Of a stretch of DNA of 64,000 nt, positions 1 to 64,000 are shown piece by piece (within the stretch, counting starts at the first letter, position 1; each line of letters begins with the position of its first letter). Position numbers and translations under genes: made by a program. The notes under the pieces were generated by a model. The model was given only the letters and a program-made list of their open reading frames with translations, searched no databases and had not been told where the DNA came from. The stretch comes from Rhodobacter sp. SY28-1 (GTDB taxonomy: Bacteria; Pseudomonadota; Alphaproteobacteria; Rhodobacterales; Rhodobacteraceae), in the NCBI RefSeq assembly GCF_005222785.1, contig NZ_STGH01000002.1, positions 496,001-560,000 on the forward strand, in the 5' to 3' direction.

Positions 1-25
1 ATCCTTGCTTGAGGATTTTGGCCCC

Positions 26-1216
26 TTACTCCGCCGCCATCGCCATCGCAGGAACCGTCCCGCGATAATACTCCTGCGCCGCCGCCACGCCCGATCCAAG
101 TTTCACCGGCCAACCCAGATCGGCCATGCACATCTCGGCCACGCAAAGCCCTGACAGCACCATCGCTTCGGTCAGCATGCCAAGGTGACCGATGCGGAAG
201 ACCTTTCCAGCGACCTCACCCAGACCCACGCCGAAGGCCATGCCGTATTTGCTGGCCGCAAGCTGAACCAGCGCGGTCCCGTCGCACCCGGCAGGCACCT
301 TTACCGCCGTCACCGTATCCGAATACAAGTCTGCCGACACCGCATAGGGCGTCATCCCCCAGGCAAAGACCGCCCGGCGCACGCCTTCGGCGAGCCGGTG
401 GTGGCGAGCGTAGACATTCTCCAGCCCCTCCGTCTCCAGAAGGTCGATGGAATGCGCCAGCCCGGCAATCAGGCCCACAGCGGGAGTATAGGGGTAGCCG
501 CCGCGCGCGTAAGCACCCAGCATGTCCTTGAAATCGAAGAAGGTCCGTGGCAGTCGTGCCGTCTCCATCGCCGCAATCGCTTTCGGCGAAACCCCCAGGA
601 TCGCCAGCCCCGCCGGCAGCATGAAGCCCTTCTGACTGCCCGCCACCGCGATATCGACGCCCCAGCCCGCAAAGTCGAAGGGCATCGAGGCGATCGAGGA
701 CACCCCGTCCACGAACAGCATCGCCGCATGTCCCGCCGCGTCCATCGCCGCCCGGATCCCCGCGATGTGCGACTTCACCCCCGTCGCCGTCTCGTTATGG
801 GTCGCCAGGACCGCCTTGATATGCCCTGCCTTGTCCGCGCGCAGGACCCTCTCGATGGCCTCAAGCGGCGCTCCCTGCCCCCAGGGCGTTTCGATGATCT
901 CGACGTCCAGCTTGTGGCGCTGGCACAGGTCGATCCAGCGGTGGCTGAACATCCCGAACCGGGCGGCAAGAACGGTATCTCCGGGTGACAGCGTGTTCGT
1001 CACTGCCGCTTCCCAACCCCCCGTGCCGGTCGACGGGATGACGATGACCTCGCCCTGTTCCATGCGCAAAACCCGCCGAACACCTTCCACCGCCGGCTTG
1101 AACAGCCGTGAAAAGGCCGGGCTCCGGTGGTCCAGCGTGCCCATGTCGCAGGCCTTGCGCACCGAATCCGGAATGTTCGTCGGGCCCGGGATGAAGACGG
1201 GGTTCTGCATGGACAT
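26..1216 (-). CDS. bhcA: PLP-dependent glyoxylate aminotransferase, probably aspartate-glyoxylate aminotransferase BhcA
   Basis: A 396-aa class V aminotransferase that moves an amino group onto glyoxylate. The start is ATG at 1216 (MSMQNPVFIPGPTN) with AGGGAG just upstream; the open frame continues to 1327 without a good start. Visible motifs are the N-terminal FIPGPTNIP and DHRSP, the PSTGTGGWE phosphate-binding segment, HNETATGV, FVDGVSS, and SGSQKG-like AGSQKGFMLP with the PLP lysine. Serine-glyoxylate aminotransferases share this fold. The divergent IclR gene 150 bp away is the arrangement known for bhcA/bhcR of the beta-hydroxyaspartate cycle, so BhcA is preferred. The bhcB, bhcC and bhcD partners would lie left of the window and cannot be seen. 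Alternative: serine-glyoxylate or alanine-glyoxylate aminotransferase. Confidence 0.75.
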   Translation of the reverse strand: MSMQNPVFIPGPTNIPDSVRKACDMGTLDHRSPAFSRLFKPAVEGVRRVLRMEQGEVIVIPSTGTGGWEAAVTNTLSPGDTVLAARFGMFSHRWIDLCQRHKLDVEIIETPWGQGAPLEAIERVLRADKAGHIKAVLATHNETATGVKSHIAGIRAAMDAAGHAAMLFVDGVSSIASMPFDFAGWGVDIAVAGSQKGFMLPAGLAILGVSPKAIAAMETARLPRTFFDFKDMLGAYARGGYPYTPAVGLIAGLAHSIDLLETEGLENVYARHHRLAEGVRRAVFAWGMTPYAVSADLYSDTVTAVKVPAGCDGTALVQLAASKYGMAFGVGLGEVAGKVFRIGHLGMLTEAMVLSGLCVAEMCMADLGWPVKLGSGVAAAQEYYRGTVPAMAMAAE

Positions 1217-1276
1217 CGGGCAACTCCCTGAAAGATCGCCCAGAAAAGCTACGCCCTGCGGCGAATGCGCACAATT

Positions 1277-1286
1277 TTTTCGAAAA
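1277..1286. promoter_or_regulatory. Candidate IclR-type operator palindrome in the divergent promoter region
   Basis: A perfect 10-bp palindrome, TTTTCGAAAA, lies in an AT-rich stretch between the divergent aminotransferase and IclR genes. IclR-family regulators usually bind short palindromes in such intervals, so this is a plausible BhcR site. It is a prediction from position and symmetry only. Confidence 0.3.
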
Positions 1287-1365
1287 GATTTTTCACTGTC
1301 ACATATCCATGCTATTCCCCAATCCATCCAATGACTTGTGCTTTTTCACAAACAGGAGGCCCCCG

Positions 1366-2178
1366 ATGGCCCAGAAACCCCGCGGCCGCCCGAAGGCGTT
1401 CAACGAAAAGACGGACCAGAACACCGTGCAGGCCTTGGACCGGGGCATGGACATCCTGACCCATGTCGCCCTGAACCCGGGCCGGACCCTGTCCGAGATT
1501 GCCGAGGATACCGGCGAGGCCATCGCCACCGTCTTCCGCGCCCTTGTCACCCTGCAAGGCCACGGCATGGTCGAGGTAGATGAGCCCGGCCAGTTCTGGC
1601 ACATCGGCCCCGGTGCCTTCCGCGTCGGCTCGGCCTTTCTGCGCCGCACCAAGGTCGTCGAACGCGCCCGCCAGCCGATGGACGCGCTGATGCGCGAAAC
1701 CGGCGAAACCGCGAACCTCGGCATCGAGGTCAAGGACGAGGTCTTCTTCGTCGCCCAGGTTGAAACCTACGAAGCGATCCGCGCCTTCTTCCCCCCCGGC
1801 ACCCGCGCGCCGATGCACTCCAGCGGGATCGGCAAGGCGCTGCTGGCCTGGTACCCCGAGGAAAAGACGCGCGGCATCCTGGCCCGCAAGGGGCTGGAAA
1901 AGTTCACCTCCCTGACCCTCACCAGCGACAGCGCCCTCCTCCGCGACCTGAACCGCACCCGCGACCGGGGCTTTTCCATCGACGATCAGGAACGCGCCGA
2001 GGGGATGCGCTGCGTCGCGGCCCCGATCTTCAACGCCCATGGCGAGCCGGTGGCGGGCCTGTCTGTCTCCGGCCCCGCCTTCCGCATGGGGCTGTCCGAC
2101 GCCACCCGGACCGGCGCGCTGGTGCGGGCGGCGGCGGATCAGGTGACGGAAGCCACGGGCGGCACCCAGCCCGAGTGA
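1366..2178 (+). CDS. bhcR: IclR-family transcriptional regulator, probably BhcR
   Basis: A 270-aa IclR-type repressor/activator. It has an N-terminal winged helix-turn-helix (about residues 18-80, TLSEIAEDTGEAIATVFRAL) and a C-terminal effector-binding domain containing GIGKALLAW and GMRCVAAPIFNAHGEPVAGLSVSGP. The start is ATG 1366, preceded by AGGAGG at 1354-1359. It is divergent from the glyoxylate aminotransferase and most likely controls it; BhcR of the beta-hydroxyaspartate cycle senses glyoxylate in this arrangement. The neighbouring choline sulfatase in the same direction could be a second target. IclR membership is certain; the BhcR identity is inferred from context. Confidence 0.8.
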   Translation: MAQKPRGRPKAFNEKTDQNTVQALDRGMDILTHVALNPGRTLSEIAEDTGEAIATVFRALVTLQGHGMVEVDEPGQFWHIGPGAFRVGSAFLRRTKVVERARQPMDALMRETGETANLGIEVKDEVFFVAQVETYEAIRAFFPPGTRAPMHSSGIGKALLAWYPEEKTRGILARKGLEKFTSLTLTSDSALLRDLNRTRDRGFSIDDQERAEGMRCVAAPIFNAHGEPVAGLSVSGPAFRMGLSDATRTGALVRAAADQVTEATGGTQPE

Positions 2179-2198
2179 CGCTTTCGACAGGGGCCGGT

Positions 2199-2229
2199 CG
2201 GTCGGGGGCCAGACGGGCGCGCCCGACCG
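2199..2229 (+). terminator. Hairpin after the IclR gene, overlapping a GTCTAGAC palindrome
   Basis: CGGTCGGG (2199-2206) pairs with CCCGACCG (2222-2229) around a 15-nt loop, just after the regulator stop codon. No T-tract follows, so termination is uncertain. The right arm runs straight into a GTCTAGAC palindrome upstream of betC, so this could instead be part of a control region. Confidence 0.3.
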
Positions 2230-2263
2230 TCTAGACAAGCGCAAAGCCAGCGAAGGACACATC

Positions 2264-3766
2264 ATGACCAAGCCGAACCTGTTGATCCTGATGGTCGACC
2301 AGCTGAACGGCACCCTCTTCCCCGATGGCCCGGCTGACTTCCTGCATACGCCCAACCTCAAGGCTCTCGCCGCCCGGTCCACCCGCTTCCGGAACTGCTA
2401 CACGGCGTCCCCCCTCTGCGCCCCCGCCCGCGCCAGCTTCATGTCCGGTCAGCTTCCCTCCCGCACCCGCGTCTACGACAACGCCGCCGAATTCGCCTCG
2501 GACATCCCGACCTACGCCCACCACCTGCGCCGCGCCGGGTACCAGACGGCGCTTTCCGGCAAGATGCATTTCGTCGGTCCTGACCAACTCCATGGGTTCG
2601 AGCAGCGCCTGACAACCGACATCTACCCCGCTGACTTCGGCTGGACCCCTGACTACCGCAAACCGGGCGAGCGCATCGACTGGTGGTACCACAACCTCGG
2701 CTCCGTCACCGGCGCAGGCGTGGCCGAGATCACCAACCAGTACGAATACGATGACGACGTGGCCTTCCAGGCCGTGCAGAAGATCTACGACCTCTCGCGC
2801 GGCCAGGACCCCCGCCCCTGGGCGCTGACCGTCAGCTTCACCCACCCGCACGATCCCTTCGTCGCCCGCCGCAAATATTGGGACCTCTACGAAGGTGCCC
2901 CCGAATGCGAGCCGCCCGAACCCCTCGCCTACGACGACATGGACCCCCACTCCCAGCGCCTGATGGACGCCTGCGACTGGCGGGGCATGGAAATCACCCC
3001 CGACCACATCCGCCGCGCCAAGCAGGCATATTTCGCCAACATCAGCTATATCGACGACAAGATCGGTGAGATTCTTGCCGTTCTGGAGGCCACCCGGCAG
3101 GACGCCCACATCGTCTTCCTCTCCGACCACGGTGAGATGCTTGGGCAAAAGGGTCTCTGGTTCAAGATGAACTTCTTCGAAGGCTCGGCCCGCGTGCCCC
3201 TGATGATCGCGGCCCCCGAGATGCCCGCAGGCCTTGTCGAAACCCCCGTCTCCTCCATCGACCTCGCCCCCACTCTCGCAGCACTTGCAGGACTCTCGAT
3301 GGACGAAGTCGCCCCCTGGACCGAAGGCGTGAACCTGATCCCGGTGGCCAATGGAGCGCCTCGCGCCCCCGTCGCCATGGAATACGCCGCCGAAGGCACG
3401 ATCACCCCGATGGTCGCCCTGCGTGACGGAGCCTGGAAATACATCCGCTGCCCCGCCGACCCCGAACAGCTGTTCGACGTGGCGAATGACCCGGGAGAAA
3501 CGGTGAACCTCGCCACCGATCCCCGCACCACCGAAATCCTCCAGCATTTCCGCACGCTGGCCGACCAACGCTGGGACCTCTCCGCCTACGACGCGGCAGT
3601 CCGCGAAAGCCAGGCCCGCCGCTGGGTGGTATACGAGGCGCTGCGGAACGGCGCCTATTTCCCCTGGGACCACCAGCCGCTTCGTGCGGCAAGCGAACGC
3701 TACATGCGCAACCACATGGATCTGAATGTTCTAGAGGACTCCAAGCGGTTTCCGCGCGGGGAATAA
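2264..3766 (+). CDS. betC: Choline-sulfatase
   Basis: A 500-aa arylsulfatase-family enzyme that hydrolyses choline-O-sulfate to choline and sulfate, feeding glycine betaine synthesis. The N-terminus PNLLILMVDQLNGTLFPDGP, the AEFASDIPTYAHHLRRAGY and SGKMHFVGPDQLHGFE segments, and the metal-binding FLSDHGEMLG are characteristic of BetC. The sulfatase signature CAPAR at residues 52-56 supplies Cys52 for conversion to formylglycine. The C-terminal tail is also of BetC type. Length matches the family (about 500 aa). No betB, betI or choline transporter is adjacent; a GMC dehydrogenase that could oxidise choline lies convergently downstream. Confidence 0.93.
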   Translation: MTKPNLLILMVDQLNGTLFPDGPADFLHTPNLKALAARSTRFRNCYTASPLCAPARASFMSGQLPSRTRVYDNAAEFASDIPTYAHHLRRAGYQTALSGKMHFVGPDQLHGFEQRLTTDIYPADFGWTPDYRKPGERIDWWYHNLGSVTGAGVAEITNQYEYDDDVAFQAVQKIYDLSRGQDPRPWALTVSFTHPHDPFVARRKYWDLYEGAPECEPPEPLAYDDMDPHSQRLMDACDWRGMEITPDHIRRAKQAYFANISYIDDKIGEILAVLEATRQDAHIVFLSDHGEMLGQKGLWFKMNFFEGSARVPLMIAAPEMPAGLVETPVSSIDLAPTLAALAGLSMDEVAPWTEGVNLIPVANGAPRAPVAMEYAAEGTITPMVALRDGAWKYIRCPADPEQLFDVANDPGETVNLATDPRTTEILQHFRTLADQRWDLSAYDAAVRESQARRWVVYEALRNGAYFPWDHQPLRAASERYMRNHMDLNVLEDSKRFPRGE

Positions 3767-3811
3767 GGTCAGGTTCGCCGCCTCACCAAGGCCCGGTCGT
3801 TGCCCATGCAA

Positions 3812-3830
3812 CAAATACTCCCGCCGGAGG
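3812..3830 (+). repeat. Dispersed intergenic repeat, CAAATACTCCCGCCGGAGG copy
   Basis: One copy of a short GC-rich motif that recurs in the window near 9685, 9839, 18121, 23763 and 28872. It contains the small hairpin-capable segment CTCCCGCCGGAG and sits between the convergent betC and GMC oxidoreductase genes. Confidence 0.55.
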
Positions 3831-3926
3831 ATCCGTCGCCAATCCCGGGACGACCGGCCCGTCGTCCTTCCGCGGATGCGCCGTCCGCGGGGCTCGATGC
3901 CCCAAGGATGGCTCCTCCGTCGAAGG

Positions 3927-5537
3927 TCACCGCGCGTCGGCCAGCACCCGCTCTGCTCCCTTCCAGCCCATCAGCATGGCCGGAGCATTTGTGTTCCCTG
4001 CGATGATGTTCGGAAACGCGCTCGCGTCGATCACCCGCAGACCGCCCAGCCCGTGCACGCGAAGACCCGCATCCACCACCGAAGACGACGCATCCGGTCC
4101 CATCCGGCAAGTGCAGCTCGGGTGATAGACGGTCCCCGAACGGGCGCGGAAATCATGGATCAGCTCTTCATCCGACTGCACCTTCGGCCCTGGCCGCAGC
4201 TCTTCCTTCACAAGCGCCGCCATCGCGGGCTGGGCCGCGACTTTCCGCAGGAACTTCACCGCCGCTAGCATCTCCTCGACGTCATGGTTCGTCAAAAACG
4301 CATTCGCGGTGATCACCGGATGATCCTCGGCCCGACCCGTACGCAGCCGGATATGGCCCCGGCTGGTGGGTCGGCAATTCGACAACCCGATGGACAGGCC
4401 CGACCAGGGGTCCGGCGTCAGCAGCGGCCGCTCGCCCTCACGCGGGATCAATGTTGAAAAGGCCTGGAAATACAACTGCATGTTCGGTCGGTCGAGGTCC
4501 GGACGCGTCCGGAAGAACCCCCCGGCGTGGTTGATCGACTTGGCCAACGGGCCGCCGCCGCCTAGAAAGTACTGCATCCCGGCGCGCAGCTTGCCCCACC
4601 AGGGCCGCAGCTCGTCATTGTAGGTCGGCACCTTCATCGCCCAGGTGTAGTTGATCCCCTGGTGGTCGCTCAGATGGTCGCCCACATTCGCATTGTCCCT
4701 GATTACCGGGATGCCCAGCCCCTGCAACAAGGCCCCCGGCCCGATCCCCGACAGCTGCAACAGCTGCGGCGAGTTGATCGCGCCCCCCGCCAGGATCACC
4801 TCGCCCCGTGCCCGCAGCACCCGCGTCTCGTCGCCCCGGCGGTATTCCACGCCCACGGCCCGGCCACCCTCGATCACGACCCGCGTCGCCAGCGCGCCTG
4901 TCACCACCCGCAGATTGGACCGCTTCATCGCCGGCCGCAGGAAAGCCCGCGCGGCCGAATTCCGCCGCGCCCCCTTGATCGTCATCTGGTAGATGCCCGC
5001 GCCTTCCTGCCGGGCCCCGTTGAAATCGGCGGTCGGCGCAAGGCCCGCCTGTTCGCAGGCCTGCAGATACATGCCCACCAGCGGATGCAGCCCCGCCCGG
5101 TTGGCCGAGACGAACAGCGGCCCGCCCTGCCCGCGCCAGTCGTCGGCACCGGCCTCGTTGTCCTCCATCGCCTTGTAGGCGGAAAGACACTCCTCCCAGC
5201 CCCAGCCCGGATTGACGCCCCAGTCGTCGTAATCCGCCTTGTGGCCCCGGATGTAGACCATCGCATTGATGCTGGACGACCCGCCGAGAATTTTCCCCCG
5301 CGGCCAATGATCCCGCGCGCCGTTCAGGCCCGGGTCGGGTTCGGTCTTGTAAAGCCAGTTCACCGCCGGGTCGTAGAACAGCTTGCCATACCCCAGCGGC
5401 AGATGGACATAGAACCTCCGGTCCGACCCGCCCGCCTCCAGCACCGTGACCTTGTGCTTGCCATTGGCCGTCAGCCTCTCGGCCAGAACGCAGCCCGCGC
5501 TGCCCGCGCCCACGATGATGTAGTCGGTCTCGTCCAT
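3927..5537 (-). CDS. GMC-family FAD oxidoreductase, choline-dehydrogenase-like
   Basis: A 536-aa flavoprotein alcohol dehydrogenase. It carries an N-terminal FAD-binding Rossmann motif (YIIVGAGSAGCVLAERL), the GMC signature WPRGKILGGSSSINAMVYIRGH, the second GMC motif ILAGGAINSPQLLQLSGIG, and the C-terminal active-site region YHPSCTCRMGP with VIDASAFPNIIAGNTNAPAMLMGWKGA. The start is ATG at 5537 with GGGGA six bases upstream; a GTG five codons earlier is possible. Proximity to betC suggests choline to betaine aldehyde, but the N-terminal third (FYDPAVNWLYKTEPDPG) is less like classic BetA, so another primary alcohol is possible and no bet symbol is given. Confidence 0.82.
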   Translation of the reverse strand: MDETDYIIVGAGSAGCVLAERLTANGKHKVTVLEAGGSDRRFYVHLPLGYGKLFYDPAVNWLYKTEPDPGLNGARDHWPRGKILGGSSSINAMVYIRGHKADYDDWGVNPGWGWEECLSAYKAMEDNEAGADDWRGQGGPLFVSANRAGLHPLVGMYLQACEQAGLAPTADFNGARQEGAGIYQMTIKGARRNSAARAFLRPAMKRSNLRVVTGALATRVVIEGGRAVGVEYRRGDETRVLRARGEVILAGGAINSPQLLQLSGIGPGALLQGLGIPVIRDNANVGDHLSDHQGINYTWAMKVPTYNDELRPWWGKLRAGMQYFLGGGGPLAKSINHAGGFFRTRPDLDRPNMQLYFQAFSTLIPREGERPLLTPDPWSGLSIGLSNCRPTSRGHIRLRTGRAEDHPVITANAFLTNHDVEEMLAAVKFLRKVAAQPAMAALVKEELRPGPKVQSDEELIHDFRARSGTVYHPSCTCRMGPDASSSVVDAGLRVHGLGGLRVIDASAFPNIIAGNTNAPAMLMGWKGAERVLADAR

Positions 5538-5677
5538 GTCAGTCCCCGGCACCCGACCGCGACCCTAACGGCGGGTCAAAGGCCGAACCGTCCGGTTTGC
5601 GACACCGGATGTCGCGCATGAATGGCTCCTGCGTCACGACTTCGTCGTCTCGTCGCGGGGTCGCCCGGCGAAGAGCC

Positions 5678-6148
5678 CTAGGACGCGACCTCGAAAGTCG
5701 GGGCATAGTCCACCGGGAAGTTCACCGACCGCGCGATGAAGCAGACCTCGTGGATGCGGTGATGGATCGCCTCGGCGGCGGCAAGGTCCGTTCCCGGCTT
5801 CACCACCACATGCGGCCGCAGGGTCGCCTTGACGAACCGCCCCGCGCCACCACGGCCGACCTCACCCACGCCCACCGGGCTGTCGGAATACGAGGTCACC
5901 ACGATCCCCGCATCGCTGGCATAATGCAGATACCACAGCATGTGACAGGCCGAGAGGGCGCTCAGCAGCAGATCCTCCGGGTTCATCTTCGTGGGGTCCC
6001 CGCCCAGGAGGGGATCGTTCGAACAATGCACGGGTGCCTTCCCCGGCACTGCGATGTCCCAAGTCCGGTCATAAGCCTTGTAATGCGCCGTCCCCTCGCC
6101 CCGGTTGCCGGTCCATTCAATGCGGGTGGTGTAGTCGTGTGTGGGCAT
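5678..6148 (-). CDS. OsmC/Ohr-family peroxiredoxin-like protein
   Basis: A 156-aa OsmC-type protein, a family of thiol-dependent hydroperoxide reductases. The family signature NPEDLLLSALSACHMLWYLHYA holds the first cysteine, and the second is in HEVCFIARSVNFPV. The start is ATG 6148 (MPTHDYTTRIEW) with AAGGA upstream; the longer frame toward 6286 has no supporting ribosome-binding site. It is transcribed alone and divergently from the DHFR-like gene. Osmotic or oxidative stress protection would fit beside betaine genes, but that link is only positional. Confidence 0.85.
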   Translation of the reverse strand: MPTHDYTTRIEWTGNRGEGTAHYKAYDRTWDIAVPGKAPVHCSNDPLLGGDPTKMNPEDLLLSALSACHMLWYLHYASDAGIVVTSYSDSPVGVGEVGRGGAGRFVKATLRPHVVVKPGTDLAAAEAIHHRIHEVCFIARSVNFPVDYAPTFEVAS

Positions 6149-6288
6149 GGTTGAGTCCTTTGCGGGGATGAAGGCTAACCGTATTCCGCGTGCCGGGCCA
6201 CCCCACGAACGAAAGGAAAACATCGCCTTGGCAAAGCCGCCCCGGCGTGGCATGGAAGGCCCCCCAGTATTGCACAGGAGACGCAAGG

Positions 6289-6825
6289 ATGCCCACCGGA
6301 CATGTCTTCATCGCCACCAGCCTGGACGGTTTCATCGCCCGGGCGGACGGCAGCCTCGACTGGCTGATCTCTCCTGCTCATGAGGGGGAGGATCATGGCT
6401 ATGACGCCTTCATGGCAAACATCGACGCTATCGTCATGGGGCGCGGCACGTATGAGGCGGTTCTGGGCTTTGACGCCTGGCCCTATGACAAGCCGGTTCT
6501 GGTGCTGTCCCGCCAGCTTGCAGGAAGCGAACCGCCTGAGGGTTTGCAAGGCAAGGTGACCTTCGCCGATCTGTCCCCGCAGGCGGCGATGGATCATCTG
6601 GGCCAGCAGGGGGCCGCCCGCGTCTATGTCGATGGCGGCCAGATCGTGCAGGCCTTCCTGCGCGCGGGTCTAGTGGCGGACATGGTCCTGTCGCGCATTC
6701 CGGTCCTGATCGGCGCGGGGCGCAGCCTGTTCGGCGCGGTCGACCGCGACCTTGCGCTGGTCCATCAGGCCACGACCGCATTCCCCTCGGGCCTCGTGCA
6801 GTCCCGCTACAGTGTCGTCGGGTGA
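6289..6825 (+). CDS. Dihydrofolate reductase-like (RibD C-terminal domain) protein
   Basis: A 178-aa single-domain protein of the RibD_C/DHFR-like fold, annotated as pyrimidine-type or dihydrofolate reductase-like. Visible features are the N-terminal FIATSLDGFIARADGSLDWL, the NADPH-binding AIVMGRGTYEAVLGF, and the C-terminal VYVDGGQIVQAFLRAGLVADMVLSRIPVLIGAG. The start is ATG 6289, preceded by CAGGAG at about 6275-6280. Family members with this architecture are of mostly unknown substrate and do not replace FolA. It ends 7 bp before the convergent caiD-like gene. Confidence 0.85.
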   Translation: MPTGHVFIATSLDGFIARADGSLDWLISPAHEGEDHGYDAFMANIDAIVMGRGTYEAVLGFDAWPYDKPVLVLSRQLAGSEPPEGLQGKVTFADLSPQAAMDHLGQQGAARVYVDGGQIVQAFLRAGLVADMVLSRIPVLIGAGRSLFGAVDRDLALVHQATTAFPSGLVQSRYSVVG

Positions 6826-6832
6826 AGGGGCC

Positions 6833-7639
6833 TCACCGCCCCTTCCAAACCGGATCGCGCTTTTCTGCAAAGGCCCGCGCGCCCTCCAACTGGTCCTCCG
6901 ACGAATACAGCCGGTCCACCGTCGGCATCTGCCGCTTGGTGATCCGGTTCAGCGCGTCCTGGAAGCGCATGTTTTCCGCCTCGCGCACCACTTCCTTGAT
7001 CGCCGCATAGACAAGAGGCGGGCCGCTTTCCAGAAGCCGCGCCAGATCCCAGGTCTTGGCCATCAGCTCCTCGGGCGCGCAGATTTCCTTCACGATCCCC
7101 CAGCGATGCGCTTCTTCGGCGTCGAACCAGCGGCCCGTCAGCAGCAGGTCCATCGCCACATGATAGGGAATGCGCTTAGGCAACTTGATCGAAGCCGCAT
7201 CCGCCACCGTGCCCGACCGGATTTCCGGCAGAGCAAAGGTCGCGTTGGTCGAACACAGGATCAGGTCCGCCGAGAGCGCCAGTTCCAGCCCCCCGCCGCA
7301 GCAGATGCCCTGCACCGCCGCAATCACCGGCTTGTTGAGGTTCGGCAGCTCCTGCAGCCCGCCAAAGCCCCCAACCCCATAATCGCCATCCACCGCATCG
7401 CCCTCGGCCGCAGCCTTCAGGTCCCAGCCGGGGCAGAAGAACTTCTCGCCCGCCGCGCGCAGGATGCAGACCCGCAAGCTGTCATCGTCGCGGAAATCCC
7501 GGAACACCAGACCCATCACCCGGCTGGTCTTCAGGCTGATCGCGTTGGCCTTCGGCGCATCCAGCGTGACCTCCAGGATCGCCCCTTCCCGGCGCGTCTT
7601 CACCGGGCCTTCCGTCCGCATCTGCATCTCTGGCATCAC
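6833..7639 (-). CDS. caiD: Crotonobetainyl-CoA hydratase / carnitinyl-CoA dehydratase-like enoyl-CoA hydratase
   Basis: A 268-aa crotonase-fold protein. It resembles enterobacterial CaiD in three diagnostic segments: ILEVTLDAPKANAI near the N-terminus, FFCPGWDLKAAAEG with the PGWDLKAA oxyanion loop, and the C-terminal AFAEKRDPVWKGR. The expected reaction is reversible hydration of crotonobetainyl-CoA to L-carnitinyl-CoA. Its start overlaps the stop of the upstream acyl-CoA synthetase (ATGA), so the two are translationally coupled. The surrounding acyl-CoA dehydrogenase, carnitine dehydrogenase and BKACE genes support a role in betaine CoA-ester metabolism. A generic enoyl-CoA hydratase is the fallback. 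Confidence 0.82.
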   Translation of the reverse strand: MMPEMQMRTEGPVKTRREGAILEVTLDAPKANAISLKTSRVMGLVFRDFRDDDSLRVCILRAAGEKFFCPGWDLKAAAEGDAVDGDYGVGGFGGLQELPNLNKPVIAAVQGICCGGGLELALSADLILCSTNATFALPEIRSGTVADAASIKLPKRIPYHVAMDLLLTGRWFDAEEAHRWGIVKEICAPEELMAKTWDLARLLESGPPLVYAAIKEVVREAENMRFQDALNRITKRQMPTVDRLYSSEDQLEGARAFAEKRDPVWKGR

Positions 7640-9621
7640 GCCCTCCTCACCAGCGCATCTACCGCCACGGCGCCCACTTCGCGCACCATGACCGGATTGA
7701 TCTCGATTTCCTCCAGGCTGTCGTCACCCAGCATCAGGCTCCCCAGCCGGACCGCCATCGCCGCGACCGCACCCATGTCCGCGCGCGGCCGCCCACGATA
7801 CCCATCCAGCAACGGCCAGAGCCGAAGGCTCCGCGCCGCTTCCAGCACCTGCGCCTCGGTCGCGGGCCAGACCAGCGTCACCGTATCGGCCAGCACCTCG
7901 GCCGTCACCCCGCCCATCCCCAGCGTCAGTGTCACGCCATAGACCGGGTCACGCCGCAGGCCCAGCAGCACCTCGGCCACCGCGCCCGTCACCATTTCCT
8001 CGACGAGATAGCCCGTGGCCCCCGGCATCTCCGCCTGCCCGTCCAGCGAGGTCAGACCCAGTCGCACCGCCCCTGCCTCGGTCTTGTGCGCAAACCCAAG
8101 GCCTTTCAGCGCGAAAGGCGCGGTCAACCCCGCCACATCCAGCGCCGGCAGGCTTGTCCCCGTCACCGCTCTCGGCACCGCAACCCCTGCCCCGGCCAGA
8201 AGCGCCTTGCCCTCCGCCTCGGTCAAAAGGCGCGTCTCGCGCGGGGCCAGCGTGGCGACAGGCCGCCATCCCGGAACGCCCGGCTGGGTCTGCGCCGCCT
8301 TGATCGCCGCCAGCGCCGTCTCCAATCCCAGAAGCGCACAGACGCCCTCGGCCATCATTGCCGTGACGCGCCCCTCGCCGAAGTTCTCGGCCATCGAGGC
8401 GACCGGGAAGGCAATCTTTCCGGTCGCCTTCTGCGCGTCGACAATCGCCCGGAACGCCGGGTCATAGCCCGAGGGGTCACACCGATCCGCCCGGGGGCTG
8501 TCGATGATGTAGATCCCCGCGTCATAGGCATCGAGCATCGCCGAGAAGACTTCGGTCGTCTTTGGCCCGTCGCCCCAGATGAAGGTGTGATAATCTAGGG
8601 GGTTGGAGATTGTGGGTATCTCGCCCAGCACGGCGAACAGCCGGTCATGCGTGGCCTTGGGAACCGGCGGGAAGTCGATCCCGTAGGGCGCGGCAAGGTC
8701 GGCGACCAGCCCCGCTTCACCGCCCGAACAGGACAGGGAACAGATCCGCGTCCCGATCTGAGGCCCATGAAGGTGGAAGATCTTCAGCGTCTCGATCAAC
8801 TCGCTTGGCGTGTTCACTTCCGCCACCCCGATCTGCCGCAGCAAGGCACTCGACGCCGCCCCGCCCCCGGCCAGGGATGCGGTATGGCTTGCAGCCGCCG
8901 TCCGCGACAGCTCGGTCTTCCCCGACTTGATTGCCACGACGCCCTTGCCCATCCCCCGCGCCTTCTCGGCCAGCGCGGCAAAGGCCGGGGCATCGTCGAT
9001 CCCCTCGATATACAGTCCCACCGCTGTCACCCGCGGATCGTCCAGAAGCGCGCCAGTCAGTTCCGCAAGGCCCACGACGGCGGCATTGCCAAGACAAGCG
9101 ACATAGGCCACCGGCAACCCGCGCTGCTGCATGCCCAGGTTGATGACGATGTTCGACGACTGGCTGACCAGCGCCACGCCCTTGTCCACAGGGATGCCGC
9201 CATGCTGGTCCGGCCAGAGAAGCGCCCCGTCCAGGTAGTTGATGACCCCATAGCAGTTCGGACCCAGGATCGGCATGTCCCCCGCCGCCGCGACAAGCTT
9301 GTCCTGCAAACCCGGCTCACCAGCCTCGGTCCAACCACTGGCAAAGCAGATCGCCCCGCCTGCCCCCAGTGCGGCGAGATCCGCAACGACATCAATGGTG
9401 GCGAAACGGTTCACCCCGATGAAGGTCGCATCCGGCGGCGCGGGCAGGTCGGCCAGCGAGGCATAGGCCTTCAGCCCTCCGATCTCGGCCTTTGTCGGAT
9501 GTACCGGCCAGACCGGGCCCTTGAAGCCCATCTTCTGGCACTGCTCGATGACATTCAGCGCCCAACCCGCCCCAAGGACGGCGATGTGGCGCGGGCGGAG
9601 GAGGCGGTCGAGGCGGCTCAT
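7636..9621 (-). CDS. NDP-forming acyl-CoA synthetase, candidate gamma-butyrobetaine/carnitine CoA ligase
   Basis: A 661-aa protein in which both halves of an ADP-forming acyl-CoA synthetase are fused. The N-terminal CoA-binding domain (IAVLGAG, residues about 10-130) and two succinyl-CoA-ligase-like domains (ILGPNCYGVIN; SQSSNIVINLGMQQRGL; SHTASLAGG with the probable phospho-histidine) are followed by a C-terminal ATP-grasp domain (from about residue 450, FALKGLGFAHKTEAGAV to EIEINPVMV). Such enzymes make or consume an acyl-CoA with ATP/ADP and phosphate. Operon position between a CaiD-like hydratase and an acyl-CoA dehydrogenase suggests activation of gamma-butyrobetaine, crotonobetaine or carnitine. 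The family is secure; the substrate is inferred. Confidence 0.82.
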   Translation of the reverse strand: MSRLDRLLRPRHIAVLGAGWALNVIEQCQKMGFKGPVWPVHPTKAEIGGLKAYASLADLPAPPDATFIGVNRFATIDVVADLAALGAGGAICFASGWTEAGEPGLQDKLVAAAGDMPILGPNCYGVINYLDGALLWPDQHGGIPVDKGVALVSQSSNIVINLGMQQRGLPVAYVACLGNAAVVGLAELTGALLDDPRVTAVGLYIEGIDDAPAFAALAEKARGMGKGVVAIKSGKTELSRTAAASHTASLAGGGAASSALLRQIGVAEVNTPSELIETLKIFHLHGPQIGTRICSLSCSGGEAGLVADLAAPYGIDFPPVPKATHDRLFAVLGEIPTISNPLDYHTFIWGDGPKTTEVFSAMLDAYDAGIYIIDSPRADRCDPSGYDPAFRAIVDAQKATGKIAFPVASMAENFGEGRVTAMMAEGVCALLGLETALAAIKAAQTQPGVPGWRPVATLAPRETRLLTEAEGKALLAGAGVAVPRAVTGTSLPALDVAGLTAPFALKGLGFAHKTEAGAVRLGLTSLDGQAEMPGATGYLVEEMVTGAVAEVLLGLRRDPVYGVTLTLGMGGVTAEVLADTVTLVWPATEAQVLEAARSLRLWPLLDGYRGRPRADMGAVAAMAVRLGSLMLGDDSLEEIEINPVMVREVGAVAVDALVRRA

Positions 9622-9645
9622 GCGAAGCCTCGCTTTGCTGCATCA

Positions 9646-9694
9646 GCCCCGGGGCGCTGCCCCGGACCCCGGGATACTTGAGGACAGAAAATGG
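9646..9694 (-). repeat. Dispersed GC-rich repeat, left arm of an inverted pair
   Basis: Read on the minus strand this stretch begins CATTTTCTGTCCTCAAGTA and continues into a CCGGGG-rich palindrome. A second copy occurs in the opposite orientation at 9825-9882, so the two form an inverted pair about 130 bp apart between two minus-strand genes. It belongs to the same CAAATA(T/C)CC family seen elsewhere in the window. Confidence 0.6.
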
Positions 9695-9824
9695 GAACAC
9701 CCCGCCCCGGAACCCGAAGCGAGGTGCCATTTCCTGTCGCGGTCATCGGCGTCCCCGCCTGTACCGCTCTTGCAGAGTCGCGCATCAACGTTAACGCGCG
9801 GTTACCAGAGATGAGGGAAGCCTG

Positions 9825-9882
9825 CATTTTCTGTCCTCAAATATCCTCGGGGGGTCCGGGGGTGTGAAACCCCCGGTCCGAC
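9825..9882 (+). repeat. Dispersed GC-rich repeat, right arm of an inverted pair
   Basis: Begins CATTTTCTGTCCTCAAATAT and runs into CGGGGGGTCCGGGGGTGTG, followed by a CCCCCGG complement able to fold into a stem. It mirrors the copy at 9646-9694. It lies directly after the acyl-CoA dehydrogenase stop codon, where a terminator for that minus-strand unit would be expected. Confidence 0.6.
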
Positions 9883-9885
9883 GAT

Positions 9886-11049
9886 TCAACCCCCGACCGC
9901 CCTCAGCAATTCCCGGCTGATGATGTGCCGCTGGATTTCCGAGGTGCCTTCCCAGATCCGCTCCACGCGGCTGTCCCGCCAGATGCGTTCCAGCGGCAGC
10001 TCGTCCATCAGCCCCATCCCGCCGTGGATCTGGATCGCCTCGTCGGCAATGTGGGCCAGCACTTCGGTCGCCTTCAGCTTGGCCATCGACATATCAGCCT
10101 CGGTCACCGTGCCCTGGTCGTATTTCCAGGCCGCCTCCCGCGTCAGCAGTTCCGCCGCTTTCAACTCCATCGCCATGTCGGCCAGCTTGAAGCTCACCCC
10201 CTGAAACTTGCCGATCTGCTGGCCAAACTGTTTCCGCTCGGCCGCATAGGACACTGCATGGCCCAGCGCGCGCTCGGCCCGGCCAAGGCAGGTCGAGGCC
10301 ACCTGCAGTCGGGTCGCGCCCAGCCAGCTGTTCGCCACTTCAAACCCCTTGTGCACCTCGCCCAACACGTTCGCCGCAGGCACCCGGCAGTCGTCGAACT
10401 CCAGCACCGCGTTCGTGTAGCCCCGGTGCGAAACGTTCCGATACCCCTCGCGCACCGTGAAGCCCGGGGTCCCCTTGTCCACGAAGAACGCCGTGATCAG
10501 CTTCTTCGGCCCGCGCGGGGTCTGTTCCTCGCCCGACGCCATGAAGCAGATCGCAAAGCCCGCCAGGTCCGCGTGGGAAATGAAGTGCTTGGTCCCGTTC
10601 AGCACCCAGTCCCCACCATCCTGCCGGGCACTGGCCTTCATTCCCCGCAGGTCCGACCCCGCGCCGGGTTCGGTCATCGCCAGGCAATCCCAGGTCTCGC
10701 CCCGAATGCAGGGCATCAGGTACCGCTCGCGTTGCTCCGCATTCCCCGCCAGCAGGATGTTCGACGGCCGCGCCACGCAGGTCCAATGCAGCGCATAGTT
10801 CGCCCGGCCCAGCTCCTTTTCGTAGAGAAGCCAGGACAGCGTATCGAGCCCCGCGCCACCTACCTCCACCGGCATGTTCGCCGCATAGAGCCCCGCCGCC
10901 ATCGCCTTCTGCTGGATCTCCCGGATCAGCTCCACCGGCAGGACACCCGTCCGCTCGACCATCTGCTCGTGCGGGTACAACTCCGCCTCGACAAAGGCCC
11001 GGGTCGTATCGACGATCATCTGCTGTTCTTCGGTCAGTCCGAAATCCAT
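9886..11049 (-). CDS. Acyl-CoA dehydrogenase, candidate gamma-butyrobetainyl-CoA/crotonobetainyl-CoA redox enzyme
   Basis: A 387-aa FAD acyl-CoA dehydrogenase with all three domains. Motifs are the FAD-binding LAMTEPGAGSDLRGM, the C-terminal helical domain ERKQFGQQIGKFQGVSFKLADM, QIHGGMGLMDELPLERIWRDSR, and the RIWEGTSEIQRHIISREL tail carrying the usual active-site Glu region. In the carnitine pathway CaiA interconverts gamma-butyrobetainyl-CoA and crotonobetainyl-CoA, the step before CaiD. The gene is 9 bp downstream of the SDR gene and clearly in the same minus-strand run. Substrate is inferred from context only. Confidence 0.85.
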   Translation of the reverse strand: MDFGLTEEQQMIVDTTRAFVEAELYPHEQMVERTGVLPVELIREIQQKAMAAGLYAANMPVEVGGAGLDTLSWLLYEKELGRANYALHWTCVARPSNILLAGNAEQRERYLMPCIRGETWDCLAMTEPGAGSDLRGMKASARQDGGDWVLNGTKHFISHADLAGFAICFMASGEEQTPRGPKKLITAFFVDKGTPGFTVREGYRNVSHRGYTNAVLEFDDCRVPAANVLGEVHKGFEVANSWLGATRLQVASTCLGRAERALGHAVSYAAERKQFGQQIGKFQGVSFKLADMAMELKAAELLTREAAWKYDQGTVTEADMSMAKLKATEVLAHIADEAIQIHGGMGLMDELPLERIWRDSRVERIWEGTSEIQRHIISRELLRAVGG

Positions 11050-11058
11050 GCCATCCCC

Positions 11059-11814
11059 CTACGGGTCTACGTTGTAAGTCATGCCGTCCACCGCCAGCGC
11101 TTGTCCTGCGACCATGCGCGCGCCGTCGGACGCGAGATAAACCGCCATGTCGGCCACATCCTCCGGGTCGGTCAGCCGCTTCAGCGCCGTCCCCGAGGCG
11201 TAGCCCTGCCGCACGGCGTCCGGGGTCATCCCCTTGGCTGCCGCTTCCGCCTCGATCACCCGGTCGATCCGGGGGCCATTCACCGAGCCCGGACAGATCG
11301 CATTCGCCCGGATGCCATGCGGCCCGAGTTCCATCGCCACGGTTTTCATCAGCCCGATGACGCCCCATTTTGCCGCCACATACGGCGCGCGGAACGGGGT
11401 GCCATAAAGGCCGGAGGTCGAGGAAATGAAGATCAGAACCCCTTTGCCCGCCGGTTTCATCAGCCGCGCCGCGCCCCGCGCGCAGAGCATCGCGCCGTCA
11501 AGGTTCACCCCAAGGCACTGGTGCCAGCCTTCCAGCGGCATCTCCTCGATCGCCGCCGTCGGCCCCTTGATCCCGGCATTGGCGATGGCGACGTCCAGCC
11601 CACCCCAGTCGCCCGTGACCTCGGCAAACAGCACCTCCATCGCCGCCTCGCTGGAGGCATCGCAGACCGTTCCTCTGATCCCCGGAGGCAAGCTTGCCAC
11701 CGCAGCCTGATCCACGTCCGTCACCCAGACCCGGTCGCCCAAGGCGGCAAAGGCCCGGGCCATTACCAGCCCGATGCCATTGGCCCCAGCGGTGATCAGG
11801 ACGCGGCGGGTCAC
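11059..11814 (-). CDS. Short-chain dehydrogenase/reductase in the carnitine cluster
   Basis: A 251-aa classical SDR. The N-terminal cofactor motif is ITAGANGIG (the first Gly of the usual TGxxxGxG is Ala), with ANAG, then SSTSGLYGTPFRAPYVAAKWG carrying the catalytic Ser-Tyr-Lys, and ICPGSVNGPR. I place the start at GTG 11814, whose GTGA overlaps the carnitine dehydrogenase stop; the open frame continuing upstream lies inside that gene. An NAD-dependent 3-hydroxy oxidation is likely. D-carnitine dehydrogenase, giving 3-dehydrocarnitine, is an attractive but unproven assignment that would complement the L-specific enzyme next to it. Confidence 0.8.
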   Translation of the reverse strand: MTRRVLITAGANGIGLVMARAFAALGDRVWVTDVDQAAVASLPPGIRGTVCDASSEAAMEVLFAEVTGDWGGLDVAIANAGIKGPTAAIEEMPLEGWHQCLGVNLDGAMLCARGAARLMKPAGKGVLIFISSTSGLYGTPFRAPYVAAKWGVIGLMKTVAMELGPHGIRANAICPGSVNGPRIDRVIEAEAAAKGMTPDAVRQGYASGTALKRLTDPEDVADMAVYLASDGARMVAGQALAVDGMTYNVDP

Positions 11815-13286
11815 TTCGGCTGACCGATGGCCCGGCCTGCGCCCTCGGGCAGGGGAAGCCCCGCATGGGCCTTGGCCACCGCTTGCAGGTTGTTCCAGAC
11901 CTCCGCCGAGGCCGGAACCGTCTTGCCCGCTTTCATGTCGACGTGCAGGCACAGCTGCTCCACTGTCGCCACGCAAGTGTCGCCCTTCATGATCCGCACG
12001 AAGCTGCGGAAGCGCTTTTCGTCAGCGGAAATGATCTGCAACTCACCCCGCAGCTGGTCGCCCAGCTTGGCTTCGCCCAGATGGCGGATATGCGTCTCGG
12101 CCGAGTAGTAGGAGTGCCCCGCCGCCACATAGTCCATCCCCGCGCCGATCATGCGCAGGAAATTGTCCACGGTTTCCGAGTTGGCAAAGTAATACCGGCT
12201 TTCGGTCATGTGGCCGTTGTAATCGATCCAGCCCGGCAGGACCTGGCCCTGCCACATCACCAGCGGCGTGGCCTTGGCCCCGCTATCCAGCCCCTGCGCC
12301 ATCTCGGCGTTGAAGGCCGCCGCGCGGCGTTCGTCGTGCTCGCGCAGCACCTTGCCCGCGCCCCAGTTCCGCTCTTTCAAGGCCCGCAGGAAGCCCACCA
12401 GGTTGCGGTCGCGGATGCGTTCCAATTCCCGGATGCCATACATGCCGGACTGCGCGTCGGACTGGTTGGCCACCAGATCCACCAACTCGTCATTGAACTC
12501 CGGCACGTCCATCAGCTTGGTCCAGGGCCACTTCAGCGCCGGGCCGAACTGGGCCATGAAGTGCCGCATGCCGGCCTCGCCCCCGGCAATGCGGTAAGTC
12601 TCGAACAGGCCCATCTGCCCCCAGCGCAGGCCGAACCCCATGCGGATCGCCTCGTCGATCTCCTCGGTCGTTGCGATGCCATCCTTCAGCATCCACAGCG
12701 CCTCGCGCCAGACCGCCTCAAGGAAGCGGTTGCCGATGAAGGCGTCGATCTCGTGCCGGATCACCAGCGGGAACATCCCGATGTCCTTCATGATCCGCAC
12801 GGTCTTCTCAACCACCGCCGGAGGGTTCTTCTCGGACCCCGACACCTCGGACAGGGGCAGCAGGTACACCGGGTTGAACGGATGCGCGACAATGATGTTC
12901 TCCGGCGCGGGTGAGCCCTTCTGCAGGTCAGACGCCTTGAAGCCCGAGGTCGAAGACCCGATCAGCACCCCCGGATTGGCCTGCTGCAGCCGGGCATAGA
13001 CCTTGTGCTTCAGCTCGATGCGCTCGCTGACGGATTCCTGCACATATTCCGCGCCGTCCACCGCTTCGCCGATGGTGCCGTGGAAAGTCAGCTTGCCCTC
13101 TGGCGGCATTGGCACATCCGACAGCGCAGGCAGCGCTGCCCGGGCGTTCGCCATCACCGCTGCGATCTTGCGCTCCGCCTCCGGATCGGGGTCGAAGACG
13201 CCCACGTCCCAGCCGTTCAGCAGGAACCGCGCGGCCCAGCCGCCGCCGATCACACCCCCGCCGATGATTGCTGCCTTCCTGTTCAT
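11811..13286 (-). CDS. lcdH: L-carnitine 3-dehydrogenase fused to a betainyl-CoA thioesterase domain
   Basis: A 491-aa two-domain protein. Residues 1 to about 320 form a 3-hydroxyacyl-CoA dehydrogenase-like NAD enzyme: Rossmann IIGGGVIGGGWAARF, QESVSERIELK, GSSTSGFKASD, HPFNPVYLLPLSEV and the helical domain IDAFIGNRFLEAVWREALWML. From about residue 345 a hot-dog thioesterase follows (GWIDYNGHMTESRYYFANSETVDNFL, HIRHLGEAKLGDQL). Fused forms of about 495 aa are known in rhizobia. The first domain oxidises L-carnitine to 3-dehydrocarnitine. The second would release glycine betaine from betainyl-CoA, the product of the neighbouring BKACE. The start overlaps the lipoprotein stop (ATGA). Confidence 0.92.
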   Translation of the reverse strand: MNRKAAIIGGGVIGGGWAARFLLNGWDVGVFDPDPEAERKIAAVMANARAALPALSDVPMPPEGKLTFHGTIGEAVDGAEYVQESVSERIELKHKVYARLQQANPGVLIGSSTSGFKASDLQKGSPAPENIIVAHPFNPVYLLPLSEVSGSEKNPPAVVEKTVRIMKDIGMFPLVIRHEIDAFIGNRFLEAVWREALWMLKDGIATTEEIDEAIRMGFGLRWGQMGLFETYRIAGGEAGMRHFMAQFGPALKWPWTKLMDVPEFNDELVDLVANQSDAQSGMYGIRELERIRDRNLVGFLRALKERNWGAGKVLREHDERRAAAFNAEMAQGLDSGAKATPLVMWQGQVLPGWIDYNGHMTESRYYFANSETVDNFLRMIGAGMDYVAAGHSYYSAETHIRHLGEAKLGDQLRGELQIISADEKRFRSFVRIMKGDTCVATVEQLCLHVDMKAGKTVPASAEVWNNLQAVAKAHAGLPLPEGAGRAIGQPK

Positions 13287-13630
13287 TGCCGCGTCCCTGA
13301 TCCCTGATTCATTTCTTCACTCGACCCAACCGTCACCCCGTCGGCGGGTTTGCGGTAATCGCAGGCAAAACGCCGATCGACGACCGAGACAGGCCCCGTC
13401 CGTCCGCCATCCCGCCCGCAGCGCGCAACTGCCTCGCGGCTATCGTCTATGACGCGGGCGAGACAGATTTCCCGACCTGCCAGGCCGTCCAGCGGTGCCG
13501 GACTGGTGCAGTCAACCTCGCCCAGCGGAACACCCGCTGGCGTGTACCACTGTCCATCCTCGACACATGCCGACAGGACCAGCAGACTGATGACCGCCCC
13601 AAGGGGCCAGGCCGCGCCAGATGCCCGCAT
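13283..13630 (-). CDS. Small predicted lipoprotein of unknown function within the carnitine operon
   Basis: A 115-aa protein. A type II signal peptide is visible: positive N-terminus, hydrophobic AVISLLVL, and the lipobox LSAC at residues 18-21. The mature part is polar and has further cysteines (VDC, ICLAR, ARCGR, FACDY), which could form disulfides. It starts 5 bp after the BKACE stop with a GGGGG-rich ribosome-binding region, and its stop overlaps the start of the carnitine dehydrogenase gene, so it is embedded in the operon. I do not recognise the family. An envelope role linked to betaine uptake is only a guess. Confidence 0.65.
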   Translation of the reverse strand: MRASGAAWPLGAVISLLVLSACVEDGQWYTPAGVPLGEVDCTSPAPLDGLAGREICLARVIDDSREAVARCGRDGGRTGPVSVVDRRFACDYRKPADGVTVGSSEEMNQGSGTRQ

Positions 13631-13634
13631 CCCC

Positions 13635-14549
13635 CTACTTCGCCACTGGCGCCCGCTTTTCCAGCTTCAGCTTCGCCCGGACCTCGGCCGGGGTAATCAC
13701 CCGCGCCCCAAGGTTTTCGACAATTGTCGCCGCACGCTCCACCAGCTGGGCGTTGGTCGCCAGAACCCCCTTCTCCAGCCACAGGTTGTCCTCCAGCCCC
13801 ACCCGGACGTTGCCCCCGGCAATGGTCGCCGCCGCGACATAGGCCATCTCGTTGCGACCGAGACCGAAGGCCGAGAAGTGCCACCCGGCGGGCACGTTGT
13901 TCACCATCGCCATGAAGGTGTTCAGGTCATCGGGCGCACCCCACGGCACGCCCATGCACAACTGCACCAGCACCGGATCAGGGATCACCCCTTCGGAATG
14001 CAGCTGCTTGGCCAGCCACAGATGCCCCGTGTCAAACGCCTCGATCTCGATCCGCACCCCCGCCGCCGTCATCCGCCGCGCCATGTCGCGCAGCATGCCC
14101 GGCGTGTTGACCATCACATAGTCGGCCTCGGCAAAGTTCATCGTGCCGCAGTCCAGCGTGCAGATCTCCGGGCGGCATTCGACGATATGCGCCACCCGCT
14201 CCTCGGCCCCGCACATGTCGGAAATCGCGGCCATCTCGGTCATCTTCTCGGTGCCGTCGAAATACATGTCCCCGCCCATCCCGGCGGTCAGGTTCAACAC
14301 GACGTCGGTATCGCTGTCGCGGATACGCTCCGTCACCTCGCGGTAATAGTCCAACCGGCGCGAGGGCTTTCCCGTCTCCGGGTCCCGCACATGGCAATGC
14401 ACCACCGCCGCCCCCGCCTTCGCCGCCGCAATGGCGCTGTCGGCGATCTGCTTCGGCGACCTCGGCACATGGGGGCTACGGTCCTGCGTCCCGCCCGAAC
14501 CCGTAACGGCGCAGGTGATGAAGACTTCCTTGTTCATGTTCAGCGGCAT
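13635..14549 (-). CDS. BKACE-family 3-keto acid cleavage enzyme, probable 3-dehydrocarnitine cleavage enzyme
   Basis: A 304-aa (beta/alpha)8 zinc enzyme of the beta-keto acid cleavage family (DUF849). Diagnostic parts are the N-terminal VFITCAVTGSGGTQDRSPHVPRSP, the metal-binding VVHCHVRDPETG (His-x-His), LNLTAGMGGDM, and the C-terminal RVGLEDNLWLEKG. With acetyl-CoA, family members of this type cleave 3-dehydrocarnitine to betainyl-CoA and acetoacetate (the CdhC role in pseudomonads). Position next to the carnitine dehydrogenase/thioesterase gene strongly supports this substrate. It is the first gene of the minus-strand run, with GGGAGG upstream of its ATG, and is divergent from the regulator. 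Confidence 0.9.
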   Translation of the reverse strand: MPLNMNKEVFITCAVTGSGGTQDRSPHVPRSPKQIADSAIAAAKAGAAVVHCHVRDPETGKPSRRLDYYREVTERIRDSDTDVVLNLTAGMGGDMYFDGTEKMTEMAAISDMCGAEERVAHIVECRPEICTLDCGTMNFAEADYVMVNTPGMLRDMARRMTAAGVRIEIEAFDTGHLWLAKQLHSEGVIPDPVLVQLCMGVPWGAPDDLNTFMAMVNNVPAGWHFSAFGLGRNEMAYVAAATIAGGNVRVGLEDNLWLEKGVLATNAQLVERAATIVENLGARVITPAEVRAKLKLEKRAPVAK

Positions 14550-14622
14550 CGCGGACCTCCCTCGGGCTTTGTCCCACCATAGCCCGCTTGCAAGCCAGCG
14601 CTTTGCAGATTACGAAATCCGG

Positions 14623-15576
14623 ATGACGGAAAATGCCATCTTCCAGCCCTCTGACCAGCCGCTCACCATCGCGCTTCTGGTCCTGCCGCAAGCCTCCATC
14701 CTGGAGGTGGCAAGTGCCCTCGACCCCCTGCGCAACGCCAACCGGCAGCTCGGGCACGAGGCCTACCGCTGGCGTGTCGTCTCGCCGGAAGGAGCCCCCG
14801 TCCCCCTGACCTGCGGCATTGAACTGCCCTCCTCCGGCCCCCTTGCTCACGCAGTGGGCGCGGACGCCCTGATTGTCATCGCCGGCTACCGCCTGAACGA
14901 AGTCGCCACCCGCCCCCTGATCCGCGACCTCCGCCGCATAGCCCCGCGCTTCCAACTCGTCGGCGGCATCGACGCCGCCCCCTGGGTGCTGGCCCGCGCA
15001 GGCCTCCTCGACGGGCACCGCGCCACCGTGCACTGGGAGGACCTCGAAGACCTCGCCGCCGCACACCCGCATGTCGACGTCGTCCCCGACCGCTTCGTGA
15101 TCGACAGCAACCGCGTGACCATCAGCGGGGCAGCCCCGGCCCAGGACTTCATGCTTCACCTTATCCGCAGCCGCCACGGCGCGGCTCTCGCCCGACAGGT
15201 GGCCGCCAGCTTCCTTGCCACCCATCGCCCCGGCCATGAACCCCAGACCGGCGCTCAGGATCCCGCGCTAGATCCCCGCGTGGCACAAGCCTTGGCCCGG
15301 ATGGAGGCGCGCATCGACACCCCGGAACCCGCCTCGGCCACTGCAAAGGCCGTGGGCCTTTCCCCAAGACGCCTTGAATCCCTTTTCCGCGCCGCCCTGG
15401 GCAGCACGCCCGCCGCCCATGCCCTTGACCTGCGGCTGCAGGCCGCGCGGCGGATGCTGACCGACACGCGCCACCCGATCGCCGAGGTCGCCCTGCGCAC
15501 CGGCTTTTCCAGCCCCTCGACCCTGTCCCGTGCCTTCCGGGCCCGCTTCGGCCAGCCGCCAAGCAGCCTGCGCTAG
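14623..15576 (+). CDS. GlxA-type AraC-family regulator, CdhR/GbdR-like
   Basis: A 317-aa regulator. An N-terminal class I glutamine-amidotransferase-like domain (residues about 15-195, FQLVGGIDAAPWVLARAGLLDGHRATVHWED) lacks the catalytic nucleophile Cys, as usual for regulatory members. It is followed by a C-terminal AraC helix-turn-helix pair (ATAKAVGLSPRRLESLFRAALGSTPAAH; IAEVALRTGFSSPSTLSRAFRARFGQPP). The start ATG 14623 gives the normal N-terminus, although its ribosome-binding site is weak and the open frame extends to 14431. GbdR and CdhR of pseudomonads control betaine and carnitine genes, so this divergent gene most likely activates the carnitine operon in response to a trimethylammonium compound. 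Confidence 0.85.
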   Translation: MTENAIFQPSDQPLTIALLVLPQASILEVASALDPLRNANRQLGHEAYRWRVVSPEGAPVPLTCGIELPSSGPLAHAVGADALIVIAGYRLNEVATRPLIRDLRRIAPRFQLVGGIDAAPWVLARAGLLDGHRATVHWEDLEDLAAAHPHVDVVPDRFVIDSNRVTISGAAPAQDFMLHLIRSRHGAALARQVAASFLATHRPGHEPQTGAQDPALDPRVAQALARMEARIDTPEPASATAKAVGLSPRRLESLFRAALGSTPAAHALDLRLQAARRMLTDTRHPIAEVALRTGFSSPSTLSRAFRARFGQPPSSLR

Positions 15577-16037
15577 GACGCATCCTCGTTCTCGGCCCTT
15601 TCCTGCACCACGCGGCGCAGCGGGGCCATCAGGACCAGTGTCAGCACGGTGACCAGGCTCAGGATCACTGCGATATCCAGTTGCCCGTACCCGACCGCCG
15701 CGCCAATGGCCCCCGTCGCCCAAAGGCTCGCCGCCGTCGCCGTGCCCTTCGCCCGGTCCCCCTGCTTCAGGATCGCGCCCCCGCCGATGAAGCCGATCCC
15801 GGTCATCAGCCCCTCCATGATCCGCGAATGCTGCTCCGACGTGGCCCCCAGCACCTCGATGGCGATCATCACGAAACCGCAGGCCGCCATCGCCACCAGC
15901 GGAAAGGTCCGCAGGCCCGCGCTGCGTTCTTCCCGCTCGCGGTTCCAGCCGATGGGCAGCGCCAGCACATAGGCCACCGCCAGCGCCACCAGATGCGCCA
16001 CCGCCCGTTCCGAATTCCAGGTCAGATACTGCTCCAT
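15573..16037 (-). CDS. MgtC/SapB-family membrane protein
   Basis: A 154-aa integral membrane protein. It has about four hydrophobic helices and the family signatures ALPIGWNREREERSAGLRTFPLVAM and GFIGGGAILKQGDRAKGTATAASLWATGAIGAAVG. MgtC-type proteins are linked to magnesium limitation and to modulation of the ATP synthase, but short members such as this lack the C-terminal regulatory domain and are of unclear function. Its 3' end overlaps the convergent regulator by 4 bp. Confidence 0.85.
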   Translation of the reverse strand: MEQYLTWNSERAVAHLVALAVAYVLALPIGWNREREERSAGLRTFPLVAMAACGFVMIAIEVLGATSEQHSRIMEGLMTGIGFIGGGAILKQGDRAKGTATAASLWATGAIGAAVGYGQLDIAVILSLVTVLTLVLMAPLRRVVQERAENEDAS

Positions 16038-16046
16038 GCTCGGTTC

Positions 16047-18056
16047 CTATGCGGCGTCCAGTAGCCCCCGGCCCTTGAGCAGCGCCTCGACCCCCGGCAT
16101 CTTGCCACGGAATTTCAGATACAGCGCCTCGGCATCCTCTGACCCGCCAGCGCTCAGGATGAAACGCTCCAGCCGCTGCGCGGTTTCCGGATCGAAGGCA
16201 TCGCCCGTCTCTTCGAAGGCCGCGAAGGCATCGGCGTCCATCACTTCCGACCACATGTAGCTGTAGTAGCCGCTGGAATAGCCGTCCCCGCTGAACACAT
16301 GCGCAAAATGCGGCGTCGCGTGGCGCATCCGGATCGCCCGGGGCATTCCCAGGGACTCCAGTACTTCGGCCTGTCGTTGCATCGGGTCCGTCGGGGGCGC
16401 CCCGGTGTGGAACTCCAGATCGACCATGGCGCTCGCCACGAATTCCACCGTGGCAAACCCCTGGTCATAGGTCCCCGCCGCAAGCAGTCGCTGCAACATG
16501 TCGGCAGGCATCGGCTCGCCCGTCACATGGTGCTTCGCATGGGCCTCCAGCACCGAAGGCACCTCCAGCCAGTGTTCGTACAACTGGCTTGGCAACTCGA
16601 CGAAGTCGCGCGCGACAGAGGTCCCGCTGATGAACCCATAGGTCACATCCGACAGCATCTGGTGCAGCGCATGGCCGAACTCGTGGAACAGCGTCCGCGC
16701 GTCATCGTAGGACAGAAGGCACGGGTCGCCCTTGGCGAAGTTGCAGACGTTGACCACGATGGGCCGCTGCTCGCCGCCCAGCTTGCGCTGCGACCGCATC
16801 GCCGAACACCAGGCGCCCGACCGCTTGGACCCGCGCGCGAAGTAATCCCCCAGGAACACCGCAACATGGTTGCCGCCGCGGGTAACCTCCCACCCCCGCA
16901 CGTCCGGATGGTAGAACGGCCCCTCGATCTCGCGGAACTCCAGACCGAAAAGCCGCGTCGCGCAATCGAACATCGCCCCCAGCATCGCGTCCAGCGACAG
17001 GTACGGCTTCAGCGCCGCCTCATCCAGATCGTGCTCGGCCTTCCGCCGCTTCTCGGAGTAATAGCGCCAGTCCCAAGGCTCCAGCGGCGCGGGCAGGCCG
17101 TCCGCCTTCAGCATTGCTTCCAGGATGCCCGCATCCGCCAGCGCCTTGGCCCGCGCGGGCTGCCAGACCCGCATCAGCAGGTCGCGCACCGCATCCGGCG
17201 TTTTGGCCATCTCCGGCTCAAGCTTGAAGGCCGCGAAATCGGCGTAGCCCAGCAGCTGCGCCCGCTCGGCCCTCAGCGCCAGAATTTCCGCCGCAATCGC
17301 CCGGTTGTCGGTCTCGCCCCCATTGGCCCCCCGCGCGACCCAGGCCTCATAGGCTTTCTCGCGCAAGGCGCGGTTCGGCGAGAACTGCAGGAAAGGCACG
17401 ATCAGGCTGCGGCTCAGCGTCACGACCGGTCCAAGCCCCTTTTCCGCCCCAGCCGCCTTGGCCGCCTCCTGCACGAAACCCGGCAACTCGGCCAGGTCAC
17501 GCTCTGAAAGCTCCATGTGCCACGACCGTTCATCCGCCAGCAGGTTCTGCCCGAACTGCGTCCCCAGGACCGCCAGCCGCGCCTTGACCGCCGTCAGTCG
17601 CTCGGCCGCGGTCCCTTCCAGCGCCGCCCCGGACCGCACGAACATCTGCCGGTACAGCTCCAGCACCCGCGCCTGTTCGGATGTCAGACCCAGCCAGTCG
17701 CGCCCCTGCCACAGCGCCTCGATCTTGGCCCACAGCGCCTTGTTGTTGGTGACCTCGCTGGAAAACGCCGACATCTTCGGCGCCAGTTCCCGCATCAGCG
17801 CCTCGCGCGCCTCGGTGCTGTCCGCGCCCGCAAGGTTGTAGAACACCCCCGCCACCCGGTCGAGATCGCCCTCCGCCAGTTCCAGCGCCTCGATCACCTC
17901 GGCAAAGGACGTCCCCGGCCCATCCGCAATGCCCTGGATCGCCGCGCGAGCCCTCGCCAGCGCCTCGTCGAAGGCAGGCCCGAAATCCTCGTCCCGGATC
18001 GCCGCAAACGGCGGCAAGCCGAATGGAGTGTTCCATTTTTCCAGAAGCACGTTCAT
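16047..18056 (-). CDS. dcp: M3-family zinc metallopeptidase, peptidyl-dipeptidase Dcp type
   Basis: A 669-aa cytoplasmic oligopeptidase. The zinc site is TLFHEFGHALHQM, with the downstream FVELPSQLYEHW third ligand region. PWDWRYYSEKRRK, PFYHPDVRGWEV and SGYYSYMWSEVMDADAF match the Dcp/oligopeptidase A group. The start ATG 18056 has AAGGAG seven bases upstream; the frame continues to 18188 but without a good signal. It degrades short peptides left after proteolysis. Dcp rather than PrlC is favoured by the PWDW and YHPDVR segments, though the distinction is not decisive. Confidence 0.85.
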   Translation of the reverse strand: MNVLLEKWNTPFGLPPFAAIRDEDFGPAFDEALARARAAIQGIADGPGTSFAEVIEALELAEGDLDRVAGVFYNLAGADSTEAREALMRELAPKMSAFSSEVTNNKALWAKIEALWQGRDWLGLTSEQARVLELYRQMFVRSGAALEGTAAERLTAVKARLAVLGTQFGQNLLADERSWHMELSERDLAELPGFVQEAAKAAGAEKGLGPVVTLSRSLIVPFLQFSPNRALREKAYEAWVARGANGGETDNRAIAAEILALRAERAQLLGYADFAAFKLEPEMAKTPDAVRDLLMRVWQPARAKALADAGILEAMLKADGLPAPLEPWDWRYYSEKRRKAEHDLDEAALKPYLSLDAMLGAMFDCATRLFGLEFREIEGPFYHPDVRGWEVTRGGNHVAVFLGDYFARGSKRSGAWCSAMRSQRKLGGEQRPIVVNVCNFAKGDPCLLSYDDARTLFHEFGHALHQMLSDVTYGFISGTSVARDFVELPSQLYEHWLEVPSVLEAHAKHHVTGEPMPADMLQRLLAAGTYDQGFATVEFVASAMVDLEFHTGAPPTDPMQRQAEVLESLGMPRAIRMRHATPHFAHVFSGDGYSSGYYSYMWSEVMDADAFAAFEETGDAFDPETAQRLERFILSAGGSEDAEALYLKFRGKMPGVEALLKGRGLLDAA

Positions 18057-18120
18057 CGCAGATCTCCTTTGCGGCGAACCTAGGCTCGCAGCTTCCCAAG
18101 GTCCACCCTTGCCCATGCCA

Positions 18121-18160
18121 CAAATACTCCGGGGTTTGGGGTGGAACCCCTCCGCCCGAG
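18121..18160 (+). repeat. Dispersed intergenic repeat, CAAATACTCCGGGG copy
   Basis: CAAATACTCCGGGGTTTGGG followed by GTGGAACCCC, so the GGGGTTTG and AACCCC parts can pair. It lies between the Dcp-type peptidase and the ABC permease and shares its lead-in with the other CAAATA(T/C)CC copies in the window. Confidence 0.55.
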
Positions 18161-18212
18161 GAGGAGGCGCAGCCCGACGACGAGACAAAGGACTTGCGCG
18201 CCAGCGCTCCGC

Positions 18213-19007
18213 CTAATTCGCGTCCCGCCCGCGCGACCGCATCCGCGCTTCGAACCGGCGCAACACCAGCGACAGGCCGATGGTCATCACCAGATACAGG
18301 AAAGCCGCCACGTTGTAGGTCTCGAAATAACGGAAGTTCCCTGCCGCCGTGACCTTGGCCAGCTGAGCCACATCCGAAATCCCCAGCACCGCCACCAGGC
18401 TTGAATCTTTCACCATTGCCACAAAATCATTGCCCAGAGGCGGCAGGATCAGCCGAAAGGCTTGTGGAAATCGAACATGCCGGAACCGCTGCCAGCCGTT
18501 CAGCCCCAGGGCCTGCGCCGCCTCGATCTGGCCCTTGTCCACCGCCTGCAGCCCCGCCCGGAAGATCTCGGCCAGGAAGGCGGAATAGGCCAGCATCAGC
18601 GCCAGGACCGCCCGCCACAACAGGGGCACGTCCCGTGTCCGCATCACCTCGTCCCCCGCCAGCGCGTTCACCCCTGCCACCACGCCCGGCACCAGCACGA
18701 AGGCCACATACAGCAGCAACACGATGATCGGCACGCCCCGCATCACCTCGATGTAAAGCCGCGCCGACTGCCGCAGGACGATGCGCTTCGACATCCCCAT
18801 CACCGCCAGCCCCAGCCCGATGGCGCAGGCCCCCAGATAGGCCACCACCGCCACCGCCAGCGTCACCACCAGCCCCTTCGACAGCACCCGCAAGGCCCCG
18901 GCATAGAACGGGTCCGCCAGCATCTTGTACAAAAGCCAAAGGCCGGTGACCGCAAGGATCACCAGCCACCAGGGAAAGTCCTTCTCGGGTTCGGCGTTGG
19001 GGGCCAT
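18213..19007 (-). CDS. Polar amino acid ABC transporter permease (HisM/GlnP type)
   Basis: A 264-aa inner-membrane permease with an N-terminal membrane helix and a five-helix core. It carries the amino-acid permease signatures YIEVMRGVPIIVLLLY, FLAEIFRAGLQAVDKGQIEAAQALGL and RLILPPLGNDFVAMVKDSSLVAVLG, the last including the EAA contact loop for the ATPase. It is 51 bp downstream of the binding-protein gene. No ATPase gene of this class is nearby, so the importer must borrow one from elsewhere. Confidence 0.9.
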   Translation of the reverse strand: MAPNAEPEKDFPWWLVILAVTGLWLLYKMLADPFYAGALRVLSKGLVVTLAVAVVAYLGACAIGLGLAVMGMSKRIVLRQSARLYIEVMRGVPIIVLLLYVAFVLVPGVVAGVNALAGDEVMRTRDVPLLWRAVLALMLAYSAFLAEIFRAGLQAVDKGQIEAAQALGLNGWQRFRHVRFPQAFRLILPPLGNDFVAMVKDSSLVAVLGISDVAQLAKVTAAGNFRYFETYNVAAFLYLVMTIGLSLVLRRFEARMRSRGRDAN

Positions 19008-19058
19008 CAGATCGGGGCCATCAGGTTGCCCCCGGCCACACCGACCGGGGGCCGCCCT

Positions 19059-19844
19059 TCATTCGCCCATCTTGTATTCGACGAACCACTTCTGGTTCAG
19101 CGCATCCAGCGTGCCGTCCGCCTTCATCGAGGCAATCGCCGCATTCATCGGCGCCACCAGGTCCGAGCCCTTCGGGAAGATGAAGCCGAAATCCTCCGAC
19201 GCCAGCGGCTCGCCGATGATCTTCAGCCCGCCGTTCGACGCCGTGACATAGCCATTCGCCGCCGTCGAATCCGACAGCGTCAGGTCCACATCCCCCGCCT
19301 TCAGCGCCTCAAGCCCGGCCCCGAAGGTCTCGAACTTGATGACGCGGGGGTTTTCCTCGTTGCCGTCCAGGATGTTGTAGATCGCGGCATAGAAGGGCGA
19401 GGTCCCGGGCTGGGCCGAAATCAGCAGCTCGGGGATCGCCGCGAACGAGGCCGCATCGGTGAACCGCTCTTCATCCCCACGCACGATCATCAGCATTTCC
19501 GACCGCATGTAGGGCTCGCTGAAATCGACCTTCTCCTTGCGCTCGTCCTTGATGGTGATCCCGGTCATGCCGATGTCGTACTGGCCTTCCGACACGGCGG
19601 GAATCATCGCATCCCAGCTGGTGTTCTCGTATTTGACCGTGATGTTCAGCCGCTTGGCGATTTCCGCCATTGCGTCATACTCCCAGCCCACGGCGGCGCC
19701 ATCCTTGTCCAGGAACTGCAGCGGCGGATAGGCGTTCTCGGTCACGACGACGACCTCGCGACCCGCCAGGTCCGGCAGGTCCTGGGCAAGCGCAGGCAGG
19801 GCGGCAAGAGACAGGCCCAGAAGGGCGGCAGCAGACAGTTTCAT
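19059..19844 (-). CDS. Polar amino acid ABC transporter substrate-binding protein (SBP family 3)
   Basis: A 261-aa periplasmic protein with a clear Sec signal peptide ending ALPALAQ. The family 3 pattern is visible: [67 protein letters not shown] and [16 protein letters not shown]. It captures an amino acid or opine-like ligand for the downstream permease. GGGAG precedes the ATG. The ligand cannot be predicted from sequence alone. Confidence 0.9.
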
Positions 19845-20004
19845 GGGTTAGCTCCCGTTGGAATTATCAAGCGCCGACTATGCCATTCCCAAGGCGCGAT
19901 GCAAGGCGGCAAGAGCAGGCCCCGGACTTTGCCGCGAGCGTCACCTCGCCCCCTTTCCCTGCCCTGAAATCCGGTCCACCCTGCCCCTGCAGAAGGAGCG
20001 CCCG

Positions 20005-21378
20005 ATGGACCCCGCCACACTCACCGCCGCAGGCTTAGCCGCCCTTGTCCGCGCCCGCCAGCTTTCGGCCGAGGAGGCGACCCGTGCCACCCTCGCCCGC
20101 ATCGACCGGCTGAACCCCGGCCTCAACGCCATCGTCCAGCGCCGTGACGACGCGGCGCTAGAGGAGGCCCGCGCCATCGACGCCCAGATCGCCCGGGGCG
20201 AGGACCCCGGCCCGCTTGCCGGTGTTCCGGTGACCGTCAAGGTCAACATCGACCAGGCGGGTTTTGCCACGACGAACGGCCTCCGCATCCAGAAGGACCT
20301 CATCGCAACCGAGGACAGCCCGCCCGTCGCCAACCTCTGCCGCGCAGGCGCCATCATTGTCGGCCGCACCAACACACCGGCCTTTTCCCTCCGCTGGTTC
20401 ACCCGCAACTCCCTCCACGGCGCAACGAAGAACCCCGCCTTCCCCGCCCTCACACCGGGAGGCTCCTCCGGGGGTGCCGCCTCCGCCGTCGCCGCAGGCA
20501 TGGGCCCCCTCGCCCACGGCACCGACATCGCCGGGTCGATCCGCTATCCCGCCTACGCCTGCGGCATCCACGGCCTCCGCCCCGGCCTTGGCCGCGTTCC
20601 CGCCTTCAACGCTACTGTGGGCGACCGGCTGATCGGCGGGCAGCTGATGGCCGTCTCCGGCCCCCTCGCCCGTTCCGCGTCTGACCTCCGCCTCGGCCTC
20701 CAGGCCCTCTCCCACCCCGACCCGCGCGACCCCTGGCACACCCCCACCACCCCGGCGCCCTATCGCAAACGCGCCGCCCTCGCCCTCACCCCCGACGGGC
20801 TGCAAACCGATCCGACGATCCAGAAGGCCCTGACCGAGACCGCAAAGACCCTCGAATCCCATGGCTGGGAGATCGGCACTCCACCCCTCCCGCCCTTCCG
20901 CGAGGCGATGGAGTTGCAACTCACTCTCTGGCTCTCCGAATTCGGCCTTGGCGGCACCGAGGCCATCGCCCGCGAGGCCGACCCCGACGCGACCTTCGTC
21001 CACCGCGAACTGACGAAACTCGCCCCGGCACCGACCCTGGAAACCTTCATGAAGGCGCTCCAGTCCCGCGCCCGCCTGGCCCGCCTCTGGCGCATGTTCT
21101 TCGCCGACTGGCCGGTTGTTCTTACCCCTGTTTCAGGCGAACTTCCATTCCTCGACCACTACGACACCTCGTCGCCGCAAGCCTTCGCCAACGTGATCGA
21201 GGCCCAGATGCCCCAGATCGCCCCACCGTTCATGGGCCTCCCCGGCCTTAGCGTCACCACGGGCCGCACTGCAACCCACCCCAGCGGGATCCAGGCCCTC
21301 GCCGACCGAGGCCGCGAAGACATCCTCCTCGACCTCGCCGACCTGCTCGCCCCTGAAATCCCCGCCGTGACCCCGTAG
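20005..21378 (+). CDS. Amidase-signature family hydrolase
   Basis: A 457-aa amidase. The Ser-cisSer-Lys triad is recognisable: Lys in GVPVTVKVNIDQAG, the cis-Ser in TPGGSSGGAASAVAAG, and the nucleophile in DIAGSIRYPAYACGIHGLRP. The usual GTDGGGS is altered to GTDIAGS. The ATG at 20005 has AGAAGGAG upstream; the 49 extra codons before it overlap the promoter region of the divergent binding-protein gene. Adjacent amino-acid transport genes suggest amide or amino-acid-amide scavenging. GatA is unlikely because no gatB or gatC is present. Confidence 0.85.
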   Translation: MDPATLTAAGLAALVRARQLSAEEATRATLARIDRLNPGLNAIVQRRDDAALEEARAIDAQIARGEDPGPLAGVPVTVKVNIDQAGFATTNGLRIQKDLIATEDSPPVANLCRAGAIIVGRTNTPAFSLRWFTRNSLHGATKNPAFPALTPGGSSGGAASAVAAGMGPLAHGTDIAGSIRYPAYACGIHGLRPGLGRVPAFNATVGDRLIGGQLMAVSGPLARSASDLRLGLQALSHPDPRDPWHTPTTPAPYRKRAALALTPDGLQTDPTIQKALTETAKTLESHGWEIGTPPLPPFREAMELQLTLWLSEFGLGGTEAIAREADPDATFVHRELTKLAPAPTLETFMKALQSRARLARLWRMFFADWPVVLTPVSGELPFLDHYDTSSPQAFANVIEAQMPQIAPPFMGLPGLSVTTGRTATHPSGIQALADRGREDILLDLADLLAPEIPAVTP

Positions 21379-21455
21379 GTCGGGGTTTACCCCGACTCCC
21401 TTGCACGACTCAGCCCTGCGGCCCCATCCTTGTCTCGCTTGCCAAGGGGGTCCAC

Positions 21456-22100
21456 ATGCCCACCACGCGCTACGACCCCCAAGAGGTCCTCGCCTTCTGG
21501 TTTCCCGACACCGGCTTCTGGACCGACCAGAAGCTCTTCGCCCAATGGGTCTACGACCGGATGCAGGGCGGGATGGACCACGCGATCTGCAGCCGTTTCG
21601 CCGACCTGACACTGGCTGCTGCAAGGGGAGAGCTCGACCACTGGGCCGAAGCCCCGCGCGGCCGCCTCGCCCTTATCCTCGTCCTTGACCAGTTCCCCCG
21701 CTCGCTCTGGCGCGACAGGCCCGCGGCCTTCGGCCAGGACATCAAGGCCACCCGCCTTGCGCTCGAAGGCATCCGCAACGGTCACGCCAAGGCCGTCGCG
21801 CCCTGGGAGCGGATGTTCTACGCCATCGCCTTGGGTCACTGCGAAGGCCCGGACCACCTGGACCGGCTCGCGCTCATGGAGGCCTTCTGCAATGACCTCA
21901 TCGCCGACCTTCCGCCCAGCCTCCCCGAAACAGGCGCCAGGATCCGCGCCCAGAACGCCCGCGTGCGACAGGTGATCGAACGCTTCGGTCGCCACCCGCA
22001 TCGCAATCACATCCTCGGCCGCATCTCGACGCCCGAGGAAGAGGTCTACATCGCCACCGGCGACTTCCCGCATGTGGCCAAGGGCCCGCGACCCGACTGA
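21456..22100 (+). CDS. DUF924 family protein
   Basis: A 214-aa all-helical protein of the DUF924 (TPR-like) family. Recognisable parts are EVLAFWFPDTGFWTDQKLFAQWV, LALILVLDQFPRSLWRD, MFYAIALGHCE, and the C-terminal RFGRHPHRNHILGRISTPEEEVYI. The biochemical function of the family is not established. The gene stands alone with AAGGGGG before its ATG. Confidence 0.9.
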   Translation: MPTTRYDPQEVLAFWFPDTGFWTDQKLFAQWVYDRMQGGMDHAICSRFADLTLAAARGELDHWAEAPRGRLALILVLDQFPRSLWRDRPAAFGQDIKATRLALEGIRNGHAKAVAPWERMFYAIALGHCEGPDHLDRLALMEAFCNDLIADLPPSLPETGARIRAQNARVRQVIERFGRHPHRNHILGRISTPEEEVYIATGDFPHVAKGPRPD

Positions 22101-22220
22101 CGGACCCGCAAAGGGTGCGCTGAAACGCACCAATTCAAGGTCAATCCGCCATCAACCAAGCCCTTAACGCGCAGTAAATGGCCACGTCCAAGCCATTGAT
22201 CTCAATTAATTTCCAGAAAA

Positions 22221-22235
22221 TGTCCACCGTGGACA
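22221..22235 (-). terminator. Perfect 15-bp palindrome after the moeB-like gene
   Basis: TGTCCAC and GTGGACA flank a single base. On the minus strand the palindrome is followed by ATTTTC, directly after the MoeB-like stop codon. A short stem with a tight loop and T-run fits a weak terminator. An operator cannot be excluded, given the perfect symmetry. Confidence 0.35.
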
Positions 22236-22239
22236 CACC

Positions 22240-23274
22240 TCAGTGCGTCCCCCCGCAGACCTCACAATCCGCCCGTTTCTTCACCCCGATCACCCGCGTC
22301 TCCATATAGAGCGCATCGTGGATCATCAGCCGCCCCGCCAGCGTCTCCCCGGCCCCCGTGACCCACTTCACCGCCTCCATCGCCATCATCGACCCGATGA
22401 CCCCCGGCAGGGGCGCCGCCACCCCGGCCTCGGCACAGGTCGGCACCAGACCCGGCGCAGGCTTCACCGGGAAGACGCAGGCATAACACGGCCCACCCTT
22501 CTTCGGATCGAACAGCGACACCTGCCCCTCCCACTGCGTGATCGCCCCTGAAATCAACGGCACCCCCGCCGCCACACAGGCCCGGTTGACCAGGTACCGC
22601 GTGTCGAAATCATCCGTCCCGTCCAGCACCAGATCGTAGTCCCGGACAAGGTCGACCGCGATCTCCTCGGTCAGCTTCCGATGGTAGGGCCGCACCTCGA
22701 TGAACGGGTTCAAGGCCCGCATCGCCGCCTCGGCCGAGAAGACCTTCGGCATCCCGATCCGCCCGTCGGTGTGGATCACCTGCCGCTGCAGGTTCGACCC
22801 TTCCACCACGTCGTGGTCAATCACCCCGATGGTCCCCACTCCCGACGCCGCAAGATACAGAAGGACCGGCGACCCAAGCCCCCCCGCCCCCACGACCAAC
22901 ACCTTCGCCGCCTTCAGCCGCTTCTGCCCCGGCCCCCCGATCTCGCGCAGGATGATGTGGCGGGCGTAGCGGTCCAACTCGGCCTCACGGAACGCCCCCG
23001 TTGCCGGAGCGGCCCCCGGCTCCACCACCTTCCGTCGCCGGACCGCCCGCAGGACCTCGCGATAGCCCAGCACGACCGCCGCCAGCAGACCGAACACGGT
23101 CCAGCCCCGGAAATCGCCCCCGACCAACCGTGCGAACGGATTCTCGCCCTGGATCGGCAAATGCGCGATCATCAGGATCACCCACCACCCCCCGGCAAAC
23201 CAGAGCCAGCGTGTGCCCCAGCCCCGCCAGCGACCAAGCGCCCAGATCGCGACAAAGCCGAGCAGTCCGATCAT
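22240..23274 (-). CDS. MoeB/ThiF/HesA-family adenylyltransferase with N-terminal membrane segments
   Basis: A 344-aa protein. The E1-like domain (from about residue 95) has [20 protein letters not shown], the ATP site [39 protein letters not shown], and two Cys pairs (CYACVF, CEVCG) for structural zinc. It would adenylate the C-terminal Gly of a sulfur carrier such as MoaD or ThiS. Unusually, about 90 N-terminal residues contain two hydrophobic segments ([30 protein letters not shown]), suggesting membrane attachment. The start overlaps the dut stop (ATGA). Confidence 0.85.
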
Positions 23275-23756
23275 GACCTGAACCCGGTCGACCCGAACCC
23301 GCCGGTCCCCCGCTCGGTCTCCTCCAGCGCATCCACCACGGCAAAGCCGACCTGCACCACCGGCGCCACCACTGCCTGCGCCACCCGGTCACCATGCCGG
23401 ATGGTATAGGGCTCGAGTCCGAGGTTGATGAGCGATACCCCCAGCGGGCCGCGATAGTCACTATCGATCGTCCCGGGCGTGTTCGGCAGGGTAATCCCGT
23501 GCTTCGATGCCAGACCCGACCGGGGCCGGATCTGCATTTCATAGCCTTCGGGGATCGCCACCCGGATGCCGGTTGGACAGATCGCCCGCCCCATCGGCAA
23601 GAGCGTCAGTCCCGCCTCGCGCGCTTCGGCCGGGAAGTTCGCGCACAGGTCCGCACCCGCGGCCCCTGCCGTCTGATAGGTGGGCAAAGGCAGGCTCTGG
23701 TCAGCCCAGTCTTCCCAAAGCACCTGCACAACCGGCCCCATCGCCCCGCCTTTCAT
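23271..23756 (-). CDS. dut: Deoxyuridine 5'-triphosphate nucleotidohydrolase (dUTPase)
   Basis: A trimeric dUTPase of about 161 aa that converts dUTP to dUMP and pyrophosphate. All five motifs are present: GAAGADLCA, the [12 protein letters not shown] uracil-binding Ser/Gly segment, [26 protein letters not shown] and the C-terminal [10 protein letters not shown]. The start ATG 23756 has GAGGA five bases upstream; a second ATG at 23741 is also possible. It lies between coaBC and the moeB-like gene, with 4-bp or short spacing, suggesting one transcript. Confidence 0.93.
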
Positions 23757-23762
23757 CTGTCC

Positions 23763-23782
23763 TCGATTATCCCCGCCGGAGG
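23763..23782 (+). repeat. Dispersed intergenic repeat, TTATCCCCGCCGGAGG copy
   Basis: Shares CCCGCCGGAGG and the ATC lead-in with the copies at 3812 and 28872, and is likewise preceded by CTGTCCTC as in the 9825 copy. It lies in the 40-bp gap between coaBC and dut, directly upstream of the dut start, so it may affect dut translation or mark read-through. Confidence 0.45.
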
Positions 23783-23796
23783 CTCCAGCGCCGCAC

Positions 23797-24993
23797 CTAG
23801 CGCAGTGCCTCGGCAATCCGCGCCGCGAGCTTCCGCGCGACCTCGTCCTTGCCCATCCGCGGCCAGGTCTCGGCCCCCGTCTCGGAAATCAGCACCACCG
23901 CGTTCTCGGACCCGCCCATGATCCCCGTCTCTGGCGACACGTCGTTCGCCACGATCCAGTCGCAGCCCTTGCGCGCCCGCTTGGCCGTGGCATGGGCCAC
24001 CACGTCCGTGGTCTCTGCCGCAAAGCCGACGACAAGGCCGGGCCGTTTCGACCCCTTCGACACCGTCGCCAGGATGTCGGGGTTCTCAGCAAATTCCAGC
24101 GCCGGGGCCTTTCCCGAGCCGTCCTTCTTCATTTTCTGCGCACTCGCATTGGCTACCCGCCAATCCGCCACCGCCGCCGCCATCACCGCCGCATCCGCAG
24201 GCAGGGCCGCCTCCACCGCTGCCGCCATCTCGCGCGCCGTCTCGACCCGCACCACCTCTACGCCGGACGGCGGCGGCACCGATGCAGGTCCGGTCACATA
24301 CGTCACCCGCGCCCCCAGATCGCGCAGCGCGGCGGCCAAAGCTGTGCCTTGCGCGCCCGAGGAGCGGTTGGCGATATAGCGCACCGGATCAATGGGTTCA
24401 TGCGTCGGCCCGGACGTCACGACCACATGCTTTCCCGCCAAGACCCCACCGCCCAACGCCGTCGTGATCGCATCGACGATCTCCAGCGGTTCGGCCATCC
24501 GGCCCTCGCCCGCCTCGCCGCTTTCGGCCATCTCGCCCCGGTTGGGACCGACAAAGCGGACACCATCCGCCTGAAGCTGCGCGTGGTTGCGCCGGGTGGC
24601 CGGATGCGACCACATCGCCGGGTTCATGGCCGGGGCCATCAGCACAGGCTTGGTCGTCGCCAATAGGACTGCGCTTGCCAGATCCCCCGCCAGACCCTGC
24701 GCCAGTTTGGCCATAAGGTCTGCCGTCGCCGGGGCAACCACAATCAGGTCAGCCTCGCGCGACAGGCGGATATGGCCCACGTCCTGCTCGTCCTGCCGGT
24801 CGAAGAGGTCGGTGAACACATGATCCGCCGTCAGCGCGCCCACCGACAGGGGCGTAATGAACTGCTGCGCTGCCACGGTCATCACCGCGCGGACCGAGGC
24901 GCCACGTTCCCGCAGGCGACGGATGAGGTCCAGCGCTTTGTAGGCCGCGATCCCGCCGCCGATGATCAGAAGTATCCGCTTGCCAGCCAGCAT
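23797..24993 (-). CDS. coaBC: Bifunctional phosphopantothenoylcysteine decarboxylase/phosphopantothenate-cysteine ligase
   Basis: A 398-aa coenzyme A biosynthesis enzyme. The N-terminal CoaC flavoprotein domain begins [24 protein letters not shown] and includes [20 protein letters not shown] and [13 protein letters not shown]. The C-terminal CoaB domain begins at about residue 190 with [24 protein letters not shown] and contains [12 protein letters not shown] and FAAET. The start ATG 24993 has GGGAG upstream. The length matches the usual 400 aa. Confidence 0.95.
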
Positions 24994-25045
24994 CGGCAGG
25001 TCTCCCTTGGCCTGACCCAAGGTGTAGGTCCCGGGCGCGGCAAAC

Positions 25046-25744
25046 TCAAGCGCGCGGGGCGATGCGGTCGATCTCCTCGGCGACCAGCACCTGCAGCCGC
25101 CACAAGCCCCGGTCCCGGATGCCGCGCGCTTCAAGCTGGGTCACGGTGTTGAGAAGATACTCAGCCGCCGTCCCCCAATGGCCACAAGCCCGCGCCAGCA
25201 CCTGAGCCACCTCTGCGGCGGGCAGGCGGCCTGCATAGTTCGGCGAGGCGCGGTTCATCACAAAGCCCAAGGCGGTCTCTACTCCCCGCTCGGTCTGAAC
25301 CGTCAGCCAGCGCGGCATGGAACTGATCGGCTTCACCGTGAACTCGCGCCGGAACAGCCGGTCCAGCTGGCCGGCAAGGTCCTCGGGCGGCAGATCCAGC
25401 ACCACGCCCCTGCATTGCCCGCCGCGGTCCAATGCCATCATCAGACCCGGCTGGTCGACCGAGGCCCGGAAGCGCGTCATGCGCAGACAGAAGGACCTGT
25501 GCCAGCCCTGCGCCACGGCAGCGCGTTCGGCGGTGTGGGGGATTTCCGGCTTCCAGATCAGCGAGCCATAGGCGAACAGCTGGACAGGCCGACCCTCGGA
25601 CGGATTGCTGGAGAGGATGCGCTCGACCCATTCGGCACAGTCCGCGTCGGTCTGCTGGACAACGCCGGGAACCGGCCCCGGGTCCGCGACGGCCCGATGC
25701 ACCCGGGCGATATGATCCTGGGTCAGGCGAAGCGAGGATGACAT
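25046..25744 (-). CDS. ChaC-like glutathione-specific gamma-glutamylcyclotransferase
   Basis: A 232-aa ChaC-family enzyme that cleaves glutathione to 5-oxoproline and Cys-Gly. The substrate-binding VQLFAYGSLIWKPEI is followed by the RFRASVDQPGLMMALD and CRGVVLDLPPED segments; the catalytic Glu lies in RREFTVKP-like context. It lies between rpoH and coaBC on the minus strand with short gaps. The extra 40 N-terminal residues are typical of proteobacterial members. Confidence 0.88.
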   Translation of the reverse strand: MSSSLRLTQDHIARVHRAVADPGPVPGVVQQTDADCAEWVERILSSNPSEGRPVQLFAYGSLIWKPEIPHTAERAAVAQGWHRSFCLRMTRFRASVDQPGLMMALDRGGQCRGVVLDLPPEDLAGQLDRLFRREFTVKPISSMPRWLTVQTERGVETALGFVMNRASPNYAGRLPAAEVAQVLARACGHWGTAAEYLLNTVTQLEARGIRDRGLWRLQVLVAEEIDRIAPRA

Positions 25745-25804
25745 GACCAGCTCCGACGGCGGAAATGTCGACAGGGTCCCCGGTCACCCGCCCGGCGTCA
25801 AGGG

Positions 25805-26683
25805 TCAGGCCAGGAAATGCCGCACTTCGCGCGACTGCGTTTCCAGCGACCGGCGCATCTTGGCGAAGGCGGCGGCTTCCAACTGGCGGACCCGCTCTTT
25901 CGACAGACCCAGTTCCTCGCCGAGCGATTCCAGCGTCCGTCCCTCGTCCTTCAGCTTGCGTTCGGCGACGATGTAGCGTTCCCGCGCATTCAGGCCCTGC
26001 ATCGCCTTGACCAGCCAGCCGCGAAGGCGTTCGCCGTCATGGGCGGTCTCGACGGCTTCGTCGGCCTGCACGCCGTCATCTTCCAGCGCGTCGATCCACT
26101 CGCGCCCGTCCTCGTCGGACGACTGGGTCGCGTTCAGCGAATAGTCCGACCCTGAAAGCCGACCTTCCATCATCTCGACATCGGCAACCGGCACGCCGAT
26201 GTCGGCTGCCACCATCTGGCGCAGCTGATGCTGGTCCAGCACCTCGCCGCGCTGCGAGGCCTCACGCTCCAGCTTGGCCTGCACCCGGCGCAGGTTGAAA
26301 AAGAGGGCCTTCTGGCTGGAGGTCGATCCCGTCCGCACCATCGACCAGTTGCGCATGACGTAGTCCTGGATCGAGGCCTTGATCCACCAGACGGCATAGG
26401 TGGAAAACCGCACACCGCGGTCGGGGTCGAACTTGTCGGCGGCCTTCATCAGTCCAAGGCTTGCCTCCTGGATCAGGTCGTTCATCGGCGCGCCATAGCG
26501 GCGGAACTTCGCGGCCATCGAAATCGCCAGGCGCATGTAAGCGGTGATCAGCCGGTGCAGCGCGCGTTCGTCGCGGAAGTCGCGCCAGGCCCTGGCCAGA
26601 CGCACTTCGGTTTCGGCATCAAGAAGCTCTGCCTTCATCGCTTGGCGCGACATGCTGAGGTCGGTATATCCGTCAAGTGCCAT
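25805..26683 (-). CDS. rpoH: RNA polymerase sigma-32 factor, RpoHII type
   Basis: A 292-aa sigma factor. Region 2 is plain (RLAISMAAKFRRYGAPMNDLIQEASLGLMKAADKFDPDRGVRFSTYAVWWIKASIQDYVMRNW), the RpoH box region has SMVRTGSTSSQKALFFNLRR, and region 4 has RTLESLGEELGLSKERVRQLEAAAFAKMRR. The start ATG 26683 has GGAGGTG upstream. Details (RTGSTSSQKALFF, SGSDYSLNATQSSDEDGREW) fit the second alphaproteobacterial RpoH, which serves singlet-oxygen and oxidative stress, rather than the main heat-shock RpoHI. That subtype call is from memory of the family. Confidence 0.9.
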   Translation of the reverse strand: MALDGYTDLSMSRQAMKAELLDAETEVRLARAWRDFRDERALHRLITAYMRLAISMAAKFRRYGAPMNDLIQEASLGLMKAADKFDPDRGVRFSTYAVWWIKASIQDYVMRNWSMVRTGSTSSQKALFFNLRRVQAKLEREASQRGEVLDQHQLRQMVAADIGVPVADVEMMEGRLSGSDYSLNATQSSDEDGREWIDALEDDGVQADEAVETAHDGERLRGWLVKAMQGLNARERYIVAERKLKDEGRTLESLGEELGLSKERVRQLEAAAFAKMRRSLETQSREVRHFLA

Positions 26684-26747
26684 GGCCACCTCCTGATCCT
26701 GTCGTGGCGCTTTCGCCTGTTCTTTGCCTTTCATACGGAGCCAACCC

Positions 26748-27278
26748 GTGACCGGATCACTCCCGCCCCTCACTTTGGTCATCGGCGGCGCCCGATCGGG
26801 AAAATCCCGCTTTGCAGAAGGGCTTGTGACCGCCTCTGGCCGCCGCAGACGGTACATCGCCACCGCCGAGGCCTGGGATGACGAGATGCGCGACCGCATC
26901 GCCCAGCATCAGCGCGACCGTGCCGGGGACTGGATCACGGTCGAGGCGCCGCTGGACCTGCCCGCCGCCCTGTCCGCAGCAAAGGCCGGGGAAACCGTCC
27001 TGATCGACTGCGCGACGCTCTGGCTGACCAACCACCTGCTGGCCGACCATGATCTTCCGGCCCAGACCGAAGGCCTGGTCACTGCGATTGCCACCTGTCC
27101 CGCTCCGGTCGTCATCGTCTCCAACGAGACCGGTTGGGGAATCGTTCCGGAAAATGCACTCGCCCGGCGGTTTCGCGACGAACAGGGCCGCCTGAACCAA
27201 AGGCTGGCGCATGAGGCCGGGCTGGTCGTGACGGTCATCGCGGGCCTGCCCCTGGTGCTGAAGGGCCGGCTGCCGTGA
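26748..27278 (+). CDS. cobU: Bifunctional adenosylcobinamide kinase/adenosylcobinamide-phosphate guanylyltransferase
   Basis: A 176-aa enzyme of the cobalamin nucleotide-loop assembly (CobP in Pseudomonas-type nomenclature). The P-loop VIGGARSGKSRFAEG, RYIATAEAWDDEMRDRIAQHQRDR with the guanylylated His, and IVSNETGWGIVPENALARRFRDEQGRLNQRLA are diagnostic. I choose GTG 26748 (CGGAG upstream) over TTG 26724. Its stop overlaps the GTG start of the phosphatase gene, which fits a joint role in B12 metabolism. No cobalamin riboswitch was seen upstream. Confidence 0.93.
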   Translation: MTGSLPPLTLVIGGARSGKSRFAEGLVTASGRRRRYIATAEAWDDEMRDRIAQHQRDRAGDWITVEAPLDLPAALSAAKAGETVLIDCATLWLTNHLLADHDLPAQTEGLVTAIATCPAPVVIVSNETGWGIVPENALARRFRDEQGRLNQRLAHEAGLVVTVIAGLPLVLKGRLP

Positions 27279-27841
27279 CGCGGTTCTGGCTGGTCCGCCA
27301 TGGACCCACCCATGCCAAGACGATGGTTGGCTGGACCGACTTACCCGCCGACCTGTCCGACACCGCCGCCCTCCAGCGGCTGTCCACCCACCTGCCCGCA
27401 GGCGCCCCGGTGATCTCCTCCGATCTTTCGCGCGCCATCGCCACCGCCGACGCGCTTGGCCCCCGGCCCCGCCTGCCGCACGACCCCGCCCTGCGCGAGA
27501 TTCATTTCGGCAAATGGGAAACTCGCAGCTTCGCCGAGATCGAGGCCGAAAGCCCGGACCTGATCCGCGCTTTCTGGGACCAGCCGGGAGAGGTTCGACC
27601 GCCCGGCGGCGAAAGCTGGAACGAGGTAACCGCACGAACCTGGTCCGCTCTCGATCGCCTTCGGGGCACCGCACCCGACATCATTGTCGTTGCCCATTTC
27701 GGCCCGATCCTGGCAGCGCTGCAACGCGCCGAGGACCTGAACGCCGAGCAGGCCTTCGCCCATCGCATCGACAACCTTTCCGTCACCTGCCTGACCTACG
27801 GCCCCCCGCCCAGGGTCTTTGCGATCAATCACCGTCCGTGA
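27275..27841 (+). CDS. Histidine phosphatase family protein, possible alpha-ribazole phosphatase
   Basis: A 188-aa phosphoglycerate-mutase-like phosphatase. FWLVRHGPTHAK gives the catalytic RHG, SSDLSRAIATADAL the second Arg, LREIHFGKWE the Glu, and VVAHFGPILAAL the second His. Overlap with cobU (GTGA) suggests it is CobC, removing the 5' phosphate of alpha-ribazole phosphate. The family is certain; the substrate is inferred from the neighbour. Confidence 0.82.
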   Translation: MTRFWLVRHGPTHAKTMVGWTDLPADLSDTAALQRLSTHLPAGAPVISSDLSRAIATADALGPRPRLPHDPALREIHFGKWETRSFAEIEAESPDLIRAFWDQPGEVRPPGGESWNEVTARTWSALDRLRGTAPDIIVVAHFGPILAALQRAEDLNAEQAFAHRIDNLSVTCLTYGPPPRVFAINHRP

Positions 27842-27914
27842 TGAATCAGGCCACGAATCTTCGTTTTCCTTTGCCGCGCGCGCACGGTTCAATGTCCGAG
27901 AAAGGACAACAAAC

Positions 27915-28787
27915 ATGACCTATGAACTCGTGATCGGCGACCGCGCCTATTCCAGCTGGTCCTTGCGCGGCTGGCTTCTGTTCGACGCCTTCGGCTTGCC
28001 CGTCAAAACCCATTCCGCCCGGCTCTACACCGACGAATTACCGAACATGCTGAAGGACTACTTCCCCGCGAAGACCGCGCCCACGATGCGGACGCCCGAA
28101 GGGTCTGTCGTTCCCGAAACCATCGCCATCGCCGAGGAACTGGCCACCCGCCACCCGGAGGCCGGCATCTGGCCCACTGACCCCCACGCCCGCGCCACTG
28201 CCCGGGTGCTGGCGGCGGAAATGCACGCGGGCTTCACCGCCTTGCGGTCCTACTGCCCGATGAACCTGCGGGTCAGCTACACCGATTGCCAGCCTCCGGA
28301 CGAGGTCCTTGCCGACCTCCGTCGCCTGGAAACCCTCTGGTCCTGGGCACGAGAGACCACGAAATCCACCACCCCCTGGCTCTGCGGCGCCTACTCCGCG
28401 GCGGATGCCTTCTTTGCCCCCGTCGCCACGCGGATCGCCACCTACAATCTGCCGGTCAACGCCGACGCGATGCTCTACGTCAACGCTCACCTGTCGCACC
28501 CCAGCTTCCGCCGCTGGCGCGCGATGGGCATGATCGACGGCGCCGATCAGGACTTCTACCGTCGCGACTATCCCCGCCGCGACTGGCCCGGCCCGGTGCC
28601 TCTGCCCGCCAAGGCGGTCGACTGCGCCGACACCGTGAACCAGGCCTGCCCCTATTCCGGCAAGCCCGTCACCCATGCGCTGGAGCTTTACGGACGCCGC
28701 TTCGGCTTCTGCAATGCCTTCTGCCGCGACAAGACCCTCGCCGATGCCGAGGCCTGGCCGAAGTTCATGGCGCTTTACCATTCGTAA
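27915..28787 (+). CDS. Glutathione S-transferase with C-terminal TRASH-like Cys motif
   Basis: A 290-aa protein. An N-terminal thioredoxin-fold GST domain (YELVIGDRAYSSWSLRGWLLFDAFGLPVK; MRTPEGSVVPETIAIAEEL) and a helical C-terminal GST domain (to about residue 235) are followed by an extra tail. In that tail Cys245, Cys266 and Cys270 have spacing C-x20-C-x3-C, matching the TRASH metal-binding pattern (C-x19-22-C-x3-C). AAAGGA precedes the ATG 27915. It may couple glutathione chemistry to metal binding, but no metal gene is adjacent. Confidence 0.85.
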   Translation: MTYELVIGDRAYSSWSLRGWLLFDAFGLPVKTHSARLYTDELPNMLKDYFPAKTAPTMRTPEGSVVPETIAIAEELATRHPEAGIWPTDPHARATARVLAAEMHAGFTALRSYCPMNLRVSYTDCQPPDEVLADLRRLETLWSWARETTKSTTPWLCGAYSAADAFFAPVATRIATYNLPVNADAMLYVNAHLSHPSFRRWRAMGMIDGADQDFYRRDYPRRDWPGPVPLPAKAVDCADTVNQACPYSGKPVTHALELYGRRFGFCNAFCRDKTLADAEAWPKFMALYHS

Positions 28788-28871
28788 ACCATTCCGCCCT
28801 ACCCGTTAACCAAGGTGAATCGGGTGGGGCGCATGGGTCGGGCGAAACCAGAAAAGATCATTTCCCGTCTG

Positions 28872-28890
28872 CAAATATCCCCGCCGGAGG
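28872..28890 (+). repeat. Dispersed intergenic repeat, CAAATATCCCCGCCGGAGG copy
   Basis: The cleanest copy of the dispersed motif in the window, lying between the GST and comM genes. It is followed within 50 bp by GAGACAAAAGGCTTGCGCG, which also follows the 18121 copy in the form GAGACAAAGGACTTGCGCG, so the shared unit is longer than the core. Confidence 0.6.
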
Positions 28891-28996
28891 CCCTTGGCCC
28901 GAGCCGGTTGCGCGTCCTTCATGCGCAGAGGCGAGACAAAAGGCTTGCGCGGCACGCGCTCCTATTCACCACCGCCCCGACCCTTGGAACGCTGGA

Positions 28997-30514
28997 ATGA
29001 CCGCGCGCGCTTTCACAGTCGCCTTCGAAGGCGTCGAGGCCCGCCTGGTCGAGGTGCAATGCGCCGTCTCGCCTGGCTCGCCCTCCTTCACCCTGGTGGG
29101 CCTCCCCGACAAGGCAGTGACCGAGGCCAAGGAACGCGTCCGCGCCGCCCTGCAGGCGCTGTCCATCGCCCTTCCCGCCAAGCGGATCACCGTCAACCTC
29201 TCGCCCGCCGACCTGCCGAAGGAGGGTTCGCATTTCGACCTGCCCATCGCCGTCGCCCTTCTCGCCGCGCTGGACATCATCCCGCGCGAGGATATCGAAG
29301 GCACGGTCGCCCTGGGCGAACTGTCACTCGACGGCCGACTGATCGCCGTTGCTGGCGCCCTACCAGCCGCGATGGCCGCCGCAGTGGAGGACCGCGGTCT
29401 CCTCTGCCCTAAGGCCTGCGGGGCCGAGGCGGCCTGGGTCGGCGCGACCACAGTCCTTGCCGCCGCCTCGCTGGAAGAGGTGTTGCACCATTACACCGGC
29501 CGCACGCCCCTGATCCCCGCCGAAGCGGGCGAGGTTACCCGCACCGCCACCCCGCGCGATTTCCGCGAGGTGAAGGGCCAGGAACGCGCCAAGCGCGCTC
29601 TGGAAATTGCCGCCGCCGGCCGGCACCACCTGTTCATGGTCGGCACCCCCGGCAGCGGCAAATCGATGCTCGCCGCCCGCCTGCCCGGCATCCTGCCGCC
29701 GCTCTCGGCGCCCGAGGCGCTGGAGACGTCGATGATCCACTCCCTTGCCGGGCTTCTGACCGAAGGCGGCATCTCGCGCGACCGGCCTTTCCGCGAACCG
29801 CACCACACTGCCTCCATGGCCGCCATCGTCGGCGGTGGGCGGGGCGCGAAACCGGGCGAGATCTCTCTCGCCCACAACGGCGTCCTCTTCCTTGACGAAT
29901 TCCCCGAGTTTCCCCGCACCGTCCTCGACACCCTGCGCCAGCCGATCGAGACCGGGACCGTGATGGTCGCCCGCGCCAATGCCCATATCCGCTATCCGTG
30001 CCGCTTCCTGCTGATCGCCGCCGCCAACCCCTGCAAATGCGGCTACCTGTCGGACCCGAACCGCGCCTGCGGCCGCGCACCGTTTTGCGGCGAGGACTAC
30101 CTTGGTCGCATCTCGGGCCCCCTGATCGACCGCTTCGACCTGCGCGTCGAGGTCCCGCCCGTCGCCTTTGCCGACCTGGACCTGCCCTCGTCCGGCGAAA
30201 GCTCGGCCACCATCGCCGCCCGCGTTGCCGACGCCCGGGACCGCCAGTCCGCCCGGTTCGCTGACGCGCCCGGCCTGCGGGTCAATGCCGACCTGGACGG
30301 CGCCGCGCTGGAAGACCACGCCGCCCCCGACAGCGAGGGCAAGGAGCTGATCAGCCGCGTCGCCGAACGTATGGGACTATCGGCGCGCGGCTATCATCGC
30401 GTCCTTCGCGTCGCACGCACCATCGCCGATCTCGACGCCAGCCCCACCGTCCGCAAACCCCATATCGCCGAAGCCATCAGCTTCCGCCTGTCGACAACCG
30501 TGGGCGGCCTTTAG
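28997..30514 (+). CDS. comM: YifB/ComM-family Mg-chelatase-like AAA+ ATPase
   Basis: A 505-aa AAA+ protein. The N-terminal Lon-type domain (FEGVEARLVEVQCAVSPGSPSFTLVGLPDKAV) is followed by the AAA+ core with Walker A GTPGSGKSMLAARLPGILPP, Walker B NGVLFLDEFPEF, the NPCKCGY zinc-like cysteines, and the C-terminal helical domain ARGYHRVLRVARTIADLD. ComM drives branch migration during integration of incoming DNA in natural transformation. I place the start at ATG 28997; the frame is open much further upstream but overlaps the GST gene and the repeat. Confidence 0.93.
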   Translation: MTARAFTVAFEGVEARLVEVQCAVSPGSPSFTLVGLPDKAVTEAKERVRAALQALSIALPAKRITVNLSPADLPKEGSHFDLPIAVALLAALDIIPREDIEGTVALGELSLDGRLIAVAGALPAAMAAAVEDRGLLCPKACGAEAAWVGATTVLAAASLEEVLHHYTGRTPLIPAEAGEVTRTATPRDFREVKGQERAKRALEIAAAGRHHLFMVGTPGSGKSMLAARLPGILPPLSAPEALETSMIHSLAGLLTEGGISRDRPFREPHHTASMAAIVGGGRGAKPGEISLAHNGVLFLDEFPEFPRTVLDTLRQPIETGTVMVARANAHIRYPCRFLLIAAANPCKCGYLSDPNRACGRAPFCGEDYLGRISGPLIDRFDLRVEVPPVAFADLDLPSSGESSATIAARVADARDRQSARFADAPGLRVNADLDGAALEDHAAPDSEGKELISRVAERMGLSARGYHRVLRVARTIADLDASPTVRKPHIAEAISFRLSTTVGGL

Positions 30515-30909
30515 CATCCCGGAGAGCGGTGGAAACTTGGCCCTGGAATGGGTGACATGCAGGCTTGGGACACAGGACCTTCTTAGCTTGTGGCAAGGAG
30601 GAAAATTGCCTGAAACTGATCTTATTATTCTGATTTTTTTATATTTTGTCTGATGCTAACTGCTACGATCTTTCTCCGCTCACCTCGACCGCTGAGTCAT
30701 TTGCGGTTGTGCTCCTCGAACGGGTCAACGTGTCGAATGCGACATGCAGAAGTGAGCACATGGCCAAACCAGTCATCGCTTTTGGCCCACTCCGGTCATT
30801 CAACCGGATTGCATGGATAACGATTCCCGCTTGCCGCTTTCGGTTGCGATGCCAGACGAAAGCGCCTTTATGCTGATGGAGTGCACCAACAACAAACCTT
30901 ACGTGAAGC
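30515..30909. other. 395-bp intergenic stretch with an AT-rich core, no gene recognised
   Basis: Convergent tail ends of comM and the GntR gene. Around 30620-30660 the base composition drops sharply (TTATTATTCTGATTTTTTTA), unlike the flanks. A 76-codon frame at 30646-30876 has no ribosome-binding site and an unconvincing composition. The abrupt shift may mark an old insertion boundary. Confidence 0.4.
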
Positions 30910-31614
30910 TCACCCCTGCCCGTGTTCGATCACGGTCCGCAAGCCTTCAAGGGTCGTGTTGTAGTGATCTGCAAGCAACTGACAGGCGCGGTCGGCGTCG
31001 CGGTCGATGACCGCGTTCAGGAGTTCCTGATGTTCGGCCGCAGCACCCTCGCGACGTAGGAGACTTGGGTGCACGTTCATGGAAAGGCTGCGATAGCGCA
31101 CCGCTTGGTCCATCATCGTAGAGCAGAACCCAAGCAGCCAGCTCGATCCGCAGCGGTCGAGCAGTAGCATGTGGAATTCCTTGTGGCGCAGTTCCCATTC
31201 TTCGGACAGCTCACGCCCCGCCTCGGCAGGCAAACGGCGATGGGTCCGGGCGAGACGATGATAGGCAAGGACCAGCTGTTCCTCCCAATCTTCGGTCGCG
31301 TTCAGGATCGCTTCGCGCAAGGCCAGCGTTTCCAGCCAGATCCGGGTCTTGACCAGCTCTTCCAGCGAGGTCATCGAGATTTCGGCCACGAAGAAACCAC
31401 GCTGGCTCTTGCGTTCGACCAGTCCTTCCGACGACAGGCGATTCAGCGCCTCGCGCACCGGCGCCATGCCGATGCCGTAGCGGTCGGAGATTGCCTCGAT
31501 CTGCAGCTTTTCACCGGGGAACAGTTCGCCATTCAGGATGTCGCGGCGGATACGCTCGTGCGCCTGCTCGGAAAGGTTCCGAGAATCGTTCAATGCCTTG
31601 TCAGAGGCATTCAT
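30910..31614 (-). CDS. GntR-family (FadR subfamily) transcriptional regulator
   Basis: A 234-aa regulator. An N-terminal winged helix (EQAHERIRRDILNGELFPGEKLQIEAISDRYGIGMAPVREALNRLSSEGLVE) is followed by an all-helical FCD ligand domain with conserved His residues (RHKEFHMLLLDRCGSSWLLGFC; AEHQELLNAVIDRDADRA). Its ATG overlaps the stop of the ABC permease (TGATG), so it is the last gene of the transporter operon and probably represses it. The effector is likely a carboxylic acid related to the imported substrate. Confidence 0.88.
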   Translation of the reverse strand: MNASDKALNDSRNLSEQAHERIRRDILNGELFPGEKLQIEAISDRYGIGMAPVREALNRLSSEGLVERKSQRGFFVAEISMTSLEELVKTRIWLETLALREAILNATEDWEEQLVLAYHRLARTHRRLPAEAGRELSEEWELRHKEFHMLLLDRCGSSWLLGFCSTMMDQAVRYRSLSMNVHPSLLRREGAAAEHQELLNAVIDRDADRACQLLADHYNTTLEGLRTVIEHGQG

Positions 31615-32474
31615 CAGCCAACTCCACCCGGCCTGTCAGCCTTGTTCCAGAATACCAGACGCTTCTGCACCCAGGCTACCAGAAAGAAAAGGGCCAGGCC
31701 GAGGAGGCTTAGATAAAGGATCAGCGAGAAGACGCGGGGCGTGTCCAGCATGCTGGCGGACTCACGGATGAGCGCGCCAAATCCCTTGCCGCCGCCCAGG
31801 AACTCGCCGGTAATCGCGCCAGCCATCACGCCCACAGCCGCGATCTTCAGTCCGGTAAAAATGTAGGGTAGCCCGGTGGGCAGTTTTAGCCGGATCAGGG
31901 TCTGCCAGCGGCTGGCACCCATCGCCTTGAACAGCATCCGCTCGTTCTCGGAAGCGGCGTAGAAACCGGCGGCGGTCGAGACGATGATCGGGAAAGTGGC
32001 GATGAAGGCGGCAAGCGCCACTTTCGAGGCGATGTCGAAGCCAAGCCAGGCGATGAACAGGGGGGCGAAGGCGACCTTCGGCATGGTGTCGATGGCGACG
32101 AGATAAGGCATCACGGCGCGTTCGCCAAACTTGGTTTCGCCGACCAGAACGCCCAGTGAGAAGCCGGCGCTCGCGGCGATCAGGAAGGCCCAGAATACCG
32201 TGCGGGTCGTGGTCCAGAGCGCCTCCAGCATGTAGCCGCCGGTCAGAAGGTTCTTTCCGACGAAGATCAGATCATCCAGAGTCTCGCCGGGCGATGGCAG
32301 GATGATGGGCGAGACCCAGCCCATTCGCGCGGTCGCAAGGTCCCAGATGCCGATGACAATGACCGCCAGTGCAAGCATCGCCAGCCAACGCGGGATGCGG
32401 TCGATGAGCGCGACGTGCTCGACCCAGACCGTGTCCTGGTTCGGATCGACGATAAGTTCCGGCTTGGCAGTCAT
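31614..32474 (-). CDS. ABC transporter permease, nitrate/sulfonate/taurine (SsuC/TauC) type
   Basis: A 286-aa permease with about six membrane helices. The family pattern includes WTTTRTVFWAFLIAASAGFSLGVLVGE, the conserved AFAPLFIAWLGFDIASKVALAAFIATFPIIVSTAAGF, and the ATPase-contact loop AMGASRWQTLIRLKLPTGLPYIFTGLKIA. It overlaps the ATPase gene by 4 bp. Together with the ATPase and the binding protein it forms a complete importer whose substrate is probably an aromatic, pyrimidine or sulfonated acid. Confidence 0.9.
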   Translation of the reverse strand: MTAKPELIVDPNQDTVWVEHVALIDRIPRWLAMLALAVIVIGIWDLATARMGWVSPIILPSPGETLDDLIFVGKNLLTGGYMLEALWTTTRTVFWAFLIAASAGFSLGVLVGETKFGERAVMPYLVAIDTMPKVAFAPLFIAWLGFDIASKVALAAFIATFPIIVSTAAGFYAASENERMLFKAMGASRWQTLIRLKLPTGLPYIFTGLKIAAVGVMAGAITGEFLGGGKGFGALIRESASMLDTPRVFSLILYLSLLGLALFFLVAWVQKRLVFWNKADRPGGVG

Positions 32475-33286
32475 TGGAAGGCCTCCTTGCCCAGAAGGTC
32501 GCGGATATGCGCGACGATCTGGCCGAAGCGGGGGGTGTTGATCATTTCTAGTGTGCGCGGGCGCGGCAGGTCGATGACGATCTCCTCGACGATCCGGCCG
32601 GGGCGCGGTTTCATCACCAGGATGCGGTCGGACAGGATCACCGCCTCGGCCAGCGAATGGGTGACGAGGAAGGCGGTGGACTGCTGCTCGGCGCAGATGC
32701 GTTGCAGTTCCATGTTCATGAAATCGCGGGTCAATTCGTCCAGCGCAGAGAAGGGTTCGTCCAACAAGAGGACGGCAGGGTTGGCGATCAGCATCCGGCA
32801 GATCGAGGCGCGCTGCGCCATGCCGCCGGACAGCTCGCCCGGATAGACATTGGCGAAATCGCCGAGACCGACAAGTTTCAGAAGCTCATGCGCGCGGGGG
32901 ATCGCCGCCTTTGCGGCTGCCCGGCCCTGCCGGATCTCGATTGGCAACACGATGTTCTCGACCGTGGTCTTCCAAGGCAAAAGCGTCGCCTGCTGGAACA
33001 TCATCCCGATGTCGGCGCGTGCGCCGGTAACCGGTTTTCCTTCAAGCACGACTCGGCCTTTAGTGGGTGGCAAGAGCCCCGACATGATCTTGAGAAGTGT
33101 CGATTTACCGCAGCCCGAGGAGCCGACGACCGACACGAACTCGCCCTTGTTGAGGGTCAGGTTCACGTCGGTCAGCGCAGTCAGGTGGTTGCGGGCATAG
33201 GTCTTCGACAGTCTCGCAATCTCGTAGACCGGCCGCGAGACGGCGGCCGGGCTGGCGGTCAAGGGACGGGGCTCTGCCATGCTCAT
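32471..33286 (-). CDS. ABC transporter ATPase, SsuB/TauB type
   Basis: A 271-aa nucleotide-binding subunit. Walker A is VGSSGCGKSTLLKIMSG, the Q-loop is MMFQQATLLPWKTT, the signature is LSGGMAQRASICRML, and Walker B is VLLLDEPFSALDELTRDFMN. LLPWKT is typical of the nitrate/sulfonate/taurine group. The N-terminus begins MSMAEP and a second ATG two codons on is possible. Its start overlaps the binding-protein stop (TGATG). Confidence 0.92.
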   Translation of the reverse strand: MSMAEPRPLTASPAAVSRPVYEIARLSKTYARNHLTALTDVNLTLNKGEFVSVVGSSGCGKSTLLKIMSGLLPPTKGRVVLEGKPVTGARADIGMMFQQATLLPWKTTVENIVLPIEIRQGRAAAKAAIPRAHELLKLVGLGDFANVYPGELSGGMAQRASICRMLIANPAVLLLDEPFSALDELTRDFMNMELQRICAEQQSTAFLVTHSLAEAVILSDRILVMKPRPGRIVEEIVIDLPRPRTLEMINTPRFGQIVAHIRDLLGKEAFQ

Positions 33287-34317
33287 CAGGCGTTCCAGCC
33301 TGCCACGAATTCGTTCGTGTAGACAGCGGCAAGGTCTGGCAGCGCAGCCTCCAGCGCACCCGATGCGACGGCGCTGTCGTGGATCGCCTGCCAGTGCTCT
33401 GGCGGCTGGTAGCCGTAGCCCTGGCCGATGAAGGCATCGGTTGGGGTCATCCGGTTGACGACGCCGTCATAAAGCGAGGGCGCGTAGTCCTGTTCGCCCT
33501 CCTGTGGGTTGCCGGCCGCGCAATGGGCGAGCGCCTTTTCCTTGTTCGCGGGGTCTGTGGCAAACTTCGTGCCCCGCACCAGCGCGCGGCCGAACTTTGG
33601 CGCAAGATCGGGCGTTGCGGCCATCTGGCTTTCCAGCATGGCAATGCCGTTCCCGAAGAACCCGAGATAGGCCTCGGGCGTGATCTCGCGCAGCGTGAGG
33701 CCCCGCGAGGCAAGGATGGCCGCGTCAGACACGGCACCCGCGTAGCTGTTCACCTCGTCGCGCAGGAAGGCCACCGCAGCGGTGCCACCATCCCCCACGG
33801 GAAGGAAGGTATAGTCGGTGCCTTCCGTCATCCCGAGATCAGTCATGATCGCCTTGGTGAAGGACACCTCCGCCCCATCCGCAGTGCCAACGCCGATGAT
33901 CGTGCCCTTTAGATCGGACGGGGTCTGGTAGGAGCTTTCCTCCTTCACCAGCAGCCCGAAGACAGACTTGGGATAGAGGTTGTAGATGAACTTTACGTCC
34001 ACTCCGCGCGAGCGTGCGCCCAGCGTCGGCCCAGGCCCTGGGGCGCCAATCTGTGCCTGGCCGGCCGTCATCGCCTGCAGCACAGCCGACGACCCGTCAA
34101 TTGCTTCAAGCCGCAGGTCGAGACCCTCTTCTGCGAAGTATCCTTCGCCCACGGCGACCCAGTAGGGCAGCCAGGTCAGGGCCGATGGGTTGGGGACGGC
34201 AAAGGTCACCGCCGTCTGCGCCCGGACGATTGCCGGCGCGCCAAGGACAAGGCTTGCCGCCCCGCCCGCCGTCAGAAGTCCGAAGCTCCGACGGCTCAGT
34301 CTGGTCAAGTTCTTCAT
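33286..34317 (-). CDS. ABC transporter substrate-binding protein, NMT1/SsuA type with twin-arginine-like signal
   Basis: A 343-aa periplasmic binding protein. The signal sequence RLSRRSFGLLTAGGAASLVLGAPAIVRA has a twin-arginine motif (SRRSFGLL), suggesting Tat export. The mature part shows ALTWLPYWVAVGEGYFAEEGLDLRLE, the standard NMT1/THI5-like opening, and PSDLKGTIIGVGTADGAEVSFTKAI. The start ATG 34317 has GGGAGG upstream. No TPP riboswitch core is visible ahead of it, so thiamine-precursor uptake is not supported. Confidence 0.88.
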   Translation of the reverse strand: MKNLTRLSRRSFGLLTAGGAASLVLGAPAIVRAQTAVTFAVPNPSALTWLPYWVAVGEGYFAEEGLDLRLEAIDGSSAVLQAMTAGQAQIGAPGPGPTLGARSRGVDVKFIYNLYPKSVFGLLVKEESSYQTPSDLKGTIIGVGTADGAEVSFTKAIMTDLGMTEGTDYTFLPVGDGGTAAVAFLRDEVNSYAGAVSDAAILASRGLTLREITPEAYLGFFGNGIAMLESQMAATPDLAPKFGRALVRGTKFATDPANKEKALAHCAAGNPQEGEQDYAPSLYDGVVNRMTPTDAFIGQGYGYQPPEHWQAIHDSAVASGALEAALPDLAAVYTNEFVAGWNA

Positions 34318-34416
34318 CTGGTTTCCTCCCGATAACCGCAGGCCGCCCGCCCGTTTCCCGTCGCGTGGTCGGTCCTGACTGCAGGCTATACGATTCTTTC
34401 CGGATTGCAAAAAAAT

Positions 34417-34447
34417 ATATGAAACGGCAAGAAACTTCATTTCGTAT
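34417..34447. promoter_or_regulatory. Candidate operator: imperfect inverted repeat between divergent units
   Basis: ATATGAAA (34417-34424) and TTTCGTAT (34440-34447) are near-complements flanking GAAACTTC in an AT-rich stretch between the divergent importer and catabolic operons. It is a plausible GntR regulator site. The prediction rests on symmetry and position only. Confidence 0.3.
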
Positions 34448-34537
34448 CTTGATCTGAAGCGAGAAGCGGGAAATCCTGCGGCCATCGTGACTCGGCAATC
34501 CCCCGGCGCTCGCCCGGCAGAACAGGAGTTTTCCATC

Positions 34538-35233
34538 GTGGCCTTTGCACTGACCCCGCCCGCGCAGGCGCATCTCGACATCACCGGCTCGGACGAGAAG
34601 TTCCCGGTCCGGCGGATCTACTGCATCGGCAAGAACTACGTGGCCCACATCATCGAGATGAACGCGGACGAGCGCGACCCCCCGGTGATCTTCATGAAGC
34701 CCACCGACGCCATCGTGAAGAACGGCGGAGAGATCCCCTATCCGGTGTTCACCACCAACTTCCACTATGAATGCGAGCTGGTCGTGGCGCTGAAATCGGG
34801 CGGCTACGACATCCCGGTGTCCGAGGCCTCCAGCCACATCTACGGCTATGCCATCGGCCTGGACATGACCCGGCGCGACCATCAGGCGGCGGCGCTGGCC
34901 AAGGGCCTGCCCTGGGAAGTGACCAAGGGCTTCGACCATTCCGCCCCCATCGGCCCGATCACCCGGGTCAGCGACTGCGGCATCCTGACCTCGGGCCATG
35001 TGCGTCTGAAGGTGAATGGCGAGGTGAAGCAGGATGCCGACATCTCGCTGATGATCTGGAAGGTGGACGAGATCATCTCGAAACTGTCCGAACAGCACAA
35101 ACTGATGCCGGGCGACATCATCATGACCGGCACACCTGCGGGTGTAGGCGCAGTTGTCACCGGAGATGTGCTTGACTGCAGCATGGATGGCGTCCAGCCG
35201 ATGCAGGTCCGCATCGGCCCGAAGGCGGCGTGA
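34538..35233 (+). CDS. Fumarylacetoacetate hydrolase-family protein, fumarylpyruvate hydrolase-like
   Basis: A 231-aa FAH-fold enzyme. RRIYCIGKNYVAHIIEM, PPVIFMKPTDAIV, HYECELVVAL (metal-binding Glu residues) and the C-terminal LMPGDIIMTGTPAGVGAVVTGD are characteristic of small bacterial members that hydrolyse fumarylpyruvate or decarboxylate 2-oxo acids. The chosen start is GTG 34538 with GGAG about 9 bases upstream; GTG 34487 is possible. The stop overlaps the RraA-like gene, so it opens a four-gene operon opposite the importer. Confidence 0.87.
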   Translation: MAFALTPPAQAHLDITGSDEKFPVRRIYCIGKNYVAHIIEMNADERDPPVIFMKPTDAIVKNGGEIPYPVFTTNFHYECELVVALKSGGYDIPVSEASSHIYGYAIGLDMTRRDHQAAALAKGLPWEVTKGFDHSAPIGPITRVSDCGILTSGHVRLKVNGEVKQDADISLMIWKVDEIISKLSEQHKLMPGDIIMTGTPAGVGAVVTGDVLDCSMDGVQPMQVRIGPKAA

Positions 35234-35844
35234 GCGCCGCCGACCTGCTGGCGCTTGGCACGGCCACGGTCGGTGAGGCCTGGCCCGCAGCAAGGCTGGT
35301 CGCGGCGCCAATCCGGCCACTGTCGCCGGGGATGACGCTGGCAGGGACGGCGCTTCCCGTCCGGTGTCGGCCCGGAGACAACCTGGCCCTGCATCTTGCC
35401 ATTGCCGAGGCCCGTCCGGGCGATGTGCTGGTGGTGGACTACGGTGGCAGCCTCGAAAGCGGCCCGTTCGGCGAGATCATGGCGCTGGCCTGCCAGAAGC
35501 GCGGGATAGCCGGGATGGTGATCGACGGCGCGGTCCGCGACAGCGCGCAGATCGCGGAACTCGGGTTTCCGGTCTTTGCCCGCGGCCTGAACATCCGCGG
35601 CACGGTGAAGCAGGATGCCGGTCGGATCGGGGCGCCGGTCACGCTGGCTGGGGTCGAGATCGCCGCCGACGATCTTGTCCTGGCCGATGCCGACGCCATT
35701 CTCGTCCTGAAGGCCCGCGACCTTGCCCCGGCACTGGCCGCAGCCCAAAGCCGCGCCGAGCGTGAGGCCCGGATGATGGAGCGGCTGCGCGCAGGTGAAA
35801 CGACGCTTTCGATCCTTGGACTGTCAGGAAAGGCACCCTCATGA
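35230..35844 (+). CDS. RraA-like protein, possible 4-hydroxy-2-oxo acid aldolase/oxaloacetate decarboxylase
   Basis: A 204-aa RraA-fold protein. It shows GTALPVRCRPGDNLALHLAI, GDVLVVDYGGSLESGPFGEIMALACQKRGIAGMVIDGAVRD (the G-x20-R-D-type metal/pyruvate site) and FARGLNIRGTVKQ. Members beside catabolic genes act as 4-hydroxy-4-methyl-2-oxoglutarate or 4-carboxy-4-hydroxy-2-oxoadipate aldolases rather than as RNase E inhibitors. The GTG start overlaps the FAH stop (GTGA). Confidence 0.82.
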   Translation: MSAADLLALGTATVGEAWPAARLVAAPIRPLSPGMTLAGTALPVRCRPGDNLALHLAIAEARPGDVLVVDYGGSLESGPFGEIMALACQKRGIAGMVIDGAVRDSAQIAELGFPVFARGLNIRGTVKQDAGRIGAPVTLAGVEIAADDLVLADADAILVLKARDLAPALAAAQSRAEREARMMERLRAGETTLSILGLSGKAPS

Positions 35845-36707
35845 CCATTGCCATCGGAATCGCCGGGACCGGCCGCATGGGCACCGCCTTCGCCCGCCGT
35901 CTGATCGAGGCGGGCCACAAGGTCCAGGTCTGGAACCGCAACGCAGCGCGGACGGCTGCTGCCGTCTCGGCGGGGGCCGAGGCTGTGGATCTGGCGCAAC
36001 TTGCGGGATGCAACGTGATCTTGATGTCACTGACCGATGCCGCCGCCTCGCAATCGGTCCTGAGGAGCCTGGCGGATCTGGGCCTGAAGGGGCGACTGGT
36101 CATCGAGATGTCCACCCTTTTGCCCGACGAGGCCGAAGCTTTGGCCGCGATTGCGCAGGCAGCGGGGGCCGACTTCGTGCATTGCCCGGTGGGCGGCACG
36201 GTCGCCCCAGCTCTGAAGGGCCAGCTTCTGGGCATGGCTGGCGGGACAGCCGCGGCCATTGACCGGGCGAAACCCGTCCTGGCCGAGTTGTGCCGTCGGG
36301 TGGAACATCTGGGGACGGTCGGGGCCGCGGCGCGCATGAAGCTGGCGGTGAACCTGCCGCTGGCAATCTACTGGCAGACCCTGGGCGAAAGCCTTGCGCT
36401 TCTGCGCGGTGCCGGAGTGCCGGAGGACCTGGCGATCAGCCTGATCGCCGACAGTTCCGCCGGGCCGACCGTCCTGAAAAACCGCGCGCAGGTGGCAGTC
36501 GACACGCTGGCCGGGACAGACCAGCCCGGAACATTCGACATCGCCGGGCTGGCTAAGGACCTGGGCCTTGCGCTGAAACTGGGCGAGGCCGAGGGCGCGG
36601 ACATGCCCCTGTCCCGCTCGGTCGAGTCCCGCTATGCGGCGGCCCTTTCCGCCGGTCTGGGCGGCTTTGACGGCGCCAGCCTGACGCGGCGGGCGGCTGG
36701 CAAGTGA
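35841..36707 (+). CDS. NAD(P)-dependent beta-hydroxyacid dehydrogenase family protein
   Basis: A 288-aa 6-phosphogluconate dehydrogenase-like enzyme. The Rossmann motif IGIAGTGRMGTAFARRLIEAGHKVQVWNR is followed by VIEMSTLLPDEAEALA, CPVGGTVAPALKGQLLGMAGG and the catalytic Lys region AARMKLAVNLPLAIYWQTLGESL. The family covers 3-hydroxyisobutyrate, tartronate semialdehyde and glyoxylate reductases. It overlaps both neighbours by 4 bp, so it works in the same pathway as the FAH and RraA enzymes. Confidence 0.87.
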   Translation: MTIAIGIAGTGRMGTAFARRLIEAGHKVQVWNRNAARTAAAVSAGAEAVDLAQLAGCNVILMSLTDAAASQSVLRSLADLGLKGRLVIEMSTLLPDEAEALAAIAQAAGADFVHCPVGGTVAPALKGQLLGMAGGTAAAIDRAKPVLAELCRRVEHLGTVGAAARMKLAVNLPLAIYWQTLGESLALLRGAGVPEDLAISLIADSSAGPTVLKNRAQVAVDTLAGTDQPGTFDIAGLAKDLGLALKLGEAEGADMPLSRSVESRYAAALSAGLGGFDGASLTRRAAGK

Positions 36708-37537
36708 GCGACCTTATGGACCCTGCGACCCTGTTCCCCCTGATCGCCGCGCTCGCGGTGGCGGGGGCGTTGATCGGTTTTCTGGCCGGACTTTTCGGCA
36801 TCGGCGGCGGGGCGATTTCGGTCCCGGTCTTCTACGAGGTCTTCCAGACCCTTGGCCACGCGCCCGAGGTGGCGATGCCAATGGCTGTCGGCACTTCGCT
36901 GGCCGTGATCATCCCGACCTCGATCCAGTCCTCGCGCGGGCATTTCAAGCGCGGGACGGTGGACATGGACCTGTTGCGGGTCTGGGCGCTGCCGGTGCTG
37001 GTGGGCGTGGCCGCCGGTTCGGTCATCGCCCGCTATGCCGAACCGCAGGTCTTCCAGCTGGTTTTTGCGGTGGTCGCTGCTGTGAACGCGGCCAAGCTTC
37101 TGTCGGGCGGCGCGGGTTGGCGGCTGCGCGACAGCCTGCCGGGCAAGGCCGTCCTGCGGCTCTATGGTGCCGGGGTGGGCCTCGTCTCGGCCCTGATGGG
37201 CATCGGCGGCGGCGCGGTGTCGAACCTGATCCTGACATTGCACAACGTACCGATCCACCGGGCGGTCTCGACTTCGGCCGGGGTGGGCGTTCTGATCGCC
37301 ATCCCGGGAACGCTGGGCTACGTGGCCGCAGGCTGGGGTCGGACGGACCTGCCCGCGGATGCGGTCGGCTTTGTCTCGCTGGCAACATTTGCACTGACGA
37401 TCCCGACGTCACTGCTGACGACGCGGTTTGGCGTCGCGCTTGCTCACCGACTGAGCCGCCGCAGGTTGGAGCTGCTGTTCGGTCTGTTTCTGGCAGCCGT
37501 ATGCCTTCGGTTTCTGTTTGCTGTTCTGGCGGGCTAG
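36704..37537 (+). CDS. TauE/SafE (TSUP) family membrane transporter
   Basis: A 277-aa protein with about eight membrane helices in two repeats. Each repeat carries the family motif: GFLAGLFGIGGGAISVPVF in the first, GLVSALMGIGGGAVSNLIL in the second. TSUP proteins export sulfite or sulfoacetate or move other organic anions. It overlaps the dehydrogenase gene (GTGA), making it the last gene of the operon. Combined with the TauABC-type importer it raises the possibility of a sulfonate substrate. Confidence 0.88.
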   Translation: MSDLMDPATLFPLIAALAVAGALIGFLAGLFGIGGGAISVPVFYEVFQTLGHAPEVAMPMAVGTSLAVIIPTSIQSSRGHFKRGTVDMDLLRVWALPVLVGVAAGSVIARYAEPQVFQLVFAVVAAVNAAKLLSGGAGWRLRDSLPGKAVLRLYGAGVGLVSALMGIGGGAVSNLILTLHNVPIHRAVSTSAGVGVLIAIPGTLGYVAAGWGRTDLPADAVGFVSLATFALTIPTSLLTTRFGVALAHRLSRRRLELLFGLFLAAVCLRFLFAVLAG

Positions 37538-37612
37538 TCCGGCGCGCCAAGCGACGCTGGAAGGGTCGCAGGATCTCGATCTTCAAACCTGTTCGGCCGG
37601 GGCCTGATTCTA

Positions 37613-38193
37613 GGGTCAGGTCTCGTTCTCGCATGATAGCCAGAACATGACGGTTGCGGCGAGGGCGACGGCATCGAGGAAGACCTTCGGGCATCCGTCG
37701 TAGCGTGCAGCGATCCGCCGCCAGTCCTTCAGCCGCCCGAACAGGATCTCGATCCGGTTGCAGCGTTTAAGCGGCGCTTGTCATGCTTGATCGGTTTGCC
37801 GCGCGCCTTCCTTCCGGGAATGCAGGGCTTTGTCCCCTTGTCTTTCAACGCTTCCCTGAACCAGTCAGCGTCATGACCGCGGTCGGCCAGCAACCACTCC
37901 GCCCTTGGCAGGTTGCCCAGCAGGGCCGCCGCACTGGTGTGGTCGCCCACCTGGCCCGCGGTCATGAAGAAGCGGAGAGGGCGGCCCTCGGCGTCGGTGA
38001 CGGCATGCAACTTGGTGTTCATGCCGCTCATCACCCGCCGGTCATCAACGCGCGGCTTCCCGTGGCTCTTGAGAAAGAAGGGCTGCAAACGCGCTATCTG
38101 CGCGTCCGTCAGCCAGAAAAGGTTGCTCATGATCCAGTCTACTTGCGGAGCGAGACTCAGGCCGTAGACGCAAGATCAACGGGTCCTGACCCC
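37613..38193 (-). mobile_element. Truncated IS5-family element flanking the phosphonate island
   Basis: A 581-bp remnant. Ends are imperfect inverted repeats: GGGTCAGGTCTCGTT at 37613 and the complement of AACGGGTCCTGACCC at 38179-38193 (13 of 15 matches). The inside encodes pieces of one IS5-type transposase on the minus strand. A related remnant in the same orientation lies at 57167-57781, on the other side of the phn genes. Confidence 0.7.
37630..38130 (-). pseudogene. IS5-family transposase remnant, internally deleted and frameshifted
   Basis: The N-terminal part (MSNLFWLTDAQIARLQPFFL, DDRRVMSG) is joined directly to the catalytic-core segment MNTKLHAVTDAEGRPLRFF, so the region normally between them is missing. 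After PIKHDKRR the frame is lost by a one-base change and RIEILFGRLKDWRRIAARYD continues in another frame to about 37630. It is non-functional. Some IS5 subgroups use two overlapping frames, but the internal deletion rules out activity here. Confidence 0.75.
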
Positions 38194-38664
38194 AAGAGCA
38201 GAGCTTGAGCATGGGCCGAAGTTGAGACTGGGGGGAGCAAAGCCCTACTGAAAACAGGTCATTTTCATTGCAGCACGCCGCGTCGCCGGCGTAGTTCAAG
38301 ACTTGGCGTGGGACCATGCCTTCACTCCGCTATCTGAACAGCGCTTATCATTATCGTCAGATAGGGCTCTGTAAGCTCGCTGCATTCTGCTTTAGCGACA
38401 GAAATCAAACCCTTGCTGCGATCGCCATGCCGTAGCGCCGTCAGACCGCTCTCCACCCTCCTCTTTCACGCGGTCGCCCTCAGCGCAAAGCGGAAACACC
38501 GATTTTCCCAATCTCTCCGCGGGAAAGTGCGAACTCACTCCTTTGGCCGGCGTCACGCCTGAGCACCTGGCTTGCCTGTTGCAGAGTTGTCATTTGCACG
38601 TCGCTCCGCTGTCATCCTGCCATGCTACCGCCGGTTCAGCATCACCTGAACAGGACGCAATTTG
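38194..38664. other. 471-bp intergenic region upstream of the first phosphonate-type operon
   Basis: No convincing gene. It runs from the IS remnant to the PhnD-like gene. The distal 80 bp hold the PHO-box-like repeats. The rest shows only short frames without ribosome-binding sites and may be decayed sequence left by the insertion. Confidence 0.5.
38587..38615 (+). promoter_or_regulatory. Putative PHO box (PhoB binding repeats)
   Basis: TTGTCAT at 38587 and CTGTCAT at 38609 are exactly 22 bp apart, with a weaker heptamer ACGTCGC in the 11-bp phase between them. PhoB binds heptamers like CTGTCAT repeated every 11 bp. The site lies 50-78 bp ahead of the PhnD-like start codon, a suitable position for phosphate-starvation activation. 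Confidence 0.55.
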
Positions 38665-39531
38665 ATGAAGTACACCCTCGCCTCTGGACTTCTGGCTTTC
38701 GGCCTTAGCCTCGCCACCCCGCTTGCCGCTCAGGAAGCCATCCGCTTTGCCGTGACCGACATCGACGGTCTGGAAGCGCTCCAGCGCGAGATGGGCCCGT
38801 TCAAGGAAGCGTTCGAGGCCGCTTCGGGCCTGAAGGTCGAATTCTTCCCGGTCTCGGGCCGCACCGTGGCGGTCGAGGCGATGGCCGCCGAACAGGTCGA
38901 TTTCGTCCTGACCGGCCCGGCGGAATATGTCGTGTTCAACGCCCGCCTCGACGCCCAGCCTGTCGTGACCTTCAAGCGGCCGGACTACTATTCGACCGTC
39001 GTCGTGCTGGATGCCAGCCCGGTGAAGACGCCCGAGGACCTGAAGGGCATGAAGATCTCCTTCGGCGAGATCGGTTCGACCTCGCAGCACCTTGGCCCGG
39101 TCGATCTTCTGTCGAAGGCAGGGCTCGGCTACGCGGTCGACTACGAACCCGTCTTCCTGAACCGCAACGTCGCGGTCGAGGCGCTGATCGCGGGCGACAT
39201 CGGCGGGATCGGCCTGAACCGCACCCATATCGACAGCATCACCGAGAAGTTCCCCGACCAGAAGTTCCGCGTTGTGGTGAAGGGCGACCAGCTGCCCGAC
39301 GACATCCTCCTCGCCTCGCCCAAGGTGGCGCCGGAAGTGGTCGAAACGGTCCGCAAGACCTTTGCCGACCAGGGCGAAACGCTTCTGGCCGCCATCACCT
39401 CGACCGAAGAGAACGCCAAGTACATCGGCGGCGCCTTCAACGCGGCGGTGACCGACGCCGACTACGACGTGGTCCGCAAGATGTACGAAAACATCGGGAT
39501 CACCGAGTTCACCGAATTCGTCGGTCAGTGA
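38665..39531 (+). CDS. PhnD-family ABC transporter substrate-binding protein
   Basis: A 288-aa periplasmic protein with a signal peptide ending LATPLAAQ. It has the PhnD-like opening IRFAVTDIDGLEALQREMGPFKEAFEAASGLKVEFFPV, then DFVLTGPAEYVVFNAR and LKGMKISFGEIGSTSQHLGPVDLL. ATG 38665 follows a TTG that is less likely as start. It is a paralogue, not a copy, of PhnD at 44934. Family members bind phosphonates, phosphite or other oxyanions; with a methyltransferase and a PhnM-like enzyme in the operon, the ligand is unresolved. Confidence 0.85.
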   Translation: MKYTLASGLLAFGLSLATPLAAQEAIRFAVTDIDGLEALQREMGPFKEAFEAASGLKVEFFPVSGRTVAVEAMAAEQVDFVLTGPAEYVVFNARLDAQPVVTFKRPDYYSTVVVLDASPVKTPEDLKGMKISFGEIGSTSQHLGPVDLLSKAGLGYAVDYEPVFLNRNVAVEALIAGDIGGIGLNRTHIDSITEKFPDQKFRVVVKGDQLPDDILLASPKVAPEVVETVRKTFADQGETLLAAITSTEENAKYIGGAFNAAVTDADYDVVRKMYENIGITEFTEFVGQ

Positions 39532-39538
39532 TCCGCAG

Positions 39539-40342
39539 ATGAACGCGCCCGTCCTTCCATCCCGGGCCCTGGCCGGTTCCACGACAGTGGAGCCGGTCCT
39601 TGCCGTGTCTGGCCTCGCCAAGTCGTTCTCAGGCCACGACATCCTGCGCGGCGTGGATTTCGCGCTGGCGCCGGGCCAGTCGACCGCCCTGATCGGCGCG
39701 AACGGGTCCGGCAAGTCCACCCTCCTGCGTTGCCTTGTCAGGCTGGTCGAACCGACCTCGGGCCAGGTCCGGATGCTGGGGCAAGAGGTGGACAAGCTCT
39801 CCCCCGCCGCCTTGCGCCGCTTCCGCGCTCGGGTCGGGATCGTCTGGCAGCGCCACAATCTGGTTCCGCGGCTTTCCGTCCTGTCCAACGTCGTCCACGG
39901 CGTCCAGGCCCGCATGTCCGGCCCCCGCACCTGGGCGCAGTTCCTGGCCCCCGCCCCCGTCCGGTCCGAGGCGATGGCCTGCCTTGCCCGCGTGGGCCTT
40001 GCCGACCGCGCGCTTGCCCGCGTCGACAGCCTGTCGGGTGGCCAGCAACAACGCGTCGCCATCGCCCGGATGCTGATGCAGCGGCCCGAATTCATTCTGG
40101 CGGACGAGCCCGACGCCAGCCTCGACCCGCAGACCGGCCAAGAGGTGATGGAGCTTCTCCTGAACCTCGTCCGACAGGACGGCTTATCACTCCTGGTGAT
40201 CTCGCACCGGCTGGAACATACGCTGGCCTATTCCGACCGCATCCTCGGCCTTGCGCAGGGCCGCATCGCGCTGGACCGGCCAACGCCCGGCACCGACGCC
40301 GCCCTCCTCCGCCGCTTCTTCGACCATGAGATTGCGGCATGA
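39539..40342 (+). CDS. PhnC-family ABC transporter ATPase
   Basis: A 267-aa nucleotide-binding protein. Walker A is [25 protein letters not shown], signature [17 protein letters not shown], Walker B FILADEPDASLDPQTG. The Q-loop region VGIVWQRHNLVPRLSVLSNVVHGVQAR is typical of PhnC. It starts 7 bp after the binding-protein gene and overlaps the permease gene by 4 bp (ATGA). Confidence 0.9.
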   Translation: MNAPVLPSRALAGSTTVEPVLAVSGLAKSFSGHDILRGVDFALAPGQSTALIGANGSGKSTLLRCLVRLVEPTSGQVRMLGQEVDKLSPAALRRFRARVGIVWQRHNLVPRLSVLSNVVHGVQARMSGPRTWAQFLAPAPVRSEAMACLARVGLADRALARVDSLSGGQQQRVAIARMLMQRPEFILADEPDASLDPQTGQEVMELLLNLVRQDGLSLLVISHRLEHTLAYSDRILGLAQGRIALDRPTPGTDAALLRRFFDHEIAA

Positions 40343-41154
40343 CTGACACCAGCCTCTCCGCTCCTCGGTCTGCACCCGCCCGCTTCCGGCAACCCGGCCT
40401 CCTCGGCTACGTGGCCCTCCTTGCCGTGGGCGCGCTGGTCATCTCCTCTCTCGTCTCCACCGCCCCGGCACCCGACAAGCTGGCCAATGGCATCCAGCGC
40501 CTCTTCGCGCCCTCGGGCCTGCTGACCCAGATGTTCCCGCCCGACTTCAGCCGGATCGAGCCGATCAGCTGGAAGATCCTCGAAACCCTGCAGATGGCCG
40601 TCGCGGGCTGCGTCCTGGGCCTGATCTTCGCCCTGCCCTTCGCGATCCTCGCCACCGACCGCCTGTCGCCCCACCCCATCGTCCGCACCGCCGCCCGCGC
40701 CCTGATCGCGCTCTTCCGCACCGTGCCGGACCTGGTCTGGGCCATCATCTTCATCATCATCGTCGGCCTCGGCCCCGCCGCCGGGGTCATGGCGATCATG
40801 GTCGACAAGATCGGCTTTGCCGGCCGCTTCTTCGCCGAGGCGATGGAGGAGACCGACCCCGGCCCGCAGGACGCCCTGCGCGCCATCGGCGCCAGCCGCC
40901 TTGGCATCATCGGCTCGGCCATCCTGCCGGCCTGCCTGCCCTCCTTCACCGCCACATCGCTGTTCGCGCTGGAGAAATCGGTGCGCGGGTCCGCCGCCCT
41001 GGGCCTGGTCGGCGCGGGCGGCATCGGGGTCGACCTCAAGGTCGCCTTCGACCTTTTCAACTACGACGAAGCCCTTGCGATCATCCTGATGATGCTCGCC
41101 CTCGTCATCGCCGTGGAACAGGGATCCGGCTGGATCCGCAGGAAACTGATATGA
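40339..41154 (+). CDS. PhnE-family ABC transporter permease
   Basis: A 271-aa permease with about six membrane helices. PhnE features: FRTVPDLVWAIIFIIIVGLGPAAGVMAIMVDKIGFAGRFFAEAMEETDPGPQDALRAIGASRLGIIGSAILPACLPSFTATSLF, the coupling segment being EDALRAIG-like, followed by SVRGSAALGLVGAGGIGVDL. It ends in an ATGA overlap with the methyltransferase gene, completing a one-permease importer with its binding protein and ATPase. Confidence 0.9.
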   Translation: MTDTSLSAPRSAPARFRQPGLLGYVALLAVGALVISSLVSTAPAPDKLANGIQRLFAPSGLLTQMFPPDFSRIEPISWKILETLQMAVAGCVLGLIFALPFAILATDRLSPHPIVRTAARALIALFRTVPDLVWAIIFIIIVGLGPAAGVMAIMVDKIGFAGRFFAEAMEETDPGPQDALRAIGASRLGIIGSAILPACLPSFTATSLFALEKSVRGSAALGLVGAGGIGVDLKVAFDLFNYDEALAIILMMLALVIAVEQGSGWIRRKLI

Positions 41155-41819
41155 ACCAGATGACCACCGACACCGCCCATCGCTATTGGAACACCGAATG
41201 GCAGAAGGCTGACGGCACCAGCCCCTGGGCGATGGCCGAGCCCTGGGTGATGGACCACGCCTCGACCCTGGCCCCGGGGACGCGCATCCTCGACCTCGGC
41301 GCCGGCATCGGCCGCCACGCCCTCGCCTTTGCCCGCGACGGCCACAAGGTCACCGCACTTGACGCCTCCGAGGCCGCCGTCGCCGCCACCTCGGCCGCGG
41401 CCTTCACGCAGGGCCTGACCGTCGATTGCGTGCAGGCCCCGATGACCGACCTGCCGTTCGAGGCCGCCAGCTTCGACCATGTCCTGGCCTGGAACGTGAT
41501 CTACCACGGGGATGAGGCCATCGTCCGCCGCACACTGTCCGAGGTCGCCCGCGTCACCCGCCCCGGCGGCACATTCCTCTGCACCATGCTCTCGGCCCGC
41601 CGCCTGCCGGTCGAACAGGCCAAGGCCAAGGGGCGCGAGATCAGCCGCAACACCTGGGTTTTCGACGGCCCCGGCGACAAGATCCACCCGCACTACTTCT
41701 GCAACGCGCCCGACCTTCTGTCCCTTCTTTGGGGGTTCGAGGTCTACACCCTGTTCGACCGCCCGCACGAAAAGCCCGGCTCCTGGCACTGGCACCTCCT
41801 GGCGGAACGTCTGGCATGA
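41151..41819 (+). CDS. Class I SAM-dependent methyltransferase in the PhnD-like importer operon
   Basis: A 222-aa methyltransferase. The SAM-binding motif I is RILDLGAGIGRHALAFARDGHKVTALDAS, followed by PFEAASFDHVLAWNVIYH and VARVTRPGGTFLCTML. The opening HRYWNTEWQKADG is TehB-like. Overlaps of 4 bp on both sides tie it to the importer and to the PhnM-like gene. Substrate unknown: a small phosphorus or other oxyanion compound, or a lipid headgroup, are both conceivable. Confidence 0.82.
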   Translation: MNQMTTDTAHRYWNTEWQKADGTSPWAMAEPWVMDHASTLAPGTRILDLGAGIGRHALAFARDGHKVTALDASEAAVAATSAAAFTQGLTVDCVQAPMTDLPFEAASFDHVLAWNVIYHGDEAIVRRTLSEVARVTRPGGTFLCTMLSARRLPVEQAKAKGREISRNTWVFDGPGDKIHPHYFCNAPDLLSLLWGFEVYTLFDRPHEKPGSWHWHLLAERLA

Positions 41820-43051
41820 CTGCCGAGCTGATCGAAGGCGCCCGCGTCGTTCTGGACGACCGGGTCGAGGTCACCTCGGTCCGTATCGAGGATGGCCGGA
41901 TCACCGGGCTGGACGTCCCCCGCGACGGGGCGGCGATCGTCCCGGGCAAGGGCCGGGTTCTGGCCCCGGCCTTCATCGACGTGCACGGCGATGCCTTCGA
42001 GCGCCAACTGATGCCGCGCCCCGGCGTCATGGTGGGAACCGAAACCGCCCTTCTGGAAACCGACCGCCAGCTTGCCGCCAACGGGATCGCCACGGCCTAT
42101 CACGCCCTGACCCTGTCATGGGAGCCGGGCCTGCGCAGTGTCGAAACCGGATGGGCCGTCGTCCGCGCGCTGGAAGCCCTGCGCCCGCGCCTGACCACCG
42201 ACAACCGCATCCAGCTGCGCTGGGAAACCTTCTGCCACGAGGCCGAGCCGCTTCTGTCCCATGTCCTGTCCGGGCCGGACCGGCCGTCGCTGGCGTTCAA
42301 CGACCACACCACGTCAATGCTGCTGGACTACGACATCCCGGTGCAGGACCGGCCCTTCGATCAGGTGAACCCCTATCCCGTCACCTCCTTCGATGACCCC
42401 CGTTTCCGGAAGAAGATGGCAGACCAGGCCCGCCGCGCGCAGCTGTCGGCCGAGGACTACACCACGCTGATCGCCCGCGTCTGGCAGCGCCGGGCAAAGG
42501 TCCCCGACCACATCGCCCGCATCGCCGCCCTTGCCCGCAAGTCGGGCGCGCCCATGCTCAGCCATGACGACAGCCAGGCCGAGACCCGCAGCTTCTATCG
42601 CGGGCTGGGCTCAAAGGTGGCCGAGTTTCCGATGCACGACCGCGTCTTCCATGCGGCGCGCGAGGCGGGGGATTTCATTGTCCTTGGCGCCCCGAACGCG
42701 ATGCGCGGCGGCAGCCATCTGGGCAGCCCGGGTGCTGCCGAAATGGTGACGCGCGGGCTTTGCGACATTCTTGCCTCGGACTACTACTACCCCGCGATGC
42801 TGGGGGCGGTGGTGCGGATGCTGACCGACCGCGTGGCCCCGCTGCCCCAGCTCTGGGCTCTTGTCGCGCTGAACCCCGCCCGGGCCATGGGCCTGACCGA
42901 CCGCGGGCGCATCGCGCCGGGCCTGCGCGCCGATCTTCTCTTGCTCGACTGGCCCGAAGGCCAGGCCCCCGCCCCCTTGCGCACCTGGGTCGCGGGTCGG
43001 GGCGGCTATTCCGCCCTGCCCCTGCCCCGCCTGCCCGAACCTGCCATCTGA
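41816..43051 (+). CDS. PhnM-like amidohydrolase, second paralogue in the window
   Basis: A 411-aa amidohydrolase of the alpha-D-ribose 1-methylphosphonate 5-triphosphate diphosphatase family. Metal-binding features are FIDVHGDAFERQLMPRPGV, MLSHDDSQAETRSFYRGLGSKVAEFPM, APNAMRGGSHLGSPGAAEMV and ILASDYYYPAM. It differs from the shorter PhnM at 55904 (381 aa), in which ELHTDNLERH replaces DVHGDAFERQ. ATG 41816 overlaps the methyltransferase stop. The presence of both suggests this copy handles a related but different substrate. Confidence 0.87.
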   Translation: MTAELIEGARVVLDDRVEVTSVRIEDGRITGLDVPRDGAAIVPGKGRVLAPAFIDVHGDAFERQLMPRPGVMVGTETALLETDRQLAANGIATAYHALTLSWEPGLRSVETGWAVVRALEALRPRLTTDNRIQLRWETFCHEAEPLLSHVLSGPDRPSLAFNDHTTSMLLDYDIPVQDRPFDQVNPYPVTSFDDPRFRKKMADQARRAQLSAEDYTTLIARVWQRRAKVPDHIARIAALARKSGAPMLSHDDSQAETRSFYRGLGSKVAEFPMHDRVFHAAREAGDFIVLGAPNAMRGGSHLGSPGAAEMVTRGLCDILASDYYYPAMLGAVVRMLTDRVAPLPQLWALVALNPARAMGLTDRGRIAPGLRADLLLLDWPEGQAPAPLRTWVAGRGGYSALPLPRLPEPAI

Positions 43052-43069
43052 CCCCGTCACGAGGACATC

Positions 43070-43981
43070 ATGCTGCTCGACATCCTGACCGACGCGCCCA
43101 TCGCCCCACCGACCAGCACGGTCGATTTCAGCTATGCGCATTCCGGCCAGTCGCTGTTCCGCCAGACCCTGATCCGCGCGGTCGAGGCCCTGACCGGACA
43201 GCCGCACCTGCGCAGGCTCTACCTCGACTGGTTGAACTATGACCGCTGGGCGGGTGAGCCGGTCTTCGCCGCCGCGCTGCGCAAGCTGGGCATCACGCTG
43301 CAGATCGCCGAGGGCACGCAGCATCTGGACCGGGTCCCCCGCACGGGGGGCGTGCTTCTGGTCGCGAACCACCCCTTCGGCGTGGTGGACGGGCTGGCGA
43401 TGGGGCATCTGGGGATGGACCTGCGTGGCAATGTGCAGATCCTGACCAACAGCCTTCTCTGCCGGGTGCCCGAGGTGGACCCCTACCTTCTGCCGGTGGA
43501 CTTTTCGGGCACGCCCGAGGCGCGGCGCCTGACAGCCGAGACCCGCCGCCGCGCGGCCTCCCTGCTGATGGCCGGGAAAGTCGTCGCGGTGTTCCCGGCG
43601 GGGGGTGTGGCCACGGCGAACAAGCCCCTGAAGGGCCGCGCCGTCGATGCGCCATGGCATCCCTTTGTCGGCCGCCTTGCGACCTTGCCGGGGGTGACCA
43701 CCCTGCCCGTCCACTTCTCCGGTCAGAACTCGCGGCTGTTCCAGCTGGCCAGCCACGCCTCCTACCCCCTGCGCGTGGCCCTCATCTTCCACGAAACCCG
43801 CCGCCGCATGGGTCGCCCGGTGCAGTTGCGCATCGGCGCGCCGATCACGGCTGCGGACCTTCGGTCCTGTGACCGGGACCAGGTGGCGGGCGAACTCCGC
43901 CGCCGCTGCATGGCACTTGCCTCGCCCACGCTGAAGGATATCGACGAGACCTACATCTGGCCCAGCCACGTCAAGTGGTAG
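43070..43981 (+). CDS. Lysophospholipid acyltransferase-family (PlsC-like) protein
   Basis: A 303-aa acyltransferase. The motif GVLLVANHPFGVVDGLAMG gives the catalytic His/Asp pair in the variant seen in OlsA-like and hemolysin-type acyltransferases, and VFPAGGVATANKPLKGRAVDAPWHPFVGRLA gives the acyl-acceptor loop. GAGG lies upstream of the ATG, 18 bp after the PhnM-like gene, so it belongs to the phosphate-starvation operon. A role in replacing phospholipids with non-phosphorus lipids (for example ornithine lipid) under phosphorus stress is a reasonable inference. Confidence 0.8.
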   Translation: MLLDILTDAPIAPPTSTVDFSYAHSGQSLFRQTLIRAVEALTGQPHLRRLYLDWLNYDRWAGEPVFAAALRKLGITLQIAEGTQHLDRVPRTGGVLLVANHPFGVVDGLAMGHLGMDLRGNVQILTNSLLCRVPEVDPYLLPVDFSGTPEARRLTAETRRRAASLLMAGKVVAVFPAGGVATANKPLKGRAVDAPWHPFVGRLATLPGVTTLPVHFSGQNSRLFQLASHASYPLRVALIFHETRRRMGRPVQLRIGAPITAADLRSCDRDQVAGELRRRCMALASPTLKDIDETYIWPSHVKW

Positions 43982-44006
43982 CCCCCGTTACACAAGCTTC
44001 ACGCAG

Positions 44007-44024
44007 CCTTCGACAACCTGTCAC
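44007..44024 (+). promoter_or_regulatory. Putative PHO box upstream of phnC
   Basis: A strong half-site CTGTCAC (44018-44024) preceded in 11-bp phase by the weak CCTTCGA. It lies 50 bp before the phnC start codon. The single good heptamer makes this weaker than the other three sites proposed. Confidence 0.4.
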
Positions 44025-44073
44025 AACCCGTCCGTAGGACTCGCCCCAGAAACCGAAGGCGAGGGACGTATCG

Positions 44074-44892
44074 ATGCTGGACGTACAAGGCGTGACGCGG
44101 ATGTTCGGCCAGAAGGCCGCCGTCGACAACATCAGCTTCCACGTCGACCGCCCGGCCTTCGTCGGCATCATCGGTCGCTCTGGCGCGGGGAAATCGACCT
44201 TTCTGCGCATGATGAACCGGCTTCTCGACGCAACCTCGGGCGAGATACGCGTAGATGGGCGCAACGTTCTCGCCCTCAAGGGAGCCGAGGCGCGGGCCTG
44301 GCAATCGCAATGCGCGATGATCTTCCAGCAGTTCAACCTGGTGCCCCGGATGGATGTCGCCTCGAACGTCCTCCACGGCATCCTGAACCGCCGCTCCACC
44401 CTGCAGACCATGTTCAATCTCTGGACCCAGACCGACATCCTGAAGGCGCTGGAAATCCTTGATCGGCTTGGCATTTCCGAACAGGCCACCAAGCGGGCCG
44501 AGGCGCTTTCGGGCGGCCAGCAGCAGCGCGTCGCCATCGCCCGGGCGCTGATGCAGGACCCGAAGATCATCCTCGCCGACGAACCCATCGCCAGCCTCGA
44601 CCCGATGAACGCCCAGGTCGTCATGGACACCTTGAAGCGCATCAACGTGGAAGACGGCCGCATGGTCATCGCCAACCTCCACACGCTCGACACCGCACGG
44701 CGCTACTGCGACCGGGTGATCGGCATGCGCGACGGCCGCATCGTCTTTGACGGCACCCCCGACCAGCTGTCGACCGGCACCGCCCGCGACATCTACGGCG
44801 CCGACGAAAGCTTCAACGAGGCCGCGACGTCGACCTCGATCCCTGCCGACACCACGGCCGACCGCACCTACGCGGATCTCATGCTGTCGTGA
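44074..44892 (+). CDS. phnC: Phosphonate ABC transporter ATPase PhnC
   Basis: A 272-aa ATPase: Walker [27 protein letters not shown], the PhnC-typical [23 protein letters not shown] with the following long helix [26 protein letters not shown], signature [40 protein letters not shown]. It heads the phnCDE1E2 operon, which carries its own putative PHO box. Confidence 0.95.
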
Positions 44893-44933
44893 CCCCCGGC
44901 CCGGGCTACGGGCCTCAACCTCATGGAGTTCCC

Positions 44934-45830
44934 ATGCAAAAGCTGCTGACTGCAACCGCACTGACCGCCGTGATGGCCACCTCGGCCTTCGCGCAAGAGA
45001 TCACCGAATTCAACATCGGCATCCTTGGCGGCGAAAACGCCCAGGACCGCATGGCTTCGACCGAATGCCTGCGCGTCAAGATGGAGGCCGAGCTTGGCGT
45101 TCCGGTCAAGCTCTTCACCCCCGCCGACTATGACGGCGTGATCCAGGGCCTGCTCGGCGGCTCGCTGGACTATGCCTGGCTCGGCGCTTCGGCCTACGCC
45201 AAGGTCTACCTGACCGACCCGGAAGCGGTTGACGTGATGCTGACCAAACAGAATGTCGATGGCACCACCGGTTACTATTCCATCGGCTTCGCCAAGGCCG
45301 ACTCGGGCATCAAGACGATGGACGACGCCAAGGGCAAATCCTTCGCCTTCGCCGACCCGAACTCGACCTCGGGCTACCTGGTTCCCGCCGCCGAACTGAC
45401 CACAAAATATGGAGACCTGAAAAGCTATTTCAGCGAAGTGAAGATGTCCGGCGGCCATGAGCAGACCATCGTCGGCGTAGCCAACGGTGACTTCGAGGCA
45501 GGCGTGGCATGGGCTGACGGCCTGGGCAACTGGGAAGACGGCTACGGCTCGGGCGCGTTCCGCAAGGCGGCAGACGCTGGCCTCGTCGACATGTCGACCC
45601 TCGTCGAAATCTGGCGCTCGACCCTGATCCCCGAAGGCCCGCTGGTCGTCCGGAAGGCCCTGCCGCAGGACGTCAAGGACAAGGTCTACGCGATGATGGA
45701 CACGATGTGGGAAACCGACCCGGAGTGCGCCTACAACGTCGCCGCCGGTGAGGCCAAGGACTTCGTCCCGGTCAAGCACGAGGACTACCTCGGCATCCTG
45801 GCTGCCCGCAAGCTTCAGGAAGGCATGTAA
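44934..45830 (+). CDS. phnD: Phosphonate ABC transporter substrate-binding protein PhnD
   Basis: A 298-aa periplasmic protein with signal peptide ending ATSAFAQE. PhnD features: FNIGILGGENAQDRMASTECLRVKMEAELGVPVKLFTPADYDGVIQGLLGGSLDYAWLGASAYAKVY and the phosphonate-contact SFAFADPNSTSGYLVPAAEL. ATG 44934 has GGAG seven bases upstream, 42 bp after phnC. A strong hairpin follows the gene. Confidence 0.95.
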   Translation: MQKLLTATALTAVMATSAFAQEITEFNIGILGGENAQDRMASTECLRVKMEAELGVPVKLFTPADYDGVIQGLLGGSLDYAWLGASAYAKVYLTDPEAVDVMLTKQNVDGTTGYYSIGFAKADSGIKTMDDAKGKSFAFADPNSTSGYLVPAAELTTKYGDLKSYFSEVKMSGGHEQTIVGVANGDFEAGVAWADGLGNWEDGYGSGAFRKAADAGLVDMSTLVEIWRSTLIPEGPLVVRKALPQDVKDKVYAMMDTMWETDPECAYNVAAGEAKDFVPVKHEDYLGILAARKLQEGM

Positions 45831-45841
45831 GCCTTCTGACC

Positions 45842-45876
45842 GGCCGGACCCCGCGCTCCCCGGGGTCCGGCCTTTT
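45842..45876 (+). terminator. Intra-operon hairpin between phnD and phnE1
   Basis: A perfect 12-bp stem (GGCCGGACCCCG at 45842-45853 with CGGGGTCCGGCC at 45861-45872) closes a 7-nt loop and is followed by TTTT. It looks like a terminator but lies inside the phnCDE operon after the binding-protein gene. It probably acts as a leaky terminator or 3' stabiliser that gives more PhnD than permease. Confidence 0.75.
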
Positions 45877-45893
45877 CATATCCGGATGATCCC

Positions 45894-46772
45894 ATGGTCG
45901 ATATCGCCTTCGGACCAGAACAGGGCCAGCGCCCCGACCTGTCCAACCGCAACGAAGCCTATCTCGACATGGTCCGCCGCAAGCGGATGTATGGTGGCAT
46001 CCTTCTGGTCATTTTCGTTGCCCTGATGGCGTCAGGCTGGAACCTGGCCGAGCATCGCAACGCCGGCGGTTTCCTGGAAGGCCTGCACCAGGTCTTCGAC
46101 TTCCCGTCCGAAGTCTTCGCGGAAGCCTGGCAGAAGCTGGCCAATCTTCCCGGCATCTTCGTCGCCCATATCCCCGCCCTGATCGAGACGCTGAACATCG
46201 CCGCCGTCGCCACGCTGATCGGCGCGCTGGCCGCGATGTCGCTGTCGCTGCTGGCCACCCGCGGCCTCGCCCGCTGGCCCCGCCTCATCCCCGTCTTCCG
46301 CCGCACGATGGACGCCCTGCGCGCGATCCCCGAAATCGTCATCGCGCTGGTGCTGATCTACATCCTTGGCGGCGGCCCGGTTCCCGCCGTCATCGCCATC
46401 GCGCTTCACACCGGCGGCGCCCTTGGCAAGCTTTTCTCGGAAGTGGCCGAGAACGCCGACCTCAAACCCATCGAGGGCCTGCAGTCCGTCGGCGCTAACT
46501 GGTCGCAGCGCATGTGGCTGGGGGTGATCCCGCAGGTGGCACCCAACTGGCTGTCCTACGCGCTCCTCCGCTTCGAGATCAACGTGCGCGCCAGTGCGAT
46601 TCTGGGTTTCGTCGGCGAAGGCGGCATCGGCCATGACCTGAAGCTCGCGATGCAATGGGGCCAGGGCCGCTATGACGAGGTCGTCGCGATATTCGCGCTG
46701 CTGTTCGTGACCATCGTGGTGATCGACCAGATCTCCGACCGCTACCGTCAGAAGCTGGTGAAGGGGCACTGA
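45894..46772 (+). CDS. phnE: Phosphonate ABC transporter permease PhnE1
   Basis: A 292-aa permease with about six membrane helices. Typical PhnE segments: AIPEIVIALVLIYILGGGPVPAVIAIALHTGGALGKLFSEVAENADLKPIEGLQSVGANWSQRMWLGVIPQVAPNW and NVRASAILGFVGEGGIGHDLKLAMQ. The short second permease gene starts 1 bp after its stop. It pairs with PhnE2 to form the heteromeric channel. Confidence 0.93.
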   Translation: MVDIAFGPEQGQRPDLSNRNEAYLDMVRRKRMYGGILLVIFVALMASGWNLAEHRNAGGFLEGLHQVFDFPSEVFAEAWQKLANLPGIFVAHIPALIETLNIAAVATLIGALAAMSLSLLATRGLARWPRLIPVFRRTMDALRAIPEIVIALVLIYILGGGPVPAVIAIALHTGGALGKLFSEVAENADLKPIEGLQSVGANWSQRMWLGVIPQVAPNWLSYALLRFEINVRASAILGFVGEGGIGHDLKLAMQWGQGRYDEVVAIFALLFVTIVVIDQISDRYRQKLVKGH

Positions 46773-46773
46773 G

Positions 46774-48096
46774 ATGACCGCACTACTCTCTCCCACGCTT
46801 GCCGATACCGTCACAGCAAGCTTCACGCGCAAGCGCCGCTTGGCCTTCGCGATCCCGGCGGCGATCCTGGCCTACCTCGTCTACGCCGCGATCAGTTTCG
46901 ACCTCGCAGGCCTCGCCCAGCGCGCCCGCTTCGACAATGCTGCGATCCTTCTGTCCGACTTCTGGACGCACAAGACCCACGTCACCCGCGACAACCGCAC
47001 AGGTGGCATCGAGGTCGCGATCGAGGGTGAGACCAAGGGCACCTATCCCGACGGCATGCTGCCCGACTGGGTGACCATCGCGGGCACGACGACCACCATC
47101 GACCTTGGCCAAGGCCACATTGTGACCTACGACGACCAGGGCGCGCGCTATGTCGTGCCGGACTACGGCACCATCGACATCCGCCCCGAAGGCGGCAAGC
47201 CGGTCCTGACCGCCCCGGAACCCATTCCCGACTGGATTTCTGTGTCCGAGAACAAGGTCTCCGTCACCACCGACGCGGGCCGTTTCAACTACTCGCGCTC
47301 CAAGGTCGAGACCTTCAAGTACGAACCCGGCTGGGAGCTCTGGTTCTTCACGCTCGACAGTCCGTTCTACGGCAAGGGCTTCGGCGAGTTGATCGGCCTT
47401 GCCACGACGGCTGACCGGATCGACCCCGACCGAACCAACTTCGGCTACATGGTCAGCGAATTCTGGACCAACAAGATGTGGCGGCATGGCGACGTGGCCT
47501 GGGCGATCTTCGAGACGATCCTGATGGCCTTCCTTGGCACCATGACTGCCGCCCTTGTCGCCTTGCCTCTGGGCTTCCTTGCCGCGCGGAACTTCATGCC
47601 CCTGGGTCCCCTGCGCTTTGCCGTGCGCCGGTTCTTCGACTTCATCCGCGGGGTGGACGGGCTGATCTGGACCATCATCCTCAGCCGCGCCTTCGGGCCG
47701 GGTCCGATGACCGGGGCCATCGCCATCGCCATCACCGATGCAGGCACCTTCGGCAAGACCTTCTCGGAAGCCTTGGAAAACATCGACGAGAAGCAGGTCG
47801 AGGGCATCCAGTCGACCGGCGCAAACAGCCTCCAGCGCGCCCGCTTTGGCGTCATCCCGCAGATCACTCCGGTCCTTCTGTCCCAGGTGCTTTACTACCT
47901 CGAATCCAACACCCGCAGCGCCACCGTGATCGGTGCCATCGTCGGCGGCGGCATCGGCCTGCTCCTGACGCAGGCGATCATCACCCAGAAGGACTGGGAG
48001 GAAGTGGCCTACTACATGGTCCTGATAGTCCTGATGGTCATGCTGATGGACAGCCTTTCGGGCTGGCTCCGGCGCAAGCTGATCAAGGGCAACTGA
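46774..48096 (+). CDS. phnE: Phosphonate ABC transporter permease PhnE2 with large periplasmic insertion
   Basis: A 440-aa permease. The first helix (about residues 20-40, LAFAIPAAILAYLVYAAISF) is followed by a roughly 190-residue hydrophilic, beta-rich segment that must face the periplasm. The standard PhnE core (TILMAFLGTMTAALVALPLGFLAARN to VEGIQSTGANSLQRARFGVIPQITPVLLSQVLYYLESNTRSATVIG) follows. Rhizobial PhnE2 proteins have a comparable extension. Its stop overlaps the transferase start (TGATG). Confidence 0.92.
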   Translation: MTALLSPTLADTVTASFTRKRRLAFAIPAAILAYLVYAAISFDLAGLAQRARFDNAAILLSDFWTHKTHVTRDNRTGGIEVAIEGETKGTYPDGMLPDWVTIAGTTTTIDLGQGHIVTYDDQGARYVVPDYGTIDIRPEGGKPVLTAPEPIPDWISVSENKVSVTTDAGRFNYSRSKVETFKYEPGWELWFFTLDSPFYGKGFGELIGLATTADRIDPDRTNFGYMVSEFWTNKMWRHGDVAWAIFETILMAFLGTMTAALVALPLGFLAARNFMPLGPLRFAVRRFFDFIRGVDGLIWTIILSRAFGPGPMTGAIAIAITDAGTFGKTFSEALENIDEKQVEGIQSTGANSLQRARFGVIPQITPVLLSQVLYYLESNTRSATVIGAIVGGGIGLLLTQAIITQKDWEEVAYYMVLIVLMVMLMDSLSGWLRRKLIKGN

Positions 48097-48713
48097 TGCC
48101 GAAACTTTCGCCCGACGCACCCTTCGTCCATCCCGGCTGCCAGATCGTCAACTCCACCTTCGGTGCCTACTGCGAAGTCGGCGAAGGCAGCCGTGTGCTG
48201 AACTCGACCTTTCAGGACTACGCCTATTGCGACCGCCTGTCCGACATCGCCAACACGACCGTCGGCAAGTTCGCCAATATCGCCGCGATGACGCGGATCG
48301 GGCCGACGGATCATCCGATGGATCACGCCAGCCTGCACCACTTCCTCTATCGCTCGGCCTACTACTGGGACGACGTGACCGACGATGCGGACTTCATGGC
48401 CCACCGCGCCAGCCGCCGGACGGTGATCGGGCCGGACACCTGGCTGGGCCACGGGGTGATCGTCAAGCCCGAGGTCACCATCGGAGCGGGCGCGGTCATC
48501 GCCTCGGGTGCCGTCGTGACCAAGGACGTGGCCCCCTACATGATCGTGGCCGGTCTGCCCGCCCAGCCACTGCGCCCCCGCTTTGCCCCCGGCATCGCCG
48601 ACCGGCTGATGGCGCTCGCCTGGTGGGACTGGCCGCATGACCGCCTGCGCGCCGCGCTGACGGACTTCCGCAGCCTGAAGGCCGAAGCGTTCCTGGAAAA
48701 GTATCACGGCTGA
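48096..48713 (+). CDS. Hexapeptide-repeat transferase of phosphonate operons
   Basis: A 205-aa left-handed beta-helix acyltransferase, chloramphenicol-acetyltransferase-like. Hexapeptide repeats include VHPGCQIVNSTFGAYCEVGEGSRVLNSTF and IGPDTWLGHGVIVKPEVTIGAGAVIASGAVVTKDVAPYMIVAGLPAQPLRPRF, with the active-site His in GPTDHPMDHASLHHF. This family is repeatedly found in phn loci and may acetylate aminoalkylphosphonates before C-P lyase action, as PhnO does in enterobacteria. It overlaps the convergent phnF gene by 10 bp. Confidence 0.87.
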   Translation: MPKLSPDAPFVHPGCQIVNSTFGAYCEVGEGSRVLNSTFQDYAYCDRLSDIANTTVGKFANIAAMTRIGPTDHPMDHASLHHFLYRSAYYWDDVTDDADFMAHRASRRTVIGPDTWLGHGVIVKPEVTIGAGAVIASGAVVTKDVAPYMIVAGLPAQPLRPRFAPGIADRLMALAWWDWPHDRLRAALTDFRSLKAEAFLEKYHG

Positions 48714-49417
48714 TCGGCCACCGTCAGCGTCACCCGCTCTCCCGCGAACCAGGTCGTCCCCAGTTCCACCGGCACGCCCTTGGGGTCCACGTTCACCGCC
48801 ACTGTCCGCAGCACCGGCGCGCCGGGCCGCACTGTCAACGCCACGGCGAGGACCGGGTCGGCCAGCTGCGCCGTCATCCGCGTCTCGGCCCGGGTGTAGT
48901 CGGCCAGCCCCTCCGCAGAAAGCGCCCGGGTGATCGACCCCATCTCGCGCACCCTGTCGAGAAGGCCCGGAAACCGCGCCGCCGGAAACACCGAGCGGAA
49001 AGCCGCAATGGGCTGACTGTCGGCCAGCGAGACACCTTCGACCACATGCACCGCGTCCCCCGGCTTGAGCCGCAGTGCGCGCGCCTCCTCGGCATCGCTG
49101 GCCCGCGTCTCGCCCCGGCTGATCCGGCGCGAGGGCGTCTGGCCCGCCGCCAGCACGTTCTGGTGGAACCGCACCCGCCTGCCCAGCGGATAATCCGTCG
49201 GCCGCAGCACCACGAAGACCCCTGCGCCCCGCCGGGAATGGACCAGCCCCTGCTCGGCCAGCGCCGCCAGCGCATGGCGCACGGTATGGCGGTTCACCCC
49301 GAACCGCGCGGCAAGCTCGGCCTCGGTGGGCAGCTTGTCGCCCGGGCGGTAATGTCCCGCCCCGAATTCACGGGTCAGGGTCGCGGCAATCGCCGACCAA
49401 AGGGCATCTTTCGCCAA
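48704..49417 (-). CDS. phnF: GntR/HutC-family regulator PhnF
   Basis: A 237-aa repressor. The N-terminal winged helix (LTREFGAGHYRPGDKLPTEAELAARFGVNRHTVRHALAALAEQGLVHSRRGAGVFVV) is joined to a C-terminal UTRA domain (VVEGVSLADSQPIAAFRSVFPAARFPG; PVLRTVAVNVDPKGVPVELGTTWFAGERVTL). The start is TTG 49417 with AGGAG upstream; the nearby ATG is out of frame. It is divergent from phnG, with a perfect inverted repeat in between that is its likely operator. Confidence 0.92.
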   Translation of the reverse strand: MAKDALWSAIAATLTREFGAGHYRPGDKLPTEAELAARFGVNRHTVRHALAALAEQGLVHSRRGAGVFVVLRPTDYPLGRRVRFHQNVLAAGQTPSRRISRGETRASDAEEARALRLKPGDAVHVVEGVSLADSQPIAAFRSVFPAARFPGLLDRVREMGSITRALSAEGLADYTRAETRMTAQLADPVLAVALTVRPGAPVLRTVAVNVDPKGVPVELGTTWFAGERVTLTVADQP

Positions 49418-49426
49418 GCATTTCTC

Positions 49427-49444
49427 CTGTCACGAAAAATTCAC
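49427..49444. promoter_or_regulatory. Putative PHO box in the phnF-phnG interval
   Basis: CTGTCAC and AATTCAC lie in 11-bp phase (49427 and 49438). The site partly overlaps the ribosome-binding region of phnF, so PhoB binding could activate phnG while reducing phnF. Confidence 0.45.
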
Positions 49445-49490
49445 AACTCTCCGGTTGGCCAAGGGCCGCCCGTCAGGTATGATTTGTATA

Positions 49491-49512
49491 GTTGTCTAGT
49501 ACATTAGACAAC
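49491..49512. promoter_or_regulatory. Probable PhnF operator
   Basis: Perfect 8-bp inverted repeat: GTTGTCTA at 49491-49498 and TAGACAAC at 49505-49512 around the 6-bp spacer GTACAT. It lies 18 bp upstream of the phnG start codon and between the divergent phnF and phnG genes. GntR/HutC regulators bind such dyads, and repression of phnGHIJKLN by PhnF is the simplest reading. Confidence 0.7.
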
Positions 49513-49529
49513 CCCCTCAACCTGTCGAG

Positions 49530-49979
49530 ATGCAGATGACCGACGCCTCGCCCCTCACGCGGAAGACATGGATGGCAACGCTGGCCAAGGCCGCCCCTGC
49601 CCGGCTCGCGGCGCTGTTCCCCGACTTGCCGCCCCACCATGTCCTCCGCCAGCCCGAGATCGGCGCGGTCATGGTCCGCGGCCGGGTCGGCAGCACGGGC
49701 GCGCCCTTCAACCTGGGCGAGATGACGGTCACCCGGGCCTCGGTCCGGCTTGCGACGGGAGAGGTGGGTCACGCCTGGGTGCAGGGCCGCGACAAGGCCC
49801 ATGCGTTGCGGGCGGCGGCGGTGGATGCATTGATGCAGACCGACCGCGCCAATGACCTGACCGCGCAGGTCCTGTACCCGCTGGAGTCCGAAGCCCGGTC
49901 CCACCGGGAGGCCCGCGCCGCCAAGGCAGCAGGCACCAAGGTCGACTTCTTCACCATGGTCCGGGGAGAGGACAAATGA
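49530..49979 (+). CDS. phnG: C-P lyase core subunit PhnG
   Basis: A 149-aa PhnG. Recognisable parts are TRKTWMATLAKAAPARLAAL, VLRQPEIGAVMVRGRVGSTGAPFNLGEMTVTRASVRLATGEVGHAWVQGRDKAHALRAAAVDALMQ. PhnG is part of the PhnG2H2I2J2 complex that attaches the phosphonate to ATP-derived ribose and cleaves the C-P bond. ATG 49530 or the ATG two codons later is the start. The stop overlaps phnH (ATGA). Confidence 0.95.
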   Translation: MQMTDASPLTRKTWMATLAKAAPARLAALFPDLPPHHVLRQPEIGAVMVRGRVGSTGAPFNLGEMTVTRASVRLATGEVGHAWVQGRDKAHALRAAAVDALMQTDRANDLTAQVLYPLESEARSHREARAAKAAGTKVDFFTMVRGEDK

Positions 49980-50557
49980 ACGCGCCCCGTCAGAATGACG
50001 CGCTTGAAGGCGGCTTCACCGAGGCCCCCGTCCAGTCCGCCCGCGCCTTCCGCGACGTGCTGGAGGCGATGGCCCGTCCCGGCACGATCCGCCGGGTGTC
50101 CGGCGCCCTGCCCCCAGCCCCCCTGTCGGTGGCCGCCGGGGTCGTCCTGCTGACGCTCTGCGACGGCACCACGCCCCTGCATCTGGCGGGCTCGATCGAC
50201 CGCCCCGCCTTGCGCGACTGGGTGGCCTTCCATATCGGCGCGCCGCTGGTCGGTGCCGAGGGCGCGGCATTCGCGCTTGGCCGGTGGGAGGATCTGCAGC
50301 CCGTCAGCCGCTTCCGCATCGGCCAGCCAGACTATCCCGACCGCTCGGCCACCTTGATCGTCGAATGCGACCGACTGACGAACCACGGTCCCAGCCTGAC
50401 CGGCCCCGGGATCGAAACCGCGACTTGGCTCAACCTGCCCGAAACCGCGGCCTTCCGCGCCAACCGGGCCCGGTTCCCGCTGGGCTTCGACACGATTTTC
50501 ACTGCCGGCGACCGCATCGCCGGCCTGCCCCGGTCTACCCGCGTGGAGGCGATCTGA
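49976..50557 (+). CDS. phnH: C-P lyase core subunit PhnH
   Basis: A 193-aa PhnH, a PLP-transferase-fold structural subunit. Typical segments: GGFTEAPVQSARAFRDVLEAMARPGTIRRVSG, VLLTLCDGTTPLHLAG, and the C-terminal TGPGIETATWLNLP, FRANRARFPLGFDTIFTAGDRIAGLPRSTRVE. It overlaps phnG (ATGA) and phnI (TGATG), so the core subunits are translationally coupled. Confidence 0.95.
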   Translation: MNAPRQNDALEGGFTEAPVQSARAFRDVLEAMARPGTIRRVSGALPPAPLSVAAGVVLLTLCDGTTPLHLAGSIDRPALRDWVAFHIGAPLVGAEGAAFALGRWEDLQPVSRFRIGQPDYPDRSATLIVECDRLTNHGPSLTGPGIETATWLNLPETAAFRANRARFPLGFDTIFTAGDRIAGLPRSTRVEAI

Positions 50558-51657
50558 TGTATGTGGCCGTCAAGGGTGGCGAACGCGCCATCGACAACGC
50601 GCACCAGTGGCTGGCCGAGGAGCGGCGGGGTGACCCGTCGGTCCCCGAACTGACCATCCCGCAGATCCGCGAGCAGATGAAGCTTGCCGTGAACCGGGTG
50701 ATGGCCGAGGGCTCGCTTTTCGACCCCGACCTTGCTGCCCTTGCGATCAAGCAAGCCCGCGGCGACCTGATCGAGGCGGTGTTCCTGATCCGCGCCTACC
50801 GCACCACGCTGCCGCGCCTTGCGGCCTCGTACCCCGTGGATACCGGCGCGATGGCGGTGGACCGGCGCATTTCGGCAACCTTCAAGGACCTTCCCGGCGG
50901 CCAGGTCCTGGGGCCGACCTTCGACTACACCCATCGCCTTCTTGACTTCGCACTGATGGCCGAGGGCGAGCCGTCAGACACCCCCTCTCCCCCCGAGGAA
51001 AAGGGTCGGAGCGAGGGGCAGGCACGCGTCCCCCATGTCACCAGCTTCCTCAACCGCGATGGGTTGATCGAGACCGCCGATCCGTCCGACGCCACGCCCC
51101 CCGACCTGTCGCGCGAGCCGATGGAACTGCCCGCCGACCGGGCTTTGCGCCTTCAGGCCCTGACCCGGGGGGATGAGGGTTTTGTCCTGTCGATGGCTTA
51201 TTCCACCCAGCGCGGCTATGGCCGGACCCACGCCTTCGTCGGCGAATTGCGCATCGGCACCGTCGCAGTCGAGGTGGACATCCCCGAACTGGGCTTTGCG
51301 GTCGAGATCGGCGAGATCGAGCTGACCGAATGTGAAACCGTCAACCAGTTCAAGGGCAGCCGCACTGAGCCGCCGCAATTCACCCGCGGCTATGGCCTTG
51401 TGATGGGCCAGTCCGAACGCAAGGCGATCTCGATGAGCCTCGTCGACCGTGCCCTGCGCTGGAAAGAGTTGGGCGAGGATTTCACCGGCGCCCCCGCGCA
51501 GGATGAGGAATTCGTCCTGATGCACGCCGACAACATCCAGGCCACCGGCTTCCTCGAACACATCAAGCTGCCGCACTACGTCGACTTCCAGGCCGAGCTG
51601 GAACTGGTCCGCAAGCTGCGCTCCGAAGCGATGGCGATGCAGGAGGCGGCGGAATGA
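50557..51657 (+). CDS. phnI: C-P lyase core subunit PhnI (nucleosidase component)
   Basis: A 366-aa PhnI. MYVAVKGGERAIDNAHQWLAEERRGD, YRTTLPRLAASYPVDT, DRRISATFKDLPGGQVLGPTFDYTHRLLDFALMAEGE, the MAYSTQRGYGRTHAF segment and CETVNQFKGSRTEPPQFTRGYGLVMGQSERKAISMSLVDRAL are canonical. PhnI with PhnGHL displaces adenine from ATP to form ribose 1-phosphonate triphosphate. A loop at about residues 140-165 contains a Pro/Glu/Gly-rich stretch, and the DNA at 50981-51018 resembles an intergenic REP-like palindrome. Confidence 0.95.
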   Translation: MYVAVKGGERAIDNAHQWLAEERRGDPSVPELTIPQIREQMKLAVNRVMAEGSLFDPDLAALAIKQARGDLIEAVFLIRAYRTTLPRLAASYPVDTGAMAVDRRISATFKDLPGGQVLGPTFDYTHRLLDFALMAEGEPSDTPSPPEEKGRSEGQARVPHVTSFLNRDGLIETADPSDATPPDLSREPMELPADRALRLQALTRGDEGFVLSMAYSTQRGYGRTHAFVGELRIGTVAVEVDIPELGFAVEIGEIELTECETVNQFKGSRTEPPQFTRGYGLVMGQSERKAISMSLVDRALRWKELGEDFTGAPAQDEEFVLMHADNIQATGFLEHIKLPHYVDFQAELELVRKLRSEAMAMQEAAE

Positions 51658-52244
51658 CTTCTGTCGCGCAGTCGTCCCGACGATTGGTGTTCGTCACCCA
51701 TGCGCAGGTCGAGATCGACCCGCACCGACCAGTGCCGGACTGGCCGCTGAACACACTCGGGCGGTCGCGGCATGAGGCGTTCTCCCGCGATCCCGTGCTG
51801 CGCGGGGTCGCTTCGGTCTACTGCAGCGACGAACGCAAGGCGAGGGACGGGGCCGAAATCCATGCTGCCCATCTGAGGCTGACGCCCAGGATCGTGACCG
51901 CACTGGCCGAGAACGACCGTTCTGCCACCGGCTATCTCCCCCCGCCTGAGTTCGAGGCGATGGCGGATGCCTTCTTCGCAAACCCCGACCAACAGGTGCA
52001 AGGCTGGGAAAGTGCCCGCGCGGCGCAGGCCCGGGTCGTGGCCGCGGTGCGGACGATCGCCGAACTGGACCAGAGCGGGGGCGATATCCTGATCGTCTCC
52101 CACGGTGCTGTCGGTACGCTTCTGCGCTGCGCATGCCTTGGGCGCCCGATTGACCGGTCCGAGGACCAGCCGGCCGGTGGTGGCAACTATTTCGTCATCC
52201 ACTTGCCGGACTGGACAACGGACGCGGACTGGAGGACGATCTGA
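51654..52244 (+). CDS. Degenerate histidine phosphatase-family protein between phnI and phnJ
   Basis: A 196-aa phosphoglycerate-mutase-like protein. The usual RHG motif reads VTHAQ at residues 14-18: the nucleophilic His16 is kept, but the preceding Arg is Thr and the Gly is Ala. The second-Arg helix (CSDERKARDGAEIHAAHL) and the second His (LIVSHGAVGTLL) are present. It overlaps phnI (ATGA) and phnJ (TGATG), so its product is made with the C-P lyase core. With no phnP in view, it may act on ribose phosphate intermediates or serve as a binding protein. The role is inferred. Confidence 0.8.
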   Translation: MTSVAQSSRRLVFVTHAQVEIDPHRPVPDWPLNTLGRSRHEAFSRDPVLRGVASVYCSDERKARDGAEIHAAHLRLTPRIVTALAENDRSATGYLPPPEFEAMADAFFANPDQQVQGWESARAAQARVVAAVRTIAELDQSGGDILIVSHGAVGTLLRCACLGRPIDRSEDQPAGGGNYFVIHLPDWTTDADWRTI

Positions 52245-53122
52245 TGACCGATCAGGCTTACAACTTCGCCTATCTCGACGAACAGACCAAGCGGATGATC
52301 CGCCGCGCGATCCTGAAGGGCATCGCCGTGCCGGGCTACCAGGTCCCCTTCGCCAGCCGCGAGATGCCGATGCCCTATGGGTGGGGCACCGGCGGTGTGC
52401 AGGTGATGGCGGCCTGTCTGGTCCCCGAGGACCGGCTGAAGGTCATCGACCAGGGCGCCGACGACACCACCAATGCCGTCTCGATCCGCAAGTTCTTTGC
52501 CCGCACGGCAGGGGTGGCTGTGACCGAACACACGACCGAGGCGACGGTGATCCAGACCCGCCACCGCATCCCGGAAACCCCACTGAAGCCGGGCCAGATC
52601 CTCGTCTACCAGGTCCCGATCCCCGAACCCCTGCGCTTCCTTGAACCGCGCGAGACCGAGACGCGGAAAATGCACGAGCTGGAGGAATACGGCCTCATGC
52701 ATGTGAAGCTGTACGAGGACATCGCCCGCCACGGCCAGATCGCGACCTCCTACGCCTATCCGGTGAAGGTCGAGAGCCGCTATGTGATGGACCCCTCGCC
52801 CATCCCCAAGTTCGACAACCCCAAGCTTTCGGGCAACCCGGCGATCCAGCTGTTCGGCGCGGGGCGCGAGCAGCGCATCTATGCCGTGCCGCCCTGGACC
52901 GAGGTCGTCAGCCTCGACTTCGACGACCACTCGTTCCACGCCTCGAAAGCCCCGCATGATTGCGACCTCTGCGGGTCCAGCCACAGCTATCTGGACGAGG
53001 TCATCACCGACGACCAGGGCGGGCGGATGTTCGTCTGTTCTGACACCGATTTCTGCGAAGGCAGGCGGGCACGGGGCATGAAGGGGCGCCTTTGGGCGCC
53101 CGAACCGGAGGCTGCGGAATGA
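52244..53122 (+). CDS. phnJ: Carbon-phosphorus lyase PhnJ (radical SAM)
   Basis: A 292-aa PhnJ, the radical-SAM subunit that cleaves the C-P bond of ribose 1-alkylphosphonate 5-phosphate to alkane and ribose cyclic phosphate. The FeS/catalytic cysteines are Cys240, Cys243, Cys265 and Cys271 (DCDLCG; VCSDTDFC), the same spacing as the E. coli enzyme. The N-terminal YAYLDEQTKRMIRRAILKGIAVPGYQVPFASREMPMPYGWGTGG-type segment is also standard. It overlaps phnK (ATGA). Confidence 0.97.
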   Translation: MTDQAYNFAYLDEQTKRMIRRAILKGIAVPGYQVPFASREMPMPYGWGTGGVQVMAACLVPEDRLKVIDQGADDTTNAVSIRKFFARTAGVAVTEHTTEATVIQTRHRIPETPLKPGQILVYQVPIPEPLRFLEPRETETRKMHELEEYGLMHVKLYEDIARHGQIATSYAYPVKVESRYVMDPSPIPKFDNPKLSGNPAIQLFGAGREQRIYAVPPWTEVVSLDFDDHSFHASKAPHDCDLCGSSHSYLDEVITDDQGGRMFVCSDTDFCEGRRARGMKGRLWAPEPEAAE

Positions 53123-53904
53123 CCGTGCTTGAAAGGATCGTGGCGACCGACGAACCGCTGCTGAAGGTCGATGGGCTTACGAAACGCTATGGTTCCCGGA
53201 TCGGCTGCGCGGACGTGTCCTTCGACCTCTACCCCGGCGAGGTGCTGGGGATCGTCGGCGAAAGCGGATCGGGAAAGTCCACGCTGCTCTCTTGCCTCGC
53301 CGGCCATCAACGCCCGGACCTCGGCCGCATCGCCTACGACGGCCGAGATGTGTTGGCGATGTCCGAGACCGACCGCCGCCGCCTGTCCCGCACCGACTGG
53401 GCCTATGTCCACCAGAACCCCCGCGACGGCTTGCGGATGGGCGTCAGCGCGGGCGGCAACGTGGGCGAACGGCTGATGGCTGTCGGCGCCCGGCACTATG
53501 GCGAGATCCGCGGCAAGGCCTCCGACTGGCTGGGCCGGGTCGAAATCAGCTGCGACCGGATCGACGACCGCCCCTCGGCGTTTTCCGGCGGCATGCAGCA
53601 GCGCCTGCAGATCGCCCGCAATCTGGTGACCTCGCCCCGCCTCGTCTTCATGGACGAACCGACCGGCGGCCTCGACGTCAGCGTGCAGGCCCGGCTTCTG
53701 GACCTCTTGCGCGGACTGGTACGCGACCTTGGCCTGTCGGTCATCATCGTGACCCATGACCTGGCCGTGGTCCGCCTCCTCGCCCACAGGCTGATGGTTA
53801 TGAAATCGGGCCGCGTTGTGGAACAGGGCCTGACCGACCAGGTGCTGGACGACCCGCAGCACGCCTATACCCAACTTCTCGTCTCGTCCGTCCTGCAGGT
53901 GTAA
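53119..53904 (+). CDS. phnK: C-P lyase ABC-type ATPase PhnK
   Basis: A 261-aa soluble ABC ATPase that binds the C-P lyase core through PhnJ. Walker A is GESGSGKST at residues 47-55, signature [15 protein letters not shown], Walker [21 protein letters not shown], and the typical [43 protein letters not shown] 53119 overlaps the phnJ stop; a GTG nine codons upstream is less likely. Confidence 0.95.
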
Positions 53905-53908
53905 CCCC

Positions 53909-54604
53909 ATGATCCGGATCGAAAACCTGTCCAAAAGCTTTACCCTGCACAATCAGGGCGGCGCGGTGATCCCGGTCATGGCCGGGGCGTCCCTGACCGT
54001 CGCTCCGGGCGAATGTGTCGGGCTGACCGGACAATCCGGCGCGGGAAAATCCACGCTGATGCGGATGGTCTATGGCAACTACCTTGCCGCCGAGGGCCGG
54101 CTGACGGTGGGCGGGCTCGACGTGGCCACGGCCACCCCGCGCGAGATCATCCGGCTTCGGCGCGAGACCTTGGGCTATGTCAGCCAGTTCCTGCGCGTCG
54201 TGCCTCGCGTGCCGACACTGGACGTGGTGGCGGATCCCCTTCTCAGTCTCGGCACCCCGCCGGATCAGGCGCGTGCCCGGGCGGCCAGCCTTCTGACCCG
54301 CCTCAACATCCCCGAACGCCTTTGGACCCTCTCGCCCACCACCTTCTCGGGCGGCGAGCAGCAGCGGGTGAACATCGCGCGCGGCTTTGCCCATGCCTAT
54401 CCTGTCCTCCTTCTGGACGAACCCACCGCCAGCCTTGATGCCGCCAACCGCGAAGTGGTCTTGTCGCTGATCGAGGAAGCCAAGACGCGCGGCGCGGCGA
54501 TCCTTGGCATTTTCCACGACGAAGCCGCCCGCACCCGCGTCTGCGACCGGCTGGTCGATGTGACCGGCTTCACGCCCCGCCTGATCCCCGGCGCAGCGGC
54601 ATGA
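53909..54604 (+). CDS. phnL: C-P lyase ABC-type ATPase PhnL
   Basis: A 231-aa ABC ATPase: [130 protein letters not shown]. It follows phnK by 4 bp and overlaps phnN (ATGA). PhnL joins PhnK on the core and supports phosphonate loading. Confidence 0.95.
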
Positions 54605-55140
54605 TCCCTGCGCCCCAGGTCTTTGCCATTGTCGGACCATCGGGCGCCGGCAAGGACACCCTGATCGCGGGTGCCGTGATGGCACGGCCCGACCTCCGCC
54701 TCGTCCGCCGGGTCATCACCCGCCCGACCGAGGCTGGTGGCGAGGACTTCGACGGCGTCACGACAGCCGAGTTCGCCTTGCGCCAGGCGCAGGGCGACTT
54801 TGCCCTGACCTGGCAGGCCCATGGCCTGTCCTACGGCATCCCGAAGGACCAGGTCACCAGCCCCGGGCCCGTCCTCTTCAACGGCAGCCGCGCCGCCCTG
54901 CCCCTGGCGGCCAAAGTCTTCCCCAGCCTCCGCGTGATCCTTGTCACAGCCCCGGACATCGTCCTGGCCGCCCGCCTTGCCGCCCGTGGCCGCGAAAGCG
55001 CCGAAGACATCCGCGCCCGCCTGACGCGCGCAGCCTTCGAGATGCCCGTTGGGATCGCCTTCCAGACGGTTGTGAACGATGCCAGCCCCGCAATCGGCGT
55101 CGCGCGTCTTCTGTCCGCGCTTCAGCCGGTCAGCGCATAG
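54601..55140 (+). CDS. phnN: Ribose 1,5-bisphosphate phosphokinase PhnN
   Basis: A 179-aa guanylate-kinase-like enzyme that turns ribose 1,5-bisphosphate into PRPP, the last step of the pathway. P-loop [52 protein letters not shown] and [19 protein letters not shown] are characteristic. Its 3' end overlaps the convergent DUF1045 gene by 19 bp, an unusually compact arrangement. Confidence 0.94.
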
Positions 55141-55808
55141 CGGTGCAGAAGATGGAACCGACCCGCCGTATCCTCGCCGAACAGGCACAGGTCCTCGATC
55201 ACAAAGGGCTGCGGCAGAACCGGCGCGAAATGCGCCTGCAACGCCTCTGCCACCGGCCCCGCGTCGGCAATCGGAAGCCCGTCGGTCAGCGTCAGATGGA
55301 AGCGGAACTCCTCCATCACGAAGGGATAGCCCCAGCGGTCCAGAAGGTCGCGCTGGCGGGGCGACAGGCTTTCCGGCCGACGACGCGCGATTTCTGCCCC
55401 GGTCAAGGGCGCACGCAAGGCGTTGGTCCCTTCGACGACCTGCGCCGCAAGCTCCAGCAGCGCCGCCTCGCAACCCTGCGGTGTCAGGGCCAGGAACCCG
55501 TGCAGGTTCTCCAGCACCAGCCCCTTGCAGATCACCGGCGCCAGACTGGCCGCAAGCTCTGCAACATTGCTCCGGACCTCGGCTTCGTCCACCCCTTCCG
55601 CCAGCCGGAACGGCGCGCGGATCGTGCCGTGAAAGCCATAGCGGCGCGGGTCCACCGTGATGCCTGCCGCATCGGCGATGCCAGGAACCAAAGGTTGCGC
55701 CAGTGCCTGCCCTTTGGCGGCATCCCAGCCCAGCCACTGGGACGTGAGATCGGCAAACTGCCCCGGGCGCGGCGCATAGTAGACGGCGTAGCGATTCATC
55801 TGGTCCAT
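55122..55808 (-). CDS. DUF1045 2H-phosphoesterase-like protein of phosphonate operons
   Basis: A 228-aa protein of the DUF1045 family, common in phn loci. Two His-x-Thr motifs, YGFHGTIRAPF (His60/Thr62) and FRFHLTLTDG (His171/Thr173), match the 2H phosphodiesterase active site. Such enzymes open cyclic phosphates, so it could replace PhnP, which is not seen in this window. A start at ATG 55799 is equally possible. It overlaps phnN convergently and is divergent from phnM, sharing the PHO-box interval. Confidence 0.85.
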   Translation of the reverse strand: MDQMNRYAVYYAPRPGQFADLTSQWLGWDAAKGQALAQPLVPGIADAAGITVDPRRYGFHGTIRAPFRLAEGVDEAEVRSNVAELAASLAPVICKGLVLENLHGFLALTPQGCEAALLELAAQVVEGTNALRAPLTGAEIARRRPESLSPRQRDLLDRWGYPFVMEEFRFHLTLTDGLPIADAGPVAEALQAHFAPVLPQPFVIEDLCLFGEDTAGRFHLLHRYALTG

Positions 55809-55829
55809 GCTCGGCGGGGTAGCGGGGCT

Positions 55830-55847
55830 CTGTCACATCCATGTGAC
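55830..55847. promoter_or_regulatory. Putative PHO box between DUF1045 and phnM
   Basis: CTGTCAC and ATGTGAC in exact 11-bp phase (sequence CTGTCACATCCATGTGAC), 12 of 14 heptamer positions matching the PhoB consensus. A further GTGTCAC lies at 55854. The position between divergent DUF1045 and phnM suits phosphate-starvation control of both. It is the best PHO-box match found. Confidence 0.6.
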
Positions 55848-55903
55848 GGGACCGTGTCACCAGACGCCAGCCACCCGCGGACCGCAAGACAAGAGAGCAT
55901 GAG

Positions 55904-57049
55904 ATGACGACCGAAACGATCCTAGCCAATGCCACCCTGGTCCTGCCGACCGAAACCCTGCGCGGCCAGGTGCGGCTGAAGGATGGCCAGATCAGCGATA
56001 TCACCGAAGGCACTTCGGTCCCGGCGGGTGCCATCGACTGCGGCGGCGACCTGGTGATGCCCGGCCTGATCGAGCTGCACACCGACAACCTGGAACGCCA
56101 TATCGAGCCGCGCCCCAAGGTGAACTGGCCCCATGCCGCCGCGATCATCGCCCATGACGCCGAGCTTGCCTCAGTCGGGATCACCACCGTCTTCGACGCC
56201 CTGCGGGTTGGCTCCGTCGTGTCGAACTCCAAGGCCAACTATGGCGAATATGCCCGGGCGCTGGCAGACGAAATCCTGGACCTGCGGTCCGAGGGGGCGC
56301 TGAAGATCAGCCATTTCCTGCACCTGCGCGCCGAGGTCTGTTCCGAGACGCTGATCGACGAGTTGGCAAAGTTCGGCCCCGAGGACCGCATCGGCATCGT
56401 CAGCCTGATGGACCACACGCCGGGCGCCCGGCAGTTCCGCGACATGTCCAAGCTCAAGGACTACTACATCGGCAAGCATGGCATTTCGGACGCCGACTGG
56501 GACGCCCATGTCGCCCGCCAGCTGGACCTGAAGGCCCGGCTGGGCGCAGCGCACGAGGCCGCCGCCGTCGCCGCCGCCCGCCGCTATGGCGCGGTGCTTG
56601 CCAGCCATGATGATACCGAGACCAGCCATGTCGCCCGTTCGGCAGAACATGGCGCGCATTTCGCCGAATTCCCCACCACGATCGAAGCGGCACGGGCCTG
56701 CAACACCCATGGCATCAAGGTGATGATGGGGGCGCCCAACCTGATCCGGGGCGGCAGCCATTCCGGCAATGTCGCCGCTTCGGACCTTGCCGAGGCCGAT
56801 CTGCTGGACATCGTGTCGTCCGACTATGTGCCGTCGTCGCTCCTCTCGGCGGCGCTGATGTTGGGCGACCTATGGGGCGACATCTCGCGCGGGATTGCTG
56901 CAGTCACCAGGGCTCCAGCCGATGCCGTGGGGCTTTCCGACAGAGGAAAGATCGCGCTTAAAGCACGCGCAGACCTGGTCCGGGTCGCAAGGATCGGGAC
57001 TGCAGGAGCCTTACGCGGCGTCTGGGTTCAGGGGCAGCGGGTGGCGTAG
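55904..57049 (+). CDS. phnM: Alpha-D-ribose 1-methylphosphonate 5-triphosphate diphosphatase PhnM
   Basis: A 381-aa amidohydrolase that removes pyrophosphate from the ribose 1-phosphonate triphosphate made by PhnGHI. Metal ligands: MPGLIELHTDNLERHIEPRP, VSLMDHTPGARQFRD, LASHDDTETSHVA, APNLIRGGSHSGNVAASDLAEADLLDIVSSDYVPSSLL. It is the canonical member of the two PhnM-type genes present. It is transcribed separately from phnGHIJKLN, from the PHO-box interval. Confidence 0.94.
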   Translation: MTTETILANATLVLPTETLRGQVRLKDGQISDITEGTSVPAGAIDCGGDLVMPGLIELHTDNLERHIEPRPKVNWPHAAAIIAHDAELASVGITTVFDALRVGSVVSNSKANYGEYARALADEILDLRSEGALKISHFLHLRAEVCSETLIDELAKFGPEDRIGIVSLMDHTPGARQFRDMSKLKDYYIGKHGISDADWDAHVARQLDLKARLGAAHEAAAVAAARRYGAVLASHDDTETSHVARSAEHGAHFAEFPTTIEAARACNTHGIKVMMGAPNLIRGGSHSGNVAASDLAEADLLDIVSSDYVPSSLLSAALMLGDLWGDISRGIAAVTRAPADAVGLSDRGKIALKARADLVRVARIGTAGALRGVWVQGQRVA

Positions 57050-57166
57050 GGCGGTGTTTCTAGAACCTGCCCGTTGGCCATCCCTTACAATCCAATGTCT
57101 GAATTCCGCCCGTAGCGTTCTTATGGTTGATCTCGGATTATATGGATCACCTTTTAAGGTCAGCTA

Positions 57167-57781
57167 GGGTCCAGACTCATTGATCTTGAAAGCCAGAACA
57201 CGACCGTTTCGGCGAGTGCGACGGTGGACAGGACGGTCTTGCCGCATCTGTCGTAGCGGGTTGCGACACGGCGCCAGTCTTTCGGGCGACCGAACATGAT
57301 CTCGATCCGGTTTCGGCGGCGATAGCGGCGCTTGTCGTAGCGGACAGCTTTGCCGCGCGACGTCCGACCAGGGATGCAGGCTCGTATCCCCTTGTCTTTC
57401 AAAGCTTCCCGGAACCAGCTGGCCTTCGCCGGTTCGCTCGAACCGGTGGCGCTCACCGGCTGGAGGACCCCGGTCCGCGATCCTGCATAACGCGTCTTGG
57501 GCGGGCCATACTCACGGTTCGGGCTGGCCTTCGAACAGATGGCAGGTTCACCCTTGACCATCGCACCACCTCAACCCATTGCGATTTGATGAAGGTTATA
57601 CCGCTCAGGACCCGCCGGTCATCGACACATGGCTTGCCAAGGCTTATCGGAAAGAACGGCGTCAACCGTGCCAAATGCTCGCCAGCAAGCCAGAGAAGGC
57701 TGCTCGTCACCACCCCCGCAAGATTGGGAGCTTGACTCACGCAGAACGGGCAGCCTAAAGCCGATTGATGGGTCCTGAGTC
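57167..57781 (-). mobile_element. IS5-family remnant at the right edge of the phosphonate island
   Basis: A 615-bp remnant with imperfect inverted ends (GGGTCCAGACTCATTGAT at 57167 and the complement of CATGGGTCCTGAGTC-like sequence at 57767-57781). It carries fragments of an IS5-type transposase on the minus strand. The orientation is the same as the remnant at 37613, and the phosphonate genes lie between the two. Confidence 0.65.
57170..57730 (-). pseudogene. IS5-family transposase fragments
   Basis: The C-terminal core is intact in one frame (WFREALKDKGIRACIPGRTSRGKAVRYDKRRYRRRNRIEIMFG and PKDWRRVATRYDRCGKTVLSTVALAE). The N-terminal piece (LARLTPFFPISLGKPCVDDRRVLSGI) lies near 57600-57700 in another frame, and unrelated sequence replaces the middle. 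It is not functional. It is related to, but not identical with, the copy at 37.6 kb. Confidence 0.7.
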
Positions 57782-57835
57782 TAGAAAGCCCACTCAAATA
57801 GACATGAAAATTAGCGGCTTGGAGAAATGGGTGGC

Positions 57836-58644
57836 GGTGCTGTCAGACGAATGCGAACCAGTCTCCATTACCCGAATCCCACCGTCGGGTCAGGCAGCGA
57901 GAAGGCCGCGCCACTCGGCGAGAGCGGCGGCGCGGGTCTGCTTGTAGGCGTTGCGATCTTGGAGGTGGCGCTCCGTCGGAAAGTGGTTGTGGACTGAGGC
58001 GAACTTCTGCAACGTTCGCATGCGCCGGAACCGCAACATGGCCCGCTCGCGTCGTCGGAAGGGCAGGTGCGAGTTCTCGGCCCTGTTGTTGAGCCAGCGC
58101 CCCATCTCGCGGTCATCACCGCGGCCCAGGTCCTTCGGAGCTGCGCCATAGGACCTCAACCGATCCGTCACGATGATCTCCGGCCGAACGTGCCTCTTCA
58201 TCGCTTTCTTCAAGAATCTAAGGGCTGCCTTGCGATCGCGAGTCTTGGTGGCGATGCTTTCCAGCACCTCGCCTTCATGATCGACCGCGCGCCAGAGGTA
58301 GTGTGTCACCCCGTTGATCCTCACGTAGACCTCGTCCAAGTGCCACCTCCAGTGGCGATGCGCACGCATTGCTTCGACACGCTTGCCGCGGATCTCGGCG
58401 GCGAAAATCGGACCCAATCTGTTCCACAAGTACCGCATCCTCTCATGGCTGATCTCGATGCCACGCTCATGGAGGAGATCCTCGACGTTCCGCAGCGACA
58501 GCGGGAAGCGGATGTAGAGCATCACCGCCATGCGGATGATCTCAGGGCTCGTCTTGAAGTACCGGAAAGGGGAGCGTTCGGTCATCTCCGTAGGCTAGCT
58601 TGCCACCCGGTCCCGCCACAAGGCGAAGTTCCTCTGACAACACC
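57836..58644 (-). mobile_element. IS6-family insertion sequence
   Basis: An 809-bp element. The left end GGTGCTGTCAGACGAA at 57836 and the complement of the right end, GGTGTTGTCAGAGGAA, form imperfect inverted repeats around one transposase gene. It is the only intact-looking IS in the window and lies at the junction between the phosphonate island and the lower-GC carbamoyltransferase module. Confidence 0.8.
57890..58585 (-). CDS. IS6-family DDE transposase
   Basis: A 231-aa transposase of normal length for the family. The DDE triad is Asp84 (WHLDEVYVRINGVTHYLWRAVDHEG), Asp141 (IIVTDRLRSYGAA) and Glu170 (NNRAENSHLPFRRRERAMLRFR). IS6 elements move by replicative transposition and join flanking DNA into cointegrates, so neighbouring genes may have been brought in together. 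The reading frame has no break, so the gene may be active. Confidence 0.92.
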   Translation of the reverse strand: MTERSPFRYFKTSPEIIRMAVMLYIRFPLSLRNVEDLLHERGIEISHERMRYLWNRLGPIFAAEIRGKRVEAMRAHRHWRWHLDEVYVRINGVTHYLWRAVDHEGEVLESIATKTRDRKAALRFLKKAMKRHVRPEIIVTDRLRSYGAAPKDLGRGDDREMGRWLNNRAENSHLPFRRRERAMLRFRRMRTLQKFASVHNHFPTERHLQDRNAYKQTRAAALAEWRGLLAA

Positions 58645-58858
58645 CCTCTGACAGTTCCGGCTGACGCGACCACCCCCATTGCTCCGAATGCCTAGACGAA
58701 AAAAAACTTGATTTGATCACATGATCTGCCAATCTTGCGTCATGCAGTGATATTCGAGGACTATGAAGTCACTGATGCCGACGAAGCAATTGTCCACGGA
58801 AAGTTGACAATTGAAAAAAGAAGAAACTCACGGAAGTAATGCAATTTAGGGTTGAATA

Positions 58859-59266
58859 ATGGCAGAGAACGACGATCACACCGAAGTTGAAATTGGATCG
58901 CCCCGTTCTTTCGGAATCGTGTTCGCTGTTGTATTCGCCATCGTTGCGCTTTTCCCTTTTTGGCACGGCAATGCACCGCGCATCTGGGCATTGGTTGTGT
59001 GTGCGGTATTCGGCGGCTTGGCCCTCGCGCGACCATCCGTGCTGGATCCACTGAACCGGCTTTGGTTTCATTTCGGAATGTTACTTAGTAAGATCATTTC
59101 ACCAATTGTGATGGGAATCATCTTCTTTGGTACAGTTACTCCAACCGCATGGGTCATGCGCGCCCGTGGTCGGGACCTACTGAGCCAACAGATCGACAAG
59201 GATGCGAAATCATACTGGATCAAGGTTGAACCCACGCCGGAAAGCTCGATGCGGAAACAATTCTAG
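58859..59266 (+). CDS. SxtJ-family membrane protein
   Basis: A 135-aa small membrane protein with three hydrophobic segments (FGIVFAVVFAIVALFPFW; IWALVVCAVFGGLALA; FHFGMLLSKIISPIVMGIIFFGTVTPTAWVMRARG). The pattern LDPLNRLWFHFGMLLSKIISPIVMGIIFF is the SxtJ-like signature. In saxitoxin and many polysaccharide loci sxtJ accompanies a carbamoyltransferase and sxtK. It opens an operon with the two such genes here. Its biochemical role is not known; a scaffold for the carbamoyltransferase is plausible. Composition is noticeably lower in GC than the upstream genes. Confidence 0.82.
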   Translation: MAENDDHTEVEIGSPRSFGIVFAVVFAIVALFPFWHGNAPRIWALVVCAVFGGLALARPSVLDPLNRLWFHFGMLLSKIISPIVMGIIFFGTVTPTAWVMRARGRDLLSQQIDKDAKSYWIKVEPTPESSMRKQF

Positions 59267-59309
59267 GCCCAAAGTGGCCAATAACGATGATACAACATGA
59301 AGGTGCTGA

Positions 59310-59459
59310 ATGTACTTCCTTGCTGAACTTTATGATTTCATGCGGACCCGCAAGAAGTTCTGGCTATTGCCGATTCTAGTCATGCTGGTGCTTCTTGGTG
59401 GTCTGATTGTGCTGACCCAAGGTTCCGCAGTGGCGCCGTTCGTTTACACGTTGTTCTAG
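59310..59459 (+). CDS. DUF5989/SxtK-like small membrane protein
   Basis: A 49-aa protein: MYFLAELYDFMRTRKKFW then the membrane helix LLPILVMLVLLGGLIVLT and a short tail ending FVYTLF. AAGGTG precedes the ATG. The stop is 1 bp before the carbamoyltransferase start, so translation is probably coupled. Proteins of this size (SxtK/DUF5989) regularly lie between sxtJ-like and carbamoyltransferase genes. Function unknown. Confidence 0.8.
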   Translation: MYFLAELYDFMRTRKKFWLLPILVMLVLLGGLIVLTQGSAVAPFVYTLF

Positions 59460-59460
59460 A

Positions 59461-61305
59461 ATGAGCGCCGTCATCGGCCTTTCCGCCTATTATCACGACA
59501 GTGCGGCAGCATTGCTTGTAGATGGCGAACTGGTGGCAGCCGCGCAGGAAGAGCGGTTTACGCGCAAGAAGCACGATGCCCGTTTCCCGCGCAATGCTAT
59601 TGACTATGTGCTGGAGGCAGGAAATCTGTCTCTGGGGGATATCGATCATTTTGCCTTCTACGACAAACCGTTCCTCAAGTTCGAGCGACTTCTTGAAACC
59701 TACGTCGCAAATGCACCCCGTGGGTTTCAATCTTTCAGGACTGCAATTCCGATTTGGGTGCGGGAGAAGCTGTTCCAGAAGGACTTGATGCTAAAGGAAC
59801 TGCGCAAGATTGAAAAAGGTTTCAAGGGGAGAGACAAACTACTTTTCGCTGAGCACCATTTCAGTCATGCAGCAAGTGCCTATTTCCCATCACCGTTTGA
59901 CGAGGCTGTCGTCCTGACGTTGGACGGCGTCGGTGAATGGGCAACGACGACAGTCGCCATTGGCAAGGGACGCGATCTAAAGATTGTCAAGGAGCTTCAC
60001 TTCCCGCACTCGCTGGGCCTGTTGTATTCCGCGTTCACATACTACGCTGGTTTCAAGGTCAACAGTGGCGAATACAAGGTCATGGGCCTTGCGCCTTACG
60101 GAGAGCCGCGCTTCAAGGATCTAATACTTGAAAACATTGTCGATCTGAAAGCGGATGGAACATACCGGCTGGACCAGAGCTATTTCAACTATGCAACCGG
60201 CCTGACCATGACAAACGATAAGTTCGCCAATTTGTTCGGAATGCCAGTCAGAAAGCCGGAAAGCGATTTGATGGAGCAATTTCACATGGATATAGCCGCG
60301 TCGGTGCAGGCTGTCACCGAAGAGGTCGTTTTGCGGATGACTCGGGCGCTTGCCGATGAATACGGTATTCCGAATCTATGCATGGCTGGTGGTGTCGCAT
60401 TGAATTGCGTGGCAAACGGCAAAATCCTGCGCGATGGGCGCTTCAAAGATATCTGGATTCAACCGGCTGCCGGCGATGCAGGGGGAGCGGTCGGCGCGGC
60501 CTATGCCGCCTGGCACACTGAGTTGGGTCATGATCGCAAACGGGACACCAGTCAACGTGACGCGATGAAGGGCGCCTATTTGGGCCCCGAGTTTGGTCAG
60601 GATGACATTGAACGTCGGCTTACAAAAATGGGTGCGGTGTTCGAACGGCTGCCTGAAGATGCGCTGATTGAGGAGACGGCAACCGCGCTGGTCGACGGCA
60701 AAGCCGTTGGCTGGTTCAGTGGTCGGATGGAATTTGGTCCACGCGCCCTAGGCGCCCGGTCCATCCTGGGTGACCCACGGTCAGAGACGATGCAGAAAAT
60801 CCTCAATCTCAAGGTCAAGTTCCGCGAGAGTTTTCGCCCGTTCGCACCATCGGTCCTTAGAGAGGACATGGCCGACTGGTTCGATCTGGACTATGACAGC
60901 CCATACATGTTGCTGGTTGATCTGGTTCGGGCCGATCGGCGCCGTCAGATGACCGAAGAAGAAAGCGCTCTCTTCGGCATCGACAAGCTGAACGTCAAAC
61001 GGTCGGATGTGCCATCGATTACGCACATAGATTACTCTGCCCGCATTCAGACAGTGCATGCAGACACGAACGCGCGGTATCATCGCCTGATTTCGGTGTT
61101 CAAGGAAAAGACCGGCTGCCCCATGGTGGTGAACACGTCGTTCAACGTACGGGGAGAGCCCATCGTCTGCACTCCGGAAGATGCGTTTCGCTGCCTCATG
61201 GGGACTGATATCGAGTTTCTTGTCATCGGCAATGCGGTTTTGCGCAAAGAATTGCAGGATGCCCGATTGGCGGAGGACTACCGTAACAAGTACGAGCTTG
61301 ACTGA
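59461..61305 (+). CDS. NodU/SxtI-family carbamoyltransferase
   Basis: A 614-aa O-carbamoyltransferase. The N-terminal Kae1-like domain has IGLSAYYHDSAAALLVDGELVAAAQEERFTRKKHDARFP and the metal-binding AEHHFSHAASAYFPSPF (His132, His133, His136), with LTLDGVGEWATT. The C-terminal domain has EFGPRALGARSILGDPR and MVVNTSFNVRGEPIVCTPEDAFRC. It would move a carbamoyl group from carbamoyl phosphate, through carbamoyl-adenylate, to a hydroxyl on a sugar or small molecule. The acceptor is unknown. No glycosyltransferase or toxin genes are near. Confidence 0.92.
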   Translation: MSAVIGLSAYYHDSAAALLVDGELVAAAQEERFTRKKHDARFPRNAIDYVLEAGNLSLGDIDHFAFYDKPFLKFERLLETYVANAPRGFQSFRTAIPIWVREKLFQKDLMLKELRKIEKGFKGRDKLLFAEHHFSHAASAYFPSPFDEAVVLTLDGVGEWATTTVAIGKGRDLKIVKELHFPHSLGLLYSAFTYYAGFKVNSGEYKVMGLAPYGEPRFKDLILENIVDLKADGTYRLDQSYFNYATGLTMTNDKFANLFGMPVRKPESDLMEQFHMDIAASVQAVTEEVVLRMTRALADEYGIPNLCMAGGVALNCVANGKILRDGRFKDIWIQPAAGDAGGAVGAAYAAWHTELGHDRKRDTSQRDAMKGAYLGPEFGQDDIERRLTKMGAVFERLPEDALIEETATALVDGKAVGWFSGRMEFGPRALGARSILGDPRSETMQKILNLKVKFRESFRPFAPSVLREDMADWFDLDYDSPYMLLVDLVRADRRRQMTEEESALFGIDKLNVKRSDVPSITHIDYSARIQTVHADTNARYHRLISVFKEKTGCPMVVNTSFNVRGEPIVCTPEDAFRCLMGTDIEFLVIGNAVLRKELQDARLAEDYRNKYELD

Positions 61306-61346
61306 ATCTTCCCCACGCACCGCATAAGCCAAGTGGAGGCTTAAAC

Positions 61347-62450
61347 GTGAGATCCCTGCTGCGACTTCTTGCTATTAACTTCGGCATATTGCTGGTGCTA
61401 GTGATCGGCCTTGAATTAATATTTGGCAGCTGGTTCTCCAAGGTACATGCGCTTCACCAGTTTACCATGCCGCGCGATTGGGTAATAACTGGTCCCAATC
61501 TGTTGTCCGGTGAGCCTGCCGAGACTACCTATTCGCGCGACAGTAATGGTTTTCGTGGATTGAACGGCGATATCGGTGCCATCGACATCATCACCGTTGG
61601 CGGCAGTACAACCGATCAGCGCTTTCTCGACGACAGTCAAACCTACCAGGCTGAACTGATCCGCCTCCTCAACGCGGCGGGTCACTCTGCCGTGATTGCC
61701 AATGCAGGTATCGACGGCCAATCGACCTTTGGTCACATTCATAACTTCGATTCCTGGTTCAATCGAGTGGATGGTCTTAAGACAAGATACTTTCTGTACT
61801 ATATTGGCATCAACGATCTGGTCCGAATTGCACAGACAGATAGTTACGACGCGCTCGAAGCCAAAGGCTGGAAGTTGCGCGCCAAGCTATACATCCGAGA
61901 GAAGTCGGCGTTCTATCAGATGTACCGCATGTTTAAGTCTATGTATCTTGATCATGGACTTGGCCATTCAATCAATCGCACCAATATCGCCGACGCGCCA
62001 CCATTCGCGACCAAGCCACTTCTTGGGCAAATTGAGACACCCGAGGTTAGGCAAGCAATAGTTGATCTTCGGGCGCGTGTACGCGAACTGAACAAACTAA
62101 CCGTAGCATTCGGCGCCAAGGCAATTTTCGTCACACAACGAAGCGCTGCTTGGCGGCGATCCGCTGGTGACGTCGTCGGAGTTGAAAGCGTCAGTGGAGG
62201 TTTTGAGTCCGAGCTTGTCGGACAGTTTGGTCCGATGAACGGCGTTGACATCTACCGGATTGAGCGTCTGGTCGCCGACGGGATAATGGCTGAGTGCACT
62301 GCGGTTGGTGCGGTATGCTTTGACCTCATGGAAGACGTCGACTTCGACCCGACTCGCGATTTCTACGACTCCATCCACACAAACGCCTCTGGTTCGGCAG
62401 TCATAGCCAAATACCTTTCGGAGAAATTGATTGCCGCGGGCATCTTTTAA
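61347..62450 (+). CDS. SGNH/GDSL-family hydrolase with N-terminal membrane anchor
   Basis: A 367-aa protein. The N-terminus LLAINFGILLVLVIGLELIF is a signal anchor, so the rest is probably periplasmic. The hydrolase core has IITVGGSTTDQRFLDDSQTYQ (block I Ser), ANAGIDGQSTFGH, YYIGINDLVRI (block III Asn) and FYDSIHTNASGSAVIAKYLSE (Asp-x-x-His). It likely removes or transfers acyl groups on a polymer or small molecule. GTG 61347 has GGAGG upstream, 41 bp after the carbamoyltransferase gene. Confidence 0.85.
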   Translation: MRSLLRLLAINFGILLVLVIGLELIFGSWFSKVHALHQFTMPRDWVITGPNLLSGEPAETTYSRDSNGFRGLNGDIGAIDIITVGGSTTDQRFLDDSQTYQAELIRLLNAAGHSAVIANAGIDGQSTFGHIHNFDSWFNRVDGLKTRYFLYYIGINDLVRIAQTDSYDALEAKGWKLRAKLYIREKSAFYQMYRMFKSMYLDHGLGHSINRTNIADAPPFATKPLLGQIETPEVRQAIVDLRARVRELNKLTVAFGAKAIFVTQRSAAWRRSAGDVVGVESVSGGFESELVGQFGPMNGVDIYRIERLVADGIMAECTAVGAVCFDLMEDVDFDPTRDFYDSIHTNASGSAVIAKYLSEKLIAAGIF

Positions 62451-62488
62451 TCCTCCTGCAATAGCCGTTTGATCCCACGGCTTGATGG

Positions 62489-62512
62489 TTCGATTCTTTC
62501 GAGGGAATCGAA
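62489..62512. repeat. Inverted repeat beside the IS481 remnant
   Basis: TTCGATTC (62489-62496) and GAATCGAA (62505-62512) are exact complements with an 8-bp spacer. The dyad lies just ahead of the degenerate transposase start and may be a subterminal feature of the insertion sequence. Confidence 0.4.
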
Positions 62513-62521
62513 GTAAGCAAC

Positions 62522-62997
62522 ATGGGACAAGCTCGTCATGGGAGCGCCACGACCATGCACGCCGTCAGCAGCAGTACAGCAATCGCAGGCAGCGCTCTCG
62601 CAGTTGTGCCGCGAGCTCGGCATCAATCCGAAGACTGTGCGAAGTGGCGGAAGCGGGCGACAGTCGAGGATATGAAATCGGGGCCGACAGAACCGGAGTT
62701 AACCGTGCTAACCGAGGGTGAGAAGGCGATGGTTGTCGCGTTCCGGCGCCACGCAGATTCGAACGAATGACCCCGCAATGTCAAACACGCGACCGCAAAG
62801 CGCTTCCTCTACGACTGCGATGTCCAGCTCCGCACCCATCTTGCGGACTTCCTGACACCCTACAACTTCGCGCGACGGCTCAAGACGCTGAGCGGCCTCA
62901 TGCCCTATGAATAAACTCGCAAAATCTGGGCATCCGAGCCAATTCAATTCATCCTTGACCCGATCCACCACATGCCGCGCCTGAAAACCTAGGGCCC
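62522..62997 (+). pseudogene. IS481-family transposase remnant, frameshifted and internally deleted
   Basis: The start MGQARHGSATTMHAV is in one frame; QSQAALSQLCRELGINPKTV continues in a second, and KWRKRATVED returns to the first, so two compensating frameshifts are present. After VVAFRRHADSNE (about 62770) most of the catalytic core is missing. The C-terminal part NVKHATAKRFLYDCDVQLRTHLADFLTPYNFARRLKTLSGLMPYE (62777-62914) follows, with a premature stop. The pattern is that of a widespread IS481 transposase. Confidence 0.75.
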
Positions 62998-63115
62998 AAT
63001 ACAATTCCTTCCATGATCAAAAGTGTTCACGACCAAATGCTCGTTTTCGATGTGCCCGCGCGTACTGCATCACGACAATGGTCTGGCAATATCATGCATG
63101 AAAGACCATTGACTA

Positions 63116-63268
63116 CTATCCACCAAGCCTCTCCAGCCGCACGGCAAGTTCCGCCACAATTCGCGCCAAGTATTTAAGGTCGTCTTGATATTCTTGTTGC
63201 CGTGCAAAAATGCTAGCCGCTCGGGCCGCCAATGCTGCGGTTGCTTCACCTTCAAGGTCTGTTGGCAT
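63116..63268 (-). CDS. Short predicted protein with a strong ribosome-binding site
   Basis: A 50-aa ORF starting MPTDLEGEATAALAARAASI and ending LAVRLERLGG. GGAGGG lies 4-9 bases upstream of the ATG. The sequence is helical and amphipathic and resembles no domain I know. It lies between the IS481 remnant and the TTCCCTG repeat array, so it may be part of a mobile element or a small regulatory or antitoxin-type protein. Function unassigned. Confidence 0.45.
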   Translation of the reverse strand: MPTDLEGEATAALAARAASIFARQQEYQDDLKYLARIVAELAVRLERLGG

Positions 63269-64000
63269 CTATCCCTCCATTGTGTCTACTTTTCACTCGT
63301 ACCTTTGCCTTCGTAACCCTCTTCAGTTGGCCTCAAACTGGGCCGGGCCGTCATCGCACTCAATGGAGCGCGCGGGCTGGTTTTGTCAAAGAAATGCTCC
63401 ATTGGCGTCGTCCTGTGCCCGCCTCGCTTGGCAGTTTGGCGATACTCCAAGATTGCTTAATCTTTGCCAAGCACGCTGACACGATCGGCCCTGAAATTCC
63501 CGATAGTCAGGTTAGCAGATCAGCTTCTTCTGACAATACCAAATGGCAGGTTCAGCGTGATCCCTGTTCTTCCGACTTCTTTCCCTGATCGGTCGAATTT
63601 TCTTCCCTGATACGCCGAATTAACTTCCCTGTTTCCAGCGAGCAGGGAATTTTCCCGTAACCCACGGAAATTGCCCCGCTATTCAGGAAGAACAATCTCT
63701 CAAAAGGCCCTGGAAATCCGATCTTCCCTGTTATTTCCCTGTTCTTGTGTCTCGGGCAAACGGAGCCGGGCCGTCCCGGCACGGAGACTGCGGTCGAAAA
63801 AACAGGGATGAGCAGGTGGTGCTGGCGTCTCCGCGGCGATCATGCCGCCGTAACCCCCGGAAACAGGGAAGAATTCACCGCTAGAACGGAAAGAGCATAA
63901 ATATTAAGGGGTGGGTGGCGGAGACGAAGTCCGCCGCAAACGTGTTGCAGCGGGTGTCATCCCCTCTGAGAGGGCACATCATGCTATTGATTTTGAATGT
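63269..64000. other. Terminal 730 bp without a confident gene
   Basis: It contains an inverted repeat CAATGGAGC/GCTCCATTG at 63361-63369 and 63396-63404, then the TTCCCTG array, then GC-rich sequence to the window end. Frames at 63232-63588 and 63552-63782 (minus) run through the repeats and have no convincing start signals. I see no tRNA or rRNA. Confidence 0.5.
63560..63870. repeat. Array of TTCCCTG/CAGGGAA heptamers in 11/22-bp phase
   Basis: Direct copies start at 63560 (one mismatch), 63581, 63603 and 63625, giving spacings of 21, 22 and 22 bp. An inverted copy lies at 63643; direct copies at 63724 and 63735 are 11 bp apart; inverted copies are at 63803 (one mismatch) and 63864. The helical phasing looks like a protein-binding array or iterons. 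The spacers between copies differ, so it is not a simple tandem duplication. Confidence 0.65.

What the first reader, a model, noticed from the sequence alone, without database searches (positions are those of the whole stretch)
58859..62450. SxtJ-SxtK-SxtI-like carbamoyltransferase module with an SGNH hydrolase, outside any toxin or polysaccharide locus
Three adjacent genes (SxtJ-like membrane protein, 49-aa DUF5989/SxtK-like membrane protein, NodU/SxtI-type carbamoyltransferase) plus an anchored SGNH hydrolase form a tight operon of lower GC. The trio occurs in saxitoxin clusters, but the jobs of SxtJ and SxtK are not established. Here there are no glycosyltransferases or biosynthetic genes beside it, and mobile elements bracket it, so it may be a portable membrane-linked system that carbamoylates an envelope hydroxyl and edits it with the SGNH enzyme.
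Basis: partly seen in the sequence, partly recalled or inferred. Interest (0 to 1): 0.75.

Follow-up and report, generated by a model that had tools for sequence, protein, structure and literature searches.

The report
Carbamoyl-shuttle cassette for the cell envelope
Four neighbouring bacterial genes look like a portable kit that moves a small carbamoyl group across the membrane and puts it on a surface molecule, and one of them, a tiny protein of unknown function, ends in the same tyrosine tag that other bacteria use to carry acyl groups outward.

Summary
All four genes are confirmed: SxtJ (PF19588), DUF5989 (PF19451), a full TobZ/GdmN-type O-carbamoyltransferase (CT) and a membrane-anchored SGNH protein, spaced 43, 1 and 41 nt in a low-GC block. 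The module is widespread: the trio lies together on one strand in 76 of 86 and 65 of 80 surveyed loci (sets overlap in part). An SGNH gene lies within 500 nt in 40 of 86 and 44 of 80, against 0 of 20 hand-picked loci whose CT lacks DUF5989. New here: DUF5989 ends in F-x-Y-x-x-F-COOH (162 of 165; Tyr 165 of 165), the published acyl-shuttle motif of DltX and MBOAT C-termini. In the first survey 94 of 14,020 ORFs end so: 87 DUF5989 and 7 MBOATs. This genome has no PF03062 MBOAT match. Best reading: CT carbamoylates the DUF5989 tyrosine, SxtJ docks CT, and the SGNH enzyme transfers the group to an envelope hydroxyl rather than removing it. Chemistry, acceptor and membrane path are unproven; the similarity is the hexapeptide alone, and this SGNH keeps a hydrolase-type block II Gly.

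The parts
58859..59266 (+). SxtJ-family membrane protein, 135 aa; predicted helices 15-36, 42-57 and 59-102; tail with conserved Asp106, Tyr119 and C-terminal Phe; proposed dock for the carbamoyltransferase
   Evidence: PF19588 32 bits; AlphaFold2 mean pLDDT 90; conservation in A3
59310..59459 (+). DUF5989 microprotein, 49 aa, one membrane span, net positive N flank (N-in, C-out predicted); proposed carbamoyl shuttle
   Evidence: PF19451 89.8 bits; hydropathy; N flank more positive than C flank in 163 of 165
59439..59456 (+). C-terminal hexapeptide F-V-Y-T-L-F (acyl-shuttle motif F-x-Y-x-x-F); Tyr46 codon at 59445-59447
   Evidence: sequence; 87 of 90 and 75 of 75 DUF5989 end so, Tyr 165 of 165
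59461..61305 (+). TobZ/GdmN/NovN-type O-carbamoyltransferase, 614 aa, no hydrophobic span found (cytosolic, inferred)
   Evidence: PF02543 and PF16861; PDB relatives 9s2t, 7xb6, 7vyj, 3ver
61347..62450 (+). SGNH protein, 367 aa, N-terminal membrane anchor, Ser87 (61605-61607) and His344 (62376-62378) invariant in 38 of 38 of A2; proposed carbamoyl transferase to an envelope hydroxyl
   Evidence: structural neighbours
57890..58585 (-). IS6-family transposase, left border
   Evidence: NF033587 172.5 bits (cut-off 125), PF13610
57160..57561 (-). Transposase DDE fragment, left border
   Evidence: PF13586
63911..64000 (+). Start of a tyrosine integrase ORF (472 aa) that runs past the window to 65329; right border
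   Evidence: L002:9911-11329, PF22022, PF13356, PF00589

Best explanation
A transmembrane carbamoyl-transfer system built like the Dlt and PatAB acyl-transfer systems but with a soluble carbamoyltransferase in place of the MBOAT. (1) The cytosolic CT makes carbamoyl-adenylate from carbamoyl phosphate and ATP (recalled family knowledge of TobZ; not tested here). (2) SxtJ docks CT at the membrane, probably through its conserved tail (inferred from conservation and from phage mini-SxtJ genes beside CT). (3) CT passes the carbamoyl group to the Tyr of the C-terminal F-x-Y-x-x-F of DUF5989 (inferred from the motif). (4) The Tyr-carbamate is offered on the periplasmic side to the anchored SGNH protein, whose Ser takes it and transfers it to an envelope hydroxyl, probably a polysaccharide (inferred). 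An aryl carbamate on Tyr is a good donor, and a Ser-carbamate hydrolyses slowly (general chemistry of carbamate inhibitors, recalled), so transfer can win over hydrolysis. How the group or the tail crosses the membrane without an MBOAT tunnel is not explained; SxtJ is the only other multi-span membrane protein in the cassette.
For: Hexapeptide at the exact C-terminus: 87 of 90 DUF5989 and 75 of 75 in the named set, Tyr in 165 of 165. Of 14,020 six-frame ORFs in the first set 94 end F-x-Y-x-x-F: 87 DUF5989 and 7 long ORFs, of which L071, L124, L127, L130 and L133 are PF03062 MBOAT by scan and L129 and L131 share L130's tail. In the named set 78 of 8,919 ORFs: 75 DUF5989, one MBOAT (L228), two unrelated. 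In the 20 control loci 1 of 2,935 ORFs, also an MBOAT (L294). A profile of C-tails of MBOATs found by Pfam alone has 67 DUF5989 in its top 100 among 19,952 ORF tails, MBOATs left out. The published FXYXXF motif carries the acyl-Tyr in DltX and PatA, and the SGNH PatB accepts it (PMC12148441: outline, passages, Discussion); the DltX motif FLYFGF is predicted to face outward (PMC11035591, passages). The own genome has 0 PF03062 matches. SGNH within 500 nt of the module in 40 of 86 and 44 of 80 versus 0 of 20 CT loci without DUF5989 (Fisher 2.3e-5 and 1.6e-6). The SGNH calls hold up in Pfam: Lipase_GDSL_2 in 37 of the 40 and in 30 of 38 members of A2, ALGX (acetyltransferase AlgX) in 9 and 7 (E up to 0.01). 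DUF5989 lies between SGNH-profile ORFs without CT or SxtJ nearby in L126, and heads a DUF5989-SGNH-MBOAT set divergent from SxtJ-CT-SGNH in L228 and L129. Hydrophobic N-terminal segment in 37 of 38 SGNH. Profile relatives in the PDB include AlgX, AlgJ and PatB1.
Against: Without the last six residues the MBOAT-tail profile barely finds DUF5989 (4 of top 100, 15 of top 200), so the similarity is the hexapeptide alone and could be convergence. No Pfam DltX match among 39 DUF5989 at E up to 10. The SGNH model is closest to hydrolases: CgnD, TesA and acetylxylan esterases, esterases also outrank AlgX, AlgJ and PatB1 in the profile search, and block II keeps Gly124 (26 of 38 Gly, 9 Ser) where PatB has Ser or Asn. 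No SGNH found in the fetched stretch in 36 of 86 and 27 of 80 loci. In L126 one of the flanking ORFs has no Pfam match and one only a weak one. L207 and L218 have SxtJ-CT with no DUF5989 between them; phage loci L257, L259, L260 and L262 have CT with a 48-aa SxtJ piece and no DUF5989. Known TobZ-family enzymes act on soluble acceptors in the cytosol (recalled). A periplasmic Tyr and a cytosolic CT need a membrane path that is not shown.
Confidence: 0.6

Rival explanations
1. CT carbamoylates a cytosolic or membrane-facing precursor directly (as TobZ, NodU); SxtJ and DUF5989 only anchor CT; the SGNH is a separate periplasmic esterase that removes or trims the group.
For: SGNH fold nearest to esterases; canonical block II Gly; no SGNH in the fetched stretch in 36 of 86 and 27 of 80 loci; phage loci with CT and a mini-SxtJ and no DUF5989; sxtL proposed to cleave carbamoyl groups (PMC2679770, passages).
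Against: Gives no reason for an invariant C-terminal acyl-shuttle motif on DUF5989 or for DUF5989 beside SGNH genes without CT.
Confidence: 0.22
2. DUF5989 is an accessory to MBOAT-SGNH acylation systems and the CT module merely shares polysaccharide loci with them.
For: Eight surveyed loci carry an F-x-Y-x-x-F MBOAT in the fetched stretch; DUF5989, SGNH and MBOAT stand together in L228 and L129-L131.
Against: No PF03062 match in the own genome; DUF5989 sits with SxtJ and CT on one strand in 76 of 86 and 65 of 80 loci.
Confidence: 0.08
3. The hexapeptide match is convergence for membrane-protein packing; DUF5989 and SxtJ form a scaffold and the C-terminal aromatic end is a binding tag (SxtJ also ends in Phe or Tyr).
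For: Similarity is confined to six residues; SxtJ position 135 is Phe or Tyr in 45 of 45.
Against: The Tyr itself, not only aromatic character, is kept in 165 of 165; of the 10 ORFs outside DUF5989 that end F-x-Y-x-x-F in the two surveys 8 are MBOATs, six by Pfam scan and two by tail.
Confidence: 0.1

Closest known systems
Dlt system (DltB MBOAT, DltX microprotein, DltD SGNH)
   Same: One-span membrane microprotein ending F-x-Y-x-x-F with predicted outside C-terminus, working with an SGNH enzyme (PMC12148441, PMC11035591, passages)
   Different: No MBOAT, no carrier protein; donor enzyme would be a TobZ-type carbamoyltransferase plus SxtJ; no whole-length DltX similarity found
PatA/PatB and AlgI/AlgJ/AlgX MBOAT-SGNH systems
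   Same: Same C-terminal hexapeptide and SGNH partner; AlgX, AlgJ and PatB1 are profile relatives of the SGNH
   Different: Hexapeptide is on a separate microprotein; acyl donor is not acyl-CoA; block II Gly kept
sxtI-sxtJ-sxtK-sxtL of saxitoxin clusters
   Same: Same four kinds of gene: carbamoyltransferase, sxtJ, a 165-nt sxtK, GDSL protein (PMC2679770, passages)
   Different: Order here is J-K-I-L; the neighbours scanned here are mobile and defence genes; sxt sequences were not fetched, so SxtK's C-terminus and its tie to DUF5989 were not checked
TobZ / GdmN / decarbamoylnovobiocin carbamoyltransferase
   Same: Matches over both domains
   Different: Those act on small molecules without membrane partners (recalled)
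CgnD of crocagin biosynthesis
   Different: CgnD is reported as the hydrolase that frees the peptide core

Membership tests
O-carbamoyltransferase (PF02543 + PF16861) | Both Pfam domains over cut-off and PDB relatives over nearly the whole length | tested here: met
NodU equivalog | NF041651 over its cut-off (1000 bits) | tested here: not met
   144.4 bits
DUF5989 | PF19451 over cut-off | tested here: met
   89.8 bits, cut-off 27
SxtJ | PF19588 over cut-off | tested here: met
   32 bits, cut-off 24.4
Tyr acyl-shuttle (DltX type) | Microprotein with C-terminal F-x-Y-x-x-F and invariant Tyr | tested here: met
   window FVYTLF; 162 of 165 motif, 165 of 165 Tyr
Tyr acyl-shuttle (DltX type) | One membrane span, N in, C out | tested here: met
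   hydropathy and charge only, a prediction
Tyr acyl-shuttle (DltX type) | Whole-length relation to DltX (PF12459) | tested here: inconclusive
   no match in 39 members at E up to 10; DltX sequences could not be fetched
MBOAT-SGNH acylation system | An MBOAT protein | tested here: not met
   0 PF03062 matches in G000, 98.9% complete
MBOAT-SGNH acylation system | Membrane-anchored SGNH with catalytic Ser and His | tested here: met
   Ser87 and His344 38 of 38, hydrophobic N-terminal segment 37 of 38
MBOAT-SGNH acylation system | Transferase-type block II (Gly replaced by Ser or Asn, as in PatB) | tested here: not met
   Gly124 here; 26 Gly, 9 Ser, 1 Asn, 1 Ala, 1 Gln of 38
MBOAT-SGNH acylation system | Acyl-Tyr intermediate | not testable with these tools
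   needs biochemistry
sxtIJKL cassette | Four gene kinds together | tested here: met
   order I-J-K-L seen in L233 and L232, SGNH there by own profile
sxtIJKL cassette | Sequence relation of this SGNH to SxtL and of DUF5989 to SxtK | not tested
   toxin-cluster sequences were left alone

The most novel reading that the evidence does not exclude
A third class of bacterial transmembrane acyl transfer, beside MBOAT-SGNH and AT3-SGNH: a soluble ATP-driven carbamoyltransferase loads a carbamoyl group on the C-terminal tyrosine of a 49-residue membrane microprotein (DUF5989, probably SxtK), which hands it to a periplasmic SGNH transferase for the envelope. The saxitoxin cluster would have borrowed this ready-made cassette.
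Probability: 0.5. Interest if true: 0.85.

Novelty: new variant of a known kind. Interest (0 to 1): 0.7.

Why it matters
It gives a testable job to a family of unknown function found above cut-off in 72 of 385 sampled genomes of the class and 56 of 398 of the phylum, and to the unexplained sxtJ and sxtK. If true, carbamate joins the acyl groups moved outward by tyrosine shuttles, the MBOAT is shown to be replaceable, and envelope molecules of many bacteria that hold the module (Sinorhizobium, Bradyrhizobium, Pelagibacteraceae, some cyanobacteria) may carry an overlooked +43 Da mark.

Tried and rejected
Chance or artefact: rejected, four Pfam families plus conservation. NodU orthologue: rejected. 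Anti-phage defence role of the module itself: no PADLOC match for CT or SGNH (the two small proteins were not scanned there); the Mza-like genes are separate. One constant biosynthetic partner: 110 of the 266 neighbour proteins of the named set (562 in both sets) were scanned, all from L157-L199, and no family is in more than 7; many of these loci are marine Pelagibacteraceae, so the tally is uneven. Homology of DUF5989 to MBOAT tails beyond the hexapeptide: not supported. SxtJ fold search: no match at E up to 0.001. DUF5989 profile against PDB: best E 0.26, nothing credible. The VIA-align second look shows 50 rows, none named DltD, AlgJ, AlgX or PatB; this excludes nothing.

Limits of the counts. 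The SGNH profile grew from 7 to 72 hits over rounds of search and could have drifted; the Pfam check came afterwards. 25 of the 38 A2 rows plus 13 others make up neither set exactly: A2 is a selection, and 13 of the 44 named near-SGNH were not in it. Of eight profile-picked ORFs scanned singly, three were over a Pfam cut-off, three below and two (L126:10122-11519, L233) had no match. Dropped rows: L075 (sub-threshold hit, no core gene) from the 87 fetched loci; L252 MBOAT gave a cut tail, and one MBOAT was counted twice among the 16 tails (15 with the motif); one search used a chosen set of MBOATs, so one search is the fairer version. The 87 fetched places are a chosen part of the hits. Gene maps come from a simple ORF caller. 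The two survey sets overlap in part (for example L104 and L191, L143 and L181 have equal contig lengths), and the 20 control CT loci were hand-picked from lower-scoring hits, many from few families, so the Fisher values overstate independence. L157 looks decayed, and L226 and L235 are cut by contig ends. PF19401 weak hits (9 of 39, best 0.0016) were not followed. An empty site was not compared.
Full report
OBSERVATION. The window is G000:C2:496001-560000. Gaps of 43, 1 and 41 nt fit one operon. GC is 0.515-0.561 per kb against 0.596-0.718 in the window before 58 kb.

SURROUNDINGS. Upstream lie an IS6-family transposase and a transposase fragment; the genes before them look like a phosphonate-use operon (recognised by eye from the ORFs, not scanned). 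Downstream, mostly beyond the window, come a tyrosine integrase, Vsr, a cytosine methyltransferase and MzaE, D, C and B relatives. In the genus 1 of 32 genomes has the CT; in the family 7 of 198 have DUF5989 over its cut-off. This points to recent acquisition; I did not compare an empty site.

CONSERVATION. DUF5989 is over cut-off in 72 of 385 genomes sampled from the class and 56 of 398 from the phylum. From these hits and those I fetched 87 places; L075 had no core gene and was dropped. SGNH lies within 500 nt of a core gene in 40 of 86 and 44 of 80, within 5 kb in 48 and 50, and is not found in 36 and 27. Pfam supports the calls: Lipase_GDSL_2 in 37 of those 40 and in 30 of 38 rows of A2 (E up to 0.01), ALGX in 9 and 7. 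In 20 CT loci without DUF5989 no SxtJ, DUF5989 or SGNH was found (Fisher). The order CT-SxtJ-DUF5989-SGNH, that of sxtI-J-K-L, occurs in Pseudobacteroides cellulosolvens and a gammaproteobacterial MAG (L233, L232); the L233 SGNH had no Pfam match.

THE MOTIF. DUF5989 is a one-span microprotein whose sequence mostly ends A-P-F-I-Y-T-L/I-F. Tyr at -4 is kept in 90 of 90 and 75 of 75; F-x-Y-x-x-F in 87 of 90 and 75 of 75. I then asked which other ORFs in the loci end so. In the first set 94 of 14,020 do: 87 DUF5989 and 7 long ORFs, five confirmed as MBOAT by Pfam and two sharing the tail of a confirmed one. In the named set 78 of 8,919: 75 DUF5989, one MBOAT and two unrelated ORFs. In the control loci 1 of 2,935, an MBOAT. 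A profile of tails of Pfam-found MBOATs has 67 DUF5989 in its top 100 of 19,952 ORF tails, MBOATs left out; without the last six residues only 4. So the shared element is the hexapeptide.

WHAT THE HEXAPEPTIDE DOES ELSEWHERE. PMC12148441 (outline, passages and Discussion read) reports that in DltX and in PatA the Tyr of this C-terminal FXYXXF motif carries the acyl group to an SGNH transferase, that PatB takes it from an acetylated FIYANF peptide, and that MBOAT systems other than Dlt lack a DltX-like microprotein. PMC11035591 (passages) gives the DltX motif as FLYFGF, predicted to face outside. DUF5989 fits the kind of protein, the predicted topology (163 of 165 with the more positive N flank), the motif and the SGNH neighbour. 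The own genome has no PF03062 match, so the acyl source here should be the CT beside it.

MECHANISM. See Best explanation. Shown: the gene set, its conservation, the motif, the SGNH catalytic residues, the full carbamoyltransferase. Predicted: the membrane spans and topology. Inferred: docking by SxtJ, Tyr carbamoylation, transfer by SGNH, envelope target. Unexplained: passage through the membrane.

RESULTS AGAINST. The SGNH model (mean pLDDT 79) matches hydrolases best and block II is Gly. The A2 profile finds AlgX, AlgJ and PatB1 in the PDB but below several esterases. Many loci show no nearby SGNH. L207 and L218 lack a DUF5989 between SxtJ and CT. Viral contigs L257, L259, L260 and L262 carry CT with only a 48-aa SxtJ-like piece, and L261 has CT, a 57-aa piece and SGNH without DUF5989.

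CONTEXT ELSEWHERE. Annotated plasmids: Methylosinus C49 (SGNH/GDSL, SxtJ family, DUF5989, carbamoyltransferase so named by the annotators), Ensifer canadensis inside a polysaccharide region, S. meliloti pSymB with SGNH divergent from SxtJ-DUF5989-CT, Rhodobacteraceae SC52 with the window's order. L294 has an MBOAT ending FIYFQF 8 nt before a CT without SxtJ or DUF5989.

LITERATURE. In the held library DUF5989 gave 0 papers, FXYXXF 1, DltX with carbamoyltransferase 3, unrelated by title, carbamoyltransferase with SGNH and exopolysaccharide 1, unrelated by title, O-carbamoyl with O-antigen and carbamoyltransferase 3, listing only, SxtJ with SxtK and carbamoyltransferase 6, SxtK/SxtL/transmembrane/carbamoylation 6, listing only. 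In the passages read of two sxt papers SxtJ and SxtK are listed as unknown or hypothetical, or named as acting together with SxtI in the carbamoyl transfer. None of these searches showed a paper that links DUF5989 or SxtK to acyl shuttles; most subscription papers are not held and most listed papers were not opened, so this is not proof of novelty.

Noticed in passing
window 66246 onward (L002:12246-19953, L003:55-1530), beyond the window: Vsr endonuclease, cytosine methyltransferase and MzaE, MzaD, MzaC, MzaB relatives form an Mza-like defence island after the module and an integrase.
   Followed up: partly
L257, L259, L260, L262 (viral contigs): Viral contigs carry a CT directly after a 48-aa protein that matches the C-terminal part of SxtJ (FLPVGLILRVFKIDLL...SYW), perhaps a minimal membrane dock.
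   Followed up: partly
L261:4992-8043: Contig listed as viral with CT, a 57-aa SxtJ-like piece and SGNH but no DUF5989, among genes that look like sugar biosynthesis by eye.
   Followed up: no
L228:4536-9824; L129: DUF5989, SGNH and MBOAT stand in a row (L228: 4-nt overlap, then 6 nt) divergent from SxtJ-CT-SGNH, linking the CT module to MBOAT-SGNH systems.
   Followed up: partly
L294:6583-9806: MBOAT ending FIYFQF 8 nt upstream of a carbamoyltransferase that lacks SxtJ and DUF5989.
   Followed up: no
window 58859-59266 (SxtJ C-terminus): SxtJ also ends in a conserved aromatic residue (Phe 39, Tyr 6 of 45) after a conserved S/T-Y-W region.
   Followed up: no
L236 (S. meliloti pSymB): The module lies about 8 kb from a block with SDR, GalE, glycosyltransferase, DUF995 and GH26 genes; I recall this as the arabinose-containing polysaccharide cluster, not checked.
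   Followed up: no
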